Source of the DNA: Allopusillimonas soli
Lineage (GTDB): Bacteria; Pseudomonadota; Gammaproteobacteria; Burkholderiales; Burkholderiaceae_B
Assembly: GCF_004153445.1 (NCBI RefSeq)
Contig: NZ_SDQC01000003.1
Location: forward strand, 1 to 64,000
Direction of reading: 5' to 3'
DNA: 64,000 bases
The notes under the pieces were generated by a model. The model was not told where the DNA came from. It ran no database searches and saw only the letters and a list, made by a program, of their open reading frames with translations. The translations under genes and the position numbers were made by a program. Below are positions 1 to 64,000 of this stretch, piece after piece (position 1 is the first letter of the stretch; the number at the start of each line of letters is the position of its first letter).

Positions 1-197
1 CCGCCCTTGCCACACCGGCGCGCGCCCCCCGGGGCCCGCCCACACGCGCCCCATCGGGCGCCACGCCGCAGGCTGCGCCACACCGCCCGCTACGGCCGGC
101 AAAAAGAAAATTAGATGCGCGCGGGGTCAAATGCCCGCGGGGCGCGGCCCGGCAATGCCCCGCCCGCAGTCGCGGCGCGGGCGCAAGCGCCGCGCTG
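1..197. other. GC-rich intergenic stretch, no gene seen
   Basis: Very GC-rich sequence at the left edge, downstream of the GMC oxidoreductase. I see no convincing coding region, tRNA or classical T-tract terminator. It may be the 3' flank of that gene plus part of an unseen neighbour. Confidence 0.4.
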
Positions 198-1859
198 TCA
201 GGCCTGCTCGGACAATATCCAGCGTGCAGCCTTCTCGGCAATCATCAATGTTGGGCTGTTTGTATTGCCACTGGTAATGGTGGGCATGATGCTGGCATCC
301 ACAATACGCAACCCGGTGACACCGATAACGCGCAAATGCGGATCAACCACGGCCATGGGGTCGTCAGCCTTGCCCATTTTCGCCGTACCCACGGGATGGA
401 AAATGGTGGTGGCGATATCTCCCGCCAGCCGGGCCAGTTCCTCCTCTGTTTGATACTGGACACCGGGCTTGTATTCCTGCGGCTGATACTTGGCCAGCGC
501 TGGCTGGGCCACGATATTTCGCGTGACACGCAGGGAATCGGCAGCCACCTTGCGATCCTCGTCCGTGCTCAGATAGTTGGGGCAAATGGCCGGCGCGTCA
601 TTATGGCCGGGGCCCTGTATGTGCACCGATCCGCGGCTAGTCGGATTGAGATTGCACACACTGGCTGTAAAGGCATTGAAGGTATGAAGCGGATCGCCGA
701 AAGCCTCGAGGCTGAGCGGCTGCACGTGATACTGAATATTGGGATGCGCCCGGCCGGGGTCGCTGCGCGTGAAAGCGCCCAACTGCGATGGCGCCATGCT
801 CATGGGTCCGGTGCGGCGCAAGGCGTATTCCAGCCCCACCAGCGCCTTGCCCCAAAGACTGCCGACCACGGTATTCAGTGTTTTTACACCGCTGACCTTA
901 AAAACAGTCCGGATTTGCAGATGGTCCTGCAGGTTCGCGCCTACGCCAGGCCTGTCCAGGACGATGGGAATTTCATGCTGGCGCAGGATATCCGCCGGCC
1001 CGATGCCCGAACGCTGTAGCAATTGCGGCGTGCCTATGCTGCCGGCGCTGAGAATGACTTCCTTGCGGGCGCGAACCCTGATGCGATGTCCGTCCTTCAG
1101 GACGGTAACGCCCGTGCAGGTCATACGGCCATCGGCGCGCGGATTGAAATCCAGCCCGACCACATGCGTGTTCACCCACAACGTGAAATTTGCGCGGCCA
1201 TTGCAGGCAGGCCTCAGGAACGCCTTGGCGGCATTCCAGCGCCAGCCGTTCTTTTGATTGACTTCAAAATAGCCAACCCCTTCGTTGACGCCCTGGTTGA
1301 AATCATCCGTGGCAGGAATGCCCGCTTCCTGGGCCGCCTGGGCGAAGGCGTCAAGAATATCCCAGTGCAGCCGCTGCTTTTCCACACGCCACTCACCCGC
1401 CGCACCGTGCGCATGGAAGAATTTTTCGCTTGCCGCATTGGACCGCGCTGCATCCAGCCGGTAATGGCTTTCGTGGGCCTTGAAATCGGGCATACAGTTT
1501 TCCCAAGTCCACGCATCGTCGCCGGTTTGGGCCGCCCAGTCGTCGTAGTCGCGCGCCTGTCCGCGCATATAGATCATGCCGTTGATGCTGGAGCAGCCGC
1601 CCAGGGTCTTGCCGCGCGGATAGCGAAGCGTGCGGCCGTTCAGTCCCGGATCGGGCATGGTGTTGTACAGCCAGTCGGTTCGGGGGTTTCCTATGCAATA
1701 CAGATAGCCAACTGGAATGTGGATCCAGTGGTAGTTGTCATTGCCGCCAGCCTCTATAAGCAGCACCCGGTTGCCGGGATCCGCGCTGAGGCGATTGGCC
1801 AACAGACAGCCGGCCGTGCCCGCACCGACAATGACATAATCGTAATCCTGGTCCGACAT
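198..1859 (-). CDS. GMC-family FAD-dependent oxidoreductase (choline/alcohol dehydrogenase-like)
   Basis: A 553-residue flavoprotein of the glucose-methanol-choline family, which oxidises primary alcohols or related substrates through FAD. The N-terminus has the dinucleotide-binding motif GAGTAG (residues 12-17). The family signature GGCSSINGMIYMRG follows near residue 85. The C-terminal HPVGTAKMG (His at about 488) and the closing NTNSPTLMIAEKAA segment carry the catalytic His/Asn pair. Length is typical. The start chosen is the ATG encoding MSDQDYDYVIVGAG; an in-frame ATG 39 bases upstream (1898) adds a non-conserved tail. It is a single gene, with a divergently unrelated Lrp-type regulator gene just upstream on the same strand. 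The substrate cannot be assigned; choline dehydrogenase proper is only one possibility. Confidence 0.88.
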   Translation of the reverse strand: MSDQDYDYVIVGAGTAGCLLANRLSADPGNRVLLIEAGGNDNYHWIHIPVGYLYCIGNPRTDWLYNTMPDPGLNGRTLRYPRGKTLGGCSSINGMIYMRGQARDYDDWAAQTGDDAWTWENCMPDFKAHESHYRLDAARSNAASEKFFHAHGAAGEWRVEKQRLHWDILDAFAQAAQEAGIPATDDFNQGVNEGVGYFEVNQKNGWRWNAAKAFLRPACNGRANFTLWVNTHVVGLDFNPRADGRMTCTGVTVLKDGHRIRVRARKEVILSAGSIGTPQLLQRSGIGPADILRQHEIPIVLDRPGVGANLQDHLQIRTVFKVSGVKTLNTVVGSLWGKALVGLEYALRRTGPMSMAPSQLGAFTRSDPGRAHPNIQYHVQPLSLEAFGDPLHTFNAFTASVCNLNPTSRGSVHIQGPGHNDAPAICPNYLSTDEDRKVAADSLRVTRNIVAQPALAKYQPQEYKPGVQYQTEEELARLAGDIATTIFHPVGTAKMGKADDPMAVVDPHLRVIGVTGLRIVDASIMPTITSGNTNSPTLMIAEKAARWILSEQA

Positions 1860-1945
1860 CTTGCTGTCCTTATGTGTCGCGTAATGCATGGTCTCCATGC
1901 ACCTAGATTATCAGGCGGACCGCCAAAAATCCATGCCGACGCCGG

Positions 1946-2419
1946 CTATACAGGCACTTCCGCGCGTTCCTTTATGCGCTGCAGTGCGAAGCTGGAACGC
2001 ATGTCGACCACGGCGGGATGCTGCATGACCTTGTCCATGGCGAAGCGGGAGAATTGGCTGAGATCCTCCACCTGGACGCGCAAAAGGTAATCCATGTCGC
2101 CCGACATGGCATAGCACTCGACGACCTCGGGCCATTCCTGCACATCGCGGGCAAAATCCGACATGGAGGCGTGGCTGGACCGCAATACCTTGTTCAGTCG
2201 TATGGATACATAGGCCAGCAGCCTCAGCCCTATCTTGTCCGTATCCAACAAGGCGGCATAACGCCGGATATACCCGGCCTCTTCAAGGCGACGCACACGC
2301 CGCAGACAGGGGCTGGGCGAAAGCGAAACGCGGTCCGCGAGCTCCTGGTTACTGAGCCGTCCATTGCGCTGCAGCTCGGTCAGAATGCGCCGGTCTGTCC
2401 TGTCTAGATCATTTTTCAT
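1946..2419 (-). CDS. Lrp/AsnC-family transcriptional regulator
   Basis: A 157-residue leucine-responsive/AsnC-type regulator. The N-terminal winged helix-turn-helix begins with LDRTDRRILTELQRNGR and SNQELADRVSLSPSPC. The C-terminal RAM (ligand-binding) domain contains SGDMDYLLRV. The start is the ATG for MKNDLDRTDRRI at 2419; upstream in-frame starts add a tail unlike the family. It is transcribed divergently from hppD across about 190 bases, so it probably controls tyrosine/phenylalanine catabolism (inference from position). A 13-bp palindrome at 2449-2461 lies between the two genes and could be its site. Confidence 0.9.
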   Translation of the reverse strand: MKNDLDRTDRRILTELQRNGRLSNQELADRVSLSPSPCLRRVRRLEEAGYIRRYAALLDTDKIGLRLLAYVSIRLNKVLRSSHASMSDFARDVQEWPEVVECYAMSGDMDYLLRVQVEDLSQFSRFAMDKVMQHPAVVDMRSSFALQRIKERAEVPV

Positions 2420-2448
2420 AATTTCTGACCCTATATTCTGGATAAAAA

Positions 2449-2461
2449 GCAATAATATTGC
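2449..2461. promoter_or_regulatory. Candidate operator palindrome between Lrp-type regulator and hppD
   Basis: The perfect palindrome GCAATAATATTGC sits 30 bases upstream of the regulator start and about 150 bases upstream of hppD. Lrp/AsnC proteins bind AT-rich dyads, so this fits, but no second copy was found to support it. Confidence 0.4.
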
Positions 2462-2612
2462 CTCACAAGGGTGACAGTAAGCAAGATTTGCAATTTTCTG
2501 CTCCGCCATATTCTCTAGAATTCTGTTTTCGGCACCGCCACCCGCCCAGCCTTCGGAACAGGGCTTGCAGGACTGCGCGGCGCATCATTGCAAATACATG
2601 CTGGAGCGAGCC

Positions 2613-3725
2613 ATGAACATGAAATTCGAGCCCTGGGAAAATCCCATGGGCACCGCTGGATTTGAATTCATTGAATATGCGGCACCTGACCCCGCGGCAC
2701 TGGGCAAGGTATTCGAGACTCTTGGCTTCAAGGCAGTGGCCAAGCATAGAAACAAGAATGTCACGCTGTACCGCCAAGGCGGCATTAATTTCATCATCAA
2801 CGCCGAGCCGGACTCCTTCGGCCAACGTTTTGCGCGCCTGCACGGGCCCTCGATCTGCGCCATTGCATTCCGCGTCCAGGATGCCGCCAAGGCTTATAAA
2901 CGGGCGCTCGAGCTCGGAGCATGGGGCTTCGACTCCCGCAGCGGACCGATGGAGCTGAATATTCCCGCCATCAAGGGCATCGGCGACTCGCTGATCTATC
3001 TGGTCGATCGCTGGCACGGGAAAGACAGCCATGGCGGGATCGGCGACATCAGTATCTATGACGTGGATTTCGAGCCCATCACGCCGGAAACGGCGCAGGC
3101 CGACGCTGCGCATCAAGGCGCGGGCCTGGCTCTGGTGGACCATCTGACGCATAACGTGCACAAGGGCCGCATGGCCGAATGGGCGGAGTTCTACGAAAGG
3201 CTCTTCAATTTCCGCGAGGTGCGGTACTTCGACATCGAAGGCAAAGTGACGGGTGTCAAATCCAAAGCCATGACTTCCCCTTGCGGCAACATCCGCATCC
3301 CCATCAACGAGGAGGGCACCGAAGAAAAAGGCCAGATCCAGGAATATCTGGATCTTTATCGGGGTGAAGGCATACAGCACATTGCACTGGCCACCCAAGA
3401 CATCTATGGAACGGTGGAGGCGCTGCGCGCAAACGGCCTAAAGTTTCTGGATACGCCCGATACCTATTACGAACTGCTCGAAGGCAGGCTGCCGGGACAC
3501 GGCGAGGATGTCAGCCGTCTCAAGAAAAATCGCATACTGCTGGATGGCGCACCCGATGGCGGCCTGCTGTTGCAGATATTCACCGAAAATCAGATAGGGC
3601 CCATTTTTTTCGAGATTATCCAGCGCAAGGGCAACGAAGGGTTTGGAGAAGGAAACTTCAAGGCGCTGTTCGAATCCATAGAGCTGGACCAGATGCGCCG
3701 AGGCGTGCTGAAAAGCGCCGATTAA
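2613..3725 (+). CDS. hppD: 4-hydroxyphenylpyruvate dioxygenase
   Basis: A 370-residue Fe(II) dioxygenase that converts 4-hydroxyphenylpyruvate to homogentisate in tyrosine degradation. It has two vicinal-oxygen-chelate domains. The expected iron ligands are visible: His177 in DHLTHNV, His256 in GIQHIALAT and Glu325 in LLLQIFTEN. Length matches the bacterial enzyme. The start is the ATG at 2613, preceded by GGAG six bases upstream; a further in-frame ATG lies two codons on. Downstream homogentisate-pathway genes are not next to it; the next gene is a membrane protein. Likely regulated by the divergent Lrp/AsnC protein. Confidence 0.96.
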
Positions 3726-3770
3726 AGTTCGCCGCGTCGGCCTATAATGGCCGGCTGTCGGGGAAACTTC

Positions 3771-4733
3771 ATGCAATCTTATCCGCTGGCGCTCCTGCGC
3801 CGCAGCTGGCGCATGTTCATGGCCGTGGCCAAGGTCATGGTGCCGGTTATGCTCGCCGTGCAAATCGCACAGCAATATGGTCTCGTCCATCATATCGGCG
3901 CGCTGATCGCGCCAGCAATGTCGCTGCTGGGCCTGCCCGCCGAGGCGGGCATCATCTGGGTTACCACTGTCTTTACCGGCATCTACGGCGGGCTGGCCAC
4001 GTTCGCCGGACTGGCGGGTGGCCTGGATATGACTGCCGCGCAGGTAAGCGCCTTATGCGCCATGATGTTGTTCGCCCATTCCATTCCCGTGGAACAAGCC
4101 ATCGTACGCCGCGCTGGCGCGAGCTTCTGGGCCACCGCCTTGCTGCGGCTGGCGTCCGCCGTGCTCTACGCCGCGCTTGTCACCTGGCTCTGCCGCCTGA
4201 CCGGCCATCTCTCGGAAAGCGTGTCGTTCGCGTGGCTGACGGGTTCGTCCTTCACCCATGACGGCCAAGGCCAGGGAGCCGTGCAATGGCTGCAGTCCAC
4301 GGCGTGGTCCATGGGACTGACCTTTCTTATCATTATGGTGCTGGCTGCCGCGCTCGATCTGCTCCAGTACTTGGGCATCACGCGCCGCATTACCGCGCTG
4401 CTTATGCCCATACTACGCGTCTCCGGTCTGGACGCCAAGGTTGCGCCCGTTACCACAGTGGGCGTGCTGCTGGGCCTGACCTACGGCGGGGCGCTGATCA
4501 TCGAAGAATCGGAGAAGCAAAACTTTCCGGCACGAACCCGCTTTCTTGCGCTATCGTGGCTGTCGCTTTCCCACTCGCTTATCGAAGACACCCTGCTCTT
4601 GCTGGCGCTGGGTGCAAATATCTGGGTGATTCTGGTCGGCCGCCTGGCGGTGACGCTGCTGATCGTGGCACTGCTGGCCTGGCTGACAAACAGAGGCAAC
4701 TGGCGCACCGCCGGGCTCGCCGCGCAAAGCTGA
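3771..4733 (+). CDS. Nucleoside-recognition (Gate) domain membrane protein
   Basis: A 320-residue polytopic inner-membrane protein with two repeats of the Gate/nucleoside-recognition fold, as in spore maturation SpmA/B-like and nucleoside-transporter gate domains. Many hydrophobic segments are separated by short loops; conserved-looking elements include TGIYGGLATFAGLAGG in the first half and LLGLTYGGALIIEE in the second, which resemble each other and suggest an internal duplication. The start ATG at 3771 follows GGGGAAAC. It lies 45 bases after hppD on the same strand and could be co-transcribed. No substrate can be assigned from sequence. Confidence 0.75.
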   Translation: MQSYPLALLRRSWRMFMAVAKVMVPVMLAVQIAQQYGLVHHIGALIAPAMSLLGLPAEAGIIWVTTVFTGIYGGLATFAGLAGGLDMTAAQVSALCAMMLFAHSIPVEQAIVRRAGASFWATALLRLASAVLYAALVTWLCRLTGHLSESVSFAWLTGSSFTHDGQGQGAVQWLQSTAWSMGLTFLIIMVLAAALDLLQYLGITRRITALLMPILRVSGLDAKVAPVTTVGVLLGLTYGGALIIEESEKQNFPARTRFLALSWLSLSHSLIEDTLLLLALGANIWVILVGRLAVTLLIVALLAWLTNRGNWRTAGLAAQS

Positions 4734-4744
4734 ACGACCTGACC

Positions 4745-5272
4745 TCAGGTGCGCAATAGTTCTGCGTATTGTTTGCGGAATTTGGCGAGCTTGGGCGAGA
4801 TTACGGCCTGGCAATATCCTTGATATGGGTTACGCGCGTAGTAATCATGGTGGTAGGCTTCAGCCTGCCAGAACGGGCCGGCATCAAGCACTTTGGTCAC
4901 GACAGCTTCGCCCAGCTCGGCCTGCACCTGGTCGATTGTGTCCCGGACCACGGCCTTCTGGCTGTCTGAGCCGCAGAATACCGCCGACGCATATTGCGGC
5001 CCCACATCTGCGCCTTGGCGATCAGGCGTGGTGGGGTCATGGGTGGCAAAGAAGACCTGCAGCAGTGTGCGCAGGTCGAGCACTTCGGGATCAAACTCAA
5101 CCTTCACGACCTCAATGTGTCCGGTCTGCTTGCCGCATACCTGCTCGTAGGAAGGGTTATCGACATGGCCTCCCGCATAACCGGGCACGACCGATACGAC
5201 ACCTCTGAGATTCTTGAAGACCGATTCCGTGCACCAGAAACAGCCACCACCCAGTACGATCGATTCAGACAT
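4745..5272 (-). CDS. msrA: Peptide-methionine (S)-S-oxide reductase MsrA
   Basis: A 175-residue MsrA that reduces the S-epimer of methionine sulfoxide in free and protein-bound methionine. The catalytic motif GCFWC lies at residues 10-14, followed by the conserved GYAGG and [18 protein letters not shown] blocks. Length is that of the cytosolic single-domain form; no signal peptide. The start [10 protein letters not shown] at 5272 has GGAG just upstream; the longer frame adds nothing conserved. It follows a c-type cytochrome gene by 14 bases on the same strand, so the two are probably co-transcribed. Confidence 0.96.
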
Positions 5273-5286
5273 ACATTTCTCCAGAG

Positions 5287-5688
5287 TTATTTCGCGGTGG
5301 CGGCAGGCGCGCCATCGTCCGACGCTTGCGCCAGAGACAGCACCCACGCCGCCAGTTGCTGTGCTTCGGACTCACTGACCTGGGTCTGCGCCGGCATAGG
5401 CACTGGCCCCCAGCTGCCTCGACTGCCGCCGCGGATGACGCCGGCAAGATAATCCCGTGCGCCCTGGCTCCCCGCAAAACGCTGCGCGATGACGGTAAAG
5501 GCGGGCCCAACCCGCTTGCGGTCCACCTGATGGCAGCCCATGCAGTTGCGGGCCTTGGCCAGATCCATGCCGGTGGTCTGCGCCGCGGCCGGCGCCGCCG
5601 CGGCGCAAAGACAGGCCATGGCCAAGCCTGTGAAAAGCGTGTAGCACAATTGTCGAGGCGTCATTCGATTAAGCTGCATCGTCATCAT
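5287..5688 (-). CDS. Class I c-type cytochrome, periplasmic
   Basis: A 133-residue secreted monohaem cytochrome of the c551/c552 type. An N-terminal signal peptide ends at about AAPAAAQ (residue 37). The haem-binding motif CMGCH is at residues 49-53, and the probable axial methionine is in GPVPMPAQ near residue 98. It carries electrons in the periplasm. It is upstream of msrA on the same strand with a 14-base gap, a pairing that suggests a shared operon; a role in supplying electrons to a sulfoxide reductase is not shown by the sequence. The start may also be at a downstream ATG (residue 2 or 4). Confidence 0.88.
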
Positions 5689-5736
5689 TCATGGAACACG
5701 CTATTATCGGCGATATCGAGACAGGACGACACCCAT

Positions 5737-6534
5737 ATGCTTCATTATCCCGACTTCAATCCCATCGCGCTTCAGATCGGGCCTCTGGCCGTGCATTGGT
5801 ACGGCATCATGTATCTGGTCGGATTCGCACTGGTATGGATACTTGGCCGGTGGCGCATACAGCATGGCAAGACGGATCTGTCCACGCGCGATCTGGAAGA
5901 TATTATTTTCTATTGCGTACTGGGTGTGGTCGTGGGCGGCAGGCTGGGCTATGTGCTCTTCTACAAGCCCGATGAGTATCTTGCACACCCCATCGAGATC
6001 TTCTACCTGTGGCAAGGCGGCATGTCGTTTCATGGCGGCCTTATCGGCGTGCTGGTCGTGCTGTTTCTTTTCGCGCGCTCGCGGGGTAGGACGCTGCTCG
6101 AAATCGGAGACTTCGTCGCGCCGCTCATCCCCCTGGGCCTGGCCGCCGGACGCCTTGGCAACTTCATCAACGGCGAGCTATGGGGCCGTCCCACCACGCT
6201 GCCCTGGGGCATGGTGTTTCCCCAGACGCAGGATGGCATTCCTCGCCATCCCTCGCAGCTTTATGAAATGTGCCTGGAGGGCTTTCTGCTGTTTGCAGTC
6301 GTATGGTGGTTTGCCCGCAAACCGCGCCCCACGGGCCAGGTGAGCGCCGTATTCCTGATGGGCTACGGCTTGCTGCGGTTTCTGGTCGAATTCACCCGCC
6401 AGCCAGACGCCTTTCTTGGTTTGCTGTTCGCGGACCTTTCCATGGGGCAGCTCCTGTCGCTGCCCATGGTACTGGCCGGCGCGCTTATTTTTTATCTGAG
6501 CGCAAGAAAATCGAACCGTTCACCGACACAATAA
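5737..6534 (+). CDS. lgt: Phosphatidylglycerol-prolipoprotein diacylglyceryl transferase
   Basis: A 265-residue inner-membrane enzyme that transfers diacylglycerol from phosphatidylglycerol to the lipobox cysteine of prolipoproteins, the first step of lipoprotein maturation. The Lgt signature [14 protein letters not shown] is present, together with HWYGIMY near the N-terminus and [11 protein letters not shown] in the middle. About seven membrane segments are visible. The start is ATG at 5737 ([13 protein letters not shown]), which gives the usual family length. Its last 50 bases overlap the convergent SIMPL-domain gene. Client lipoproteins in this window include Pal, NlpD-like and the glycine-zipper lipoprotein. 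Confidence 0.96.
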
Positions 6535-7225
6535 CTTTTTCGGTGCCCGCCTCAAGCGGCACTTTGGCGGCGGCGCCTGCGGCAAAGCTCATGCGCTGCG
6601 GCGCTGATGCGACCTCATAGCGCGCGCCTTCCCCGCTCAGGTCGATTTGCCGAATGTCATAGCGATCGTAGCCGAACGCCGTCGCCAATGCCTGGGCCCG
6701 GTCTTTGAAGGCCTGGGCAGCCTGTTGAAGCAAAGCGGCTTCCTTTTCCGAACGGGCCTGCGGGGATACGGAAAAATCCAGATTATCAATGGGCATCCTG
6801 TCGCTCAGGTGCGATGCAAGATCCGACGCCGCGGCAAAATCGGTGGACTTCAGAATGATTTCCGCGCGGCCGCGCCAGTTGCTGATCTTGCCATCCTTGT
6901 CGCTCATGGGCCAGATGCGGTAATTGCCTGAACTTGCCTTGACCTTGTCCTTGCCTTCAGCCTTGGCCTGGGCCATGACATCATCCAGCGCCTTGCTGAG
7001 CTGCTGCGCCACAGCGGCCTGAGAGGCATCGCTGATCTCGGTTGCAAGCGTGATCGTGACCGTGTCCTGAGCCACTTCGGCAACCGCCTGCGCCTGCAAG
7101 GCTGCCTGCGGCCATTTGTTTTTCTGATGTTCATGGGCATCATGCGCAAGGGCCGGTTGCATCGCAGCGCCAGCGCACAGGAACATGGCCAACAGCCAAT
7201 TACATTTTCTGCGGGAAAGAAACAT
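6485..7225 (-). CDS. SIMPL (DUF541) domain periplasmic protein
   Basis: A 246-residue secreted protein with a SIMPL/DUF541 domain. A signal peptide covers roughly residues 1-27 (ending QPALAHD), followed by a short His-rich stretch (HDAHEH). The remainder is an alpha/beta domain of the family, with [21 protein letters not shown] in its centre. The function of DUF541 proteins is poorly defined; some are linked to oxidative-stress resistance. It is convergent with lgt and the two coding regions overlap by 50 bases, an unusual amount. It is a single gene, separated from the 6S RNA terminator by only 17 bases. Confidence 0.82.
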
Positions 7226-7242
7226 ATTTGCGCCTTATAAGG

Positions 7243-7270
7243 AAAAAGCCCGTCCGAAGACGGGCTTTTT
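7243..7270 (-). terminator. Rho-independent terminator of 6S RNA
   Basis: Perfect 12-bp inverted repeat AAAAAGCCCGTC / GACGGGCTTTTT with a four-base loop. On the minus strand the stem ends in a T run, placing it just after the 6S RNA. The same stem could also work on the plus strand. Confidence 0.85.
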
Positions 7271-7279
7271 GGAATTGCC

Positions 7280-7470
7280 CCGCGTATGCCGTCTAGGCCG
7301 GCATCCTGGAACCTGAGGTTCAAGGTGGTCGCCTTCAGTCAAGCTTCGGGTTCGCCACACGGAGTGGCAATCGCTCCTACTTGTCAATCCAGCAACCTAT
7401 GCCAAAAGACATTGGTTCAAGGAATGTATGGCCAAGTCACGCGCACGGCAGGGACAAACGGTTGGCAACG
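7280..7470 (-). ncRNA. ssrS: 6S RNA
   Basis: A structured non-coding RNA that binds the sigma-70 RNA polymerase holoenzyme in stationary phase. On the minus strand the sequence contains the hallmark CCTTGAACCTCAGGTTC segment near the 3' arm and a matching CATTCCTTGAACC segment in the 5' arm. It lies between zapA and a strong terminator, its usual position in beta- and gammaproteobacteria. Boundaries are estimated to about 10 bases. No protein-coding signal is evident over this stretch. Confidence 0.85.
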
Positions 7471-7507
7471 CGGCGAACCGCGCATGCCGAAAACAATATA
7501 CGCAGAA

Positions 7508-7819
7508 CTAACGCTGCGCTTGAACGGGAGGCTGAACCTGATCCAGCAAATCGTTCATGGAGTCAATTTTACGCTTGAAATCGCCAAGCGCAACTCCACC
7601 TAGCGGGCCGTCGGGCGCGCGCATGGAGAGCAGTTCGCTGGCAATCTGGATGGCAGCCATGACCGCAATGCGCTCGTTGCTGGAAATTTTCCCGCTGCCC
7701 TTGACGCCAAGCATGCGTTGGTCGACAAGACGCACTGCCGCCAGCAGCGCCTCTTTTTCATCGGCGGGACATGCCAGGGAATAATCGCGCCCGAGTATGG
7801 AAACATCAATGCGTTCCAT
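7508..7819 (-). CDS. zapA: Cell division protein ZapA
   Basis: A 103-residue cytosolic FtsZ-ring-associated protein that promotes FtsZ filament bundling. The N-terminus MERIDVSILGRDYSLACP is the conserved ZapA opening, and the DQRMLGVKG and ERIAVMAAIQIASELL segments follow the family pattern. Length is normal. It is downstream of a coiled-coil gene by five bases and upstream of 6S RNA, the typical zapA-ssrS arrangement. Confidence 0.93.
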   Translation of the reverse strand: MERIDVSILGRDYSLACPADEKEALLAAVRLVDQRMLGVKGSGKISSNERIAVMAAIQIASELLSMRAPDGPLGGVALGDFKRKIDSMNDLLDQVQPPVQAQR

Positions 7820-7824
7820 GCCTG

Positions 7825-8229
7825 TTACTCCTGAGGGGCGCCCGGCAGGCGCACAAGAATGGAATCGATCTGTCCGCGCGCATGCTCGGCCGCCTGTCGC
7901 AGACGCTGTGTTTCAGCCTGGCTGGCCTCCAACTGCTGGCGGACTGTTTCGTAATCTGTGCGGTAGCGGGATACTTCGGACTGCAGTTGTCCCTGCACGG
8001 CCTGCGTCTCCGCACGGAGAGCATCGAATTGCGCTTCGTGTCCGGCACGCTGCTCGGCCATGTCGGCAAACTCAGTTTCGCGTCGATGCAGTTGATCGCG
8101 CAACGCATCGCGCTCCTGTTCAAACTGCTTGAGCCGCGCCTGCAAGGTGGCACGCTCGCTTTGCAGCTGCCGCGTGAATTGCACCAGTTGCCCAATACGG
8201 GCGGCGAGAGAATCGAGATCTTGCAACAT
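7825..8229 (-). CDS. ZapB-like coiled-coil protein
   Basis: A 134-residue, almost entirely helical protein rich in Gln, Arg, Glu and Leu heptads, for example LQSERATLQARLKQFEQER. It has no signal peptide or membrane segment. It overlaps the position usually occupied by a small ZapB/TIGR02449-type division protein just upstream of zapA and is separated from zapA by only five bases, so co-transcription and a divisome role are likely. It is longer than classic ZapB (about 80 residues). Function is inferred from context and composition. Confidence 0.75.
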   Translation of the reverse strand: MLQDLDSLAARIGQLVQFTRQLQSERATLQARLKQFEQERDALRDQLHRRETEFADMAEQRAGHEAQFDALRAETQAVQGQLQSEVSRYRTDYETVRQQLEASQAETQRLRQAAEHARGQIDSILVRLPGAPQE

Positions 8230-8559
8230 GGGCGTTATCGTAAACCATCCCGGCCGGGCGCGGGGTTAAAAAAACAAGCACCTATCATAACCTTTCACCG
8301 GTCTTTCCAGTACCTTTCAATCTTCTTTCAATCTGCACTTCCAAGTCGGTTTATTACCATCTTGTTAGGAAAAAAAAGACAGTTTCTCGGGTAAACCCTA
8401 GACCAATGCGGGGAAATCGGGGTTTTCAGGCCACAACCAAAACATTACCATTCCTCACCTTTTGGGGTTAACGACAGCGGCAATGCCGTGGCGTTAGTTG
8501 CTTCACGCATCCCGAAAAGTGTAATCGGTCATTCTGCAGAAGAGGGAGATATCATCACC
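8230..8559. other. Regulatory intergenic region between zap operon and tctB
   Basis: A 330-base region with no convincing gene. It holds the divergent promoters for the ZapB-like gene and for tctBA, the four phased CTTTC elements, and a likely tctB leader of about 200 bases rich in short G and T runs. No recognised riboswitch was seen. Confidence 0.6.
8292..8335 (+). promoter_or_regulatory. Four direct repeats in 11-bp phase, candidate TctD-type response-regulator site
   Basis: CTTTC occurs at 8292, 8303, 8314 and 8325, that is four times at exactly 11-bp intervals; the last two units are nearly identical (CTTTCAATCTT and CTTTCAATCTG). OmpR-family response regulators bind tandem direct repeats spaced 10-11 bp on one DNA face. 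The array lies upstream of tctB and 63 bases from the divergent zap operon. The TctD-like regulator encoded at 13126-13803 is the obvious candidate binder (inference). Confidence 0.6.
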
Positions 8560-9021
8560 ATGCGGATAAAAAATCAGCAGGACTTCTGGTCCGGCATCAT
8601 GTTCGTGGTACTGGGCGCAGGCTTCGCGCTCGGCGCCACACAGTATTCCATGGGTACCGCCGCCCGCATGGGTCCCGGCTATTTTCCCTTCTGGCTCGGC
8701 ATCCTGCTGGCCGTGCTGGGGTTGATCATTACCTTCGGCGCCCTGTCTGAAAAAACAGAGGAAACCCAACTCGAGAAGTTCGACTGGATGATCTCCTTGA
8801 TTGTCATAGGCTCCGTGGCATTGACCGGCATCATTCTCGATTATGTCGGCGTCTATATCTCGGTATTCCTGCTCGTTGTCCTGTCCAGCCTGGCCAGCTA
8901 TGAACACAGTTGGAAAGTCAGCATCATCAGCGGCCTGTTCATGGTGATCTTTGTCTGGCTGGCCTTCATCAAGGGCCTGGGCCTGATCTTCCCGCTGTGG
9001 CCCAGCTTCATCGGAAATTAA
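8560..9021 (+). CDS. tctB: Tripartite tricarboxylate transporter, small membrane subunit TctB
   Basis: A 153-residue inner-membrane protein with four hydrophobic segments, the size and pattern of TctB-family small permease subunits of TTT carboxylate transporters. The conserved MGPGYFPFWLGILLAVLG segment follows the first membrane helix. The start ATG at 8560 has AGAGGGAGA upstream. It is followed 14 bases later by tctA. The periplasmic binding subunit (TctC/Bug) that normally completes the system is not present in this window. Confidence 0.93.
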   Translation: MRIKNQQDFWSGIMFVVLGAGFALGATQYSMGTAARMGPGYFPFWLGILLAVLGLIITFGALSEKTEETQLEKFDWMISLIVIGSVALTGIILDYVGVYISVFLLVVLSSLASYEHSWKVSIISGLFMVIFVWLAFIKGLGLIFPLWPSFIGN

Positions 9022-9035
9022 AGGGCGCTGAAACA

Positions 9036-10541
9036 ATGGAAATACTCGATCATTTGCTATTGGGCTTCGAAGTCGCCCTGTCGGTCCAGAACCTGGCCTA
9101 TTGTCTGCTCGGCTGTCTGCTGGGCACCCTGATCGGCGTGCTGCCGGGCATCGGCCCTGTGCCCACCATCGCCATGCTGCTGCCCATCACCTATGTGCTG
9201 CCGCCAGTGGCCGGCCTGATCATGCTGGCCGGCATCTACTACGGGGCCGCCTATGGCGGTTCGACCACCGCCATCCTGGTCGCCCTGCCGGGCGAGACCT
9301 CGGCCGTGGTCACTGTGCTCGATGGCCACCAGATGGCCCGCAACGGGCGGGCCGGCGCAGCGCTGGCCATCGCAGCCCTGGGTTCCTTCTTCGCAGGCTG
9401 TGTGGCGACGCTCGTCATTGCCGGCTTTGCGCCGCCGCTGGCCGAAGTGGCCTTCAAGTTCGGCCCGGCCGAATACTTCTCGCTCATGGTGCTGGGCCTG
9501 GTCGGCGCCGTCGTGCTGGCCTCGGGTTCGCTGCCCAAGGCCATCTGCATGATTCTGCTCGGCCTGCTGCTGGGCATGGTCGGCACCGACGTGAACTCGG
9601 GCGTGGCCCGCTACGACTTCGGTATCCCCGAACTGCAGGATGGCATCGACTTTGCCGCGGTGGCCATGGGCGTGTTCGGCTTTGCCGAAATCATGAGCAA
9701 CCTGGAGCTGCGCGACAAGCGCGTGAACCTGACCAGCAAGGTCGGCACCCTGTATCCGAACAAGCAGGAGTTCAAGGAGGCCTGGCCGGCGGTGGTGCGC
9801 GGCACGGCCATCGGCTGCTGCCTGGGCATTCTGCCAGGCGGCGGGGCCGTGCTCTCGTCCTTTGCCTCCTACACCATGGAGAAGAAGGTCTCGAAGAATC
9901 CCGAGCGCTTCGGCAAGGGCCACCCGGCCGGTCTGGCCGGCCCCGAGTCGGCCAACAACGCCGGGTCGCAGGCGGCCTTCATTCCGCTGCTGACGCTGGG
10001 CATTCCGGGCAACGCCGTGACGGCCCTGATGATCGGGGCCATGATGATCCACAACATCCAGCCCGGCCCGCAGGTCATGAGCAGCCACCCGGATCTGTTC
10101 TGGGGCATGATCGTGTCCATGTGGATAGGCAACCTGATGCTGGTGATCCTGAACCTGCCGCTGGTCGGTTTGTGGGTCAAGCTGCTGAACGTGCCTTACC
10201 GCATTCTGTTCCCGGCCATCCTGGTGTTCTGCACCATCGGTGTGTACACGCTGAACTACAATGTGTTCGACATCTACATGACCGCCGCCTTCGGCCTGGT
10301 GGGCTATATCTGGAGCAAGCTCAAGTGCGAGGGCGCACCGCTGCTGCTCGGCCTGGTGCTTGGCCCCATGATGGAAGAGAACTTCCGGCGCGCGCTGCTG
10401 CTGGCCCGCGGAGACTTCACCACCTTTGTGACGCGTCCGCTGTCCATGTGGCTGCTGGTGGCCGCGGCCATCCTGATCGTGCTCGTTGCCCTGCCCTCCA
10501 TCCGCAAGAAGCGCGAAGAGGCCTTCGTCGACGAAGACTGA
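9036..10541 (+). CDS. tctA: Tripartite tricarboxylate transporter, large permease subunit TctA
   Basis: A 501-residue polytopic membrane protein that forms the sodium- or proton-coupled translocation channel of the TTT system. It shows the family motifs GVLPGIGPVPTIAML, YYGAAYGGSTTAIL and the second GxxPG block TLGIPGNAVTALM. About 11-12 membrane segments. Start ATG at 9036. It is immediately downstream of tctB and followed by a strong terminator. Codon use is strongly biased to C/G at third positions compared with neighbours, which also creates long spurious open frames on both strands. Confidence 0.95.
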   Translation: MEILDHLLLGFEVALSVQNLAYCLLGCLLGTLIGVLPGIGPVPTIAMLLPITYVLPPVAGLIMLAGIYYGAAYGGSTTAILVALPGETSAVVTVLDGHQMARNGRAGAALAIAALGSFFAGCVATLVIAGFAPPLAEVAFKFGPAEYFSLMVLGLVGAVVLASGSLPKAICMILLGLLLGMVGTDVNSGVARYDFGIPELQDGIDFAAVAMGVFGFAEIMSNLELRDKRVNLTSKVGTLYPNKQEFKEAWPAVVRGTAIGCCLGILPGGGAVLSSFASYTMEKKVSKNPERFGKGHPAGLAGPESANNAGSQAAFIPLLTLGIPGNAVTALMIGAMMIHNIQPGPQVMSSHPDLFWGMIVSMWIGNLMLVILNLPLVGLWVKLLNVPYRILFPAILVFCTIGVYTLNYNVFDIYMTAAFGLVGYIWSKLKCEGAPLLLGLVLGPMMEENFRRALLLARGDFTTFVTRPLSMWLLVAAAILIVLVALPSIRKKREEAFVDED

Positions 10542-10585
10542 TCCGCCTGAACGCGCCGTCACTGGGGTGCTTCATCACTCCCGTG

Positions 10586-10614
10586 AAAATGCCAGCCTGC
10601 GGGCTGGCATTTTT
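10586..10614 (+). terminator. Rho-independent terminator after tctBA
   Basis: Inverted repeat ATGCCAGCC-TGC-GGGCTGGCAT followed by TTTT and preceded by AAAA, 45 bases after the tctA stop codon. Confidence 0.88.
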
Positions 10615-10695
10615 ATATTGCGCCATGCATGCGTTAATCTTGTGGACAACCTCAACACCGCGTGCTCGCGCACAATCTGAACGGAGAACAACGCA

Positions 10696-11598
10696 ATGCC
10701 TTCCATCTCAGCCAGGGATTATGATTCTCAACCTGCCCGTCGCGTCGCCTTTTTGGGCCTGGGTGTCATGGGTTTCCCCATGGCAGGCCACCTGGCCGCG
10801 GCGGGACACGCTGTCACCGTATATAACCGCACTTTCTCCAAGGCAGAGGACTGGGTCCGGGAATTCGGTGGCAAGGCTGCCCGCACGCCGCGCGAAGCCG
10901 CCCAGGAAGCCGAAATCGTCTTCTGCTGCGTCGGAAATGACGACGATCTGCGCAGCGTGGTGCTAGGCGACGAGGGCGCGCTGGCAGGCATGAAGGCAGG
11001 TACGATCTTTGTGGATCATACAACCGCATCGGCCGAAGTAGCGCGCGAGCTGTATGCGCAGGCGGCCGGAAAAGAAGTGGGATTTGTGGACGCACCGGTA
11101 TCCGGCGGCCAGGCCGGCGCTGTCAACGGCGTACTCACTGTCATGTGCGGCGGCGAACAGGCGCACTTCGACGCGATCAGGCCCTTGGCATTGCATTTTG
11201 CTCAAGCGGTCACCCTGCTGGGCGAGCCCGGCTCAGGGCAGTTGTGCAAGATGGTGAATCAGATATGCATCGCCGGGTTGGTACAAGGCCTGTCGGAAGC
11301 CATCGCATTTGGCAAGGCAGCAGGGCTGGACATGTCGCAAGTGCTGAAGGTCGTCAGCAAAGGTGCCGCGCAGAGCTGGCAAATGGAAAATCGCGGCGTC
11401 ACCATGGTGGAAGGGAAGTTCGATTTCGGCTTCGCTGTGGACTGGATGCGCAAGGATCTCGGACTGGTGCTGGACGAGGCAAGGCGCAATGGCGCGCGCG
11501 TTCCCGTCACGGCGCTCGTGGATCAGTTTTATGCCGACGTGCAGAAAATGGGCGGCAACCGCTGGGATACATCCAGCCTGATCAAGCGGCTAGGCTGA
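10696..11598 (+). CDS. Beta-hydroxyacid dehydrogenase (3-hydroxyisobutyrate dehydrogenase / tartronate semialdehyde reductase family)
   Basis: A 300-residue NAD(P)-dependent oxidoreductase. The N-terminal Rossmann motif GLGVMGFPMAGHL is near residue 20. The substrate-binding DAPVSGGQAGA motif follows at about 133-143, and the catalytic lysine lies in GSGQLCKMVNQ. The C-terminal helical domain completes the family length. The start ATG has GGAG about ten bases upstream. It stands between tctBA and the convergent two-component genes, and its 3' end overlaps the histidine kinase gene by nine bases. Its place beside a carboxylate transporter suggests it acts on an imported hydroxyacid; the exact substrate cannot be read from sequence. 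Confidence 0.88.
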   Translation: MPSISARDYDSQPARRVAFLGLGVMGFPMAGHLAAAGHAVTVYNRTFSKAEDWVREFGGKAARTPREAAQEAEIVFCCVGNDDDLRSVVLGDEGALAGMKAGTIFVDHTTASAEVARELYAQAAGKEVGFVDAPVSGGQAGAVNGVLTVMCGGEQAHFDAIRPLALHFAQAVTLLGEPGSGQLCKMVNQICIAGLVQGLSEAIAFGKAAGLDMSQVLKVVSKGAAQSWQMENRGVTMVEGKFDFGFAVDWMRKDLGLVLDEARRNGARVPVTALVDQFYADVQKMGGNRWDTSSLIKRLG

Positions 11599-13113
11599 CT
11601 GGCCAGGCTCTGTGTCCTGCCGCGGCAGGTGCAGCATGGCACAGAGCCCCACGCCGCCCGCTGGAGACGGATCGCCGTCCTTCAGCACTATCGTGCCTCG
11701 ATTGCGTTGCGCATAGACCAGCGCAATAGCCAACCCCAATCCCGATCCGCTTCCACGTGAACCTTTCCGTGCAGGATCGCCCCGATCAAAACGAACGAAT
11801 ACACTTTCGCGCAATGACGGGTGCAGGCCCACGCCATCGTCGCATACACTGATCCAGGCCTTATCGCCTTCCACGCCCGCGGATACCGTAATCGTGCTGC
11901 CGTCCCCCGAATGGTTGATGGCATTGTGCACCAGATTGGCAACGGATTCATGAATTTCCGCGTCATTGGCGAGCACCCATACACCCGACAGGGCTTCGTT
12001 CCCCGCCCCGTCCCGACAATCCACCCAACCCAGATCCTGGTGTCTTTCACGCGCCAGAGGCAGGTACTGCAGCACGACCTCTCGCGCCAGCGCGTTCAGG
12101 TCGATGCGGTACTGCGGGCCAACATCCGTGCGGCTGGCATGCGCGAGTGACAGCAGCTGCTCAGTCAACCGGGAAGTCTGGCCAAGCTGGCGCACGATGG
12201 CGGAAAGGCTTTCACGCACACGATTTATATCCGGCTCGCGCAACGCATATTGCGCCTGCGTACGCATGATGGCCAGCGGCGTACGCAACTGGTGGGACGC
12301 ATCTGCCAGGAATTGCGCCTGCTTGCCCAGAACCTGGCGATAAAGCTCAATGTGGTGATTCACCGCACGCACTAAAGGAACGATTTCGCGTGGCACCTGC
12401 TCGACATCCAGCGGCATCAGGTTATCGACATCCCGCGCCTTGATTTCCCGCCGCAGGTGCAGCAAGGGCCGCAAGGCCCATTCGACGCTGAACCAGACCA
12501 GCAGCACCGCGAGCAGAAGCATGCGACCATCCCGAAACAGCCCCTCGCGCCAGACTTCCTGACGCATCCGAAGCCGCATGTCGAGGCTTTCACCCACGAG
12601 AACCAACACTTGCCTGTGCTCACCCTCGTAATGCAAATCACGCCAGAGCGCCACCATGCGCAGCTCGTCATTGCGGTACATGCCATTGTAGAAAACAGGC
12701 ATGCCCTCCTTGCGTGCAAGCGCGTCGGGTCGCGGCAATCCTTCCATGCCAAGCAAGGTCGTACCGTGAATGCTGTTGCCAGAAACACCCGCCAATCTGC
12801 TCACCGGTGGCGTGATTTCCTCGACCCGATAATATTTACGATTGCCCGCGCGTGACTCGAGCATCACCTGGGCATAAAAGGGCGGATCCAACCGCAGGGT
12901 GCCGTCGGCATTGAACTCGATACTGGTCTCAAGTACGCGGGCGGGTTCCAGCAAGGCGCTATCGTAGACCTGGCGAGTGGCCTTGCTCAATGCTCGATAG
13001 TCGTTCCAGCTGTCCACGAGCAGCAGCGTGATGGTTCCTGGAATCAACAACACCAGCAGCCAGAAGTGCATGCTGCCGCGCGGCGTGCGGGACCGTGATG
13101 AGATAGGCCGCAT
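11590..13113 (-). CDS. TctE-like sensor histidine kinase
   Basis: A 507-residue inner-membrane sensor kinase. One N-terminal membrane helix, a periplasmic domain of about 150 residues and a second helix near RMLLLAVLLVWFSVEW form the sensor. The cytoplasmic part has a HAMP-like linker, the phosphoacceptor H-box ASHQLRTPLAIMRTQ, N-box NLVHNAINHSGDGS, and G-boxes CDDGVGL and GSGSGLGLAIA. It is downstream of its response regulator by 12 bases. Length and domain order match TctE/QseC-type kinases that sense tri- or dicarboxylates, consistent with the adjacent tctBA genes. Confidence 0.9.
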   Translation of the reverse strand: MRPISSRSRTPRGSMHFWLLVLLIPGTITLLLVDSWNDYRALSKATRQVYDSALLEPARVLETSIEFNADGTLRLDPPFYAQVMLESRAGNRKYYRVEEITPPVSRLAGVSGNSIHGTTLLGMEGLPRPDALARKEGMPVFYNGMYRNDELRMVALWRDLHYEGEHRQVLVLVGESLDMRLRMRQEVWREGLFRDGRMLLLAVLLVWFSVEWALRPLLHLRREIKARDVDNLMPLDVEQVPREIVPLVRAVNHHIELYRQVLGKQAQFLADASHQLRTPLAIMRTQAQYALREPDINRVRESLSAIVRQLGQTSRLTEQLLSLAHASRTDVGPQYRIDLNALAREVVLQYLPLARERHQDLGWVDCRDGAGNEALSGVWVLANDAEIHESVANLVHNAINHSGDGSTITVSAGVEGDKAWISVCDDGVGLHPSLRESVFVRFDRGDPARKGSRGSGSGLGLAIALVYAQRNRGTIVLKDGDPSPAGGVGLCAMLHLPRQDTEPGQSA

Positions 13114-13125
13114 GGAAAGCCAGCC

Positions 13126-13803
13126 TCAGGCGCTCTGGCCGGCGCATTCCAGCATATACCCCAGGCCGCGCACGGTGACGATATGGACATCGCTGCCCGC
13201 GAGCTTCTTGCGCAGTCGATGCAGGACGACCTCAATGGCGTCCCGGCTGGTATCACTGTCATGATCGAATACGCGGCTGTAGAGCTGATTCTTCTCCACC
13301 GGGGCTCCGCTGCGCGTGATGAGCACGGCCAGCGCGGCGTGCTCGCGCGGAGTCAGGTGCAGCAGCACGCCATCAAGCGAGAAGGCCCGGCTTTCGCTGT
13401 CGTAAACCAGGGAGCCGCAGCGCATGTGCGGAGCCTGTCTTCCCCTGCTGCGGCGCACGAGCGCAGCCAAGCGCGCTTCGAGTTCTTCAAGCGCGAAGGG
13501 CTTGGTGAGAAAGTCGTCGGCGCCCAGATTCAGTCCACGTACGCGATCCTGCAGCGCGCCCTGCGCCGTCAGGATGAGCACCGGCGTGACATCGCCCCGA
13601 TTGCGCATCTCCCGCAGCAGCACAAGGCCGTGCTTGTCCGGCAGGCGCAGGTCCATGACGATGGCATCATAATCGTTTGCCGCCATCAGGTTTTCCGCCA
13701 TCGCAGCGTCATGGGCGTGCTCGGGGAGGAAACCGCTTTGTGCCAGTGCTCTTTCGAGCCATGCCGCCATGTCGCGCTCGTCTTCAACCAACAGTACGCG
13801 CAT
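13126..13803 (-). CDS. TctD-like OmpR-family response regulator
   Basis: A 225-residue response regulator. The receiver domain has acidic residues in LLVEDERD, the phosphoacceptor Asp in VMDLRLPD and the conserved Lys in LTKPFALEE. The C-terminal winged helix is of OmpR type ([13 protein letters not shown]). The start ATG at 13803 (MRVLLVEDE) sits inside the end of rppH, overlapping it by 20 bases, so translation may be coupled. It pairs with the kinase at 11590-13113 and probably controls tctBA through the 11-bp-phased repeats at 8292-8335. Confidence 0.92.
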
Positions 13804-14392
13804 GGCTCTTGCCGGAAAGAGAGGCTGCCGACTGCTTTGTACTACGCTGATCGTCGGCCCGTGCCTCCTGAAGACGATGACCCTGGACGCGCTGACGCAG
13901 ATAGCGGGATTCATGCCCGCGACGAAACAGAATATTCGACAGTTCGTTCAGTGCCAGGGTGTAGACCTCGCGCTTGAACTCGATGACGACATCCAGAGGA
14001 ACCCAATACGGACTCCAGCGCCAGGCGTCGAATTCGGGACTGTCGCTCGCGCGCAAGCTGACGTCACAATCGCGCCCCAGCATACGCAGCAAAAACCAGA
14101 TCTGTTTCTGCCCCTTATAGTGGCCACGCGACTCGCGCCGAATGAAGTTATTCGGTACGTTGTAACGCAGCCATTCTCGTGTCCGGCCTAATATGCGTAC
14201 GTGCTCCGGCAGCAAGCCAACCTCTTCGTGAAGCTCGCGATACATGGCCTGCACGGGGCTTTCCCCATACTTGATGCCTCCTTGCGGAAACTGCCACGCG
14301 TGCTCACGGATGCGTTTACCCCAGAAAACCTCGTTTTTCTGATTTACGAGGATAATGCCGACATTAGGACGGTAGCCTTCACGGTCAAGCAT
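13784..14392 (-). CDS. rppH: RNA pyrophosphohydrolase RppH (Nudix)
   Basis: A 202-residue Nudix hydrolase that removes pyrophosphate from 5'-triphosphate mRNA and so starts RNase E-dependent decay. The Nudix box reads [20 protein letters not shown] and VGLL, with all catalytic glutamates. The N-terminal [15 protein letters not shown] is the conserved start; an alternative start lies four codons upstream at 14404. The last 40 residues are a basic, low-complexity tail. It is divergent from proS with 65 bases between, an arrangement seen in other Betaproteobacteria. Confidence 0.95.
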
Positions 14393-14457
14393 GGGCCACC
14401 TCAAAGCGAATTCAATACAATTACCACTGATTATACGTATCTGCAGAGATCCTCACC

Positions 14458-16191
14458 ATGCAAGCAAGCAAGTATCACATCAATACCCTAAAAGAAGCGC
14501 CTGCCGAGGCCGAAGTCATCAGCCACCAGCTCATGACGCGCGCCGGCATGATCCGCAAGGCGGCTGGCGGCATATATACCTATATGCCGCTTGGGCTGAG
14601 GGTTCTGCACAAGATTGAACGCATAGTCCGGGAGGAAATGGACCGGGCCGACGCCATAGAGCTGCTCATGCCCATGGTTCAGCCCGCTGAGCTCTGGTAC
14701 GAATCGGGGCGCTGGGAGCAATATGGGCCTGAACTGCTGCGCCTGAAGGACAGACACCAGCGCGATTTCATTCTCCAGCCCACCTCCGAGGAACTGATCA
14801 CGGATATTGCTCGCAATGAAATTCACAGCTGGCGCCAACTGCCCTTGAACTTCTACCATATTCAGACCAAGTTCCGCGACGAGCGGCGGCCCCGCTTCGG
14901 CCTGATGCGCGGCCGGGAGTTCACCATGAAGGACGCCTATTCCTTCGACAGGGATGAAGCGTCCGCACAGGGCAGCTACGATGCCATGTACGACGCCTAT
15001 ATGCGTATTTTCTCCCGGATTGGCCTCGAGTTCCGCGCTGTGGCCGCCGATACGGGATCCATTGGCGGCACGCGCAGCCATGAATTTCAGGTCATTGCCG
15101 ATACCGGCGAGGATCTGATCGTCTATAACCCCGAATCGCAGTACGCCGCCAATATGGAACTGGCCGAAGCCCCCTGCCTGCTGGCCGAGCGCGCAACGCC
15201 ACGGGAAGACATGGTCAAGGCGTCCACCCCCGGCGCAGCCAAGTGCGAGCTGGTCGCTCGGCAATTGGACAGGCCGCTAACCGATACGGTCAAGTCTATC
15301 GTTCTTGCCACGGAAAACGCCGAGACCCGCGAAACCGCAATCTGGCTGCTGCTGCTGCGCGGCGACCATGAGCTCAACGAGATCAAGGCCAGCAAGGTGC
15401 CTGGGCTGGAGGCGGGATTCCGCTTTGCCACCGAAACGGAAATCCAGGAGACTTTCGGCTGCGTTCCCGGTTATCTGGGGCCTGTCAATACGACGCGTCC
15501 GGTCAAGGTCATTGCCGACCGCACTGTCGCCAACATGAGCGACTTCATATGCGGCGCCAACGCAGCCGACTATCACTATACCGGCATCAACTGGGGACGC
15601 GACCTGCCCGAGCCCGATGAAGTGGCGGATCTGCGCAACGTCGTTGCGGGCGACCCCGATCCGGCCGGCGGCACACTGGCCATACAGCGCGGTATCGAAG
15701 TCGGGCATGTCTTTTTTCTTGGGGACAAGTACTCCAAGGCCATGAACGCCACCTTCCTGGAAACCGACGGCAAACCGGCCCTGCTGCAGATGGGCTGCTA
15801 TGGTATCGGCATCAGCCGGATCGCGGCAGCCGCCATCGAGCAGAACCATGACGGGAAAGGCATTATCTGGCCGCGCGCCATCGCGCCTTTCGAGGTGGTC
15901 ATCTGTCCAATGGGCTGGCATAAAAGTGAAACGGTTCGCAACACGGCCCAGGCGCTGCATGATGCACTGCAGGAGCGTGGCGTGGATGTCATGCTGGACG
16001 ACCGCGATACGCGCCCCGGCATTATGTTTGCGGATTGGGAACTGATCGGCGTGCCGCTGCGCATCACCGTGGGGGATCGGGGGCTGAAGGACGGCATCGT
16101 GGAGGTCCAGGCACGCCGGGAAGCCGAGGCGAGCAGGATAGCGCCCGACGACGCCGTGGCGCAGGTGATGGCCCGGCTCTCCTCTCTATAG
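14458..16191 (+). CDS. proS: Prolyl-tRNA synthetase
   Basis: A 577-residue class II aminoacyl-tRNA synthetase that charges tRNA-Pro. Motif 1 is around [12 protein letters not shown]; motif 2 is [19 protein letters not shown]; motif 3 is in [11 protein letters not shown]. The insertion between motifs 2 and 3 (roughly residues 225-400) is the INS editing domain that clears Ala-tRNA-Pro. The C-terminal anticodon-binding domain ends the protein. Length is that of the bacterial type. The start [19 protein letters not shown] is the conserved opening. Confidence 0.97.
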
Positions 16192-16238
16192 CAATACAAT
16201 CGCTCCGTGCACGGATGTCACACCACTTAACGAAACTC

Positions 16239-16664
16239 ATGTCGCCTGACACAATCGGGATGCCTGACCACCTGAATATTCGCGTATATTACGAGGATAC
16301 CGATACAGGCGGCGTCGTCTACTATGCCAACTATCTGAAGTTCTTTGAACGTGCCAGAACAGAATGGCTACGCCGCCTGGGTGTGAACCAATCCGAACTT
16401 GCCGCCAGGGAACAGCTTATATTTGTTGTCAAGGACGTTGAATTACACTATCGCAAGCCGGCAAGGCTCGATGATCTGCTTGTCGTACACAGCGCCATCG
16501 CGCGCCTTGGCCCTGCCTCGATTCGTTTCCGGCAGAGTGTCATGCGCGGCGGGGAACTGCTGTGCGAGGGCGTCATCCAAGTATGTTGCGTGCGCGCCCA
16601 AGACCATCGTCCCGCGGCGTTTACCCGTGAACTCAGATCCATACTGGAAAAGGCCAAGAACTGA
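16239..16664 (+). CDS. ybgC: Tol-Pal-associated acyl-CoA thioesterase YbgC
   Basis: A hotdog-fold thioesterase of about 141 residues, first gene of the tol-pal cluster. The active-site motif YYEDTDTGGVVYYANYLKFFERAR carries the catalytic Asp. The start is not certain: ATGs at 16239 (MSPDTIG) and 16260 (MPDHLNIRVYYE) are both possible, and neither has a strong ribosome-binding site; an earlier ATG at 16215 is less likely. It ends two bases before tolQ, implying one operon. Its role in the Tol system is linked to phospholipid metabolism at the envelope. Confidence 0.92.
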   Translation: MSPDTIGMPDHLNIRVYYEDTDTGGVVYYANYLKFFERARTEWLRRLGVNQSELAAREQLIFVVKDVELHYRKPARLDDLLVVHSAIARLGPASIRFRQSVMRGGELLCEGVIQVCCVRAQDHRPAAFTRELRSILEKAKN

Positions 16665-16666
16665 CC

Positions 16667-17341
16667 ATGCAAGCCACCAGCGACATCTCGTTGCTTTCAT
16701 TACTGACCAACGCCAGCATTCCCGTCCAGTTTGTCATGCTGGTGCTGCTCGGCATCTCAATACTGTCCTGGACCTATATTTTCAGCAAGCACTCGGCGCT
16801 GAAACGCGCTAACGAGCAGACGCGCAGGTTCGAGGACGATTTCTGGGCGGGCGGCGACCTGTCCGTCCTCCAGCAGGCGGTTACGTCGCGACGCGCCGAA
16901 CATGGTGCGCTGGCCCGTATCTTCGACGCCGGCATGACGGAATTCATCAAGGCGCGGCGCAACCAGGCCAGCAAGGACACGCTGACAGACGCACCCCGCC
17001 GCGCCATGCGCGCCGCCTACCAACGCGAAATGGACGGCCTGGAATCGCACCTGAACTTTCTCGCGTCGGCCGGTTCGGTCAGCCCCTACATCGGGCTGCT
17101 TGGCACAGTATGGGGCATCATGCATGCGTTCATCGGCCTGTCCTCCATGCAACAGGCCACGCTGGCGGCCGTTGCGCCCGGCATCGCAGAGGCGCTCATC
17201 GCCACGGCCATCGGTCTCTTTGCAGCCATCCCCGCAGTGATCGCCTACAACCGCTACACCAATGAAATTGATCGCCTGGCCACCCGCTTCGACAGCTTTG
17301 TCGATGAATTCCTGAACATTCTCCAGCGTCAGGTGCAATGA
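16667..17341 (+). CDS. tolQ: Tol-Pal system proton channel subunit TolQ
   Basis: A 224-residue inner-membrane protein of the MotA/TolQ/ExbB family. Three membrane segments are visible: near residues 18-40, then the pair around SPYIGLLGTVWGIMHAFIGL and GIAEALIATAIGLFAAIPAVIAYN. With TolR it uses the proton motive force to energise TolA during outer-membrane constriction at division. It overlaps tolR by four bases (ATGA), so translation is coupled. Confidence 0.97.
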   Translation: MQATSDISLLSLLTNASIPVQFVMLVLLGISILSWTYIFSKHSALKRANEQTRRFEDDFWAGGDLSVLQQAVTSRRAEHGALARIFDAGMTEFIKARRNQASKDTLTDAPRRAMRAAYQREMDGLESHLNFLASAGSVSPYIGLLGTVWGIMHAFIGLSSMQQATLAAVAPGIAEALIATAIGLFAAIPAVIAYNRYTNEIDRLATRFDSFVDEFLNILQRQVQ

Positions 17342-17868
17342 TGGCATCGGTACGCGGAGGGCGGCGCGGACGCGGGCGCCGCCTGAACAACGAAATCAAC
17401 GTCGTCCCGTACATTGACGTCATGCTGGTGCTGCTGGTCATCTTCATGGTGACGGCGCCCATGATCACGCCTGGCCTGATCGAACTCCCCACCGTGGGAC
17501 AGGCATCCAAGATCGAAGTGCAGCCGGTGGAGGTTCAACTGGACAGAGATGGCGCCATCTCTGTGCGCGTCCGCGAGGCGGGCGCCGAATTCCAACCCGT
17601 GGACAGCGCCAATCTCGTGGCTGAGCTGCAGTCAATGACCACACCCGAAACGCCCGTGGTCATTGCGGCGGACGGCCGTGTTCCCTACGAAACCGTCATG
17701 AAAGTCATGGACGAGTTGCGCGGCAGCGGCATCACCCGCCTAGGCTTGCTGGTGGACCAGAATCCGGAAGCGGCCAGCGAGGCCGGCACCCAGGATGCGG
17801 CAGGCAACGCAGGCGCAGCATCAAGCCAGACTGCGCCGCAGGCCGGCAAGCCCGCTGGACAGCGTTAA
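17338..17868 (+). CDS. tolR: Tol-Pal system protein TolR
   Basis: A 176-residue ExbD/TolR-type protein. A short basic N-terminus with LNNEINVVPYIDVMLVLLVIFMV holds the single membrane helix and the essential Asp of YIDVML. The periplasmic domain follows (PVEVQLDRDGAISVRV). The last 35 residues form an Ala/Gly/Gln-rich tail longer than in E. coli TolR. It is co-translated with tolQ and followed by tolA four bases later. Confidence 0.97.
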   Translation: MMASVRGGRRGRGRRLNNEINVVPYIDVMLVLLVIFMVTAPMITPGLIELPTVGQASKIEVQPVEVQLDRDGAISVRVREAGAEFQPVDSANLVAELQSMTTPETPVVIAADGRVPYETVMKVMDELRGSGITRLGLLVDQNPEAASEAGTQDAAGNAGAASSQTAPQAGKPAGQR

Positions 17869-17872
17869 GGCG

Positions 17873-19126
17873 ATGAATCTGAAGCGCACACGCAGGCAGC
17901 ACCTCACCCCGGAGCAGCGCGACGAACGCCGCTCTCTTGGTTATGCGGTAGGCATACATGCCGCCCTTCTCATTTTCATGCTGATCGGGTTCGTGTCCTC
18001 ACCCAAGACACCCAATCCCGTGCAAGTGGAGCTCTGGGCGCGCGGCACGACGCCCACCTCCGCCGAACCTGAAACACAACCCGAAACACAGCCGGCGCCT
18101 GAACAGGCTCAGCCTGAAGAGCCCACGCCGGAACCGGAACCGGAGCCTCAACCGCAACCCGAGCCTGAACCCGAAGTGCAGCCTGAGCCCGAACCCGCGC
18201 CGCCGCCCGCACCACCGGCGCCGCCCGAGGCCGCCGAGCCGGCTCCCGAGCCTGAAGTCGACCCTGACATCGCGCTGGAAAAGGCACGCGAAGAGCGCGA
18301 GAAAAAAGAAGAGGAAGAACGCAAGGCGCTTGCCGCAGAAAGGGCTGCGGAGCAGAAAGCCAAAGAAGAGGCTGAGAAAAAAGCTGAACAGGAGCGCCTG
18401 GCTGCAGAGCAAAAGGCGCGCGAAGAGGCCGAGCTGAAGGCGAAGCAGGAAGCCGAACGCAAGGCCAGGGAAGACGCTGAGAAAAAAGCCAAGGAAGAAG
18501 CCGAGAAGAAGGCTGCTGCCGAAAAGAAGGCCAAGGAAGAGGCTGAGAAAAAGGCCGCCGCCGAGAAGAAGGCCAAGGAAGAAGCCGAGAAAAAGGCTGC
18601 TGCCGAGAAGAAGGCCAAGGAAGAAGCTGAGAAAAAGGCTGCCGCCGAAAAGAAGGCCAAGGAAGAAGCCGCGCGCAAGGCCGCCGCAGAGAAAAAAGCC
18701 AAGGAAGAAGCCGCACGCAAAGCCGCTGCCGAAAAAGCCGCCGCGGAGAAACGCGAAGCGCTGCGTCGAGCCATGCGCAGCGACGCGCTGGGGGCCGCCG
18801 GCATACCCACTGGCAACGCAGACCGCAACCAAGCGGGCGGTGGCGGCGGGGATGGCGGTTATGCCGCCAAGGTCCGCGCATGTGTGCGGCCCAATGTCAT
18901 CTATAACGTACCGCCGCGCCGTGGATCGTCCAACCCGACTGTAAAATACAGGGTACGACTGGCATCGGATGGTACTGTCACGAGCGTGGACATGCGCAGG
19001 TCTTCCGGCAACTCTCGCTTCGATGATGCGGTGTTGAAGGGGCTGCGGGCTTGTTCGCCCTTCCCCAAACCATCATCGGGCAAGTATCCTTCGGAGATCG
19101 AGGGCGACTACCGCATGTACGATTAA
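17873..19126 (+). CDS. tolA: Cell envelope integrity protein TolA
   Basis: A 417-residue inner-membrane anchored protein bridging TolQR and Pal. Domain I is the membrane helix (AVGIHAALLIFMLIGFV). A Pro/Glu-rich stretch (PEPEPEPQPQPEPEPE) follows, then the long alanine-lysine-glutamate coiled helix (domain II) with 14-residue repeats. The C-terminal domain of about 90 residues contains the conserved NPTVKYRVRLASDGTV and ends SEIEGDYRMYD. The start ATG at 17873 is four bases after tolR. The repetitive helix could vary in length between strains. Confidence 0.96.
   Translation: MNLKRTRRQHLTPEQRDERRSLGYAVGIHAALLIFMLIGFVSSPKTPNPVQVELWARGTTPTSAEPETQPETQPAPEQAQPEEPTPEPEPEPQPQPEPEPEVQPEPEPAPPPAPPAPPEAAEPAPEPEVDPDIALEKAREEREKKEEEERKALAAERAAEQKAKEEAEKKAEQERLAAEQKAREEAELKAKQEAERKAREDAEKKAKEEAEKKAAAEKKAKEEAEKKAAAEKKAKEEAEKKAAAEKKAKEEAEKKAAAEKKAKEEAARKAAAEKKAKEEAARKAAAEKAAAEKREALRRAMRSDALGAAGIPTGNADRNQAGGGGGDGGYAAKVRACVRPNVIYNVPPRRGSSNPTVKYRVRLASDGTVTSVDMRRSSGNSRFDDAVLKGLRACSPFPKPSSGKYPSEIEGDYRMYD
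18473..18745 (+). repeat. Tandem 42-bp coding repeats in tolA
   Basis: About five or six degenerate copies of a 42-bp unit encoding KKAKEEAEKKAAAE. They form the alpha-helical stalk of TolA. Copies differ mainly at synonymous or Glu/Arg positions (EAEKK versus EAARK). Confidence 0.8.
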
Positions 19127-19141
19127 CAGGAGATACCCGTT

Positions 19142-20455
19142 ATGGCAGCTGTCATTTCATTTAATCGCGCAACAGTCAGGCAGGGCTGGCGGGCGCTGGC
19201 TTGCGGTCTGGTCATGGCTGCGGCGGGCTTGCTTGCCACACGGCCCGTCCAGGCCCAGTTACGCGTGGACATATCGGGCGTGGGGGCGACGCAGTATCCC
19301 ATCGCCATTGCCGACTTCACCGGCGACCCTCACGGGCAAGCGGTGGGTGAAGTCATCCGCGCCGACCTGACGAGATCCGGGCAGTTCAAGCTCATCAACG
19401 CAACCGGAGCCAACCTGGATGTCAACAGCTCCATCGCCTACGACGATTGGCGCAACCGCGGAGCCGACTACCTGGCCTATGGCTCTATTTCCCAGACCGG
19501 CGGACAATTCAAGGTGGACTACCGCCTCGTGGACTCCGTGCGCCGTACACAACTCGATGGCGTGGCGTTTGCAGGCAACGAAAAAGAGCTCCGCCGCATT
19601 TCTCACCAGATTGCCGACCGCATCTATGAGAAAATCACGGGTGTGCGTGGTGTGTTTTCCACACGGATAGCGTACGTGTTGCAGCGAGGCAACACCTATG
19701 AGTTACAAATTGCTGATGCCGACGGCCAGAATCCCCAAGTCATGCTGCGTTCGCAGCAATCCATCATTTCTCCCGCCTGGTCGCCAGACGGGAAACGCCT
19801 GGCCTACGTCAGTTTCGAGCTTGGCAAACCCGTCGTCTATGTCCAGACCCTGGCCACGGGAAACCGGGTGCCATTGGCAAACTTCAAGGGCAACAATAGC
19901 GCGCCGGCCTGGGCGCCAAACGGCCAGCAGTTGTCCATCGTGCTCTCTCGCGACGGCATATCGCAAATTTACACAATCAATGCCGACGGCTCCAATCTGC
20001 GCCGTGTCATGCGCTCCCCTCTCATCGACACTGAACCCGTCTACACGCCCGACGGCGGATCGCTGGTATTTACCAGTGATCGTGGCGGAAATCCGCAGAT
20101 ATACCAGGTTCCCGTCGGCGGCGGCAACGCGCAACGCCTTACTTTCAGCGGCAGTTACAATATCTCACCCGCAGTCTCGCCTGACGGTAACAAGCTGGTG
20201 TACGTTACACAAAGAGATGGAGCTTTCCGAATTGCAATGCAGGACATGGGGGCTGGCAACGAACAATTGCTTACCGCCGGACCCGATGACGAGTCACCCA
20301 GCTTTGCACCCAACGGAATGCAGGTTCTCTATAGTTCGGTACAAGGAGGCCGCAGTGTACTGGCCGTGACATCGATAGATGGGCGGGTTCGTCAAACGCT
20401 TTCCGCCCTGAATGGCAAGGTCCGTGAACCGACATGGGGACCCTTCATCAATTGA
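19142..20455 (+). CDS. tolB: Tol-Pal system beta-propeller protein TolB
   Basis: A 437-residue periplasmic protein. A signal peptide runs to about residue 39 (ATRPVQAQL). The N-terminal alpha/beta domain (VGATQYPIAIADF) is followed by a C-terminal six-bladed beta propeller made of PD40 repeats such as ISPAWSPDGKRLAYVS, APAWAPNGQQLSIV and SPAVSPDGNKLVYVT. It binds Pal and links it to TolA. It lies 15 bases after tolA, with AGGAG before the start. Confidence 0.97.
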   Translation: MAAVISFNRATVRQGWRALACGLVMAAAGLLATRPVQAQLRVDISGVGATQYPIAIADFTGDPHGQAVGEVIRADLTRSGQFKLINATGANLDVNSSIAYDDWRNRGADYLAYGSISQTGGQFKVDYRLVDSVRRTQLDGVAFAGNEKELRRISHQIADRIYEKITGVRGVFSTRIAYVLQRGNTYELQIADADGQNPQVMLRSQQSIISPAWSPDGKRLAYVSFELGKPVVYVQTLATGNRVPLANFKGNNSAPAWAPNGQQLSIVLSRDGISQIYTINADGSNLRRVMRSPLIDTEPVYTPDGGSLVFTSDRGGNPQIYQVPVGGGNAQRLTFSGSYNISPAVSPDGNKLVYVTQRDGAFRIAMQDMGAGNEQLLTAGPDDESPSFAPNGMQVLYSSVQGGRSVLAVTSIDGRVRQTLSALNGKVREPTWGPFIN

Positions 20456-20487
20456 TTTTTCGTGTGACTCTTTCAAAAGGAACCAAA

Positions 20488-20994
20488 ATGAGCTCGCGCA
20501 TCGCAAAATGTCTTACCATCGCAGCCTTTGCAGCATCCCTTGCTGCCTGCAGCTCGGTACCACTGGACGAATCCGCGAACGGCTCGGGTACGGGCATGGG
20601 TAGTGGATCGGGTGCATCGACCGGACAGGTCATGGATCCGTTCAATCCCCAGAGCCCGCTGGCCCAACAGCGTTCTGTCTACTTCGAGTTTGACAGCTAC
20701 ACAGTGCCCGAGCAGTACCGCAGCATGGTAGAGATGCATTCCTCCTACCTGTCCAGCCATCCGCAACAAAAGGTCCGTGTCGAAGGCAACGCCGACGAGC
20801 GGGGCGGCGCGGAATACAACCTGGCGCTCGGCCAGCGCCGTTCGGAGGCCGTCGCCCGCATGATGAGCCTGCTGGGCGTCAACAGCGACCAGGTTGAGGC
20901 TGTCAGCTTCGGCGAGGAGCGTCCGCGCGCCACCGGCCACACTGAAGCCGATTATGCCGAAAACCGTCGTGCGGACATCGTCTATCAGCGTTAA
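20488..20994 (+). CDS. pal: Peptidoglycan-associated lipoprotein Pal
   Basis: A 168-residue outer-membrane lipoprotein. The signal peptide ends in the lipobox ASLAAC (Cys about residue 17). A Gly/Ser-rich linker leads to the OmpA-like domain with VYFEFDSYTVPEQY and the peptidoglycan-binding block GNADERGGAEYNLALGQRRSEAV, where Asp and Arg contact meso-DAP. The start is ATG at 20488, after AAAGGA; the longer upstream frame overlaps tolB and is not used. Followed by a strong terminator. Confidence 0.97.
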   Translation: MSSRIAKCLTIAAFAASLAACSSVPLDESANGSGTGMGSGSGASTGQVMDPFNPQSPLAQQRSVYFEFDSYTVPEQYRSMVEMHSSYLSSHPQQKVRVEGNADERGGAEYNLALGQRRSEAVARMMSLLGVNSDQVEAVSFGEERPRATGHTEADYAENRRADIVYQR

Positions 20995-21015
20995 TATCCA
21001 TGAGTGGGTAAGCCA

Positions 21016-21048
21016 GGCCGCGGCGGCGCTCCCGCCGCGGCCTTTTTT
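21016..21048 (+). terminator. Strong terminator between pal and cpoB
   Basis: An 11-bp GC-only inverted repeat GGCCGCGGCGG / CCGCCGCGGCC with a five-base loop, followed by six T residues. It ends the main tol-pal transcript just 19 bases before the cpoB start, so cpoB must depend on read-through or on its own promoter. Confidence 0.85.
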
Positions 21049-21066
21049 AATCTGACGGAACCGATA

Positions 21067-21756
21067 ATGAGCGCCTATTCCCTGCCTTTGCGCACACTTG
21101 TGCTGAGCACCGCCTTCTCGCTATCCGCCATGTTCGTGACACCGGCGTTTGCATTTTCCGACGACGAGGCGCGCAGAGCCATCCTCGAGCTGCGTGAACA
21201 AGTCAACAAGTTGACTGAGCAAAGCCGACGCGTCCGCTTGCAACAAGCGGACCAGATCGAAATGCTGCAGCAGGAAATGGCAAAGATGCGCGGCCAGCTC
21301 GAACAACTGAACTGGCAACAGCAATTGGAGCAGCGCTCCAGCACTGATCAGTCTGGCGGCAATACGCCGCAGGTCGCCGACCCTCAGGAGCAAGCGGCCT
21401 TTGAAACGCCTATGGGCCTGTTCCGCGCAGGCAAATACAAGGAAGCCGCAAGCAGCTTCGGCCAATTCCTGCAGGCCTATCCGAACAGCCAGCTTGCCCC
21501 CGAGGCCCGCTTCTATCAAGGCAGCAGCCGCTACGCCAGCAAGGATTTCAAGGAATCCATACAAGGCCTGCAGCAAATGGTGCGCGACACGCCCGACGAC
21601 CCTCGGGCGCCTGACGCCCTGCTGGTCATCGCTGCCAGCCAGATCGAACTGAACGACGTCAAGGGTGCCAAGGCCAGCCTGCAGCGCATCGTCAAGGATT
21701 ATCCTGACACATCGGCTGCGGAAACCGCAAGAAGCCGGCTGAAGCTGCTGCAATAA
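21067..21756 (+). CDS. cpoB: Cell division coordinator CpoB (YbgF)
   Basis: A 229-residue periplasmic protein that couples outer-membrane constriction (Tol-Pal) with peptidoglycan synthesis. A signal peptide ends at about VTPAFAFSDDEARR. A coiled-coil trimerisation segment follows (VNKLTEQSRRVRLQQADQIEML), then a Gln-rich linker and C-terminal TPR repeats (ALLVIAASQIELNDVKGAKASL). The start is ATG at 21067; the longer frame begins before the pal terminator. Its stop overlaps the start of the next gene (TAATG). Confidence 0.95.
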   Translation: MSAYSLPLRTLVLSTAFSLSAMFVTPAFAFSDDEARRAILELREQVNKLTEQSRRVRLQQADQIEMLQQEMAKMRGQLEQLNWQQQLEQRSSTDQSGGNTPQVADPQEQAAFETPMGLFRAGKYKEAASSFGQFLQAYPNSQLAPEARFYQGSSRYASKDFKESIQGLQQMVRDTPDDPRAPDALLVIAASQIELNDVKGAKASLQRIVKDYPDTSAAETARSRLKLLQ

Positions 21757-22589
21757 TGCCGTTTCCCCCCGAGGATCACGTCTGGCCCCAGGAGGGCGGG
21801 GGCCAGCACTACGCAGAGTCCGGCCAGGGCGAGATTCTGCTGCTCATCCATGGATCTCTGTGCGATTATCGCTACTGGCGCTGGCAATATCCCGCGCTTG
21901 GCGAACGCTATCATGTACTTGCCCCTAGCCTGCGCGGCTACTGGCCGCATGCCCAGGCACATCCAGATCCCGCTTTCAGCATTGCCCGGCATGCTCAGGA
22001 CATGGTTGCGCTTATCCGGCAGATGGCGCCTGGCGGCAGCGTGCATGTTCTGGGGCACTCCCGCGGCGCGCAGGTGGCGCTGGAGCTTGCCTTCCAGGCT
22101 CCCGACCTCGTGCGCAGCCTGGCGCTCGCCGATCCGGGCTTTCGGCTCACCGGTGAAACCCAGCGCGTATCGCTGCATAGCGATGTTGCGGAATGGCTGG
22201 AGCGCGGTGAAGTGGAGTCCGCCTTGTCGAATTTTGTTGACGCGGTCAATGGCGCAGGAACATGGCGCCAAATGACATCGTGGTTCAAGTCGATGGCGCG
22301 GGACAACGGACCCACCCTGCTGTCGCAGGCCCAGGAAGCCCATCCAGCCGTGAACCCGCAAAGCGTGGCCGCGCTGCCCTGCCCGCTGCTGTTGATCGGG
22401 GGAGAACAGAGCCCATCCCGCTACCGCAGCCGCATCGACGCCCTGCAGCAGGCATGTCCGGCCGCCCAACGCGAAACAATACCCATGGCGGCCCACGGCA
22501 TGAATCTTGCGAACCCGAGAGCCTTCAACAAGACAGTACTTGAATTCCTGTCAAGCGTCCCCGCCATGCGCACGGACGCGCTGATCTGA
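21756..22589 (+). CDS. Alpha/beta hydrolase
   Basis: A 277-residue alpha/beta-hydrolase fold enzyme. The oxyanion-hole motif LLIHGSL is at about residues 30-36, the nucleophile elbow GHSRGAQ at about 96-102, and a late histidine in MAAHGMN near 247 completes the triad; an acid lies between. No signal peptide. Its ATG overlaps the cpoB stop codon by one base, so it is translationally coupled to cpoB, but this linkage need not mean a role in division. Substrate unknown; ester or C-C hydrolases are both possible. Confidence 0.85.
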   Translation: MPFPPEDHVWPQEGGGQHYAESGQGEILLLIHGSLCDYRYWRWQYPALGERYHVLAPSLRGYWPHAQAHPDPAFSIARHAQDMVALIRQMAPGGSVHVLGHSRGAQVALELAFQAPDLVRSLALADPGFRLTGETQRVSLHSDVAEWLERGEVESALSNFVDAVNGAGTWRQMTSWFKSMARDNGPTLLSQAQEAHPAVNPQSVAALPCPLLLIGGEQSPSRYRSRIDALQQACPAAQRETIPMAAHGMNLANPRAFNKTVLEFLSSVPAMRTDALI

Positions 22590-22650
22590 CATTAGGCCGA
22601 CGAGAGACGGCCACTGTTGCTTGCTGCACGGCATCACGCACGGATACCTG

Positions 22651-23223
22651 CTACTTCACGCGGGCGTTCGCGGGCCTCACCTCGCACTGGGCGCTGGCCT
22701 TCGTGCCGTCATCAAAGAGCAGATCCAGCGTCACTGCATCCCCGACCTTGGGCGCCTGTGTCGCGTCTTCGAGCATGGCATGGTAGCCGCCGGGCTTGAA
22801 CTCCAGCGAGCCGCCTGCGGGAATGGTGATATCGCCCGCCTCGGACATGCTGCTCATACCGTTCTTTTCGGTTGTCTTGTGCAGCATGACCATGCCGTAT
22901 GTGGCGGATCTGGCGCCCGTGAGCTTGATGGCCTGTTTGCCATGGTTATGCACCACAAAGTATCCGCCAGAAGGCGCCGGCGCCGGCAGCGCGCGTATCC
23001 AGCAGCCGGTTACCTCCACAGTGTCGGAGACCTTGGCGTTCGAATCTTCGGAAGACATGCCATGTTGCATGGATCCGTGCCCCGGCATGGCCTGCATGCC
23101 TGCGCCGTCACCATGCGCATGTCCAGCCTGCGCAAGCAGCACCGAGCCTGTGGCACTGAATGCCGCAGGCACAAACAGAAGACTGCCGGCCACAAATAAA
23201 CCGGCAATGAGCATTTTTCTCAT
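22651..23223 (-). CDS. Periplasmic copper chaperone PCu(A)C family protein
   Basis: A 190-residue secreted copper(I) chaperone that helps assemble the CuA site of cytochrome oxidase or supplies copper in the periplasm. A signal peptide (RKMLIAGLFVAGSLLFVP) is followed by a His/Met-rich linker of about 40 residues (HAHGDGAGMQAMPGHGSM). The PCuAC domain shows the copper-binding pattern of Met and His in MVMLHKTTEKNGM and YHAMLED. Start ATG at 23223, preceded by GGGAG. The His/Met linker is an addition to the core domain and may bind extra copper. Confidence 0.88.
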   Translation of the reverse strand: MRKMLIAGLFVAGSLLFVPAAFSATGSVLLAQAGHAHGDGAGMQAMPGHGSMQHGMSSEDSNAKVSDTVEVTGCWIRALPAPAPSGGYFVVHNHGKQAIKLTGARSATYGMVMLHKTTEKNGMSSMSEAGDITIPAGGSLEFKPGGYHAMLEDATQAPKVGDAVTLDLLFDDGTKASAQCEVRPANARVK

Positions 23224-23300
23224 GGAGCGCTCCCAGCAATCCAACAAAATCTTCTCAAGTGTACTATGTCGCATAACGTGTCACTATCGGATTACCCAGC

Positions 23301-23741
23301 ATGACTACCTCCTCGCCCACCGCCCCCGACCCGGCCATTACCGTCGAAGGCTTTCAGGCGCTGCTGCTGTCGCATCATCCGTTTGCCGCGGTGCTTGGTG
23401 CAGATATCATGGAGATTGGCCACGGAACCGCAACACTGCGGCTTCCCGAACGCGATACGCATCAACGGCTGGGCGGCATGATTGCTGGCCCCATGCTAAT
23501 GGGCCTGGCAGACCTTGCCCTGTATGCGGCCGTGGTTGGCGCCACAGGCAATGCTGACGCGGTTACGGCCAGCCTCACCATGAATTTCCTGCGCAAGACG
23601 CCGCCTGGCGGCGTGCTGGCCCATGCCCGTATCCTAAAAACCGGCCGGCTTGCCGCCGGCGAAGTCCTACTGACGCCAGCCTCTGGTGGCGACCCCGTAG
23701 CCCAGGCAATCAGCACCTGGGCCTTGCCGGCGCGCGGCTGA
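23301..23741 (+). CDS. PaaI-family hotdog thioesterase
   Basis: A 146-residue hotdog-fold acyl-CoA thioesterase of the PaaI/YigI type. The family motif region is RLGGMIAGPMLMGLADLALYAAV, with MNFLRKTPPGGVLAHARI forming the second half of the fold. No signal peptide. It is divergent from the PCuAC gene and upstream of, but 116 bases from, an aldo/keto reductase. Its thioester substrate is unknown. Confidence 0.83.
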   Translation: MTTSSPTAPDPAITVEGFQALLLSHHPFAAVLGADIMEIGHGTATLRLPERDTHQRLGGMIAGPMLMGLADLALYAAVVGATGNADAVTASLTMNFLRKTPPGGVLAHARILKTGRLAAGEVLLTPASGGDPVAQAISTWALPARG

Positions 23742-23856
23742 AACCCGCGGCAGCAAGGCCGGCGCCCGTTCCGGCTCACTCGTCCATACCAGACAGGACG
23801 CCGTTTCGTAGGGTATGAATATAAAACAGCTTTGTATGACAGGAAGGAGATAGACC

Positions 23857-24852
23857 ATGCAATACCGCCGTCTGGGCCGCAGTAATCTTCGCGTATCGAC
23901 CCTGTGTCTCGGCACCATGATGTTCAGCGATCAGACACCTCTGGACGAAGCCCGCAACATGGTGGCTTCGGCGCGCGAGCATGGCATCAATTTCATCGAC
24001 ACCGCCGATGTCTATATGCGCGGCGGGTCGGAGGACATGGTGGGCAGGCTGCTGGCTGATCAGCGAAATGACTGGATCCTGGCCACCAAGCTGGGCAACA
24101 GCATGAGCAAGCAGCCCAATCAGAGCCATTACTCCCGCCATTGGATCATGCAGTCGATAAACGACAGCCTGCAGCGCCTGGCCACCGATCATATCGACAT
24201 TCTGTATCTGCACAGAGATTATCCGGAGGAAAATCTGGAGGAAGCCGTACGCGCCCTTGACGACGTGATCCGGTCGGGAAAAGTGCGCGCATTCGGGCTA
24301 TCCAATTTTCGCGGCTGGCGCATTGCGGAAATCATGCGCTTGTGCCAGCAGGCCAATGTGCCACAGCCCGTGGTCTGTCAGCCCTACTACAACCTGCTTA
24401 ACCGTAATCCTGAAGTGGAGATCCTGCCTGCCTGCGGCCACTATGGCCTGGGTGTCGTGCCATACAGCCCTATCGCACGGGGCGTACTTACCGGAAAATA
24501 CCGCCCAGGCGAAGCGCCAGCGGAGGGTACGCGCGCAGGCCGTGGCGACCGCCGCATGATGCAGACCGAATTCCGGGAAGAATCCTTGCGGATCGCGCAA
24601 ACACTCCAACATCACTGCGATGGCCGGGGCATCGCGCTGGCGCACTTTGCAACCGCCTGGGTACTGGCCAACCGCCACATAAGCGCCGTGATTGCGGGCC
24701 CGCGCACACTGGCGCAGCTTGAGGACTACTATCCCGCGCTTGATGTGGAAATCACATCCGAGGAAGAATCGCTGGTCGACAGCCTGGTTGCCCCGGGGCA
24801 TCCATCGACCCCGGGCTACAACGATCCAAGCTATCCATTCTATGGGCGATAG
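23857..24852 (+). CDS. Aldo/keto reductase
   Basis: A 331-residue NADPH-dependent (beta/alpha)8-barrel oxidoreductase. The catalytic tetrad is recognisable: Asp in NFIDTADVYMRG, with the Tyr in the same motif, Lys in ILATKLGN, and His in LYLHRDYPEE. The C-terminal SAVIAGPRTLAQLEDY binds the cofactor phosphate. Start preceded by AAGGAGA. It resembles the YajO/AKR11-14 type acting on sugar or general aldehydes. Followed by a hairpin shared with the convergent transporter operon. Confidence 0.92.
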   Translation: MQYRRLGRSNLRVSTLCLGTMMFSDQTPLDEARNMVASAREHGINFIDTADVYMRGGSEDMVGRLLADQRNDWILATKLGNSMSKQPNQSHYSRHWIMQSINDSLQRLATDHIDILYLHRDYPEENLEEAVRALDDVIRSGKVRAFGLSNFRGWRIAEIMRLCQQANVPQPVVCQPYYNLLNRNPEVEILPACGHYGLGVVPYSPIARGVLTGKYRPGEAPAEGTRAGRGDRRMMQTEFREESLRIAQTLQHHCDGRGIALAHFATAWVLANRHISAVIAGPRTLAQLEDYYPALDVEITSEEESLVDSLVAPGHPSTPGYNDPSYPFYGR

Positions 24853-24871
24853 CCGAGGAATAGCGCGTTAT

Positions 24872-24899
24872 GGCAGTCTCCTGTTAAACGGAGGCTGCC
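24872..24899. terminator. Bidirectional hairpin between aldo/keto reductase and BMP operon
   Basis: Inverted repeat GGCAGTCTCC / GGAGGCTGCC (one mismatch pair) with an eight-base loop, between two convergent stop codons. The flanking T content is modest. Confidence 0.6.
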
Positions 24900-24903
24900 G
24901 GGT

Positions 24904-26013
24904 TTATTGCGTCGGCAGGCTGCCAGCCACGCCTTGCACGTAGTAATTCATTTTGTTCAGCGCTGCATCGTCCAGCGCGCCGGATGCCAGCAAAGTCTTA
25001 CCCTTGTTGTCGACCACAGGGGCTGCGAAGGGGTTGAGTTTGCCGGCGATGATTTCCGCCTTCTTCTCCTCAACCAGCTTGCGTACCTCCTCGGGGACGG
25101 CGTCGCCGAAGCCCTCTATGGCCGTCATGCCGGTGCCCAAGCCGCCCCAGGTCTGGTCGGATTTCCAGGTGCCGTCAAGCACATCCTGAACTTCCTTGGT
25201 GAAATACTTGCCCCAATGATGGGTCACAGCGGCAAGCTGCGCATGGGGGCCGAACTTGCTCATGTCGGAGTGGTAGGCAATGGCGTACTTGCCTTTTTCC
25301 TCGGCAGCCTGCACAGTGGCGGTGGAATCTGTGTGATGGGTCACAATGTCCGCGCCCTGGCCCATGAGCGCCAGCGCGGCGTCGCGTTCCTTGCCTGGAT
25401 CAAACCAGCTGTTAACCCAGATAACATGGACCTGCGCTTTGGGATTGACACTGCGCATGCCGCGCGTGAACGCATTGATGCCCTGCAGGACCTCAGGTAT
25501 GGGAAAGGCGCCCACGTAGCCGGCGATATTGGTCTTCGTCATCTTGCCTGCCACGATGCCGGCGAGATAGCGAGCCTCATAGAACCGCGCATTGGTGGTG
25601 GCCACATTGGGCGCGGTCTTGTAGCCCGTGGAATGCACGAACTTCACGTCGGGAAACTGGCGCGCCACCTTGAGCGTGGGATTCATGAATCCGAAAGACG
25701 TAGTAAAAATGAGCTTGTTGCCTTGCTGCGCCAGATCACGGATGACGCGCTCGGCGTCCGCACCCTCAGGCACATCTTCCACGTACTGCGTCACCACCTT
25801 GCCCTTCATGGCCTCTTCCATCTGGCGGCGGCCTTCATCCTGCTGCCAGCTCCAACCGGCCTCGCCGACCGGACTGACATAAACAAAACCCACTTTCAAC
25901 GGAAGCGCCACCCCGCCGGCGGATGTCTCCGCGGCGAAGGCCGCCGCCGAACACGCCAGGGCCGGGGCCAGGGCCGCCCAACACAATGCTTTTCGTAGCC
26001 GTTTCGATGACAT
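24904..26013 (-). CDS. BMP-family ABC transporter substrate-binding protein (nucleoside/purine)
   Basis: A 369-residue periplasmic binding protein of the basic membrane protein (PnrA/BmpA) family. It has a signal peptide of about 27 residues. The family opening is VGFVYVSPVGEAGWSWQQDEGRRQ, and later blocks AGYVGAFPIPEVLQGINAF and HTDSTATVQAAEEKGKYAIAY line the ligand cleft. Members bind purine nucleosides. It is the last gene of a four-gene operon with an ATPase and two permeases, ten bases from the nearest permease stop. Confidence 0.93.
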   Translation of the reverse strand: MSSKRLRKALCWAALAPALACSAAAFAAETSAGGVALPLKVGFVYVSPVGEAGWSWQQDEGRRQMEEAMKGKVVTQYVEDVPEGADAERVIRDLAQQGNKLIFTTSFGFMNPTLKVARQFPDVKFVHSTGYKTAPNVATTNARFYEARYLAGIVAGKMTKTNIAGYVGAFPIPEVLQGINAFTRGMRSVNPKAQVHVIWVNSWFDPGKERDAALALMGQGADIVTHHTDSTATVQAAEEKGKYAIAYHSDMSKFGPHAQLAAVTHHWGKYFTKEVQDVLDGTWKSDQTWGGLGTGMTAIEGFGDAVPEEVRKLVEEKKAEIIAGKLNPFAAPVVDNKGKTLLASGALDDAALNKMNYYVQGVAGSLPTQ

Positions 26014-26023
26014 GATATATACC

Positions 26024-26941
26024 TCAGGTGTGGGGATTGAAATGCTTGCCGAGTGATGCCGGCATGTTCAGCCTGATCCAGTTTGCGTTTCTGGAGATCA
26101 GGACCAGCACCAGTATCGTTGCAAGGTAAGGTAGCATGGAAAGCAGCTGTGACGCGATGGGAACGCCGCGGGCCTGCATGTAGTAAGTGAGTATGGTAAT
26201 GCCGCCAAACAGATAGGCGCCCGCCAGCACCCGCAGCGGACGCCAGGTTGCGAACGTGGTGAGCGCCAGGGCAATCCACCCGCGCCCTGCCACCATGCCT
26301 TCGACCCACATGGGCGTGTAGACCAGCGACATGAATGCTCCGGCCAGGCCACAACAGGCGCCACCGAACAGCAGTGCGGCCAAACGTATGCATCGCACGT
26401 TGTAGCCCAGCGCATGCGCGGATGACGGCGATTCGCCTACCGCCCGAAGAATCAGGCCTGCTCGCGTGCGATTCAGGAACCAGGCAATAAGGACACACAG
26501 GATGAGCGCCACATAGACCATGGGATGATGCCGAAACAGTGCCTGCCCCAGGAAAGGCAGGTCCTCCAGCACCGGAATGCCGAATTTGCCTGCCTGCAGT
26601 GTTTCACCCACATAGGGCAGGCCCAGATAAGCCGAGGCGCCCACGCCGAACAGGGACAGGGCCAGGCCTGTTGCGACCTGGTTTGCGCCCAACCATACAG
26701 TCAGCCAGGCAAAGAAAGCGGCCAGTAGCATGCCCGCCACCGCGCCCGCCATGAAACCCAATCCAACGCTGCCGCTGTCCAGGGCGGTGGCGAAACCCGC
26801 CACGGCGGCCATGAGCATCATGCCTTCCGAACCGAGATTGATGACGCCGGACTTCTCGTTGACAAGAAGGCCCAGCGCCGCCAACATCAGCGGGGTTCCA
26901 GCCACGATGGCGGAAGCGACGAGCGGCGCCAGTGTTTCCAT
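26024..26941 (-). CDS. Nucleoside-type ABC transporter permease 2
   Basis: A 305-residue inner-membrane permease of the BPD-transp-2 family. It has eight or more hydrophobic segments and the conserved NEKSGVINLGSEGMMLM block early and AGRGWIALAL later. The start METLAPLVASAIVAG at 26941 overlaps the upstream permease stop (TGATG), so the two are translationally coupled. It resembles YufQ/NupQ-type subunits that pair with BMP binding proteins. Confidence 0.92.
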   Translation of the reverse strand: METLAPLVASAIVAGTPLMLAALGLLVNEKSGVINLGSEGMMLMAAVAGFATALDSGSVGLGFMAGAVAGMLLAAFFAWLTVWLGANQVATGLALSLFGVGASAYLGLPYVGETLQAGKFGIPVLEDLPFLGQALFRHHPMVYVALILCVLIAWFLNRTRAGLILRAVGESPSSAHALGYNVRCIRLAALLFGGACCGLAGAFMSLVYTPMWVEGMVAGRGWIALALTTFATWRPLRVLAGAYLFGGITILTYYMQARGVPIASQLLSMLPYLATILVLVLISRNANWIRLNMPASLGKHFNPHT

Positions 26942-28002
26942 CAGGATCTCCACCGCACACGATTGTGAATGAGCACATCGCACGCCAGCAGCGCAAAAAG
27001 CAGAATGCCCTGGAATATGCCTGTTATGGCGCTGGGCATACCAAGGCGACTTTGCGACAATTCGCCGCCGATGTACAGCAGCGCCATCACGAAACTGGAA
27101 AATATGACGCCCAGAGGATGCAGGCGCCCAACAAAAGCCACGATGATCGCAGCGAAGCCATAGCCTGGAGAAATCGACGGTGTCAACTGGCCTATGGGCC
27201 CCATGATCTCGCAGGCGCCGGCCAGGCCAGCCAGGCCGCCCGACACCAGCATCGCAAGCCACAAGGCACCGCGCGATGAGAAACCCGCATAGCGCGCGGC
27301 CAGCGGCGCTATTCCGCCCACTTGCAGCTTGAAACCGGAGAAGCTTCGCATGAGGTATATCCAGCCGCCCAGGGCGGCAAGCAGCGCCAGTACAATGCCC
27401 ATGTGCAGGCGCGTGCCTTGGATGACGGGCGCCAGCAGCCAGCCTTGGGAGAACAGCTTTGATTGGGGAAAGCCGAAGCCATCCGGGTCGCGCAGCACCC
27501 CATGAACGAGATAACTCAGCAAAAGCTCGGCGACGTACACCAGCATCAACGACACCAGTATCTCGTTGGCGTTATAGCGATCACGCAAGAAGGCCGTGAT
27601 GGCTGCCCAGGCCATGCCGCCCGCAGCGCCGGCCACCATGGCGGCGGCGATGAGCCAGGCGCCGCCGTTCAGCTCGTTGTCCATATGCAGGATAAAGGCA
27701 CCGGCGGCGATGGCGCCCACCACGAACTGCCCTTCCGCTCCGATATTGAATACGTTGGCGCGAAAACAGAGAGCCAGCCCTACTGCAATCATGAGTAGCG
27801 GCGCAACCTTGACGCCCACTTCCGCCCATCCGTTCAATGTGCGCAGCGGCTCCAGAAAGAATATCGACAGGCTCGCGACCGGGTTCTTGCCCACGGCGAG
27901 AAACAGCACGAAGCCACAGGCCATGGTGAGCAGCACGGCAAATACCGGCGACAGCCAGCTCATCCAGCGCGAAGGCTGAGCGCGGGGCTCAAGCACAAGC
28001 AT
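26941..28002 (-). CDS. Nucleoside-type ABC transporter permease 1
   Basis: A 353-residue inner-membrane permease of the BPD-transp-2 family. The conserved segment FRANVFNIGAEGQFVVGAIA is the counterpart of the block in its partner. About ten membrane helices. The start chosen is the ATG at 28002 (MLVLEPRAQ), preceded by AAGGGGGCGG; a TTG six codons upstream is an alternative. It overlaps the ATPase gene by 14 bases. Confidence 0.92.
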   Translation of the reverse strand: MLVLEPRAQPSRWMSWLSPVFAVLLTMACGFVLFLAVGKNPVASLSIFFLEPLRTLNGWAEVGVKVAPLLMIAVGLALCFRANVFNIGAEGQFVVGAIAAGAFILHMDNELNGGAWLIAAAMVAGAAGGMAWAAITAFLRDRYNANEILVSLMLVYVAELLLSYLVHGVLRDPDGFGFPQSKLFSQGWLLAPVIQGTRLHMGIVLALLAALGGWIYLMRSFSGFKLQVGGIAPLAARYAGFSSRGALWLAMLVSGGLAGLAGACEIMGPIGQLTPSISPGYGFAAIIVAFVGRLHPLGVIFSSFVMALLYIGGELSQSRLGMPSAITGIFQGILLFALLACDVLIHNRVRWRS

Positions 28003-29572
28003 GGCCGCCCCCTTGCGCAACAGGCGCCGCGCCAGGCCACAGCCCGCTCATCCACAAACCGATCTGATCGCGCGTTGCCTGTGAACGCGGCACAGAAGGT
28101 GACAGCCGCCCCTTCGCAATCACGACAATCCGGTCGGAAATCTCGAAGAGTTCGTCGAGTTCTTCTGATATGACCAGCAGTGCGCAGCCCGCATCGCGCA
28201 AAGCGACAAGCTCGGCGCGGATGCGCGCAGCCGCCCCCACATCGACGCCCCATGTGGGCTGGGCAACCAGCAATACACGCGGCGACCGCGTGACTTCGCG
28301 GCCGATGATGTACTTCTGGAGATTGCCGCCCGAAAGACTGCCCGCAGCCGCCCGCGGCCCAGGGGCGCGCACGCCAAAGCGTTCGATGACGCCCGCCGCA
28401 AGGTGTTGCAGGGCGGCGCCTCGTATCATCCCGCCGCGCACGGCCGCAGGCCCCTGATGCGACAACAGCATGTTGTGCGCCAGAGACATCTCGGGCACGG
28501 CGCCGCGCCCCAGCCTCTCCTCGGGTACCAGCCCCAAACCGCGGGCACGGCGCCACGCGCTCGAACGCCGCCCGACCGGCCGGCCATCCAGCAACACGGC
28601 GTCCGCAGGTGCCCGTGCGTCCTCACCCGAAAGCACGGACAACAGTTCCTGTTGGCCGTTTCCGGAAACACCCGCCACGCCAAGTATTTCACCGGACCGC
28701 ACGTCGAACGCCATGTCCTTCAGCGCCGTGGCGTAAGGGTGGGCAGGAGGCAAGTCAAGCCCGCGCACCGACAGCCTGACTTCGCCGGGAGGATGATCAT
28801 GGTGCTGCAGAACCCCGGGGGCATCCCCTATCATCATGCGTGACAAGCTGGCATCGCTCTCGCCCGACGGATCGCATACGCCCACGACTTTTCCGCCCCG
28901 CATCACCGTACAGGCACGACACAACCTGCGGATCTCGTCCAGCTTATGACTGATATAAAGAATGCTGCAGCCTTCGCTGGCCAATTGGCGCAAGGTGTCG
29001 AACAGGCGGTCGACCGCCTGCGGCGTGAGAACCGATGTGGGCTCGTCAAGGATGAGCAACTGAGGTTTTCCCAGCAAGGCGCGCACGATCTCCACGCGCT
29101 GGCGCTCTCCGACCGAAAGCGTATGCACGTGACGCTGCGGCTCGAGGTCGAGCCCGTATTGTGCGGCGATGTCGGCGATGCGCTGCGCCAAGACATCCAG
29201 GCGCGTACCGGCAGGCAGGCCCAGCGCAATATTTTCCACGACAGTCAGCGTATCGAACAGCGAGAAATGCTGGAACACCATGCCTATGCCCAGCTCGCGG
29301 GCAACTGCAGGGCTGGTGATCGCCGCTTCCCTGCCATTCCAGAACAGACGCCCGGCATCCGGATGCACGACGCCGTAGATAATCTTCATGAGCGTGGACT
29401 TGCCTGCACCGTTTTCGCCCAGCACTGCATGGATTTCGCCCGCCTGCACAGTCAGGTCAACGCCATCGTTCGCGACGACGGACGGATAGCGCTTGGTAAT
29501 GTGCTGCAGGAAAAGGCGAGGGCTCACAGATATGTCGGCGTATTGGTTTTGTTGTCGCGCAGGCGCTGGCAT
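27989..29572 (-). CDS. Nucleoside-type ABC transporter ATPase (two ABC domains)
   Basis: A 527-residue ATPase with two tandem ABC modules, as in sugar/nucleoside importers. The first has Walker A GENGAGKST, signature LSVGERQRVEI and Walker B LLILDEPTSVL. The second has a degenerate Walker A (GVSGNGQQELL) with signature LSGGNLQKYIIGRE. Such asymmetry is normal in this family. The ATG at 29572 (MPAPARQQN) is preferred over a TTG 12 codons upstream. It is the first gene of the operon with the two permeases and the BMP binding protein. Confidence 0.93.
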   Translation of the reverse strand: MPAPARQQNQYADISVSPRLFLQHITKRYPSVVANDGVDLTVQAGEIHAVLGENGAGKSTLMKIIYGVVHPDAGRLFWNGREAAITSPAVARELGIGMVFQHFSLFDTLTVVENIALGLPAGTRLDVLAQRIADIAAQYGLDLEPQRHVHTLSVGERQRVEIVRALLGKPQLLILDEPTSVLTPQAVDRLFDTLRQLASEGCSILYISHKLDEIRRLCRACTVMRGGKVVGVCDPSGESDASLSRMMIGDAPGVLQHHDHPPGEVRLSVRGLDLPPAHPYATALKDMAFDVRSGEILGVAGVSGNGQQELLSVLSGEDARAPADAVLLDGRPVGRRSSAWRRARGLGLVPEERLGRGAVPEMSLAHNMLLSHQGPAAVRGGMIRGAALQHLAAGVIERFGVRAPGPRAAAGSLSGGNLQKYIIGREVTRSPRVLLVAQPTWGVDVGAAARIRAELVALRDAGCALLVISEELDELFEISDRIVVIAKGRLSPSVPRSQATRDQIGLWMSGLWPGAAPVAQGGGHACA

Positions 29573-29648
29573 GCATCGCCCGCTGTGCTGGGAAAATTCT
29601 AGCCTCAAAGTGGATCGCGGCGAGGCGGGGATTACCCCGAGCCACCTG

Positions 29649-29840
29649 CTAGCGATCTTGCAGGGCGCGCTCTATTTTCTTGTCGGTCTTGTATTGGCTC
29701 AGCGCGTAGACGGCCCATATGGTCGCCGGAAGCCAGCCTATGAGCGTGATCTGCAGGATAAGGCAGATAATGCCGGCGATGGGGCGCCCGATCGTGAAAA
29801 AGGTAAGCCAAGGCAGCAACAGGGCAATGATAAGTCGCAT
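29649..29840 (-). CDS. Pmp3/YqaE-family small membrane protein
   Basis: A 63-residue proteolipid with two hydrophobic segments (RLIIALLLPWLTFFTIGRP and a second helix around GIICLILQITLIGW) and a charged C-terminal tail. This matches the Pmp3/UPF0057 family, whose members affect membrane potential and stress tolerance. It is a single small gene between the ABC operon and the AsmA gene on the same strand. Confidence 0.85.
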   Translation of the reverse strand: MRLIIALLLPWLTFFTIGRPIAGIICLILQITLIGWLPATIWAVYALSQYKTDKKIERALQDR

Positions 29841-29889
29841 GGTGGATACGGATATGTCGGAAAAACCCGCATTCTAACCCGCCCCTGAT

Positions 29890-32004
29890 TCAGGGTTTGG
29901 CCTGCGACGAAGGCCAGGACTCGCGTTCCTCCCGTTTTTGCCGCTCGCGGCGTTCCTGCGGCGTCTCGTCACGCTTCGCCTTGCCTTCGCCCGTCTGACG
30001 CTTGCCGTCGCTCAGCGAGGTGCAGTGAGTGGCCTCGTCATTGCCCACGTTAAGCAGCGGCAGCAGCGCCGCAAAAGGCGAAGCCAGTACCCCCAGTGCA
30101 ACGGCCGCCCCGGCCCGCATGGCCAATGGCCCGGGTTCCACGCCAACATCGGGGTTCTTGAACGAGCCCCGCGCGTACAACGGCGAGCGTAGGGTGAAGA
30201 TTCGCACGGTCTTGTTCTTAGGGCTTATCTTCAAGTCCAGTGTTTCATCCCGCAAGTTGATAGTGCCCGACACATCAACAATGGCGTCGTCGGTTTCCAG
30301 GCGGAAAACCCGGGGCGTCATGAGTCCGTTCTTGATGGAAAAGTCGCTGGCCATGCAGTCGAGGATGACCTGCTCATCCCCAAAGAGCTTGAGTAGAACG
30401 AGATTGGCCACGTTCAGCCCCGCCGCTTCAAGCAGAAAATGGCTGATGGTGCCGCGGCTGACCAATGCCTGTATATCACCATCCGCGGAGCCCAGCATTC
30501 CGGCAATCGAGTTGCCATGTCCTGCAAGATTTGCGTTTCCGTGAAGCTCGCCAAAGCTTGCCTTCATGGACTCAGCGCCCGGGAACAACTGCTTCAGCTT
30601 GAGATGGCGCGCCTCGGTCTTGAGCGTGGCCTTTATTTCCTTGCCGCGTCCATCAAGCGATATCTGATTGGACAGCGTGCCGCCCGCCACGCCAAAACTC
30701 AGCGGCGTAAAGGACAGAACCTTGTCTTGCAGCATGATCCGCGCGTCGATGTGGTCCAGCGGCAGATCCTTGTCGCGCAGAATCTTCTCGCCGGTGAAAT
30801 GCACGTTCGCATCCATGACGCTCCAGGCATCCGTGTTGATGACATTATGCGGAAGCACTTTGTCCTTGGGTTGCGTACTTGCCGCCTTCTCGGCTGCGGC
30901 TGACTTCACCTCGCTGGTGTCGGCGCCTATGAGAGGCCCGAGGTCCTTGAAACGCAGCAGGCGCGACCGCACCTGCCCCTCAAGCAGCGAACGCGGCTTG
31001 CTTCGGGTAAACGTCAACGTCCCTTCCAGGTCGCTCTTGCCCACCTTCCCCGTGAAATCCTCGTAACGCCAGACGTCCTGCTCGCCAGCCAAGCGGGCGG
31101 TAAGATGGCCTTTTGTGCTGTAGGGCGGTGTTACCGGAAGCGCCACGCCGATCAGCTCGAGCAAGTCCGACATGCTGTCGCCTGAAAGCTGCATGTTCAC
31201 ATCGAGCGCGGCCAGCGATTGCGGGCGCGTGACGGAACCCTCCAACTCGACCGAAGTTTTGCCGACGGTGGCCTTGCCTTGCACCGGAAAGGGCTTGCCG
31301 TCTTCACGCAGGGCCAGAATGGCGCCGGTACGGCCTTCTCCGCTAACATCCACGCCGTTGTAAGTGCCCGATGCCTTCCAGCCGATGCCATAGCTGCCGC
31401 CAGGCGAAGCGGCCTGCTCCCCGTCGGGCGGCTGCGCCAGGGATGCCAGTTGCAACTGCAGGTCCAGTCTGGAAGATGCGTCCACTACCTGCGCCTTGAC
31501 GTTCTTCAACGCGAGGTCCTGGATATCCACCTTCCAGTCGGATGGCTTTTCAGAAGCCGGCTCCGCCCTCTTGAAGGTCCAGTTCGCCTTGCCATCCTTG
31601 CCGCGCTCCAGATAGACATCGGCGGTGTCCACCTCCAGGCTCCGGATGCGAACAACATGGCCAAGCAAGGCGATCGGGTCCAGTAGGACTGAGGCATGGG
31701 ATATCCGGGCCATGCCGCGCTCGCCGGAACGCCACTCTGGGTTGCCAATGAACAGATCGTTGACAATGATGCGCGGCCAGGGAACCCAGCCGCGCCAGCC
31801 ATCATGCTGCGCCTGCGGACGTAGCCAATCAATATCCAGATCGCCCCTGATCTGCACCTGCCGCCCCGCCATCTCGGTGGCCTGTCGGTTAAGCCAGGGT
31901 CGGGCATGGTTCCAGTTGAATGTTGCCAGCAAGGCCGCCGCCAGGCCAAAAACCAAGAGAAGAACCAGAAGAATACTCAGTGTTATTTTCAGGTATCGCG
32001 GCAT
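29890..32004 (-). CDS. AsmA-family envelope protein
   Basis: A 704-residue AsmA-like protein with one N-terminal membrane helix (LKITLSILLVLLLVFGLA) and a long periplasmic beta-rich region. The early HARPWLNRQATEMAGRQV and RGDLDIDW segments are the typical AsmA opening, and the C-terminal half (LLKLFGDEQVILDCMASDF, then LRDETLDLKISPKNK) matches the family. These proteins are thought to help phospholipid transport across the envelope. The C-terminus is an Arg/Glu/Lys-rich tail. Start ATG at 32004 has AAGGAG upstream; the longer frame is not conserved. Confidence 0.88.
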   Translation of the reverse strand: MPRYLKITLSILLVLLLVFGLAAALLATFNWNHARPWLNRQATEMAGRQVQIRGDLDIDWLRPQAQHDGWRGWVPWPRIIVNDLFIGNPEWRSGERGMARISHASVLLDPIALLGHVVRIRSLEVDTADVYLERGKDGKANWTFKRAEPASEKPSDWKVDIQDLALKNVKAQVVDASSRLDLQLQLASLAQPPDGEQAASPGGSYGIGWKASGTYNGVDVSGEGRTGAILALREDGKPFPVQGKATVGKTSVELEGSVTRPQSLAALDVNMQLSGDSMSDLLELIGVALPVTPPYSTKGHLTARLAGEQDVWRYEDFTGKVGKSDLEGTLTFTRSKPRSLLEGQVRSRLLRFKDLGPLIGADTSEVKSAAAEKAASTQPKDKVLPHNVINTDAWSVMDANVHFTGEKILRDKDLPLDHIDARIMLQDKVLSFTPLSFGVAGGTLSNQISLDGRGKEIKATLKTEARHLKLKQLFPGAESMKASFGELHGNANLAGHGNSIAGMLGSADGDIQALVSRGTISHFLLEAAGLNVANLVLLKLFGDEQVILDCMASDFSIKNGLMTPRVFRLETDDAIVDVSGTINLRDETLDLKISPKNKTVRIFTLRSPLYARGSFKNPDVGVEPGPLAMRAGAAVALGVLASPFAALLPLLNVGNDEATHCTSLSDGKRQTGEGKAKRDETPQERRERQKREERESWPSSQAKP

Positions 32005-32148
32005 GCTTGCTCCTTCAGGGCCGCCCGCGTGTCCATGACGGGGATCCAAGCCTATTGTATGGGCAACACATGGGCGACACATCGTATGTCACCCACACCG
32101 GCTTTTCGCAAGCAAATTGCGGGCCATGCCTCCCGCTGATGGAAATGG

Positions 32149-32559
32149 TTACCTGGCTTTCAATATGCGCGAGGATAACAGTTTCTCGCCTCCATGCGCC
32201 TTGAGCGCCGCCTCCAGCGCCCGTTCATAGTCAGGCTGCGCGCTTTCCAGGTGCTCCCGCCCGCTTTCGGTCAGCACGGTATATACGCCGCGCTTGTCGT
32301 CCGGGCATAGATCGCGGATAACAAACCCGGCCCGCTCCAGGCGCTCGACCATTCGCGAAACCGAGCTTTGATTAAGGCGCAGACACGCTGCCAATTCTTG
32401 CATACGCAGCTCGGCGTCTTGAGACCTGGCCAGTATTTCCAGCGCCCGATACTCGGACAGGCCGAGCCCATGACTCACCTGCAGCATCTTGCTCAGATCG
32501 GCCTCGACATTTGCAATGATTTGTATCACGGTCAGCCATGCATCGCCTCTTCTGGACAT
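32149..32559 (-). CDS. MarR-family transcriptional regulator
   Basis: A 136-residue winged-helix regulator of the MarR family. The recognition region reads RMQELAACLRLNQSSVSRMVERLERAGFV, and the wing is DLCPDDKRGVYTVLTESGREHL. The start is ATG at 32559 (MSRRGDAWLTV); GAGGAG lies about 14 bases upstream. It is next to two SMR efflux genes on the same strand, and a palindrome in front of it is repeated twice in front of those genes. It is therefore the likely repressor of the SMR pair and of itself (inference from shared operators). Confidence 0.92.
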   Translation of the reverse strand: MSRRGDAWLTVIQIIANVEADLSKMLQVSHGLGLSEYRALEILARSQDAELRMQELAACLRLNQSSVSRMVERLERAGFVIRDLCPDDKRGVYTVLTESGREHLESAQPDYERALEAALKAHGGEKLLSSRILKAR

Positions 32560-32604
32560 TATCAATTCGCACTCCTCTGAACAGCACATGGCTATTTTCT
32601 CATA

Positions 32605-32618
32605 TGCATGCCCATGCA
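32605..32618. promoter_or_regulatory. MarR operator candidate, copy 1 (regulator promoter)
   Basis: Inverted repeat TGCATG-CC-CATGCA located 46 bases upstream of the MarR start. The same 14-bp element occurs twice upstream of the SMR genes. Confidence 0.7.
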
Positions 32619-32679
32619 AACATATCAGCAAAGGAGCACCTTGCGTGTCTGCGGCACAGTCCGGGCAGGCAGCCGCCAG

Positions 32680-33057
32680 CTAACGGCTGCCTGCCTGGCG
32701 TCGGGTGCTGTCGGCGAGCTTGAGCCAGATGACGCCGGCGATAATGACAGCAAGCCAAAAGGCCTGGATGGGCGTAAGCGGCTGGTCAAGCAGAATACTG
32801 CCGAAGACAGCCGCACCCACCGATCCTATGCCGGCCCATACCGCATAGCCGATTCCTACATCTATCTCCCGCAGCGCCACGCTGAGCGCATACAGAGTGA
32901 GCAGAAAGAACAAGGCGGCGGATACCGACCAGCCCGGCACCGTGAAAGCCCTGCTGCCTCCAACGCTCAGCGCGTAGCCGATTTCAAATACGCCGGCAAG
33001 CAGCAGCATGGTCCATGCGTGCCCTTTGCGCGTGTGTTTTGCACCTGTAGTGGTCAT
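32680..33057 (-). CDS. Small multidrug resistance (SMR) efflux protein, second of a pair
   Basis: A 125-residue four-helix membrane protein of the SMR family. The conserved membrane-embedded glutamate lies in the first helix (AGVFEIGYAL). The GIGYAVWAGIGSVGAAVFGSILL block is the family signature. It is longer at both ends than its partner, which is usual for the longer member of heteromeric SMR pairs such as EbrAB or YkkCD. It lies 57 bases downstream of the first SMR gene. Exported cations are unknown. Confidence 0.92.
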   Translation of the reverse strand: MTTTGAKHTRKGHAWTMLLLAGVFEIGYALSVGGSRAFTVPGWSVSAALFFLLTLYALSVALREIDVGIGYAVWAGIGSVGAAVFGSILLDQPLTPIQAFWLAVIIAGVIWLKLADSTRRQAGSR

Positions 33058-33114
33058 GTCAAACTCCTGTGCTCGAAGATCAGTAATACGATGAATGCGG
33101 GAAACGACGGGCAT

Positions 33115-33435
33115 TCAGGCCGCGCCACTCAGCCGCAGGCCGGCAACGCCGCCAATGACCAGCAAAATACCGAGGCCTTTTTGCCAGTTCAGCCGCTGAT
33201 GAAAGAAGAGGGCACCCACGACGGTGATACCGACCCCCGCGATGGACGTCCATATTGCATATCCCACGCCCACGTCGAAGGTCAGCAGCGCAAGACTGAG
33301 GAAGAAGGTTGCGATTGCACCGCTGACGAGGGTGGCAATGGTCCACCAAAGCCGCGTAAATCCCCGCGCGTTACCCGCGGATATGGCGACGACAATTTCG
33401 AAGATAACGGCAATGCCAAGGTAAAACCAGTTCAT
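33115..33435 (-). CDS. Small multidrug resistance (SMR) efflux protein, first of a pair
   Basis: A 106-residue four-helix SMR transporter. The essential glutamate is in IAVIFEIVVAISAGNARGF, and GVGYAIWTSIAGVGITVVG matches the family signature. It is the short partner of the pair and is transcribed first, from a promoter bracketed by two copies of the MarR-type operator. Start ATG at 33435. The pair probably forms an antiparallel heterodimer exporting lipophilic cations. Confidence 0.93.
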   Translation of the reverse strand: MNWFYLGIAVIFEIVVAISAGNARGFTRLWWTIATLVSGAIATFFLSLALLTFDVGVGYAIWTSIAGVGITVVGALFFHQRLNWQKGLGILLVIGGVAGLRLSGAA

Positions 33436-33549
33436 GATGGAGCATCCTTTCCTTGATTGGTCCATGAAGGGCGGCTGGGCTCAACGTGAGTGCCGGAATG
33501 GCAGAGACGACAGCGTCGACATCATGCAGGCCGCGTCCTTCTATTTATT

Positions 33550-33563
33550 TGCATGTGCATGCA
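33550..33563. promoter_or_regulatory. MarR operator candidate, copy 2
   Basis: Inverted repeat TGCATG-TG-CATGCA that touches the predicted -10 box of the SMR promoter on its downstream side. Confidence 0.72.
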
Positions 33564-33591
33564 TATTAATGCTGAAAAACAAATCAGTCAA
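33563..33591 (-). promoter_or_regulatory. Predicted sigma-70 promoter of the SMR pair
   Basis: On the minus strand a -35 box TTGACT (33591-33586) and a -10 box TAATAT (33568-33563) are separated by 17 bases. The promoter lies exactly between operator copies 2 and 3, the arrangement expected for repression by a MarR protein. Confidence 0.6.
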
Positions 33592-33597
33592 TTAATT

Positions 33598-33611
33598 TGC
33601 ATGTACATGCA
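33598..33611. promoter_or_regulatory. MarR operator candidate, copy 3
   Basis: Perfect inverted repeat TGCATG-TA-CATGCA, seven bases upstream of the predicted SMR -35 box and centred 48 bp from copy 2. Confidence 0.72.
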
Positions 33612-33672
33612 TTAAATTAAGCACAGCATGATGAAACTTGCACTCGCAAGGAGTGCCACCGTGCCCCCATCC

Positions 33673-33708
33673 AAAAAAAGTGGCACGCGTTATTCGCGTG
33701 CCACTTTC
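33673..33708 (-). terminator. Rho-independent terminator of ahpCF
   Basis: A 13-bp inverted repeat AAAGTGGCACGCG / CGCGTGCCACTTT with a five-base loop. On the minus strand it is followed by a run of seven T, directly downstream of ahpF. Confidence 0.92.
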
Positions 33709-33746
33709 CAGGATTACCGGGCGTTCAGAGCAGGATTGCCCGCGGG

Positions 33747-35348
33747 TCAGGCCGAGACAGCCACTTTGGCCGGCGCATCCAGTTCCTGAGTATCCGACAC
33801 CGAACTGCGTATCAGGTAATCAAAGGCACCCAATGCCGCCTTGGCGCCGTCACCCGCGGAGATGATGATCTGCTTGTACGGCACCGTCGTGCAGTCGCCT
33901 GCGGCGAACACGCCTGCCATGGAGGTCTGGCCTTTTGCATCGATTTCGATCTCGCCGTGCCGGGACAGCGCCAGCGTGCCCTTGAGCCATTCGGTATTGG
34001 GCACCAAGCCGATCTGCACAAAAACCCCATCCAGGTCCAGACGCAGCAAGGCATCGGACTTGCGATCTTTATAGGACAGCCCTGTAACCTTGCTGCCGTC
34101 GCCATGGATTTCCGTCGTCTGGGCCGATGTGATGATCGTGACATTTTCCAGGCTGAGCAATTTGCGCTGCAGCACAGCATCGGCACGAAGCGCATCGGCA
34201 AACTCAATCAGCGTGACGTGCTTCACCAAGCCCGCCAGGTCGATGGCAGCCTCGACGCCGGAGTTGCCGCCACCAATGACGGCAACATCCTTTCCTTTGA
34301 ACAGCGGACCATCGCAATGCGGGCAATAGGCGACGCCCTTGTTGCGGTATTGCTGTTCGCCGGGCACGTTGACCTCGCGCCAGCGCGCACCTGTGGACAA
34401 AATGACACTCTTACCCCTGAGTACGCCGCCGCTGGACAGCACCACCTCGGTGTACCTGCCATTGGCGCGCAGGCTTTCAGCGCTCTGCAGGTTCACGATA
34501 TCAACGCCGTACTCCTTGACATGCTGCTCGAGCGCCGCGGCAAACTTCGGCCCCTCGGTTTCCGGAATGGAGATGTAGTTCTCGATGGCCATGGTATCCA
34601 GTACCTGTCCGCCGAATCGCTCCGCAACCACACCTGTGCGGATGCCCTTGCGGGCGGCGTATACCGCCGCGGCCGCACCGGCAGGTCCGCCGCCGACAAT
34701 CAGCACGTCGTAGGGCTCTCTCGCACTGAGCTCTTCGGCCTTGCGGCTGGAGACGCCAGTGTCCAGACGCGAAAGAATTTCCTCCACGCCCGAACGCCCT
34801 TGCCCAAAGACCTCGCCGTTCAGATACATGGTGGGCACCGACATGATCTGGCGTGCCTCCACTTCGTCTTTGAACAACGCGCCATCGATCGCAGTGTGCC
34901 GAATGCGGGGGTTGATGACCGACATGACATTCAGGGCCTGCACCACATCGGGACAGTTCTGGCAGGAAAGCGAGAAGAACGTCTCGAAGTTGTAGTCACC
35001 ATCGAGATTACGTATCTGTTCTATGACCGCCTCGTCGAGCTTGACGGGGTGGCCGCCCACCTGCAGCAGCGCCAGCACCAGCGAGGTGAACTCGTGGCCC
35101 ATCGGAATACCTGCAAAACGCACGCCTACATCGGTGCCGCTGCGCTTGATTTCGAATGAAGGCGCACGGACATCGGCATCCCGCTGTTCCGCGAACGTGA
35201 TCTTGTCCGATGTTTCCTCGATTTCCCGCAGAAGCTCGCGCAGCTCGCCCGATTTGGCGCCATCATCGAGGTTGGCGACCAACTCGATGGGACGCTGCAA
35301 CATCGCCATATAGGATTTCAATTGAGTCTTGAGGTTATCGTCCAACAT
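33747..35348 (-). CDS. ahpF: Alkyl hydroperoxide reductase subunit F
   Basis: A 533-residue NADH-dependent flavoprotein that reduces AhpC. The N-terminal domain is a double thioredoxin-like fold with the redox pair in SCQNCPDV. It is followed by a FAD domain ([18 protein letters not shown]) and a NAD domain ([17 protein letters not shown]), with the second redox centre in YCPHCDGP. Length is typical. It is 79 bases downstream of ahpC on the same strand, and followed by a strong terminator. Confidence 0.97.
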
Positions 35349-35378
35349 AATACGTCCGCCTTCACGAATAAATTATCT

Positions 35379-35409
35379 GCCGCGTGCCCGCTTTTGGCCG
35401 GCACGCGGC
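35379..35409 (-). promoter_or_regulatory. Hairpin between ahpC and ahpF
   Basis: Perfect 10-bp stem GCCGCGTGCC / GGCACGCGGC with an 11-base loop but no T-run on either side. It may protect the ahpC mRNA end or reduce read-through, giving more AhpC than AhpF. Confidence 0.55.
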
Positions 35410-35427
35410 CGTTGACACAGGACTGGC

Positions 35428-35991
35428 TTAGATCTTGCCGACCAGGTCCAGCGAGGGGGTCAGCGTCTTGGCGCCTTCTTCCCACTTGGCGGGGCACACT
35501 TCGCCCGGGTGGGCGGCAATGTATTGAGCGGCCCTTACCTTGCGCAGCAGTTCGGATGCATCGCGGCCAATGCCATTGTCATGGATTTCAAGGACCTTGA
35601 TCTCGCCCTCGGGGTTGACAACAAACGTGCCGCGCAGCGCTACGCCTTCCTCTTCGATGAGGACGCCGAAATTGTTGGCCAGCACATGGGTGGGATCAGC
35701 CAGCATGGGGTAGTTGACCTTGCCGATGGCTTCCGATGTGTCATGCCATGCCTTGTGCGAGAAGTGGGTGTCGGTGGACACACTGTAGACTTCCACGCCC
35801 AGCTTCTGGAATTCGGCGTAATGCTCGGCCAGGTCTTCCAGCTCGGTGGGGCAAACAAAGGTGAAGTCTGCGGGGTAGAAAACGAACACCGACCACTTGC
35901 CAGCAACGGTTTCATCGCTGACATCGACAAACTTGCCGTTATGGTAGGCGGTTGCCTTGAAAGGCTTTATCTTGGTGTTGATAAGGGACAT
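35428..35991 (-). CDS. ahpC: Alkyl hydroperoxide reductase subunit C (typical 2-Cys peroxiredoxin)
   Basis: A 187-residue peroxiredoxin that reduces hydrogen peroxide and organic hydroperoxides. The peroxidatic cysteine is in [20 protein letters not shown] and the resolving cysteine in [13 protein letters not shown] near the C-terminus. It is the first gene of ahpC-ahpF. A good promoter with OxyR-like boxes lies upstream, so peroxide induction is expected. Confidence 0.97.
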
Positions 35992-36035
35992 TGCACTTCC
36001 TTATGTAAGGGTTGAACAAATCAATCACAAAAACG

Positions 36036-36064
36036 AGTATAGGAAACCTCTATTGATTTGTAAA
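36036..36064 (-). promoter_or_regulatory. Predicted ahpC promoter
   Basis: Minus-strand -35 TTTACA (36064-36059) and -10 TATACT (36041-36036) with a 17-base spacer, 45 bases or more upstream of the ahpC start. An OxyR-like half-site overlaps the spacer and -10. Confidence 0.65.
36039..36053. promoter_or_regulatory. OxyR-like box 1 (ATAG-N7-CTAT)
   Basis: Exact match to the OxyR half-operator ATAG-N7-CTAT, overlapping the ahpC promoter spacer and -10 box. Confidence 0.55.
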
Positions 36065-36086
36065 ATTGATTAATACAATCACTATG

Positions 36087-36101
36087 ATAGCCAACAGCTA
36101 T
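36087..36101. promoter_or_regulatory. OxyR-like box 2 (ATAG-N7-CTAT)
   Basis: Second exact ATAG-N7-CTAT element, centred about 65 bases upstream of the expected ahpC transcription start, a usual activating position for OxyR. Box centres are 48 bp apart. Confidence 0.65.
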
Positions 36102-36290
36102 GGCGCTGTTGCAATAAAACGAGGCGATGGCCTCGTGGCGCATGGAGCGTGTCCGCCTGCGTGAGCGAACGCTGCGCAGTTGTTATTTTACCCCTGGAGG
36201 CACATATGCCAAGGGGCGGGGTTGTAACCGTCCAGGCTCAGCGCTGCCGCCACACAGCAATGGGTGGCAATCGGCTTTATAGTGCAGGAC

Positions 36291-37265
36291 ATGATGCGAC
36301 GCAGCGCCGGAAGCCACACCCCGCACCCCCGGTCGAGCCAGCCAGCAGCGCCCCTCCCGGAGGGGACCCCGCCTGGCCGGCCGACCACGCCGCGCTGGCT
36401 GAGCGCGGGACCGGCATTGTTTGTTCTGCTCTGGTCTTTCGGTTTTGTTTTCCTCAAGCTGGGCGTTGCCGACGCGGATCCCCTGACGTTCCTGGCGCTG
36501 CGATATGCCTGCGTGGTCGCCATTCTGCTCATTCCTTTCGCATGGCTGCGGCCCCCCTTGCCGCGCGGACGACAGGCTTGGCTGGGAACCGTGGGAACCG
36601 GCCTGCTGCTGCAGGCGGGATATTTTTCATTCGCCTACCTCAGCCTCAAGCTAGGCATGTCCGCCGGCGCCTTGGCCTTGATCACCTCCCAGCAACCCAT
36701 TCTGGTCGGCCTGCTGGCCCCGATGATGGCCGGCGAGCGGGTGGGGACACGGCATTGGGCGGGCCTGACACTGGGCGTAGCGGGCGCGGTGCTCGTCATC
36801 ACGAGCCAATCCGCCATTGGCCTGGGCTCGGCCTCGGGCATGGCCTGTGCCGCGCTGGCCCTCTTGACGCTGTCCGCCAGTACATTATGGGAGAAGCGCT
36901 ACGGCGTGACGCTGCATCCAGTATCTGCCAATCTGGTGCAATATGTGGTGGGCCTGGCCGTCACGGCGCCGCTGGCCATGCTACTGGAGCCCATGCACAT
37001 ACATTGGACGCCGGGCTTGCTTGCCTCGTTGGCCTACCTGGTACTGGGTAATTCTCTGGTTGCCATCTCGCTGCTGCTGGCGATGATACGGTACGGTGAA
37101 GCGGCTCGCGTGTCCGCCCTGTTTTTCCTGGTGCCTCCGGTCACCGCCCTGCTGGCCTTTCTCATGCTGGGTGAGTCCCTTGCCGCGCACGCCTGGGCAG
37201 GCATTGCGCTGGCAGCCGCAGGCATATATCTGGTCATGCGCCCTGGACCGCGCCGGACCAGCTAG
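36291..37265 (+). CDS. EamA/DMT-family transporter
   Basis: A 324-residue inner-membrane protein with ten predicted helices arranged as two EamA repeats. The first repeat begins with ALFVLLWSFGFVFLKLGV and the second with ALALLTLSASTLWEKRYGV; GAALVLITS-like and MLGESLAAHAWAG segments close each half. A Pro-rich cytoplasmic N-terminus of about 40 residues precedes the first helix. The start could be any of several ATGs; 36291 follows CAGGAC, and 36264 is possible. DMT exporters carry amino acids, metabolites or drugs; substrate is unknown. Confidence 0.82.
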   Translation: MMRRSAGSHTPHPRSSQPAAPLPEGTPPGRPTTPRWLSAGPALFVLLWSFGFVFLKLGVADADPLTFLALRYACVVAILLIPFAWLRPPLPRGRQAWLGTVGTGLLLQAGYFSFAYLSLKLGMSAGALALITSQQPILVGLLAPMMAGERVGTRHWAGLTLGVAGAVLVITSQSAIGLGSASGMACAALALLTLSASTLWEKRYGVTLHPVSANLVQYVVGLAVTAPLAMLLEPMHIHWTPGLLASLAYLVLGNSLVAISLLLAMIRYGEAARVSALFFLVPPVTALLAFLMLGESLAAHAWAGIALAAAGIYLVMRPGPRRTS

Positions 37266-37278
37266 GCGAAGCAATCCG

Positions 37279-38523
37279 TCAGCGCATGGCGCCATCGGGC
37301 AACAGGGCAACTTTAACCAGCGACGCACGGCCCGCGCCCCAGCCATTGACGGCGGTGGCCAGCCCCAGGAAGGCAAAGACCCACGCGGACGACGCATAGC
37401 TTCCAGTCCAGCTGTGCAGCACGCCTATAAGCAAGGGACCCACCGCGGCCAGCACGTAGCCGAAGCCCTGGGCCATGCCTGAAAGATGGGCTGCCACCAG
37501 CGAGTCTGGCGAACGCAGCACAATGACCGTCATGGCCATGGCAAACAGGCCGCCCTGACCTATGCCCTGTACCACAGCCCATAGCCACAAAGTGGACAGC
37601 GGCGCAAACAACAGGCCAGTCAAGGCGGCCGCCGCGGTAAGCGCCAGGATGCAATTGATGAGCCGCTGATCACGGAAACGAACAGCAACGGGCGGCACAA
37701 GCACGCAGGTCACAACCTGCACCATGACTGACACAGAGACAATGACGCCGCTGTCCACGCCATCGAGCCCGCGGTCCCGCAACAGGGGCGCCATCCATCC
37801 CAGCACGCAATACGCCAGCGCCGATTGCAAACCCATGAAAAACGTAACCTGCCAGGCAAGCGGATCCTTGGCCAGGCCCTTGATGCGCCTGCGCCCTTGC
37901 GCTGCGGGCCGGCTGGAGCGCAATGCCTGGGGAGCCCACAATACAAAGACTATGGCCGCCGGAATCGCCCATATACCCAACCCCCAAGCCCAGGCATCGC
38001 CAAAATAATGCGCGAGCGGCAAGGTGAAAGCCGCAGCCAGGGCCGCGCCGCCGCACAGGGCCATGGTGAAGAGACCCGTCATGACGGCCGGGCTGCCTGG
38101 AAAATCGCGCTTGACGACACTGGGCAATAAAACATTGCCGATGGCGATGGCCGCGCCCGCTAGTGCCGAGCCGATGAAGAGCGAATACAGATCGCCCAGG
38201 CCGCGCATCGCCGTACCGGCAGCCAGCAGCAGCAGCGCGAACAGCAGGCTGCGCTCCGGCCCCACCTGCTGCGACAAGCGTGGCGCAAGCGGCGCAAACA
38301 CGCCCAGGCAAAGCACGGGCAAGGTCGTGAGATACCCCGCACTCGCCGAGCTAAGCGGCGTGGCGGCAATGATGTCGGGAAGCAGCACGGACAGGCTGGC
38401 AAACAAAGGACGTAGGTTTACCGCAATAAGCATCAGGCTCAGGCCAAGCATCCACCCCCCTGCAGGCTGCCTGCCCGAATCGTGAGCGGGCGTGAGAGGG
38501 ATATTGGCTTCAGAAGAGGGCAT
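37279..38523 (-). CDS. MFS transporter, CynX/NimT-like
   Basis: A 414-residue, 12-helix major facilitator of the cyanate-permease-like (CynX/YycB) family. The opening GLSLMLIAVNLRPLFASLSVLLP with its NLRP motif is typical of that group. No cyanate hydratase or related gene is nearby, so cyanate transport is not supported. Start ATG at 38523 (MPSSEANIP); the longer frame adds a non-conserved tail. It is convergent with the EamA gene, 13 bases apart. Confidence 0.85.
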   Translation of the reverse strand: MPSSEANIPLTPAHDSGRQPAGGWMLGLSLMLIAVNLRPLFASLSVLLPDIIAATPLSSASAGYLTTLPVLCLGVFAPLAPRLSQQVGPERSLLFALLLLAAGTAMRGLGDLYSLFIGSALAGAAIAIGNVLLPSVVKRDFPGSPAVMTGLFTMALCGGAALAAAFTLPLAHYFGDAWAWGLGIWAIPAAIVFVLWAPQALRSSRPAAQGRRRIKGLAKDPLAWQVTFFMGLQSALAYCVLGWMAPLLRDRGLDGVDSGVIVSVSVMVQVVTCVLVPPVAVRFRDQRLINCILALTAAAALTGLLFAPLSTLWLWAVVQGIGQGGLFAMAMTVIVLRSPDSLVAAHLSGMAQGFGYVLAAVGPLLIGVLHSWTGSYASSAWVFAFLGLATAVNGWGAGRASLVKVALLPDGAMR

Positions 38524-38601
38524 GGTGCGGCCGGGCTGCGAATTCAAGGTATAGCGATGATAACCTTGCGTCGTTTCCCGCGCCAAAATCCGCTGGCTCT
38601 G

Positions 38602-39387
38602 CTAACGCCTGAGCAGACTGTCCTTGCGGAACCGGGAGGGCGAAACGCCCACATGCTGACGGAAAGCGGTCGAAAAATTAGCCGCGCTCGAGTATCCCAG
38701 TTCCTGCGCGATACTGAGGATGCTTAGCGAGGTGTGGACAAGCAGATGACGCGCCTTGCGCATTCGCGCATCCCGCACAAACTGGAACAGCGTGCAGTTC
38801 AGGCACTGCTCGAAGGTGGATGCAAGCCGCCGCTCGGAAACACCCACCATGCGTGCGATGGCGGCCGAATCGGGCGGATCATGAAGCTGTCCCCATATGA
38901 GACGGCGCGCGGCCCGCACGATGATGCGGTCCCCATGCATCGCCTGCGCGCCATCTTTCCGCTCTCCCCGCTCCCCTTCTCCGCCACGAGAGCCGCGGCG
39001 TGCCAGCGCAAGATGGATGCGCACCCTTTCCAGCACTTCGGCGGGCTGGAAAGGCTTGGTAATGTAGTCTGCCGCACCTGCGCGCAGGCCGGTGAGCCTG
39101 TCCTCCGCCTCCGCGGACGACGACAGAAACAGAATGGGGATGTGCTCCGTCGCCGGATTGGCCTTGAGCATGCGGGTCAATGCAAACCCGCTCATCCCTG
39201 GTATGCAGACATCCAGGAGAATCAGATCCGGCACAACGGAAAGCGCCCTCGCGTATCCTTGCGCGCCATCGAAGGCGAGCGTGAGCCGATAGCCATGTCC
39301 CCGCAAAGTCTCCATCAACAGCCTGAGCTGTTCTGGCCCGTCATCCACAATAAGGATGTGAGCAGGAGCATACGGATGCCGGCTCAT
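38602..39387 (-). CDS. Receiver-AraC fusion response regulator (paralogue A)
   Basis: A 261-residue regulator with an N-terminal receiver domain (acidic pair in ILIVDDGPEQ, phosphoacceptor Asp in LILLDVCIPGM, Lys in ITKPFQPAEV) and a C-terminal AraC-type double helix-turn-helix (ILSIAQELGYSSAANFSTAFRQHVG). No sensor kinase is adjacent. It is closely similar over its whole length to the regulator at 45390-46328, and the two bracket the fimbrial operon in the same orientation. It follows the adhesin gene by 88 bases and may be part of that transcript. A role in fimbrial control is inferred from position. Confidence 0.88.
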   Translation of the reverse strand: MSRHPYAPAHILIVDDGPEQLRLLMETLRGHGYRLTLAFDGAQGYARALSVVPDLILLDVCIPGMSGFALTRMLKANPATEHIPILFLSSSAEAEDRLTGLRAGAADYITKPFQPAEVLERVRIHLALARRGSRGGEGERGERKDGAQAMHGDRIIVRAARRLIWGQLHDPPDSAAIARMVGVSERRLASTFEQCLNCTLFQFVRDARMRKARHLLVHTSLSILSIAQELGYSSAANFSTAFRQHVGVSPSRFRKDSLLRR

Positions 39388-39475
39388 GATCTATCCCTGA
39401 TCTACTCCAGACCGTGCCGCGGCGCGAAAGCCACCCGTGTCATGAGGCTTTCAGCGGGGCGCCGCCGGGATCTGT

Positions 39476-40528
39476 TCAACGAAATGAGACATCAATGGTC
39501 GCGGTCGCCTGGAATGGGCCGATTTTGGGGTGATCGCTGAGCCATTTCAACGAGGCTACGAACTCGTGCTGCACCACCGAACCGTTGACTACCCCAAGCG
39601 GAACCGCCGTCCTCATCGGAATCGCCGGATTGGCCGCATCGGACAGCACGATGCCAAAGCCGCTGTCGCTTTCGGGCAGGATCACGGTACGATCCTCGAC
39701 GGGATGTGATGTGCTGAAGCTGCCAACCAGCGCCTTGCCTTCGCACTGATTGCCAGCATTGGGACCGCTCATGTTCACTTCCACGGAAAAGGGAACCGCG
39801 CGGGCAATGTCTCCGGGCCTTGCCGTGTTCGATGGGATTCGCCCGAAATCGACGGCGTTCCCGCCGTTGGCCCGAACATTGATCTGAGGATTGCAGGCAA
39901 TGAAATGGATGCGCCCCAAGCCTGAAATGGCGGCGCGATAGTTCGAGTTCGGCGTGCTGTTCAAGCCGTTTACGCCATCGATCTGGAACAGATCGAATGC
40001 GCCGTTCTCATTGATCTGTCCATTTGACGGTGGCGGCATACCGGTTGCCTTGATATATACGGAGAAGGTGACGGTCACCTCCAGAGATCGCGCGCACTCA
40101 TCCGCTCTGGATCTGTTCCAGTACATGGTGCAATAGGACCTCCTGGGCGGGGGCGCAGTGCCCTGGCCGATGCGCCGCTGTTGCCCGTAGACGGGCCTGT
40201 AATCTATCGACTGATAGGTAACGCCAACTTCGATGGAGTCATGAATGCGAGTGAGAGACCTGGCTGGATCCCAGTAGAAAAAGACGTCTTCGCCGGACGG
40301 ATAGTTTTCTGAATCGACACAGCGAAAAGTGACCGTATAGTTCTGCGATCTCCACAGCAGCTTTCCCGGCACAATATCCGCCGTCGATACATAAACGTCC
40401 TGATCCAAGGCTATGACCTGCCGCGCATTCCACGTGCTCGCTTCCTTGCATGACACGGCCAGTGCCAGATGGGGCAGTCCAAGCAAAGCCCCCCATACGA
40501 TGACATGTCTGAAAAACTGGAGAAACAT
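39476..40528 (-). CDS. Fimbrial tip adhesin-like protein
   Basis: A 350-residue secreted two-domain protein at the distal end of the chaperone-usher operon. A signal peptide ends at about HLALAVSC. The N-terminal half (to about residue 190) is unlike pilins and would be the receptor-binding domain, with two or three cysteine pairs. The C-terminal half is a pilin-like domain, with Cys in HFIACNPQI and NQCEGKALVG and the terminal strand FQATATIDVSF. Size and organisation match FimD of Bordetella or FimH-type adhesins. The start ATG at 40528 follows AGAGG. Its receptor is unknown. Confidence 0.82.
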   Translation of the reverse strand: MFLQFFRHVIVWGALLGLPHLALAVSCKEASTWNARQVIALDQDVYVSTADIVPGKLLWRSQNYTVTFRCVDSENYPSGEDVFFYWDPARSLTRIHDSIEVGVTYQSIDYRPVYGQQRRIGQGTAPPPRRSYCTMYWNRSRADECARSLEVTVTFSVYIKATGMPPPSNGQINENGAFDLFQIDGVNGLNSTPNSNYRAAISGLGRIHFIACNPQINVRANGGNAVDFGRIPSNTARPGDIARAVPFSVEVNMSGPNAGNQCEGKALVGSFSTSHPVEDRTVILPESDSGFGIVLSDAANPAIPMRTAVPLGVVNGSVVQHEFVASLKWLSDHPKIGPFQATATIDVSFR

Positions 40529-40545
40529 AGGGTGCCTCTTGGTTT

Positions 40546-43167
40546 CTAAGAAAGTGAGTGACAGTTCAGCGCGACGCGCGCATAGCCCGCCTTGGCTGGT
40601 TCGAGATCCCCGACGGGAATCTCTTTCGTATCGAGCGTACATTGCTGGCCGGCATCCTGCCCCCACTTCACAAGCAATTGTTCGCCCGGCTTCACGCCGC
40701 TCACAAATATCTTTCCATTGGGGCCTGCCACGCCACGAACCTGACCTTGCGTGTTGTAGGCGGTAGCGCCGATGGGTACCATCGAGCCATCCTCCCGGCG
40801 ACTGCGTATCATCACACTCGCGCCGCGGCGCGCATCGAATTCAACCAGCGTCAAGGCCCCTTCGGTCGGAACAACCCGCGCCGCGACCTTGCTTGCTTCG
40901 ATGCCGGCGCCAAGATCATCCGTTCTGAGCGCCACCCGGTTGAAGCGGTAAGGGCTAAGTCCTGAAACCACCGCATAGCCGTTGGCGTCCAGCCTGACTC
41001 CGGGTTGGTTTTCCACGCCGACGCCCTCGCCGTCTGGCGCATGCACGAGCACAGATGTGCGCTGCAACGGTTGGGAAAGTGTTATTCCGCCACCATGTGC
41101 CACCACACCGCCGCGTACACCCCAGCCGAACTGGCTGTAGCGCTCGGATGCCGTAACGCCGGCGCTCACTGCCCCCTTGCTGCCCAGATAGTCCAGATTG
41201 GCGGTGCCTGTGGCGCCCGCCCCTTCCGAATGGCCGACATTCACGCCATACCCCAGCCGCCCATCATCGAGCGCCGTTCCATAAACCCCTGTTTGCAAGG
41301 TGTTTCCGGATTCACGGGAATGCGTGAAGGACGAACTCGAGCTCATTCCGCTCGAAGACGATTTGCCCAGCGGAATAGACAACGTAAGGCCGATCATGCG
41401 GTCGCTGTAGCCGTACTGGCTGCGTGTGTCCCGGAAAAAGAGGCCATAGCTCACCGACTTCACCCGGCCATTCAGGCCGATCTGAATATTGCGCTCGCTG
41501 TCGTCCGAGCCCCAGAAATTCTGCTTGTAGAAGTTGGCATACATGGACAGCTTGTCAGTCACTCTTTGATTCAGGATGACCTCCAGTCGACTGCGCTTGT
41601 TGTAATAACGATTGCTGGTCACTCGCCGGTCAAGCGCGGACGACCAGTCCGGCGTGCCGTCAAAACGAGTCTCGGGATCGCGGTAGGTGGTTTCGTAATG
41701 CCCATTGCGCCAACGATCTCGCTCTGCCGCCGCGTCGTTGAAATCGTAGTAGCCCGATGTCGAATAACGATGGCCCACCAGGCGAAACTCGGTGCCCAGA
41801 TCATTCAGGGACTTCGAATAAAGAAAGCGGTAGCTGTTGCCGCGCTGGGTCTCGCCGTTGGCAAGCTCGGTGCGCGCCGTGGTCACATCCAGCGCGAGCG
41901 AGCCAAAGCGTCCCAGGCTTTGCACCACACCCAGGCCCGCCGCGGCGTAATGTTCCGCAACCAGAATGCCGCCGTAAGGCGTGGTATTGCTCGCAAGACC
42001 ATGGGCCACAGTTGCCAGCGCAAAGCGGGGACGATAGTCAGTGTTGCCGTTTCGAAGCTGGCCCGCACTCAGCTCATAGCGCCACATCCCTGGGCGCAGC
42101 ATGGATTCAACCCCCGAGAAGGCCTGGCTGTATCGCTGCACGGATCCGTCGGCCTCTATCACCGAGACATCAAGATCGCCGCTCATGCGATTGGGAACAA
42201 TGTCGCGGATTTCGAATGGACCCGGCGCAACGTTGATGGCATAGATCAGCACATTGTCCTGCCTGATCTCGACGCGGGCGTTTGTGGCCGCCACGCCCCG
42301 CACGACAGGCGCGTAGCCCTGCTGGCTGAATGGCAGCATGCTGTCGTCGGAAGCGAGCTGGACGCCGCGGAACTGGACGCTATCGAACACCGAGTTTCCA
42401 GAATAAGTGTCGCCTAGCTTCAGTCGGCTACGAATTGGCTGCAGGTCGCGCTCCAGGCTGATGCTCTGGGAACGCCAATGGACCTCCCTATCGTTATCCT
42501 TGTGCACTACGGCGTTCTGGCGCAGGCGCCAGGCGCCCAGATTCAGGCCGCTCATCAGCGAGGCAAAATAATAATCGCTATTGCCGTAGCCGTTCTGATG
42601 GTTGTGCGTTCCCGTCAGCGAATAATTGAGGAATGCGGCATTGATGCCCTGGTCGCGCAGCGCAGGCTGTACATAACCGCGTGGCCGAAGGACCAGGTAG
42701 CGCTGAGGTATGCTCAGATCCAGTCTTTGCTGGTTACCGTTGTAGGAGACTGTGGATTCGGGCACAAGGGCCGGGACATCCACGCACTGATCCGTGGATG
42801 TCCCAACTTGGGGATCATCCGGCAAAACGATATCCCAAGCAATGAGTTGCTCACGATGCAGACACGGTATTGTTGCCTGCCCGAATGATTGCCTGATATC
42901 GATATGCTCGCGGCCGACCTCCTGGCCATTGACATAGACGGTAAACAGATAGCTGCCAGGCAGCACGGCGCCCGGTGTAGACAGCGCTGAAAGACTTTCC
43001 TTCTGTATGTTGCCTTTCAAGAACTCCAGGTTGAACTCCGGCTGCGCGGACGCAGGCAGCCACATGCCAGCCAGAACGCAGGTCAGCGCAAACCGCGCCA
43101 GCCTTCCCGCTCGCGGCTCCCGGCTCATGCCGGATAAGCGTATTCTGTTGGTATACATGTTGGGCAT
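40546..43167 (-). CDS. Fimbrial outer-membrane usher
   Basis: An 873-residue outer-membrane usher that assembles and exports chaperone-bound pilins. A signal peptide precedes the periplasmic N-domain starting at EFNLEFLKGN. The 24-strand barrel with plug occupies the middle (for example RGVAATNARVEIRQDNVLIY), and two C-terminal domains end at CTLDTKEIPVGDLEPAK, including the conserved cysteine pair. The start is ATG at 43167, preceded by AGGAG; a more upstream ATG overlaps the chaperone. It sits 16 bases after the chaperone gene and 17 before the adhesin. Confidence 0.94.
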   Translation of the reverse strand: MPNMYTNRIRLSGMSREPRAGRLARFALTCVLAGMWLPASAQPEFNLEFLKGNIQKESLSALSTPGAVLPGSYLFTVYVNGQEVGREHIDIRQSFGQATIPCLHREQLIAWDIVLPDDPQVGTSTDQCVDVPALVPESTVSYNGNQQRLDLSIPQRYLVLRPRGYVQPALRDQGINAAFLNYSLTGTHNHQNGYGNSDYYFASLMSGLNLGAWRLRQNAVVHKDNDREVHWRSQSISLERDLQPIRSRLKLGDTYSGNSVFDSVQFRGVQLASDDSMLPFSQQGYAPVVRGVAATNARVEIRQDNVLIYAINVAPGPFEIRDIVPNRMSGDLDVSVIEADGSVQRYSQAFSGVESMLRPGMWRYELSAGQLRNGNTDYRPRFALATVAHGLASNTTPYGGILVAEHYAAAGLGVVQSLGRFGSLALDVTTARTELANGETQRGNSYRFLYSKSLNDLGTEFRLVGHRYSTSGYYDFNDAAAERDRWRNGHYETTYRDPETRFDGTPDWSSALDRRVTSNRYYNKRSRLEVILNQRVTDKLSMYANFYKQNFWGSDDSERNIQIGLNGRVKSVSYGLFFRDTRSQYGYSDRMIGLTLSIPLGKSSSSGMSSSSSFTHSRESGNTLQTGVYGTALDDGRLGYGVNVGHSEGAGATGTANLDYLGSKGAVSAGVTASERYSQFGWGVRGGVVAHGGGITLSQPLQRTSVLVHAPDGEGVGVENQPGVRLDANGYAVVSGLSPYRFNRVALRTDDLGAGIEASKVAARVVPTEGALTLVEFDARRGASVMIRSRREDGSMVPIGATAYNTQGQVRGVAGPNGKIFVSGVKPGEQLLVKWGQDAGQQCTLDTKEIPVGDLEPAKAGYARVALNCHSLS

Positions 43168-43183
43168 GTTGGCTCCTGAGCCG

Positions 43184-43924
43184 TCATTTGCGCTCAAGCA
43201 GCGCGTCCCTCACCTCGGACACACCCCCGTAATCATTGATGTACCCAAAGGCAAGCTGACCGCTCTTACCCAGGTCCAGGCCTCTTGCGGGTACTGCCAA
43301 TGTCTCTCCGGGCTTGATCATGTCGATGGCGCTGGCCGCTTCAGCCTTGCCAGCCTGTCTGTTCTGGATATAGGCGAAAGTGATATGCAGCGGACTGGGG
43401 TTTCGGATAATCAGCGAAGGGCCATCCATGTGCCATTTCAGCGAGCGCGCCGCCTCGTCGAGCGACATCTTCAGTTGAGAAGGCCTGTAGAACAGCTTGA
43501 TGCGCGTACGAATGGCAATCTGCAAAGCATTCGTGGCGCTCGATGCAGGCGGGATCTCCTGGATATTGATCCAGAACAGCGACTCTTTGTCTTGTGGAAG
43601 CCCCGAGCCGGAATATATGGCCCGCACAACCGCCTCTTCGCCGGGCGCCAGCCGCATCAGGGGAGGCGTAAGCGTCATGGGCAGGTTCTCGGGCATGGAC
43701 GATGCATCGCCGGTATCCAGCCAGGTTTGCACCAGATAGGGCAATGTGCTGTTGTTCCGGAGCGCAACGGAAGCGGACGCATCGTCGCCGCTATATATGA
43801 CACGCGTCGCCTGCACATGGACGGCCGCACGGGCCTGTCCGAACACCATCAAGCCTGTGATTGCTAGCCAGAACGCGACGCAAAGCCGCACCACCGCATT
43901 GAAGCGGACTTGATTTTGAGTCAT
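43184..43924 (-). CDS. Periplasmic fimbrial chaperone
   Basis: A 246-residue PapD/FimC-type chaperone. A signal peptide ends near ARAAVHVQ. The two immunoglobulin-like domains show the conserved VHVQATRVIYSGDDASASVALRN G1/A1 region and the family motif ESLFWINIQEIPP. Conserved Arg/Lys residues for pilin carboxylate binding are expected in the N-domain (RVIYSG) and FYRPSQLKM. The start ATG at 43924 has only a weak ribosome-binding site; it lies 127 bases after the pilin gene, which allows a stem or processing site between them. Confidence 0.93.
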   Translation of the reverse strand: MTQNQVRFNAVVRLCVAFWLAITGLMVFGQARAAVHVQATRVIYSGDDASASVALRNNSTLPYLVQTWLDTGDASSMPENLPMTLTPPLMRLAPGEEAVVRAIYSGSGLPQDKESLFWINIQEIPPASSATNALQIAIRTRIKLFYRPSQLKMSLDEAARSLKWHMDGPSLIIRNPSPLHITFAYIQNRQAGKAEAASAIDMIKPGETLAVPARGLDLGKSGQLAFGYINDYGGVSEVRDALLERK

Positions 43925-44051
43925 GGAAGTGTCTATCTGGAGGAATAAAGCACGTGTAGGCAAAGGGGCTTTGAAACGCCTGCCCGATGCACTCAAAAAT
44001 GCACTGAAAAATGAGCCGCCAAGAGGACGAGTTCGCCCCCTTGGCTGGCGA

Positions 44052-44582
44052 TCAGCGGTACTCGATCGAGAAGGTGGAGTCCGCGTTGGCCTCACCGGCA
44101 CCGACAGTCGATGCAAAAGACTTGTAGCGCGCCTTCAGATCCACGGTTGCAGTCCCGTCGGCGGCCACTTCCACAAGCGCCGGATCGGTGACGTCCTGCC
44201 CAATGGGAAATACCTTGCCGTTGTTGTCGAGGATTTCAATCCCGACGCCCGTCGCTTGGCTGACCGCCAGCAATTCGGGGTGGCCGGCAGGCGCGTTGCC
44301 GTCAAACCGGATGGTGTAGGTGCCGGCATCGCAATTCTGCAGTCCAATCTGAAAAGCCTTGGAAGAAGACACGTCACCCACATTGGCAAACAGACTGGTC
44401 GGATACGTGCCGATCACCACTGTCTGGTCCTTGGTGGCCGTCGTGACATCGCAGGTGGACTGCACAATCTCACCCTGGAATTTCACCGTCCCGGTCGCCG
44501 CCTGCGCGCCAATGGGAAAGATTGCCGCCACGGCTGCCGCCGCCGCAAGGCTTTTTAGAACAGGTACAAATTTTGTGGTCAT
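44052..44582 (-). CDS. Major fimbrial subunit (pilin)
   Basis: A 176-residue type 1-like pilin. The signal peptide ends at about PIGAQAATGTV. The mature protein has the disulphide cysteines in QSTCDVTTA and GLQNCDAGTY, and the C-terminal strand ends ADSTFSIEYR with the penultimate Tyr needed for chaperone recognition. It is the first gene of the fimbrial operon. The promoter region contains two 21-bp-spaced TTTGATAAATC repeats rather than the poly-C tract that controls Bordetella fim genes. Confidence 0.94.
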   Translation of the reverse strand: MTTKFVPVLKSLAAAAAVAAIFPIGAQAATGTVKFQGEIVQSTCDVTTATKDQTVVIGTYPTSLFANVGDVSSSKAFQIGLQNCDAGTYTIRFDGNAPAGHPELLAVSQATGVGIEILDNNGKVFPIGQDVTDPALVEVAADGTATVDLKARYKSFASTVGAGEANADSTFSIEYR

Positions 44583-44726
44583 AAGTTTTGCCCAGAAAGA
44601 AAAGAACTGAATCCATAAATAGATTTGCAATCACGAACGACCTGGCAGGCGCACCATCCAATGCTGATGGTTACGCTACGCCAAATCATCCATTCAACAT
44701 GCTAGGAGGTTGTCTTTCAGCGGGCT

Positions 44727-44758
44727 TTTGATAAATCTGCTGATATCTTTGATAAATC
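44727..44758. promoter_or_regulatory. Direct repeats TTTGATAAATC, 21-bp spacing, upstream of pilin gene
   Basis: Identical 11-mers TTTGATAAATC at 44727-44737 and 44748-44758, 21 bp apart (two helical turns), 145-176 bases upstream of the pilin start. A third, weaker TTGAT core lies at 44792. AraC-family proteins bind such tandem sites on one face of the helix. Confidence 0.65.
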
Positions 44759-44831
44759 AGCATCAATTAGCAAAATTTTGTAAAGTCTTTCTTGATTGTC
44801 CACAGACTGGCGTGTTTCAAACGCTACGCAC

Positions 44832-45344
44832 CTACTGGGCAATAGCCGCAATCTGCTCGGGATAAGGCAGTTGCCTGAATGACCAGGGCGTAATACCGAC
44901 CAGCTCACGGAAGAAAGTGGCGAATGCAGAGGGATGGTTGAATCCCAGGCGCCTGGCGATTTCGGGAAGGCCCTGCGATGTCTGGACCAGCAGCCGCTGG
45001 GCCATCTTCAATTTTTCCCGCATGATGCAGGCATCCACCGCCATGCCGTATTTGGCGTGAAAAGCAGTGGCCAGCGCATTTCGCTCCACGTTGAGCATGG
45101 CGGCCAGCTCATCCAGGCCGCCTAGCCGCACAAAGTGCCGCGCCACAAGGGTTCTGGCCACGCGCGCGAGCGAGTCGTCGTCCAGATTCCTGGCTTCCGG
45201 CACGCCATAGCCCAGACGGCTTCCCGTGGAGAGACCATAAATACCGTCGATGCCATAAATGCCGCCCGCATTGCAGGCGTTTTGCGAGAACATCATATAC
45301 ATAGGATTTTGTAACTTGAGAAACGCATGGACACATGATTCCAC
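44832..45344 (-). CDS. Short AraC-family regulator
   Basis: A 170-residue protein whose C-terminal 100 residues form an AraC-type DNA-binding domain (LDELAAMLNVERNALATAF and GLPEIARRLGFNHPSAFATFF). The N-terminal 60 residues do not form a recognisable effector domain and contain the near-repeat GGIYGIDGIYGL. The start used is a GTG at 45344 with GGAGG only two bases upstream; internal ATGs at residues 15-18 are alternatives. It lies between the pilin promoter and the upstream receiver-AraC regulator, all on one strand, and is a strong candidate for a fimbrial activator. Confidence 0.78.
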   Translation of the reverse strand: MESCVHAFLKLQNPMYMMFSQNACNAGGIYGIDGIYGLSTGSRLGYGVPEARNLDDDSLARVARTLVARHFVRLGGLDELAAMLNVERNALATAFHAKYGMAVDACIMREKLKMAQRLLVQTSQGLPEIARRLGFNHPSAFATFFRELVGITPWSFRQLPYPEQIAAIAQ

Positions 45345-45361
45345 GTCCTCCGGCGGGGATC

Positions 45362-45389
45362 TTTTGATTTATCTTCACATCTTTTTGAT
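45362..45389. promoter_or_regulatory. Direct repeats TTTTGAT, 21-bp spacing, upstream of the short AraC gene
   Basis: TTTTGATTTATC at 45362 and TTTTGATTCAGC at 45383 are 21 bp apart, 18-45 bases upstream of the AraC-family start. Core and spacing match the repeats in front of the pilin gene, suggesting one regulator binds both (autoregulation or cross-control). Confidence 0.55.
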
Positions 45390-46328
45390 TCAGCGAGTTT
45401 CTTCCGCCGCCCGGGCGTTTTTGCGGAATACCGAGGGCGTCTTGCCCCAGAATTCCTTGAATGCGGTCGAGAAATTGGCCGCGCTTGAGTAGCCTACCTC
45501 CGCGGCCACATCCAGAATCGTGAGTGTTGTCTGGGAAAGCAGCCGTGCCGCCTTATGCATGCGCGCACTGCGCACGAACTCGAAAAGGCTCTGGTCAAGG
45601 CAGTTGTCAAATGCGCGCATCAGACGCCTTTCCGACACGCTCACCATGCTCGCAAGCTCGGCCGTTCCAGGCGGGTTGTCGAGCTGCCCAAGAACAATCC
45701 GGCTGGCGGCGCGCACCACTATCTGATCCCCCGGGGTGGCCAAACCGGCTGCGGTGCGGCGCCTGCCCTCCCTGGCGGCGCTGATGTCATTGTCGTTCGC
45801 CGCATGGCCATCCACTGCACGCAGTGCATGATCCGCCCTTCGCTCCACAGCCGCGCCGTTAGGCCAAGCAGGCGCACTCCCGACGAATTGTGCATCCAGA
45901 TCGGCCTCCATGGCGTCCCTGGGACGCGTCGCCCAATGGCTGGTCAGTTCCAGATGAATGCGCACCCTTTCCAGTATCTCCGCCGCCTGAAACGGTTTGA
46001 CGATGTAGTCCGCCGCACCCGACCTCAGGCCTTTCAGCCGGTCTTCCAGGTCGATGGACGAAGACAGGAATAGAATGGGAATCTGCTCCGTAGCCGGATT
46101 GGCCTTGAGCAGCCGCGCGACGGCAAAGCCGTCCATGCCCGGCATGCGCACGTCCAACAGAATAAGATCAGGTAGAACGGACAGTGCCCGCGCATGCCCC
46201 TGAATTCCGTCAAATGCGACAGTCAGCCGGTATCCGTGCCCCCTGAGCATCTCCATCAGCAGTCGCAACTGCTCGGGCTCATCATCCACAAGCAGGATGT
46301 GAGCGGGAGAATGCGGATAGCGGCTCAT
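45390..46328 (-). CDS. Receiver-AraC fusion response regulator (paralogue B)
   Basis: A 312-residue regulator with receiver domain (acidic residues in ILLVDDEPEQ, phospho-Asp in LILLDVRMPGM, Lys in IVKPFQAAEI) and C-terminal AraC helix-turn-helix (TILDVAAEVGYSSAANFSTAFKEFWG). It matches paralogue A (38602-39387) almost throughout, but its inter-domain linker is about 50 residues longer. It has no neighbouring sensor kinase. Together the two flank the fimbrial operon. It is upstream of the short AraC gene by 45 bases and probably co-transcribed with it. Confidence 0.88.
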   Translation of the reverse strand: MSRYPHSPAHILLVDDEPEQLRLLMEMLRGHGYRLTVAFDGIQGHARALSVLPDLILLDVRMPGMDGFAVARLLKANPATEQIPILFLSSSIDLEDRLKGLRSGAADYIVKPFQAAEILERVRIHLELTSHWATRPRDAMEADLDAQFVGSAPAWPNGAAVERRADHALRAVDGHAANDNDISAAREGRRRTAAGLATPGDQIVVRAASRIVLGQLDNPPGTAELASMVSVSERRLMRAFDNCLDQSLFEFVRSARMHKAARLLSQTTLTILDVAAEVGYSSAANFSTAFKEFWGKTPSVFRKNARAAEETR

Positions 46329-46472
46329 AAATCTTCTGGGACTGTAAACGAAGGAAGCGAAACGCCCAGCTTGGGCGCTTGCTTAAATTAGTGTGCGCGC
46401 CCTGTCTTGTCGAATGAAGAAAGGAAAACTTTACAAGCCTTGACGATTGCCAATCCGCCTGCGCGGGCCGGC

Positions 46473-47750
46473 CTAGCCCAGCCTCAGGACCAATGCAAGC
46501 AAGGCGCAGAGCAATACCGGGAGCGTCAGTATCAGGCCGACACGGAAGTAATAAGCCCAACTGATTCTCACGCCTTTTCCTTGCAGCACATGCAACCACA
46601 GCAAGGTGGCCAGACTGCCTATAGGCGTGATTTTGGGCCCCAAATCGTTGCCGATCACATTGGCGAATACCATGGTCTCGCGAATGAGGCCGTGGGCATG
46701 GCTCGCATCAATGGCCAAAGTGCCAAGCAGCGTGGCAGGCAGATTGTTCATGGCCGAGGACAGGAAGGCGGCGAGAAACCCAGTGCCCAGCGCAGCCCCC
46801 CACACGCCCCAACCTGCCATGATATTCATCCACTGGGCAACATACCCGGCAAGCCCCGCATTGCGCAGGCCGTACACCACCAGGTACATCCCAAGCGAAA
46901 AGACCACGATGCCCCATGGCGCGCCGCGCAGGACCTTGCGCGTGTCCACAGCCGAGCCGCGCCTCGCAACGACAGTGAGCCCCGCGGCGCCCGCCACGGC
47001 AACCAAGCTAACGGGAATGCCCAGTCGCTCCAGCCCGAGGAACCCGGCCAGGAGCAGCGCCAGCACCCACCAGCCCGCCAGGAAGGTGGCCCGATCCCGG
47101 ATCGCGCGCGACGGCTGGCGCAGCAGAGACACGTCATAGCGCGCCGGAATATCACGCCGAAAAAACAAATAGAGCACGCACAGTGCCGCGCCGACCGAGA
47201 CAAGGTCGACCGGGATCATGACAGAAGCGTAGCGCGTAAAGCCGATGCTGAAATAATCTGCTGTCACGATGTTGACGAGGTTGGACACAACAAGAGGCAG
47301 GCTGGCGGCATCGGCAATGAAGCCGGTTGCCATGACAAAAGCCAGAATGGTGCTCGGCCGCAAGCGCAACGCGTTCAACATTGCCATGACAATGGGCGTA
47401 AGGATCAGGGCAGCGCCATCATTGGTGAAAACCGCCGATACAAGCGCTCCCAGCAGAATGACGGCGACAAAGAGACGCCGGCCGTTACCTCTTCCCCAGC
47501 GGCCCACATGCAAGGCGGCCCAAGCGAAGAAGCCCGCCTCGTCCAGCAGAATACTGATGACAATAATGGCCACGAACGTGATCGTCGCATTCCAGACGAT
47601 ATGCCACACAGTGGCGATATCGCCGATATGCACGACGCCGAAGACCAGCGCCAGCAAAGCGCCGACGCTGGCGCTCCAGCCCACGCCCAGCCCCCTGGGC
47701 TGCCAGATGACAAGTACAAGCGTAACGATGAAAATGGCGGCGGCGATCAT
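46473..47750 (-). CDS. ArsB-family arsenite/anion efflux membrane protein
   Basis: A 425-residue, 11-12-helix membrane protein of the ArsB/NhaD (ion transporter) superfamily. Typical ArsB segments are [15 protein letters not shown] in the first half and [17 protein letters not shown] in the second. The start is ATG at 47750; a TTG five codons upstream is less likely. No arsR, arsC or arsA gene is in the window, so arsenite export is plausible from family membership only; other anions are possible. Confidence 0.85.
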
Positions 47751-48037
47751 GCTGCACAGTGGCAAGAGAACAGGGCCAGGGCATGGCGGAGGGCAACCCC
47801 AGCATCATACGCCGCACCCAGCACAGCAGCCCCTACGGATGCCATCGCTTGTGGCGAAGCCGCATCAAAATGCGTCACAGATGTTACGCAACTGCATCGG
47901 AACCAATACAGAACCATTACAAAAAACGCGTTCGGGCGGGCAATTATTTCAATAGGCTGCAAGGGCGCCATTTCGCTTTGCACGGGCGCACGCCGATGAC
48001 TATGCTGGGTTCATCAATATAAACGCAGGAGCATGAA

Positions 48038-48334
48038 ATGAAGATCTATCGCCATACCGCACGCACCGCCCTGATAGCAATCGTCATCGCCACCCTGGCG
48101 GGCTGCGCCACCTATGATCGGCGCACCACCAATACCATGGCGGGTGCCGGCCTGGGCGCAGCGGCCGGCGCAGTAGTGTCGGGCGGAAATCCCGTCTACA
48201 CCCTGGGTGGCGCCGCTGCAGGCGGGCTGCTGGGCAATATCCTGACCGAAGACCGCGACTATCGCCGCGGCCGGGGGTGGGATCGCGGCGGTGGTCGCCG
48301 CGACTGGCATGGTCGCAGGCACCACTACCGATAG
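48038..48334 (+). CDS. Glycine-zipper small lipoprotein (OsmB/YMGG-like)
   Basis: A 98-residue lipoprotein with lipobox TLAGC (Cys near residue 23), a glycine-zipper segment (GAGLGAAAGAVVSGGN and GGAAAGGLLGNIL) and a C-terminus rich in Arg, Gly, Asp and His (RGRGWDRGGGRRDWHGRRHHYR is its last part). It resembles osmotically inducible or 2TM glycine-zipper proteins of the outer membrane. Preceded by AGGAG. Single gene; no operon partner. Function is not known. Confidence 0.8.
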   Translation: MKIYRHTARTALIAIVIATLAGCATYDRRTTNTMAGAGLGAAAGAVVSGGNPVYTLGGAAAGGLLGNILTEDRDYRRGRGWDRGGGRRDWHGRRHHYR

Positions 48335-48369
48335 TCCCACTAACGACGCCCCTCGCGGCGGATGCGTGG

Positions 48370-50118
48370 CTATTTGAACAGGTTGTTGTAGTCCTCGTCC
48401 GACGTGCCGCCATCGGCCGCATCCTGCCCGCCGACACCCGGCACGGGGTCGACCTGCACATCGCTGTATAGGCCCTGTCCCGCGTTATAGCCGCCAGCTG
48501 CCCCATAGGCCTTGCCCAGGTCTATGGTGACCGATTCCACATTGACCTTGTCCCGGCCCGCCTTGTAATGCGTGACCACTGAGGGCACCAGCAACACGAT
48601 GGCCACCATGACCAGTTGGATGAGAATAAACGGTATCGATCCGCGATAGATGTCGCCGGTCGTCACCTTGGCGACAATCTTTCCGGTGATCTTGTCCCGA
48701 TAGTCTTCCTTGGGCGCCACCGAACGCAGATAGAACAGCGCGAAGCCGAAAGGCGGATGCATGAATGATGTCTGCATGTTCACGGCAAGCAGCACGCCGA
48801 ACCAGATCAAATCGATGCCCATTTTGTCGGCGACCGGCCCCAGCAGTGGCACGATGATAAATGACAGCTCGAAGAAATCCAGGAAAAAGGCCAACACGAA
48901 GGTCAGCAGGCTGACGACTATCAGGAAGCCCAGTTCGCCGCCCGGCAATCCGATCAGCAGGTGCTCGACCCACAGATCGCCGTTGACGCCCCGGAAGCTC
49001 AGGCTGAACACCGTGGAGCCTATCAGGATGAACACCACGAAGCAGGACAGTGTTGCCGTTGTGTCCATGGCCTGGCGCAGCAGCGTCAGGGACAACCTGC
49101 GACGCAGCAGCGCCATGATGATTGCGCCGCAGGCACCCATCGCGCCGCCCTCTGTTGGCGTGGCCACGCCGATGAAGATGGTGCCCAGAACCAGGAAGAT
49201 CAGCGCAAGAGGCGGGATAAGCACGAACGTAACCCGCTCCGCGATCTGCGACAGCAGCTTCAGCCTGAAGATCTTGTTGCTCAAAGCCAGTACGAATGCC
49301 ACCAGACCCCAGATCAGGATGCCCAATACAATGCGTTCGTCCACCGGCGCATCATCCCGCATGAAGAACGTCAGGTATGTCAGCGAGGCGGACAGCGCAA
49401 TGAGCATCAGCACCGCCAACGAACGCAGACCGCGCCCGCCATTGGGCTCGACAAACGTGCGCGCTTCCTCGGGCAGCGCCGGCGCCATTTTCGGACGGAC
49501 CCAGGAAACGACGACCACATAAAGAATGTAGGCCCCGCAAAGCATGAAGCCCGGCACAATGGCGCCCCGGTACATATCGCCGATGGACCGCCCCAATTGA
49601 TCGGCCAGAATGATCAGAACCAGTGAGGGCGGGATGATCTGCGACAAGGTGCCCGAGGCGGCAATGACGCCCGTCGCCAACCGCCTGTCGTAGCCGTACC
49701 GCAGCATGATGGGCAGGGAAATCAGCCCCATGGAAATGACCGATGCCGACACGACGCCTGTGGTGGCAGCCAGCATGGCGCCAACCACCACGACTGCGAT
49801 GGCCAGGCCTCCGCGCAGTGGCCCGAACAGTTGGCCTATGGTCTCGAGCAGATCCTCGGCCATGCCGGATCGCTCGAGTATCAGTCCCATGAAAGTGAAG
49901 AAGGGTACCGCAAGCAACGAGTCGTTGGCCATGATGCCAAAGATGCGTTGGGGCAGCGCCTGGAACAGCGATGGATGAAACAGGCCCAGCTCAATGCCGA
50001 CCAAGCCGTAGAAGATGCCGTTCGCAGCCAGGGCGAAGGCGACAGGAAAGCCCAGCAGCAGGAACACCACCAGCGTGGCGAACATGATGGGCGCCATATT
50101 GGCCAGAAGGAAATCCAT
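48370..50118 (-). CDS. dctM: TRAP transporter large permease (DctM)
   Basis: A 582-residue polytopic membrane protein of the TRAP large-subunit family (DctM/TRAP-T). Family blocks include LLAVPFFTFMGLILERSGMAEDLL early and PSLVLIILADQLGRSIGDMYRGA later. It is about 150 residues longer than the usual 430; the extra part includes an additional helical region near the middle and a C-terminal tail rich in Gly and Asp. This larger size is seen in TRAP systems linked to keto acids and chlorinated aromatics. It is three bases downstream of dctQ. Confidence 0.93.
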   Translation of the reverse strand: MDFLLANMAPIMFATLVVFLLLGFPVAFALAANGIFYGLVGIELGLFHPSLFQALPQRIFGIMANDSLLAVPFFTFMGLILERSGMAEDLLETIGQLFGPLRGGLAIAVVVVGAMLAATTGVVSASVISMGLISLPIMLRYGYDRRLATGVIAASGTLSQIIPPSLVLIILADQLGRSIGDMYRGAIVPGFMLCGAYILYVVVVSWVRPKMAPALPEEARTFVEPNGGRGLRSLAVLMLIALSASLTYLTFFMRDDAPVDERIVLGILIWGLVAFVLALSNKIFRLKLLSQIAERVTFVLIPPLALIFLVLGTIFIGVATPTEGGAMGACGAIIMALLRRRLSLTLLRQAMDTTATLSCFVVFILIGSTVFSLSFRGVNGDLWVEHLLIGLPGGELGFLIVVSLLTFVLAFFLDFFELSFIIVPLLGPVADKMGIDLIWFGVLLAVNMQTSFMHPPFGFALFYLRSVAPKEDYRDKITGKIVAKVTTGDIYRGSIPFILIQLVMVAIVLLVPSVVTHYKAGRDKVNVESVTIDLGKAYGAAGGYNAGQGLYSDVQVDPVPGVGGQDAADGGTSDEDYNNLFK

Positions 50119-50120
50119 GG

Positions 50121-50750
50121 TCAGTGCCCCGCCTTGTCTTGTTCGTCGTGCTGGCTGCGCGCCTCGCGTTCGCGTGCCTCGTTTGCAATCTCCTCGGCCA
50201 GCAATTCCTCGGCCGATTTCTCAGACAGCTTGTCCATTGGATCGGGCCCGTCGCCCGTCAGAAAAGCGATGCACTTGATAAGGTGTGAAATACCCGCGGC
50301 GATGAGCAGGGCGAAGCCGACAGGAATCAACAACTTGGCCGGCCAGCGTATGAGTCCGCCGGAGTTGGAGGACATCTCCTGGGTGACCCAAGAATCCGCA
50401 AACATGAACCAGGACAGATAGGCAATGACCAGGCAGGCTGGCATCATGAAGAAGAGGATGCCGAAAATCTCGATCTTGATCTGCGTGCGGCGAGACAGCC
50501 GCTGTGCAATCACGTCGACGCGCACATGCTCGTTCTTGAGCAGCGTATAGCCTGCGCACAACAGGAAGATGGCGCCGAACAGATACCATTGCAGTTCAAG
50601 CCAAGCATTTGAGCTGACGCTGAAAAGCTTGCGAACGACCGCGTTGGTTGCGCTGATGACGACCACAATCAGGATCAGCCAGGTAACCGCTTGACCGACG
50701 CGCCGGTTCACGGCGTCGATCCAGCGCGACAGGGCGAGCAGGAATTTCAT
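50121..50750 (-). CDS. dctQ: TRAP transporter small permease (DctQ)
   Basis: A 209-residue, four-helix protein of the TRAP small-subunit family. The conserved segment WLELQWYLFGAIFLLCAGYTLLKNEHVRVDV fits the DctQ signature. A charged C-terminal extension (about 45 residues, Glu/Arg-rich) is longer than typical. Start ATG at 50750 (MKFLLALSRW). It lies between the binding protein and the large permease. Confidence 0.92.
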   Translation of the reverse strand: MKFLLALSRWIDAVNRRVGQAVTWLILIVVVISATNAVVRKLFSVSSNAWLELQWYLFGAIFLLCAGYTLLKNEHVRVDVIAQRLSRRTQIKIEIFGILFFMMPACLVIAYLSWFMFADSWVTQEMSSNSGGLIRWPAKLLIPVGFALLIAAGISHLIKCIAFLTGDGPDPMDKLSEKSAEELLAEEIANEAREREARSQHDEQDKAGH

Positions 50751-50791
50751 AATGGACTTGTGCCGCCGGCACAGGAAAAAGGCAAATTGCA

Positions 50792-50825
50792 TGTGCCCAC
50801 CGCGTACAGAGACGCAGTGGGCACA
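50792..50825 (-). promoter_or_regulatory. Stem-loop between dctP and dctQ
   Basis: Perfect 9-bp inverted repeat TGTGCCCAC / GTGGGCACA with a 16-base loop, between the dctP stop and the dctQ start, without a following T-run. Such stems stabilise the upstream mRNA and help overproduce the binding protein. Confidence 0.55.
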
Positions 50826-50838
50826 GGGAGGCAGGCTA

Positions 50839-51930
50839 CTACTTGCGTGTTACCGCAGCCATGAACTGGTCGAAGCTGCCTTCGCCGACACGCAGCCAAG
50901 GTACGGTTTCGTTGCGGAAAGACATGAAGCTGTCGAGCAGCGTCTTGAACTGCGGATCCTTGGCGGACATCTCCGCATAGACCTTGTTCGCCTCGTTGTA
51001 CGATGCTTCCATGACCTCCTTGGGGAAGGCGCGCAGCTTGGCACCCTCGCCAATGAGCCGCTTGAGCGCCTTGGGATTCTCGGCGTCATACGTCGCAATC
51101 ATCTGGTTCGTGGCCATGGCGCTGGCCTGGGCCAGAACGTTCTGATAGCTCTTGGGCAAGGCGTTGAACTTATCCTGGTTGAGATAGAGAGACACCTGCA
51201 GCGTGCCTTCCCACCATCCCGGAAAATAGTAGTAGGGCGCCACCCGATGAAAGCCCTGCTTCTCATCGTCGTATGGTCCTATCCATTCGGCGGCGTCGAT
51301 GGTGCCTTTTTCAAGCGACGGATAGATATCCCCGCCCGCAATCTGCTGGGGCACCACGCCCAGGCGGGAAAGCACCTCGCCCGCAAAGGCGCTGCAGCGG
51401 AACTTGAGCCCGTCCAGATCCGCTACCGTCTTGATTTCCTTGCGGAACCAGCCGCCCATCTGCGTGCCGGTGTAGCCGCAGGGGAAATTGACGATGTTGT
51501 ACTTCTTGTACATGGCCCGCAGCAAATCCATGCCGCCGCCATGGTTGACCCATGCATTCATCTGGCGTGTATTCAGGCCAAAGGGCACGGCGCTGTCAAA
51601 GCACAGAGCAGGATCCTTACCAAAGTAATAGTAGGAAGCCGTATGGCCGGCCTCAACGGTGCCGTTCTGCACGCTGTCCAGCACAGCCAGCGCCGGCACG
51701 ATCTCACCCGCGGGAAAGGCACGAATCGAAAACTTTCCACCTGTGGCTTCCGACACATATTTGGCCAGATTCTCGCCGCCGCTGTATATCGCATCGGCGC
51801 TACGCGGAAAACTGGACGCAAGGCGCCAGGAGAGGGTGGGAGCATCCTGCGCGAAAACAGGCGCAGCCAGCGTTGCACCTCCGGCGGCCGCACCCAGGGC
51901 GGCATTCTTCAAAAATGAGCGTCGCTGCAT
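50839..51930 (-). CDS. dctP: TRAP transporter substrate-binding protein (DctP)
   Basis: A 363-residue periplasmic binding protein of the DctP family. The N-terminus MQRRSFLKNAALGAAAGGA is a twin-arginine signal, suggesting export in folded form. Mature segments such as WRLASSFPRSADAIYSGGENL, GGWFRKEIKTVADLDGLKFR and GGDIYPSLEKGTIDAAEW are conserved in the alpha-keto acid/lactate (TakP-like) TRAP group. It is the first gene of dctP-dctQ-dctM. The ligand is likely an organic acid, but its identity is not determinable here. Confidence 0.94.
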   Translation of the reverse strand: MQRRSFLKNAALGAAAGGATLAAPVFAQDAPTLSWRLASSFPRSADAIYSGGENLAKYVSEATGGKFSIRAFPAGEIVPALAVLDSVQNGTVEAGHTASYYYFGKDPALCFDSAVPFGLNTRQMNAWVNHGGGMDLLRAMYKKYNIVNFPCGYTGTQMGGWFRKEIKTVADLDGLKFRCSAFAGEVLSRLGVVPQQIAGGDIYPSLEKGTIDAAEWIGPYDDEKQGFHRVAPYYYFPGWWEGTLQVSLYLNQDKFNALPKSYQNVLAQASAMATNQMIATYDAENPKALKRLIGEGAKLRAFPKEVMEASYNEANKVYAEMSAKDPQFKTLLDSFMSFRNETVPWLRVGEGSFDQFMAAVTRK

Positions 51931-52248
51931 GAGTATTGTTCCTCCTTATGGAATCCATGCTTGATCTACGCTGTGCCATATCCGTGTGGGAAGGGCAAGG
52001 CGGCAGACCGCGGAGCGGGTGCCGGGTAACGGCACAGCCGCGTAACAATATCCATAAAAACTGACGAAATGCTTACACGCCGATACGACTGGGGGATTTA
52101 TGGGGTAATCCCCTAACCGAAGTGCTGTCAATGTGCCACACTCGTCGTCCGCATAATCGCCTGTTGTTATATGTATATGTAATTTCCGCCTGTATGCGAG
52201 CCCTCGCCGCCGCCTGCGCAGTGCTCGAAATCCTGCTACCCTTGCACC
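51931..52248. other. Intergenic region between dctP and nlpD-like gene
   Basis: A 318-base divergent region with no convincing gene. It contains the GGGG/CCCC dyad at 52092-52113 and AT-rich stretches (for example at 52160-52180) that may form promoters for the dctPQM operon and the downstream lipoprotein gene. Confidence 0.55.
52092..52113. promoter_or_regulatory. GGGG/CCCC dyad upstream of dctP, copy 1
   Basis: Contains TATGGGGTAATCCCC (52099-52113) and, overlapping it, arms GGGGATT / AATCCCC. Nearly the same 15-mer occurs at 54909-54923 in another divergent promoter region. Candidate site for a shared regulator, about 170 bases upstream of dctP and 135 upstream of the nlpD-like gene. Confidence 0.5.
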
Positions 52249-52995
52249 ATGATGTCCGGCCCGAACTCCGTCTGTACCGTATCTTTTTCAGTCATTCCCG
52301 GCCCCGTCGCCGCGCTGGCGCACCGCACAACGCGACTCACATGGCTATTGTTGCTTGGCGCCATGCTCTGCCTGCTGGCGGCCTGCGGCACCACGCAAAA
52401 GGTGGGGCCCGGATACTACCGCGTACAGTCCGGCGACACGCTAACTCAGATCGCGCGCGAACATGGCCAGACAGTGCATTCGCTGATGCGCATGAACGAC
52501 ATTCGCAACGCCAACGTGCTGCGGGTGGGCCAGGTCCTGAAGGTGGGCACAGGCGGCGCTTCTGCCACCTCGAGCAGCAGCAGCACCAGTACAAGCGCAC
52601 CCTCCCCCGTCCTGCCTCGCCCCGCCAACGCCATCGACATGATCTGGCCGGCGGACGGCAGCGTGGATGCCCGGGCAAAGAAGCCCAGTCCGCACGGAAT
52701 CGTCATTACCAACCGCGCCGGCACCCCCATCAAGGCCGTCGCCGACGGCAAGGTCGTCTACGCAGGAGACGCCTTGCGCGGGTACGGCAATCTGGTCATC
52801 GTGGATCACGCATCCGGATTCCTGACCGTGTACGCGCATAACCAGTCTCTCGACGTCAAGGAGGGGCAGCGTGTCAAGCAAGGCCAGAGGATCGCAGCCA
52901 TGGGCAGCAGCGCAAGCAATCAGGTTGGGCTGTACTTCGAGGTCCGCTACCAGGGCAAGGCGGTGGATGCGCTGCGCTATTTGCCCAGGCGCTAG
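52249..52995 (+). CDS. nlpD: LysM/LytM (M23-like) lipoprotein, NlpD-type amidase activator
   Basis: A 248-residue lipoprotein with lipobox LLAAC, a LysM domain (YYRVQSGDTLTQIAREHGQ) and a C-terminal LytM domain (AVADGKVVYAGDALRGYGNLVIVDH and GLYFEVRYQGKAVDALRYLP). The zinc-binding HxH and Asp residues of active M23 peptidases are not conserved (for example GLYFEV replaces LHFE), so it is expected to activate an amidase rather than cut peptidoglycan. A Ser/Thr-rich linker joins the domains. In many relatives nlpD precedes rpoS; here an ECF sigma gene follows 80 bases later. Confidence 0.9.
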   Translation: MMSGPNSVCTVSFSVIPGPVAALAHRTTRLTWLLLLGAMLCLLAACGTTQKVGPGYYRVQSGDTLTQIAREHGQTVHSLMRMNDIRNANVLRVGQVLKVGTGGASATSSSSSTSTSAPSPVLPRPANAIDMIWPADGSVDARAKKPSPHGIVITNRAGTPIKAVADGKVVYAGDALRGYGNLVIVDHASGFLTVYAHNQSLDVKEGQRVKQGQRIAAMGSSASNQVGLYFEVRYQGKAVDALRYLPRR

Positions 52996-53014
52996 GCAAC
53001 CGGCACGACAAGGC

Positions 53015-53047
53015 CTGAAACGCAAGCACGGCCGGCGGCATCTAATG
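53015..53047 (+). promoter_or_regulatory. ECF-type promoter of the sigma factor gene
   Basis: CTGAAAC (53015-53021), exactly 18 bases, then ATCTAATG (53040-53047), 28 bases before the ECF sigma start. The same two blocks with the same spacing occur on the minus strand at 54860-54892. Confidence 0.7.
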
Positions 53048-53075
53048 CATGTGGAAATGAGCAACATGTGGAGTC

Positions 53076-53786
53076 ATGTATATGCATGCGGTAGCCCCCG
53101 AGTCTCGCCGAGCGGACGAATGCGAATATGAACTGGTCCGGCAGGTCGCCGCTGGCGACGCGCATGCCTTCGAAACCATGATGCGCCGATACAACCAGCG
53201 CCTGTACCGCGCGGCCCGCAGCATTCTCAAGAACGATGCCGACGCGCAGGAAGCCGTACAGGAAGCGTATTGGAAGGCCTACTGCAACATGGGGCAGTTT
53301 CGCGCCCAGGCGCGCCTGTCCACCTGGCTGACGCGCATCGCCGTCAACGAGGCCTTGATGCGGCTGCGGCAAAAGACGCGCCAGGAAGCCCTCCTGGCCA
53401 ATATGGCCAGGGACGTCGTGAACAGGAGCGAAGACCTCATGCAAACGCCCGAACGTGCCCAGGACGCGCCCGATGCCCAGCTCTGGCGCTCGGAATTGCG
53501 GCACCTTATCGAACACCACATCGATGCGCTACCCGCCGGATATCGCAGCGTGTTTCTGCTGCGTGCAGTGGAGGACATGTCGACGCTCGAAGTTGCGCAA
53601 GCCCTGGACATGCCTGAAGCCACCGTGCGGACCCGCTTCTTCCGGGCCAGAGGCCTGCTGCAGGCGGCGCTGGGCAAAGAGATCGAGCTGCGCAGCAGGG
53701 AGGCTTTCTCTTTCGACGGCCTCCGTTGCGACGCCATTGTGCACAATGTGCTTGCACGGCTGGCCGCAAGCCGGCATGGGCACTGA
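53076..53786 (+). CDS. ECF-family RNA polymerase sigma factor
   Basis: A 236-residue extracytoplasmic-function sigma factor. Region 2 contains AFETMMRRYNQRLYRAARSILKN and DADAQEAVQEAYWKAY; region 4 contains LPAGYRSVFLLRAVEDMSTLEVAQAL and EATVRTRFFRARGLL. A 30-residue C-terminal tail extends past the usual end. No anti-sigma factor gene is adjacent. The start is ATG at 53076. It converges on the cupredoxin gene, 24 bases apart, and shares a promoter motif with that operon, so it probably transcribes itself and those genes. Confidence 0.93.
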   Translation: MYMHAVAPESRRADECEYELVRQVAAGDAHAFETMMRRYNQRLYRAARSILKNDADAQEAVQEAYWKAYCNMGQFRAQARLSTWLTRIAVNEALMRLRQKTRQEALLANMARDVVNRSEDLMQTPERAQDAPDAQLWRSELRHLIEHHIDALPAGYRSVFLLRAVEDMSTLEVAQALDMPEATVRTRFFRARGLLQAALGKEIELRSREAFSFDGLRCDAIVHNVLARLAASRHGH

Positions 53787-53810
53787 AACTAAAGCCTGCA
53801 CCCGCTGGTT

Positions 53811-54380
53811 TCAGTCCACCCGCCCTTCCTCAAGGATGCGGGCCACATCCACGAAAGCATCGCGCGCCGCCCTGGGCAATTGCGCATCGTTTGCGTTGCG
53901 CTGGGCCCGGGCCCCGGAATCGGGCGCCTGCACAACGATGCGCCCGACCATGCCCGCATGCTCATGGGGCTTGCAGAAGTAATCGTAGACGCCGGGCACA
54001 CGGAATGTATACGAGAACGACTGCCCCGGCATCAGGTAATCCGAGTCCCAGGCAAGCGCACCGTGCGGAATCCGCAGCGGCTTGCCATTGTCCGGATGGT
54101 AGGCAGTGGCGGTATGGACGTTCCCTGTATCGCGATTGACCCACCGGACCGTCTGCCCAAGCGGCACGAGCAGGCCACGGGGCCGAAACCACACTTCGGC
54201 CCCATTGGCGGTGCCGGCCATGTCGATGTCAATGGCATCGGCCGCCAGGGCCAAGCGCTGGCCCGCCAACGCAGCCAAAGCGCACAGCCCGCCACCTTGC
54301 AGGAGAAGGCGGCGACGCAAGCTGGTCGGTACAACCCGACGCGCTGCCATGCCGGGCACGTTGTCTGGGCGGGTCGTCAT
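53811..54380 (-). CDS. Cupredoxin-domain secreted protein
   Basis: A 189-residue periplasmic blue-copper-like protein. The N-terminus has a signal with an RRRLL motif and a hydrophobic core (GGLCALAALAGQRLALA), possibly twin-arginine type. The cupredoxin domain shows the expected copper ligands: His in GNVHTATAYH, and Cys, His and Met in YFCKPHEHAGM. A Gln/Arg-rich C-terminal tail follows. It overlaps the upstream gene by four bases (ATGA) and is controlled by the same ECF-type promoter. Electron transfer or copper sequestration are both possible. Confidence 0.88.
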   Translation of the reverse strand: MTTRPDNVPGMAARRVVPTSLRRRLLLQGGGLCALAALAGQRLALAADAIDIDMAGTANGAEVWFRPRGLLVPLGQTVRWVNRDTGNVHTATAYHPDNGKPLRIPHGALAWDSDYLMPGQSFSYTFRVPGVYDYFCKPHEHAGMVGRIVVQAPDSGARAQRNANDAQLPRAARDAFVDVARILEEGRVD

Positions 54381-54814
54381 TTTGCCACCCTGGCCTCTTC
54401 GTCAACCGGCACATGCCACAGCACCACATGAATATGCGGTTCCTCCACGCCCGGGTGGCCTGCGTTGTAAACCACGTCAACATGATCCACCGCGCCGCCC
54501 GGGGACGCCAGGTTATCGAGATCCATGCCTGGCTTCATTTCTGAAAGAGGCAGCATATAGATCGTGCTGACGAGTTTGCCCTTGCGATCGTAAGCAAGAA
54601 AGGGGCCGGCCGGCAGTGTTGCCGGATCGACAAACAACTGGCCCATGCCCGGTATGAAGTCGGGCAGTTTGACCAGTGCGCTTACAGCCTTGTATGGCGC
54701 GGCCGGCGGCGCCTTGGCCGCTGTTGCCGCGTGGGCGCCATCGTGGGCGTCCGCCATCAATGGGCTCAGTGCAAGCGCCGCGGCTGCGGCGAATGGAAGA
54801 ACGAGTCTGCGCAT
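54377..54814 (-). CDS. Secreted His-rich protein of unknown function (DUF5602-like?)
   Basis: A 145-residue exported protein. A signal peptide ends at about LMADAHDGAHA, and the next 15 residues are Ala/His-rich. The rest is a compact domain with PDFIPGMGQLFVDP, YDRKGKLVSTIYMLPL and a C-terminal EEPHIHVVLWHVP motif, where HIH could bind a metal. It resembles small secreted domains of the DUF5602/TTHB210 type, but I cannot confirm this without a search. First gene of an operon with the cupredoxin; expressed from an ECF-type promoter. Confidence 0.7.
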   Translation of the reverse strand: MRRLVLPFAAAAALALSPLMADAHDGAHAATAAKAPPAAPYKAVSALVKLPDFIPGMGQLFVDPATLPAGPFLAYDRKGKLVSTIYMLPLSEMKPGMDLDNLASPGGAVDHVDVVYNAGHPGVEEPHIHVVLWHVPVDEEARVAK

Positions 54815-54859
54815 GGCTTATATCTCCAATAGAAAAGAAAAACATCATCGATTTCTACC

Positions 54860-54892
54860 CATTGGATGACGGGCATGCCGTAACTGTTTCAG
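54860..54892 (-). promoter_or_regulatory. ECF-type promoter of the His-rich/cupredoxin operon
   Basis: Minus strand: CTGAAAC (54892-54886), exactly 18 bases, then ATCCAATG (54867-54860), 46 bases upstream of the start codon. Both blocks and the spacing match the element in front of the ECF sigma gene, with one base difference in the -10 part. Confidence 0.72.
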
Positions 54893-54908
54893 TGCGGCAC
54901 GGCAAATA

Positions 54909-54923
54909 TATGGGGTTATCCCC
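54909..54923. promoter_or_regulatory. GGGG/CCCC element, copy 2
   Basis: TATGGGGTTATCCCC, one base different from the element at 52099-52113. It lies between the His-rich/cupredoxin operon and the ThDP-enzyme operon. Outer arms GGCAA and TTGCC (54901, 54929) add further symmetry. Confidence 0.5.
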
Positions 54924-54944
54924 AGGAATTGCCCTCTTGTATCG

Positions 54945-54960
54945 CATGCAATATTGCATG
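54945..54960. promoter_or_regulatory. 16-bp palindrome upstream of the ThDP-enzyme operon
   Basis: Perfect palindrome CATGCAATATTGCATG, followed eight bases later by TTGTATACA, which resembles half-sites bound by FCD-type GntR regulators. Located about 115 bases before the first gene of the 55-64 kb operon; candidate operator for an unlinked repressor. Confidence 0.55.
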
Positions 54961-55075
54961 TATCTTTGTATACATTGAATAAGCCCGATCCGGAACGGCA
55001 TCCGGCGGGCCTTCAACACCTCGGGGACCGCACGCTCGACTTCGCGTGGACATTACTACTGGACAAGGACGGGAA

Positions 55076-56770
55076 ATGACAAAACTGAATGGCGCCGAAG
55101 CCGTTGTGCGCATGCTGCAACTTAACGGTGTCAAACACATTTTCGGGTTGTGCGGCGACACCAGCCTGCCTTTCTACGATGCGCTGGCCAGGCTGGACCA
55201 CGGCATGGATCATGTGCTGGCTCGGGACGAGCGCAGCGCGGCCTATATGGCGGACGCCTATGCCCGCGTAACGGGAAAGGTGGGCGTGTGCGAGGGTCCG
55301 AGCGGCGGCGGCGCAACCTATCTGCTTCCCGGACTGGTGGAAGCCAATGAATCATCCATCGCGGTGCTTGGCATCACCTCTGATGTCTCAGTGGGTTCGC
55401 GCGGAAAATACCCGCTGACGGAACTGGATCAGCAAAGCCTCTATCGCCCGCTGACCAAATGGAACGCAACCATAGACAGGGCGGACCAGATTCCCGGCGT
55501 ATTCCGGGCTGCCTTTCGCGCCATGACAACCGGGCGGCCGGGAACGGCGCACATATGCCTGCCCCACGATGTACAGCAGCACGAGGTCAACGAAAAAGAT
55601 GTCTGGGCTCAGCCCGGTCACGACAGATTTCCCGCCATGCGGTCCGCGCCGGATCCCGCCGACGTCTCCCGCGCGGCACAACGGCTGGTGGCCGCTCGAT
55701 CTCCGGTCATTGTGTGCGGCGGCGGCGTCGTCATCGCCGGCGCCTGCGATGCGCTGGGAGAATTAGCCGAAACACTGCGTGCGCCCGTCTGCACCACAGT
55801 CAGCGGCCAGGGCAGTCTCGCGGATACCCACCCGTTGAACGCCGGCGTGGTCGGTTCGAACGGCGGCATCATAGCCACCCGGGACGTGATCGCCGGCGCG
55901 GACCTGGTATTGTTTATTGGCTGCCGGGCGGGCTCCACTTCGACAGAACACTGGCGTTTTCCTTCAGCCGACATCACCATCCTGCATATCGATTCCGACC
56001 CCATGGTCGTCGGCGCAAATTACTGCACCGAGGTGGGCATGGTGGGCGATGCTTTGCTGGCGCTGCAATCGCTGGTGACAGAAGTAAAGGAACGCATTGC
56101 GGACCGCCCGGCTGATGCGGCCGACGGCGCCAGGATCGCCGCTCAGGCGCGCAGCCTGAAGCTGGCCGCACTCGAACCGCTTGCAGCGTCAAGCGAGGCG
56201 CCGATCAAACCCGAGCGCGTGGTCGATGCGCTCAATCGCCTGCTGCCTGACAATGCCGTCGTGGTGGCCGACCCCGGCACGCCCTGCCCTTATTTTTCGG
56301 CCTATTTCAGCCAGTCGCGCTCAGGTCGGTATTTCATTACCAACCGCGCACATGGCGCTCTGGGTTTTTCAATGTCCGCGGGCATAGGCGCCGCCTTCGG
56401 CAGGCCCGACACACGGGTTGTTTCGGTAATGGGCGACGGCAGCTTCGGCTTTACAGCGGGCGAACTCGAGACCATCGTGCGCCGCAAGGTGCCGCTGCTG
56501 ATGATTGTGCTGTCGAACAGCGTTTTCGGATGGATCAAGGCCAGCCAGAAGGCCGGCTACGACAAGCGCTACTTCTCGGTGGACTTCGGCCGCACCGATC
56601 ATGCCAAAGTAGCCGAGGCCTATGGCGTACGTGCCTGGCGCGTCGAAGATCCCGCACAGCTGGATGCGGTGCTGAAAGCGGCCATCGAATACGGCGGCCC
56701 CGCGCTGGTGGATATCATCACGCAACCGCTGCAGGACGCGGCCGCGCCCGTCAGCCAGTGGATGGGCTAA
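55076..56770 (+). CDS. Thiamine diphosphate-dependent decarboxylase/lyase (acetolactate-synthase-like)
   Basis: A 564-residue ThDP enzyme with the usual three domains. The N-terminal domain has GLCGDTSLPFYDAL and the catalytic glutamate in ARDERSAAYMADAYARVTG. The C-terminal cofactor motif is GDGSFGFTAGELETIVRRK ending in LSNSVFGW. The start ATG at 55076 follows AAGGACGGGA. It is the first gene of an operon with a VOC protein, an ABC importer, a hydrolase, a CoA ligase and a dehydrogenase. No small regulatory subunit is present, so biosynthetic acetolactate synthase is unlikely; a catabolic decarboxylase, sulfopyruvate-type or 2-hydroxyacyl lyase activity is more plausible. Confidence 0.88.
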   Translation: MTKLNGAEAVVRMLQLNGVKHIFGLCGDTSLPFYDALARLDHGMDHVLARDERSAAYMADAYARVTGKVGVCEGPSGGGATYLLPGLVEANESSIAVLGITSDVSVGSRGKYPLTELDQQSLYRPLTKWNATIDRADQIPGVFRAAFRAMTTGRPGTAHICLPHDVQQHEVNEKDVWAQPGHDRFPAMRSAPDPADVSRAAQRLVAARSPVIVCGGGVVIAGACDALGELAETLRAPVCTTVSGQGSLADTHPLNAGVVGSNGGIIATRDVIAGADLVLFIGCRAGSTSTEHWRFPSADITILHIDSDPMVVGANYCTEVGMVGDALLALQSLVTEVKERIADRPADAADGARIAAQARSLKLAALEPLAASSEAPIKPERVVDALNRLLPDNAVVVADPGTPCPYFSAYFSQSRSGRYFITNRAHGALGFSMSAGIGAAFGRPDTRVVSVMGDGSFGFTAGELETIVRRKVPLLMIVLSNSVFGWIKASQKAGYDKRYFSVDFGRTDHAKVAEAYGVRAWRVEDPAQLDAVLKAAIEYGGPALVDIITQPLQDAAAPVSQWMG

Positions 56771-57670
56771 ATGACAATGCTCCCCGCATCCGCGCGACCC
56801 GGGATCACCGGCCTGGATCACATCGGCCTTTATGTGCAGTCTCTGGACGACAGTGCCGAACAGTTCGCGCGCCTGGGGTTCCTATTGACGCCATTGTCGC
56901 AGCATTCAAGCGCGGAAGCCGGAACGGGTGAAGTCATTCTGCGCGGCACGGCCAACCGCTGCGCGATGCTGGCGGATGGCTATATCGAACTTGTAGGCAT
57001 CGTTGACCCGGCACGCGATCTTCGCGACGTAGCCAATGGGCTCAAACGCTATGAAGGCATGCACATCATGGCATACGGTGTGGATGATCCATCGCAGGCC
57101 ATGACTCACATGAGGCGTAATGGCTTCACGCCGCGTTTGGGCGATCTCAGGCGCCATGTCGACACACCTGAAGGCCAGCGCACTGCGCGCTTCACACAGG
57201 TGCGAGTGCCGCGCGACGAGATGCCTGATGGCCTCGTTATGTGCTTGCGGCAAGAGACGCCCGAGCTGCTATGGCAACCCCGCTACCTGACTCATCCCAA
57301 CGGCGCCATTGCACTGGAGGCAGTGGTCTTGGCCGTGGAAAATATTGCCGAAACCGCATCACGCTACAAGCGCTATTTCGGCACACGGCCGACACCGATT
57401 CCTGGTGGCTTGCGATTCCAACTGCCACAGGGTTCGCTGCAGTTATTGGAACCCTCGGCAATCGCCCGAGAGTTCAACCAGATTGCGCCGCCGCTGTTGC
57501 CGTTCCCTGCTGCCGCCATTGTTTCAGTCGCCTCCCTGGCTAAAACGGAATCATTGCTGGTGAGCAATCGCGTCGAATACGAAAAGAGACGGGATGCGCT
57601 GCACATTCCGCCACGCAGCGCCGGCAATATGGGACTCATATTCAAAGCGAAAACAAATGGGCATGACTGA
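56771..57670 (+). CDS. VOC/glyoxalase-like domain protein
   Basis: A 299-residue protein with two vicinal-oxygen-chelate modules. The first starts GITGLDHIGLYVQSLDDSAEQFARLGF and includes GYIELVGIVDP. The second begins around GAIALEAVVLAVENIAETA. It resembles the glyoxalase-like (PF13468-type) group, whose members include lyases and dioxygenase-like enzymes with unknown substrates. Not all metal ligands of true glyoxalases are evident. Its ATG directly follows the stop codon of the ThDP gene, so the two are tightly linked. Confidence 0.8.
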   Translation: MTMLPASARPGITGLDHIGLYVQSLDDSAEQFARLGFLLTPLSQHSSAEAGTGEVILRGTANRCAMLADGYIELVGIVDPARDLRDVANGLKRYEGMHIMAYGVDDPSQAMTHMRRNGFTPRLGDLRRHVDTPEGQRTARFTQVRVPRDEMPDGLVMCLRQETPELLWQPRYLTHPNGAIALEAVVLAVENIAETASRYKRYFGTRPTPIPGGLRFQLPQGSLQLLEPSAIAREFNQIAPPLLPFPAAAIVSVASLAKTESLLVSNRVEYEKRRDALHIPPRSAGNMGLIFKAKTNGHD

Positions 57671-57703
57671 CAAGCGAAATGCCCCCATAAAGGAGGAAGC
57701 ACC

Positions 57704-58804
57704 ATGCATTACACAAAATCCCGGAGCCATCGCGGCAAGAAGCTAGTTGCCGCCCTGATCGGCGCGGCGCTAGTCAGCGCAGCCGGCATAAGCCAAGCTG
57801 CGGACATGGAGAAAGTATCATTCGCCTACCCAACGAACATCTCCTTGTCCAACGCCCCGACTTTGATGGCGGTGGGAATGGGTTATTTCAAGGAGGCAGG
57901 CCTGGATGTAAGCATCAACTTCTTCCAGGGCTCAGCGGTCATGCTGCCGCAGATTGCGCAAAAGCATGTCACCTTTGGCTGGATCACACCCGACCCGCTG
58001 GTTGTGTCGCTTCAACCGAAGCGGGACCCTCTGCCCGTCAAAATGTTCTATAACGGCATTTATCTTTCTCCCTTTGAAATTGTGGTGCCGGCCGACAGCC
58101 CGCTTCAGTCACTCAAGGACCTCAAAGGCAAGAAGATTGGTGTAGGCGCGATGTCATGGGGAAATGTGCTCGTCACCGAGACCATGCTGAAGGATCTGGG
58201 TTACACACAGCAAAAGGACTACACCCTGGTTCCGGTCGGTGTTGGACCAACGGCATTTCGAGCCCTTCAGGATGGCAGCATTGATGCACTGAATCTGTTC
58301 GATACGTTCCACACGCAAATGGAAAACCGGGGAGCCAAACTCAGAAGGCTGCCATTCGAGAAAAAATACAGGGAACTATTCTCCAGTGGCCTGATTGCAC
58401 ACAATGACACCTTGAAGGAAAGGCCTGATTTGGTGGTTGCCTTTGGCAAAGCGGCCACAAAAGGCGTCATTGCATGCAACGCAAATCCCGTTGCCTGCGT
58501 CAAGAACTTCTGGAAGCTGTATCCCAACACCAAGCCCGCACAAGGAACGGAGCAGGAAAAACTTGACGATGCGGTCAAGGTTCTGCAGGTTCGCCTCAAA
58601 ACCATGATTCCTCCAGAAGGCTTGAAGGAAATGGGCTACTACACAGAAGAAGCATGGAAGCACTATGCCGAGTTGCTACACGCGGGCGGCCAGCTTCCCA
58701 CTGCAGATGTTCCCGTCCAGACGCTCTACACCAACGATTTCGTCAAATCCATTAACGACTTCGATGCCGATGCGGTTGTCGCAGCAGCCAAGTCTAAGGA
58801 ATAG
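57704..58804 (+). CDS. NMT1/SsuA-type ABC transporter substrate-binding protein
   Basis: A 366-residue periplasmic binding protein of the NMT1/THI5-like (SsuA/TauA/NrtA) family. Signal peptide to about SQAADMEKV. The family opening VSFAYPTNISLSNAPTLMAVGMGYFKEAGLDV is clear, followed by GSAVMLPQIAQKHVTFGW and IGVGAMSWGN. A strong ribosome-binding site (AAAGGAGG) precedes the start, consistent with high binding-protein expression. It is slightly less GC-rich than its neighbours. The ligand is unknown; sulfonates, nitriles, pyrimidines and aromatic acids are all known for relatives. Confidence 0.9.
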   Translation: MHYTKSRSHRGKKLVAALIGAALVSAAGISQAADMEKVSFAYPTNISLSNAPTLMAVGMGYFKEAGLDVSINFFQGSAVMLPQIAQKHVTFGWITPDPLVVSLQPKRDPLPVKMFYNGIYLSPFEIVVPADSPLQSLKDLKGKKIGVGAMSWGNVLVTETMLKDLGYTQQKDYTLVPVGVGPTAFRALQDGSIDALNLFDTFHTQMENRGAKLRRLPFEKKYRELFSSGLIAHNDTLKERPDLVVAFGKAATKGVIACNANPVACVKNFWKLYPNTKPAQGTEQEKLDDAVKVLQVRLKTMIPPEGLKEMGYYTEEAWKHYAELLHAGGQLPTADVPVQTLYTNDFVKSINDFDADAVVAAAKSKE

Positions 58805-58814
58805 GACATACGCT

Positions 58815-59669
58815 ATGGCGGCCATATTGGATGGAGAAAATTTATCCGCGGCAACACAGAGTATCGACCCGGGGCCTGTGCCGTCTTCACCGGCCGCCTC
58901 CACGCCTTTGCTGGAGGCGGATGCGCTGAGTGTCGTGTACAAGACAAGCAACGGCCCGATCACTGCCATGCAAGACGTATCCCTGCGTCTGGGCAGCAGT
59001 GACTTCGTATCGGTGGTTGGGCCCTCCGGCTGCGGCAAATCAACACTCATCAAGGTTTTCAGCGGCCTTCTGAAACCCACCAAGGGCTCGGTGCGCCTGG
59101 GTGGTACATCCGTGGATCAGCCACGAGGGGATGTTGGCATTGTCTTCCAACAGCCCACTCTACTACCCTGGAAAAACGTACTGGACAATGTACTAGTACC
59201 CGTACGCGCACTGGGCATGGACGTACCGGCATATAAAAAGAAGGCCATGGACCTGCTGCGCCTGGTGGGTCTCGAAAAATATGCCAGCCATTACCCTAAC
59301 GAACTGTCAGGCGGCATGCAGCAACGCGTGGGCATCGCAAGGGGGCTTATCCATGATCCTTCACTGCTGCTGATGGATGAGCCCTTTTCCGCCCTGGACA
59401 CCATGACGCGCGACCACATGAGCATCGAACTGCAGCGCATCTGGATGGCCACCCGAAAATCCGCATTGTTCATTACTCATAGTATTCCGGAAGCGGTATT
59501 TCTCTCCGACCGCATCCTGGTGATGTCCGCGCATCCGGGCACCATCGTTCGTGAAATTTCGGTGAACCTGCCTCGGCCACGCACGGTGGAAACATTGGCT
59601 GCGCCGGAATTCAATGAACTGTGTGCGGAGCTGCGCGCATTGTTCTCCCAACTGGTGCAGTTCAACTGA
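58815..59669 (+). CDS. NMT1/SsuB-type ABC transporter ATPase
   Basis: A 284-residue ATPase partner of the binding protein. Walker A is GPSGCGKST, the Q-loop FQQPTLLPW, signature ELSGGMQQRVGIAR and Walker B SLLLMDEPFSALD. It has an N-terminal extension of about 35 residues compared with SsuB. The start ATG at 58815 is ten bases after the binding-protein gene. It energises uptake by the importer. Confidence 0.94.
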   Translation: MAAILDGENLSAATQSIDPGPVPSSPAASTPLLEADALSVVYKTSNGPITAMQDVSLRLGSSDFVSVVGPSGCGKSTLIKVFSGLLKPTKGSVRLGGTSVDQPRGDVGIVFQQPTLLPWKNVLDNVLVPVRALGMDVPAYKKKAMDLLRLVGLEKYASHYPNELSGGMQQRVGIARGLIHDPSLLLMDEPFSALDTMTRDHMSIELQRIWMATRKSALFITHSIPEAVFLSDRILVMSAHPGTIVREISVNLPRPRTVETLAAPEFNELCAELRALFSQLVQFN

Positions 59670-59680
59670 GCGGGGCCATC

Positions 59681-60463
59681 ATGCAAGAGATCATGAAAAC
59701 CATACTCTATCCCGCCCTCACCGCGCTGGCGCTGATCGCGGCATGGATAGCCAGCATCGAGGTGTTCAATGTTCCCAATTACCTCGTGCCTGAACCTGGC
59801 GCAGTGTTGCATGCGCTCAAGGTTGGATATATCGATGGCCAATACTGGCCGCATTTCTTCTTCACCTTGAAGAGTGCGGTGATCGGCTATGTAATGGGTT
59901 GCGGCCTGGCGATCGTTATCGGCACGATGGTTGCGGAGTCCCGTACCTTCGAACGCTTTTTATATCCCTATATTGTTGCCCTGCAGTCGACGCCCAAGAT
60001 TGCCATCGCTCCCCTCATCCTTGTCTGGTTTGGCTTCGGGATTGAATCCAAAGTCGTCATGGTTGCCCTGATGAGCTTCTTTCCCATGTTCATCAATACC
60101 ATGGTGGGGATACGCCAGACAAATGCATCCATGCTGAACCTGATGCAAGTATTCTCAGCCAGCCGTACGCATATCTTCTTCAATGTAAAGCTGCCAGCGG
60201 CTGCTGGGCATATTTTCGCAGGATTGCAAATATCGGTGGTGCTGGGGTTGATTGGCGCCGTGGTCTCGGAATTCGTATCGTCCACGCAGGGCTTGGGCTA
60301 CATGATACAGGCCGCCTCCGTCAACATGGACGTTGCCACAATGTTCGCCTGCCTGCTAAGCCTGGTAGCCATAGGCCTGTCAGGAACCCAGCTGATCCGT
60401 TACCTGCATCGAAAGCTGGTGTTCTGGGACGAAACGCACAACGCCATGGGCCAGACCGAGTAA
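59681..60463 (+). CDS. NMT1/SsuC-type ABC transporter permease
   Basis: A 260-residue, six-helix inner-membrane permease (BPD-transp-1 family). The EAA-like cytoplasmic loop, with QVFSASRTHIFFNVKLPAAAG, interacts with the ATPase. The start MQEIMKTILYPALTAL at 59681 is 11 bases after the ATPase stop. It completes the importer encoded by the three genes 57704-60463. Confidence 0.94.
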   Translation: MQEIMKTILYPALTALALIAAWIASIEVFNVPNYLVPEPGAVLHALKVGYIDGQYWPHFFFTLKSAVIGYVMGCGLAIVIGTMVAESRTFERFLYPYIVALQSTPKIAIAPLILVWFGFGIESKVVMVALMSFFPMFINTMVGIRQTNASMLNLMQVFSASRTHIFFNVKLPAAAGHIFAGLQISVVLGLIGAVVSEFVSSTQGLGYMIQAASVNMDVATMFACLLSLVAIGLSGTQLIRYLHRKLVFWDETHNAMGQTE

Positions 60464-60486
60464 ACCTGCGCCTTCAAGGATAACTC

Positions 60487-61572
60487 ATGGAATTTCACGA
60501 TTGCTATGCATTGACCTACCCCAGCGCTCGCGAGAAGTTTCGCGCGGCCGCTCAGGCTGCGGGCGCTGCGTTATATACCTACTCCGGGAATGCAAATAGC
60601 GACAAGCTGGCGACAGACGTCGCCTATTTCGGGAACATGAATGCGCAGCGGCGGCTCGTCGCTGTCAGCGGCACACACGGCCTTGAAGGCTTTTGCGGCT
60701 CGGCTGTCCAGATTGCCTGGATGAAGAGCGGCGGTCCGGCTCTGCTGGATGACAACACCGCCGTCGTCATGATCCACGCGATCAACCCGTGGGGGTTTGC
60801 AAACTTGAGCCGAACCACCGAGAACAATGTCGACCTGAACCGTAATTTCATAGATTTCTCCAAGCCCTTGCCCGCCAATCCTGGCTATCACCAACTTCAT
60901 GCCCGCCTGCTGCCGGCCGAATGGTCAACCGAAGGTATGCGCAATGCCCAGGCGGCTATGGATGAATATGAATCCACCCATGGGCGCGACGCGCTGTTCG
61001 ACTGTCTTGCGCGTGGTCAGTACGATTACGCCGATGGACTGAACTACGGGGGCGCGCAGCGGGAATGGCCTAATCTAATTCTTGAACAGATTGTTGAAGA
61101 GCATCTCGCCGGAGCATGCAAAGTTGGCTTCATAGACTGGCATACCGGCATCGGGGAATACGGAGAGCCCTTCTTCCTATGTTTTCATGATTCCGAAAGT
61201 CCGCTGCGCCAGCAGGCCGTACGCTGGTGGGGCGCAGAACGCATAGAAGGCGCTCAGCCTCACGGCAGGGCTCGACCCAACTACCAAGGACTGCTCTGCT
61301 TCGGCCTGCAGCAGTTTCTTGGCGATACGCCGCTATGCGGCGCCGTGATCGAGTTCGGAACGCGCGGATGGCATATGCGACGCATTCTGCGCCTCGATTT
61401 ATGGCTGAAGTTTCATGCCAGCGGCAGCCAGGAACGCATAGACATGCATAGGGCAGATCTGCTTGATGCCTTCTGCCCGGTCGATGAAATATGGCGTGGC
61501 AGCACCATACGCTATGGGCAGCAGTTTATGAACGAAGCCGTCGCAGGCCTGGCGAGCTGGGAGGACGCGTGA
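60487..61572 (+). CDS. DUF2817 zinc carboxypeptidase/amidohydrolase-like protein
   Basis: A 361-residue cytosolic enzyme of the DUF2817 family, related to M14 zinc carboxypeptidases and aspartoacylase-type deacylases. The zinc ligand motif is SGTHGLEGFCG (His64, Glu67), with the substrate Arg in NNVDLNRNF (Arg119). The third ligand is in FIDWHTGIGE and the catalytic Glu in AVIEFGTRG. No signal peptide, so it acts on an imported substrate, probably cleaving an amide or peptide bond. Its stop overlaps the start of the next gene (TGATG). Confidence 0.82.
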   Translation: MEFHDCYALTYPSAREKFRAAAQAAGAALYTYSGNANSDKLATDVAYFGNMNAQRRLVAVSGTHGLEGFCGSAVQIAWMKSGGPALLDDNTAVVMIHAINPWGFANLSRTTENNVDLNRNFIDFSKPLPANPGYHQLHARLLPAEWSTEGMRNAQAAMDEYESTHGRDALFDCLARGQYDYADGLNYGGAQREWPNLILEQIVEEHLAGACKVGFIDWHTGIGEYGEPFFLCFHDSESPLRQQAVRWWGAERIEGAQPHGRARPNYQGLLCFGLQQFLGDTPLCGAVIEFGTRGWHMRRILRLDLWLKFHASGSQERIDMHRADLLDAFCPVDEIWRGSTIRYGQQFMNEAVAGLASWEDA

Positions 61573-63092
61573 TGATCGCCTCCGGCAATCTGGGCATGCT
61601 GTGCTCATCCACGGCCGACGACAGCAAGACTGCCATCATAGACCTGAGCAGAGAATCCGCTGTTCAGTATTACACCTATGGTGCTCTTCGCCAGCGCATC
61701 GAGAATCATGCTCGCGGCATTGCGCGCCATGGACTGGATCGTGGCTCCCGCATAGCAATACTGGCGGCCAATAGTGCGGACTTCCTCGCTGCTTACTTCG
61801 GCATCATGTGCGCAGGCATGGTAGCCGTACCCGTGAACTACCGGCTGCCTCCCGCAACGATCGCGTACATTCTTCGAGACTGCGGTGCAGCGCTCGTCAT
61901 GACAGACGCGGCGCGCCGCGGCATGTGTCCGGACGGCGTGCCCGTTGTCCCGCTGGATACTGACATGCCAGACCCGCCCATACCCGCCGGCGACGGCATC
62001 GCCGCATCCGTAGCCGATAATGACCCTGCCGTTATCATCTACACATCCGGCTCCACAGGCCGTCCCAAGGGCGTCGTGTTAAGTCATTCAGCCTATCTGT
62101 GGACGATCAGGCTGCGCACCCAGGCTGCACAGTATGCAACCGAACGCTTTCTTGTAGCGGCACCGCTCTATCACATGAATGCCTTGAACACCGTTAAGCT
62201 TGCCTTGGCCGGGCATGCCACATTGGTGCTCATGCCCAGATTCTCTGCGGCGGATTACGTGCAGGCGATCTTCAACTATCAATGCACATGGCTGACAGCC
62301 ATTCCCACCATGATTGCCATGATCGACAGGCAACTGGTTGCCGATCTCCCTGGCGCCTTGACCAGTGTGCGTACAGTCAGGCTCGGTTCCGAGCCGCTCA
62401 CGCAGCGTATTCTTGATCACGCGCATGGCCTGTTTCCGGCCGCTCGTATTAGTAATGGTTACGGTACCACCGAGATCGGTTCAGTCGTGTTCGGCACACA
62501 CCCCGACAGCCTGCCCACTCCCGAGCTGTCTCTGGGCTATCCGCACCCGGCAGTCAGCATACGCCTTGCAAATGGCGCGAACCTGGATGCAGACGAAGGC
62601 GTGCTGCAGGTAAAGTCACCCGCAATGATGGAGGGCTACCTGGGACTGCCAGAACAGACAGCGGCAGCCACCACAGAAGACGGATACTACATCACGCGCG
62701 ATGTCATGCGCCGCGATCATCATGGCTTTTACTACTTCGTTGGCCGCAGCGACGATATGTTCGTATGCGGGGGCGAGAACATTTATCCTGGAGACGTGGA
62801 GCGGCTGCTACTGACGCATCCGGATGTATTGCAGGCTTGCGTGGTGCCCTTGCCCGATCCGCTGAAGGGCTTCAAACCAGTCGCGCTGGTGGTCAAGCAT
62901 TCAGGCGCAGACCTGAACGAACAGCAATTAAAGCAGTATGCCCTGGCGCACGGGCCTGCTTATCAGCACCCTCGTTCGGTGCACTTTGTGGAACATCTGC
63001 CTATCAGCGGAACCGAGAAAATCGATCGTAAGGCATCCATGGCGCTAGCCGCACAACTGAGCAGTGCCCCGTCGGCGCACCAAGTCCGATAA
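61572..63092 (+). CDS. Acyl-CoA synthetase (AMP-forming, AMP-binding family)
   Basis: A 506-residue adenylate-forming CoA ligase. The P-loop IYTSGSTGRPKGV is at about 155-167; other core motifs are NGYGTTEIGS, YYITRDVMRR (A7 region) and the A10 lysine in SGTEKIDRKAS. The N-terminal part aligns with medium- or aryl-CoA ligases. Its ATG overlaps the DUF2817 stop, so the two are co-translated. It would activate the carboxylic acid released upstream to a CoA thioester. Confidence 0.92.
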   Translation: MIASGNLGMLCSSTADDSKTAIIDLSRESAVQYYTYGALRQRIENHARGIARHGLDRGSRIAILAANSADFLAAYFGIMCAGMVAVPVNYRLPPATIAYILRDCGAALVMTDAARRGMCPDGVPVVPLDTDMPDPPIPAGDGIAASVADNDPAVIIYTSGSTGRPKGVVLSHSAYLWTIRLRTQAAQYATERFLVAAPLYHMNALNTVKLALAGHATLVLMPRFSAADYVQAIFNYQCTWLTAIPTMIAMIDRQLVADLPGALTSVRTVRLGSEPLTQRILDHAHGLFPAARISNGYGTTEIGSVVFGTHPDSLPTPELSLGYPHPAVSIRLANGANLDADEGVLQVKSPAMMEGYLGLPEQTAAATTEDGYYITRDVMRRDHHGFYYFVGRSDDMFVCGGENIYPGDVERLLLTHPDVLQACVVPLPDPLKGFKPVALVVKHSGADLNEQQLKQYALAHGPAYQHPRSVHFVEHLPISGTEKIDRKASMALAAQLSSAPSAHQVR

Positions 63093-63145
63093 AACAGCGG
63101 ACGTTTTTATACGTACCAGCCCAAGCAAAGGAGCAAGAAAGTCAG

Positions 63146-64000
63146 ATGAAAGCCATAGTCATATCCGGTCACGGAGGGCCAGAGGTATTGCAGTATGAGA
63201 GCCACTTCCCCGATCCAAAGCCTGGGGAGGGGGACGTCATTATTAGAGTGACAGCCACCTCCATCAACTATCACGATGTTTTCACACGCCGTGGCATGCC
63301 CGGCATCAAGCTCTCCTTCCCAATTATCATGGGACTGGATGTGGCGGGCGAGATTGTAGAGGTCGGTCCCGGTGTGCAAGGATGGCAGATCGGCGATCGC
63401 GTCCTGGTCGATCCGATAAACCGTCAAGAGGGCGGCCTCATGGGAGAAACCATGCACGGTGGTCTGGCGGAGTACTGTCGTGCTCGCGCGCATCAGCTCA
63501 TACGCATACCCGACAATGTCAGCGACGAACAGGCTGCCTGCCTGCCTGTTGCATTCGGCACTGCATATCGCATGATGGCCACGATAGGCAAAGTCTCCCA
63601 GGGAGAAAAAGTACTGGTGCTCGGCGCCAGCGGCGGAGTCGGCGTGGGATGCGTCTTACTGGCAAAGATTGCAGGTGCAGCAGTGGTGGCCTGTGCCAGC
63701 AGCGAATCTAAAATCCAGAGACTGCGGGAGCTCGGTGCGGACCATGTCATCAATTACGCTCAGGAGGATTTCGCCAAGGCAATCTATCAGCTGTATGGGA
63801 AACCTCATCGGCGCAGCTTCGAAGGTGGCGTGGATGTGGCCGTGAACTTTACGGGCGGCGATACGTGGGTCAAATCCATGCGTACGCTGCGCCGCGGCGG
63901 GCGGGTACTGACCTGCGGCGCAACGGCGGGCTACGATCCTCAGACAGACCTTCGCTTCATCTGGACTTTTGAACTCAATATCATGGGCTCCAACGGTTGG
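63146..64000 (+). CDS. Medium-chain alcohol/quinone dehydrogenase, truncated at window end
   Basis: The first 285 residues of a medium-chain dehydrogenase/reductase. The open frame runs from ATG 63146, after AAAGGAGC, to the window edge without a stop. The catalytic domain starts MKAIVISGHGGPEVLQYES. The Rossmann domain has LGASGGVGVGCVLLAK, followed by SSESKIQRLRELGADHVIN. The cysteine and glutamate ligands of the structural zinc are not present in the usual form, which fits quinone oxidoreductase-like or crotonyl-CoA-type members. It lies 53 bases after the CoA ligase and belongs to the same operon. Confidence 0.88.
   Translation, partial: MKAIVISGHGGPEVLQYESHFPDPKPGEGDVIIRVTATSINYHDVFTRRGMPGIKLSFPIIMGLDVAGEIVEVGPGVQGWQIGDRVLVDPINRQEGGLMGETMHGGLAEYCRARAHQLIRIPDNVSDEQAACLPVAFGTAYRMMATIGKVSQGEKVLVLGASGGVGVGCVLLAKIAGAAVVACASSESKIQRLRELGADHVINYAQEDFAKAIYQLYGKPHRRSFEGGVDVAVNFTGGDTWVKSMRTLRRGGRVLTCGATAGYDPQTDLRFIWTFELNIMGSNGW

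Follow-up and report, generated by a model that had tools for sequence, protein, structure and literature searches.

A candidate ECF29-type regulon of Allopusillimonas soli and its promoter element in alpha- and betaproteobacteria

An RpoE8-like (ECF29-type) ECF sigma factor, encoded in the 64,000-nucleotide stretch of Allopusillimonas soli DNA analysed here (the window; NZ_SDQC01000003.1, positions 1 to 64,000), very probably reads the bipartite element GRAAC(G)-N18-(G)CATCYAATG and activates its own gene, a DUF5602-cupredoxin operon and an operon for a membrane protein, a DUF2231 protein and GTP cyclohydrolase I. A preliminary description of this DNA had proposed that the sigma factor regulates its own gene and the cupredoxin operon, and comparative sequence analysis leaves this putative control well supported: the element is conserved at both places in many genomes and, by analogy, a transcription start has been mapped behind a like element at rpoE8 of S. 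meliloti (PMC6180224, available text). The regulon described at that time stands for both of its members and is probably too small, the third operon lying outside the window behind an element with one mismatch. The sigma kind itself (ECF29) was already known; the interest lies in a conserved candidate target set for an orphan group, and the predicted regulon may already have been described in the 2021 ECF classification.

The promoter element and its conservation

At the sigma gene, the putative ECF29-type promoter (53015..53047, forward strand) comprises GAAAC (53017-53021), an 18-base spacer and ATCTAATG (53040-53047); before the DUF5602-cupredoxin operon (54860..54892, reverse strand) it comprises GAAAC (54890-54886), an 18-base spacer and ATCCAATG (54867-54860). 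Both copies match CTGAAAC-N18-ATC(T/C)AATG exactly, as had been described, and a scan of the whole genome (4.15 Mb) for CTGAAAC-N18-ATCYAATG returned two exact matches, both of them the window sites. The best two-block match between the two 250-bp upstream regions is 14/15; because 14 of 2000 dinucleotide shuffles score equally well, the window pair taken alone is modest evidence, suggestive only, and it is the cross-genome comparison that makes the case strong.

The block limits had been drawn somewhat differently from what the aligned sites show. Conservation is concentrated in two blocks, GRAAC(G) and (G)CATCYAATG, with a free spacer, so that the refined element is GRAAC(G)-N17/18-(G)CATCYAATG; of the CT that opens CTGAAAC, the N18 sites conserve the C weakly and do not conserve the T. 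The -10 at the sigma gene reads GCATCTAATG, one base off the ECF29 GCATCCAA, and that at the cupredoxin operon reads TCATCCAATG; the window -35 sites read TGAAAC, those of same-clade relatives GGGAAC or GAAACG, and the ECF29 -35 is GGGAAC. Judged by its letters, the element represents a variant ECF29 promoter, and the view that it departs from the classic form is largely wrong, at most half right: the AAC core is kept and GGGAAC occurs in many relatives, while the window itself has GAAAC in place of GGGAAC. Because the printed S. meliloti rpoE8 promoter ends 9 bases past CATCCAAT, and other entries of the same promoter table give the start as their last letter (PMC6180224, available text), transcription starts would be expected, by analogy, near 53055 for the sigma gene and near 54852 for the cupredoxin operon.

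Homologous loci were compared in named genomes, using the best 80 of 195 loci retrieved by DUF5602 alignment, mostly from Alcaligenaceae and Alphaproteobacteria, and in both groups the element is conserved before many of the sigma relatives and DUF5602/cupredoxin operons. Among these best 80 of 195, 55 have a sigma gene no more than 4 kb away, and in 49 of them the element lies in the 280 bp before DUF5602 (the other 6 have no exact element); of the 25 without a nearby sigma gene, 6 have the element there, five of these six being Alcaligenaceae and one a truncated contig (L226) that was counted as having no sigma. Outside these upstream regions there are 8 matches in 1.59 million positions. 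Among the 57 loci that do not belong to the Alcaligenaceae/Burkholderiales set, the coupling of sigma gene and element has a Fisher p of 3e-9, computed on loci that are not mutually independent: the motif-less and sigma-less loci in this group number 17 and, because 15 of them are Mesorhizobium/Rhizobium, the association is not phylogenetically independent. Within the same best 80 of 195, AAC and ATC are separated by 18 bases in 20/20 Alcaligenaceae/Burkholderiales sites (a set in which L196, named as Burkholderiales only, was counted) and by 17 bases in 33 of the 35 others, a spacer difference of one base that holds for most alphaproteobacterial versus betaproteobacterial sites. Where an alphaproteobacterial locus has a sigma gene, the three genes mostly run co-directionally as DUF5602-cupredoxin-sigma.

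Several DUF5602 loci without an adjacent sigma gene share another upstream stretch, approximately TTAATTTCGTTTGACGAAC with variations (by eye), found in L181, L184, L185, L187-L189, L191-L195 and L200 (Mesorhizobium) and in L197 and L258, suggesting that a different promoter or operator replaced the ECF element there. In Pusillimonas sp. (L199), the region upstream of DUF5602 has TTGACAC as its -35 and keeps the ECF29 -10 GCATCCAATG, which gives a hybrid-looking promoter.

Across 200 genomes of the family, RRAACG-N16-CATCYAAT has 68 exact matches against 17 for a reversed-pattern control (totals summed by hand). A sigma gene of this kind follows closely on 22 of the 68, a DUF5602 gene on 19 and the leading gene of the third operon on 3, together 44. 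The remaining 24 precede none of these three gene kinds; two of them (G095 and G149) stand before a DUF4142 gene that a sigma gene follows, a cupredoxin gene in between being confirmed in G149. By hand count, 52 matches belong to the 56 genomes with a sigma match reaching 113 bits and 16 to the other 144, where one match (in G115) precedes a DUF5602 gene. In the stretches examined, exact copies of the element are missing at several sigma genes of the clade (L150, L151, L153, L156 and L158). The spacing AACG-N17-CATC, with 28 matches against 22 in the control, was rejected. So was a promoter within the sigma reading frame, as the motif-like matches repeated there in several relatives (L159, L163, L164, L166, L168 and L170-L172) stem, by eye, from conserved RNK-R...IQ codons.

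Neighbouring genes were assigned by Pfam in some cases and by likeness in the remainder. Same-clade sigma genes of Alcaligenaceae (L141, L147-L150) are followed by a ferritin-like gene and in some also by a cytochrome c gene; the ferritin-like neighbour, Ferritin_2 by Pfam in L147 and assigned by likeness in the others, belongs to a cluster of 14 loci; of the five sigma genes named, all but that of L150 are preceded by the element. At L067 (G115:C11, about 171900-172400), a DUF5602 gene with an internal stop has the element in front and, as its neighbour, a sigma-like remnant that an in-frame stop interrupts (by eye); from its sequence, the sigma-DUF5602 module seems to be decaying at this locus.

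The distribution of the element bears on the question of which sigma factor reads it. It might be the promoter of another ECF sigma of the cell, with the sigma gene next to it a mere cascade target: ECF cascades exist, as A. brasilense RpoE6 activates a gene named rpoE8 (PMC12826043, available text), and the overexpression of S. meliloti RpoE8 revealed no targets (PMC6180224, available text). We find this improbable, as the element is absent from 17 of the 18 sigma-less loci outside the Alcaligenaceae/Burkholderiales set (best 80 of 195), the exception being the truncated contig, and genomes that lack such a sigma contain, on average, about one eighth as many exact matches (16 in 144, against 52 in 56). 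We propose instead that the window sigma itself would recognize the element.

The sigma factor and its C-terminal extension

The sigma gene extends over 53082..53786 on the forward strand; its longest frame is 53076-53786, and GGAG at 53070-53073 suits, by eye, the ATG at 53082 better. The product scores 273 bits with PRK11922 (cut-off 204), RpoE8 scoring 323 bits. A quick tree was built from 94 rows, with RpoE8 as the sole ECF29 anchor, on a long branch, and with L209 and L214 (broken or cut off) and RpoE7 omitted; in it the window sigma, its relatives and S. meliloti RpoE8 form one clade. RpoE8 joins the alphaproteobacterial sigmas (89), and all are apart from RpoE6 (ECF26), RpoE5 (ECF15) and Thermus sigmaE (98). 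The sigma of a same-genus genome (L160) is identical to that of Allopusillimonas ginsengisoli (L222).

The protein has a C-terminal extension of about 25 residues, including FSFDGLRCD, with one Cys that is invariant in 37/37 aligned sigmas. The strict F-x-F-x-G-x-R-C motif is present in 82 of 97 rows, the remainder being 4 outgroups, 2 broken or cut sequences and 9 variants that keep the Cys (by eye). A predicted structural model (pLDDT 84, 97 and 80 for the last three blocks; pTM 0.61) places an extra helix (213-232) after region 4, with the invariant Cys at the start of the helix. This helix is covered by no solved relative, and the top 50 Foldseek matches listed are sigma factors and their complexes, the fold saying nothing on the extension.

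No anti-sigma-like family recurs within 3.5 kb of 55 sigma genes, as judged by clustering and by eye in place of anti-sigma profiles, in loci selected via DUF5602. The families present in at least 15 of these loci are the sigma, the cupredoxin, DUF5602 and overlapping frames, the next ones being present in at most 7. ECF29 is also reported to be without an anti-sigma in the available text of PMC6180224. Because an anti-sigma-like gene is not conserved beside the sigma gene, the short extension with its invariant Cys is the likeliest sensing or gating part.

The target operons

The sigma unit and the DUF5602-cupredoxin unit are convergent. The DUF5602/TTHB210-like protein (54377..54814, reverse strand; PF18197, 29.1 bits versus a curated cut-off of 26.6) has a signal-peptide-like start (by eye) and is a relative of PDB 3vg8 (E=3.8e-25); its His residues 111, 120, 127 and 129 are invariant in 14 aligned sequences. 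The cupredoxin (53811..54380, reverse strand; PF00127, 49.2 bits versus a cut-off of 21.2) has a twin-arginine-like N-terminus and the stretch CKPHEHAGM (both by eye), a Cys-x-x-His...Met arrangement of putative type-1 copper ligands. Between the convergent stop codons, an 8-bp inverted repeat, ACTGAAAC...GTTTCAGT (53782..53815), with folding z-scores of -3.3 on the forward and -0.6 on the reverse strand, is a possible shared terminator hairpin.

Directly upstream of the sigma gene lies a LysM-M23 peptidase gene (52249-52995, ActS/NlpD-like), relatives of which were absent from the 40 sigma or DUF5602 stretches searched. The palindrome ATGGGGTWATCCCC is found at 52100-52113 and 54910-54923, 2.8 kb apart, as the only exact copies in the 4.15-Mb genome. 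The copies flank the M23 peptidase-sigma-cupredoxin block, the second being about 17 bp upstream of the -35 of the cupredoxin operon; the pair might be a second operator or the ends of a moved block.

A sigma factor that autoregulates could leave the DUF5602-cupredoxin operon to be driven mainly by other means, for example via this palindrome. Both exact genome copies of the palindrome lie in the window, and 17 DUF5602 loci (15 of them Mesorhizobium/Rhizobium; best 80 of 195) have neither an adjacent sigma gene nor the element; against this, the ECF element stands before DUF5602 in 20 of the 23 Alcaligenaceae/Burkholderiales loci of the same best 80 of 195. A different main driver is in our view unlikely, and activation of the operon by the sigma factor is the reading we prefer.

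When the own genome was scanned with the refined pattern allowing at most one mismatch, one extra site was obtained, at G000:C11:510978-511008 on the reverse strand, with its single mismatch in the -35 block. This third site is located 98 bases before an operon that encodes a 112-residue membrane protein, a DUF2231 protein and GTP cyclohydrolase I. With at most two mismatches the same scan gave 27 matches versus 26 for the control, that is, no enrichment. Eight other genome matches were examined (L003, L090, L092, L094, L096, L098, L106 and L107), of which six were set aside as lying inside open frames; L090 is the third operon itself and L096 lies between genes, 156 bases ahead of a frame of 130 residues.

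The 112-residue protein has 13 matches in the 200 genomes, 10 of them good (at least 125 bits, own genome included). Eight of these 10 have the element upstream with 0-2 mismatches (of 12), and the other two (L273 and L274) lie within DUF5602 operons that are headed by the element; upstream of the three weak matches (L282-L284) the element is absent. Genes of the third operon also occur beside such sigma genes, namely GTP cyclohydrolase I in L154, L161 and L176 (by Pfam) and in L162 (by likeness), and DUF2231 in L145 and L165, and in Roseibium both are found together with DUF5602-cupredoxin. The window genome has one PF01227 GTP cyclohydrolase and one of the PF02649 kind; since the latter enzyme is encoded elsewhere in the genome, the operon GTP cyclohydrolase may be a stress copy.

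Known systems and a regulatory model

RpoE8 of S. meliloti, an ECF29 member (PMC6180224, available text), belongs to the same sigma clade and to PRK11922 and shares the C-terminal F-x-F-x-G-x-R-C; GGGAAC...GCATCCAA precedes its gene and a secreted-protein/cupredoxin pair, and an anti-sigma is absent. According to the same text, rpoE8 has one mapped start behind -35 GGGAAC/-10 GCATCCAA, which is said to equal the cross-species ECF29 motif. The two systems differ in the element (AAC-N17-ATCCAA with GGGAAC in S. meliloti, N18 with GAAAC in the window), in the partner of the cupredoxin (DUF4142 versus DUF5602) and in gene order (sigma-DUF4142-cupredoxin versus convergent units). At the pSymB locus, SMb20593 is the DUF4142 protein and amcY the cupredoxin. 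As far as the available text of PMC6180224 goes, a 126-fold overexpression of RpoE8 revealed no target and did not induce SMb20593, no start was found at the promoter-like site of SMb20593, and amcY was up 2.6- and 3.2-fold in nodules of strains without rpoE8-SMb20593. These S. meliloti results, together with GAAAC versus GGGAAC and the 18- versus 17-base spacer, constitute counter-evidence to the proposed control, as do the mismatch in the third site, the 6 of 55 sigma-bearing loci and the several sigma genes of the clade that have no exact copy, the 24 of 68 family matches before other genes, and the own-genome count at two mismatches, which equals its control.

On the sequence evidence from the window genome, the two blocks could be a two-part operator for a repressor or an activator instead of a sigma promoter. 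We consider this very improbable: the blocks are unlike each other and lie 17-18 bases apart across a free spacer, a start was mapped at the like element of S. meliloti rpoE8, and the element fits the published ECF29 consensus (PMC6180224, available text). A chance likeness of the two upstream regions, which the 14 of 2000 shuffles would allow, is next to negligible given that the element is conserved across genera and classes. An ECF29-type promoter is what we take both sites to be.

The alphaproteobacterial operons of Devosia, Aminobacter, Microvirga, Nitratireductor, Roseovarius and others (among L190-L257) comprise the same three genes, with the element before DUF5602 in most, and differ in being mostly co-directional, in the N17 spacer and in the -35, which is usually GGGAACCTTT. 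On Thermus thermophilus pTT27 (L265), a DUF5602 gene adjoins, and is divergent from, the sigmaE/anti-sigma genes; close to it is a Ferritin_2 gene, a type that in Alcaligenaceae likewise follows sigma genes of the window kind. T. thermophilus sigmaE controls TTHB210. It differs from the window sigma in matching PRK13919, in falling outside the clade, in its RskA-like anti-sigma gene and in the absence of the C-terminal extension. Among open-licence papers, no literature on TTHB210 or DUF5602 was found.

ECF26 sigmas (S. meliloti RpoE1/3/4/6) are alike in that the RpoE4 regulon includes a pseudoazurin (PMC3511301, PMC6180224; available texts), and differ in their -35 GGAAT/-10 CGTC promoters (PMC6527743, available text), in the membrane anti-sigma encoded next door (PMC6180224, available text) and in the tree, where RpoE6, the sole member tested, is outside the clade. 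By promoter, missing anti-sigma neighbour and tree, the window sigma is ruled out as ECF26. In CorE-type and other extension-bearing ECF sigmas the extension likewise replaces an anti-sigma; the CorE-type extensions are cysteine-rich in the available descriptions, whereas that of the window sigma, at about 25 residues, has one invariant Cys. A 2022 review lists ECF29, in its available text, among the groups with regulatory extensions, with the mechanism given as 'others' (PMC8999054). A. brasilense RpoE8 was rejected as a parallel, being described in a different operon kind (PMC12826043, available text).

We propose that the sigma factor would be kept inactive through its own C-terminal extension and that an oxidant or a copper-related signal, acting at or through the invariant Cys, would release it. 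The released sigma would direct RNA polymerase to its own promoter and to the two operons, and positive feedback on the sigma gene, by autoactivation in the cell, would amplify the response; the promoter is the one part of this model to which the sequence lends direct support. A wider reading, possible and in our judgement rather doubtful, is that ECF29 sigmas are one-component switches, in which the Cys extension is itself the sensor of copper or an oxidant and releases the sigma to activate a conserved envelope-redox regulon (cupredoxin with DUF5602/DUF4142, DUF2231, ferritin-like protein, cytochrome c and a second-type GTP cyclohydrolase), with promoter spacers that differ by one base in alpha- and betaproteobacteria.

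The candidate ECF29 regulon is seen in two bacterial classes, and the likeliest signal-sensing part of its sigma factor can be named. DUF5602 proteins are tied to ECF sigma genes of two distinct lineages, and Castellaniella, Allopusillimonas, Devosia and Microvirga offer test hosts where S. meliloti yielded nothing.
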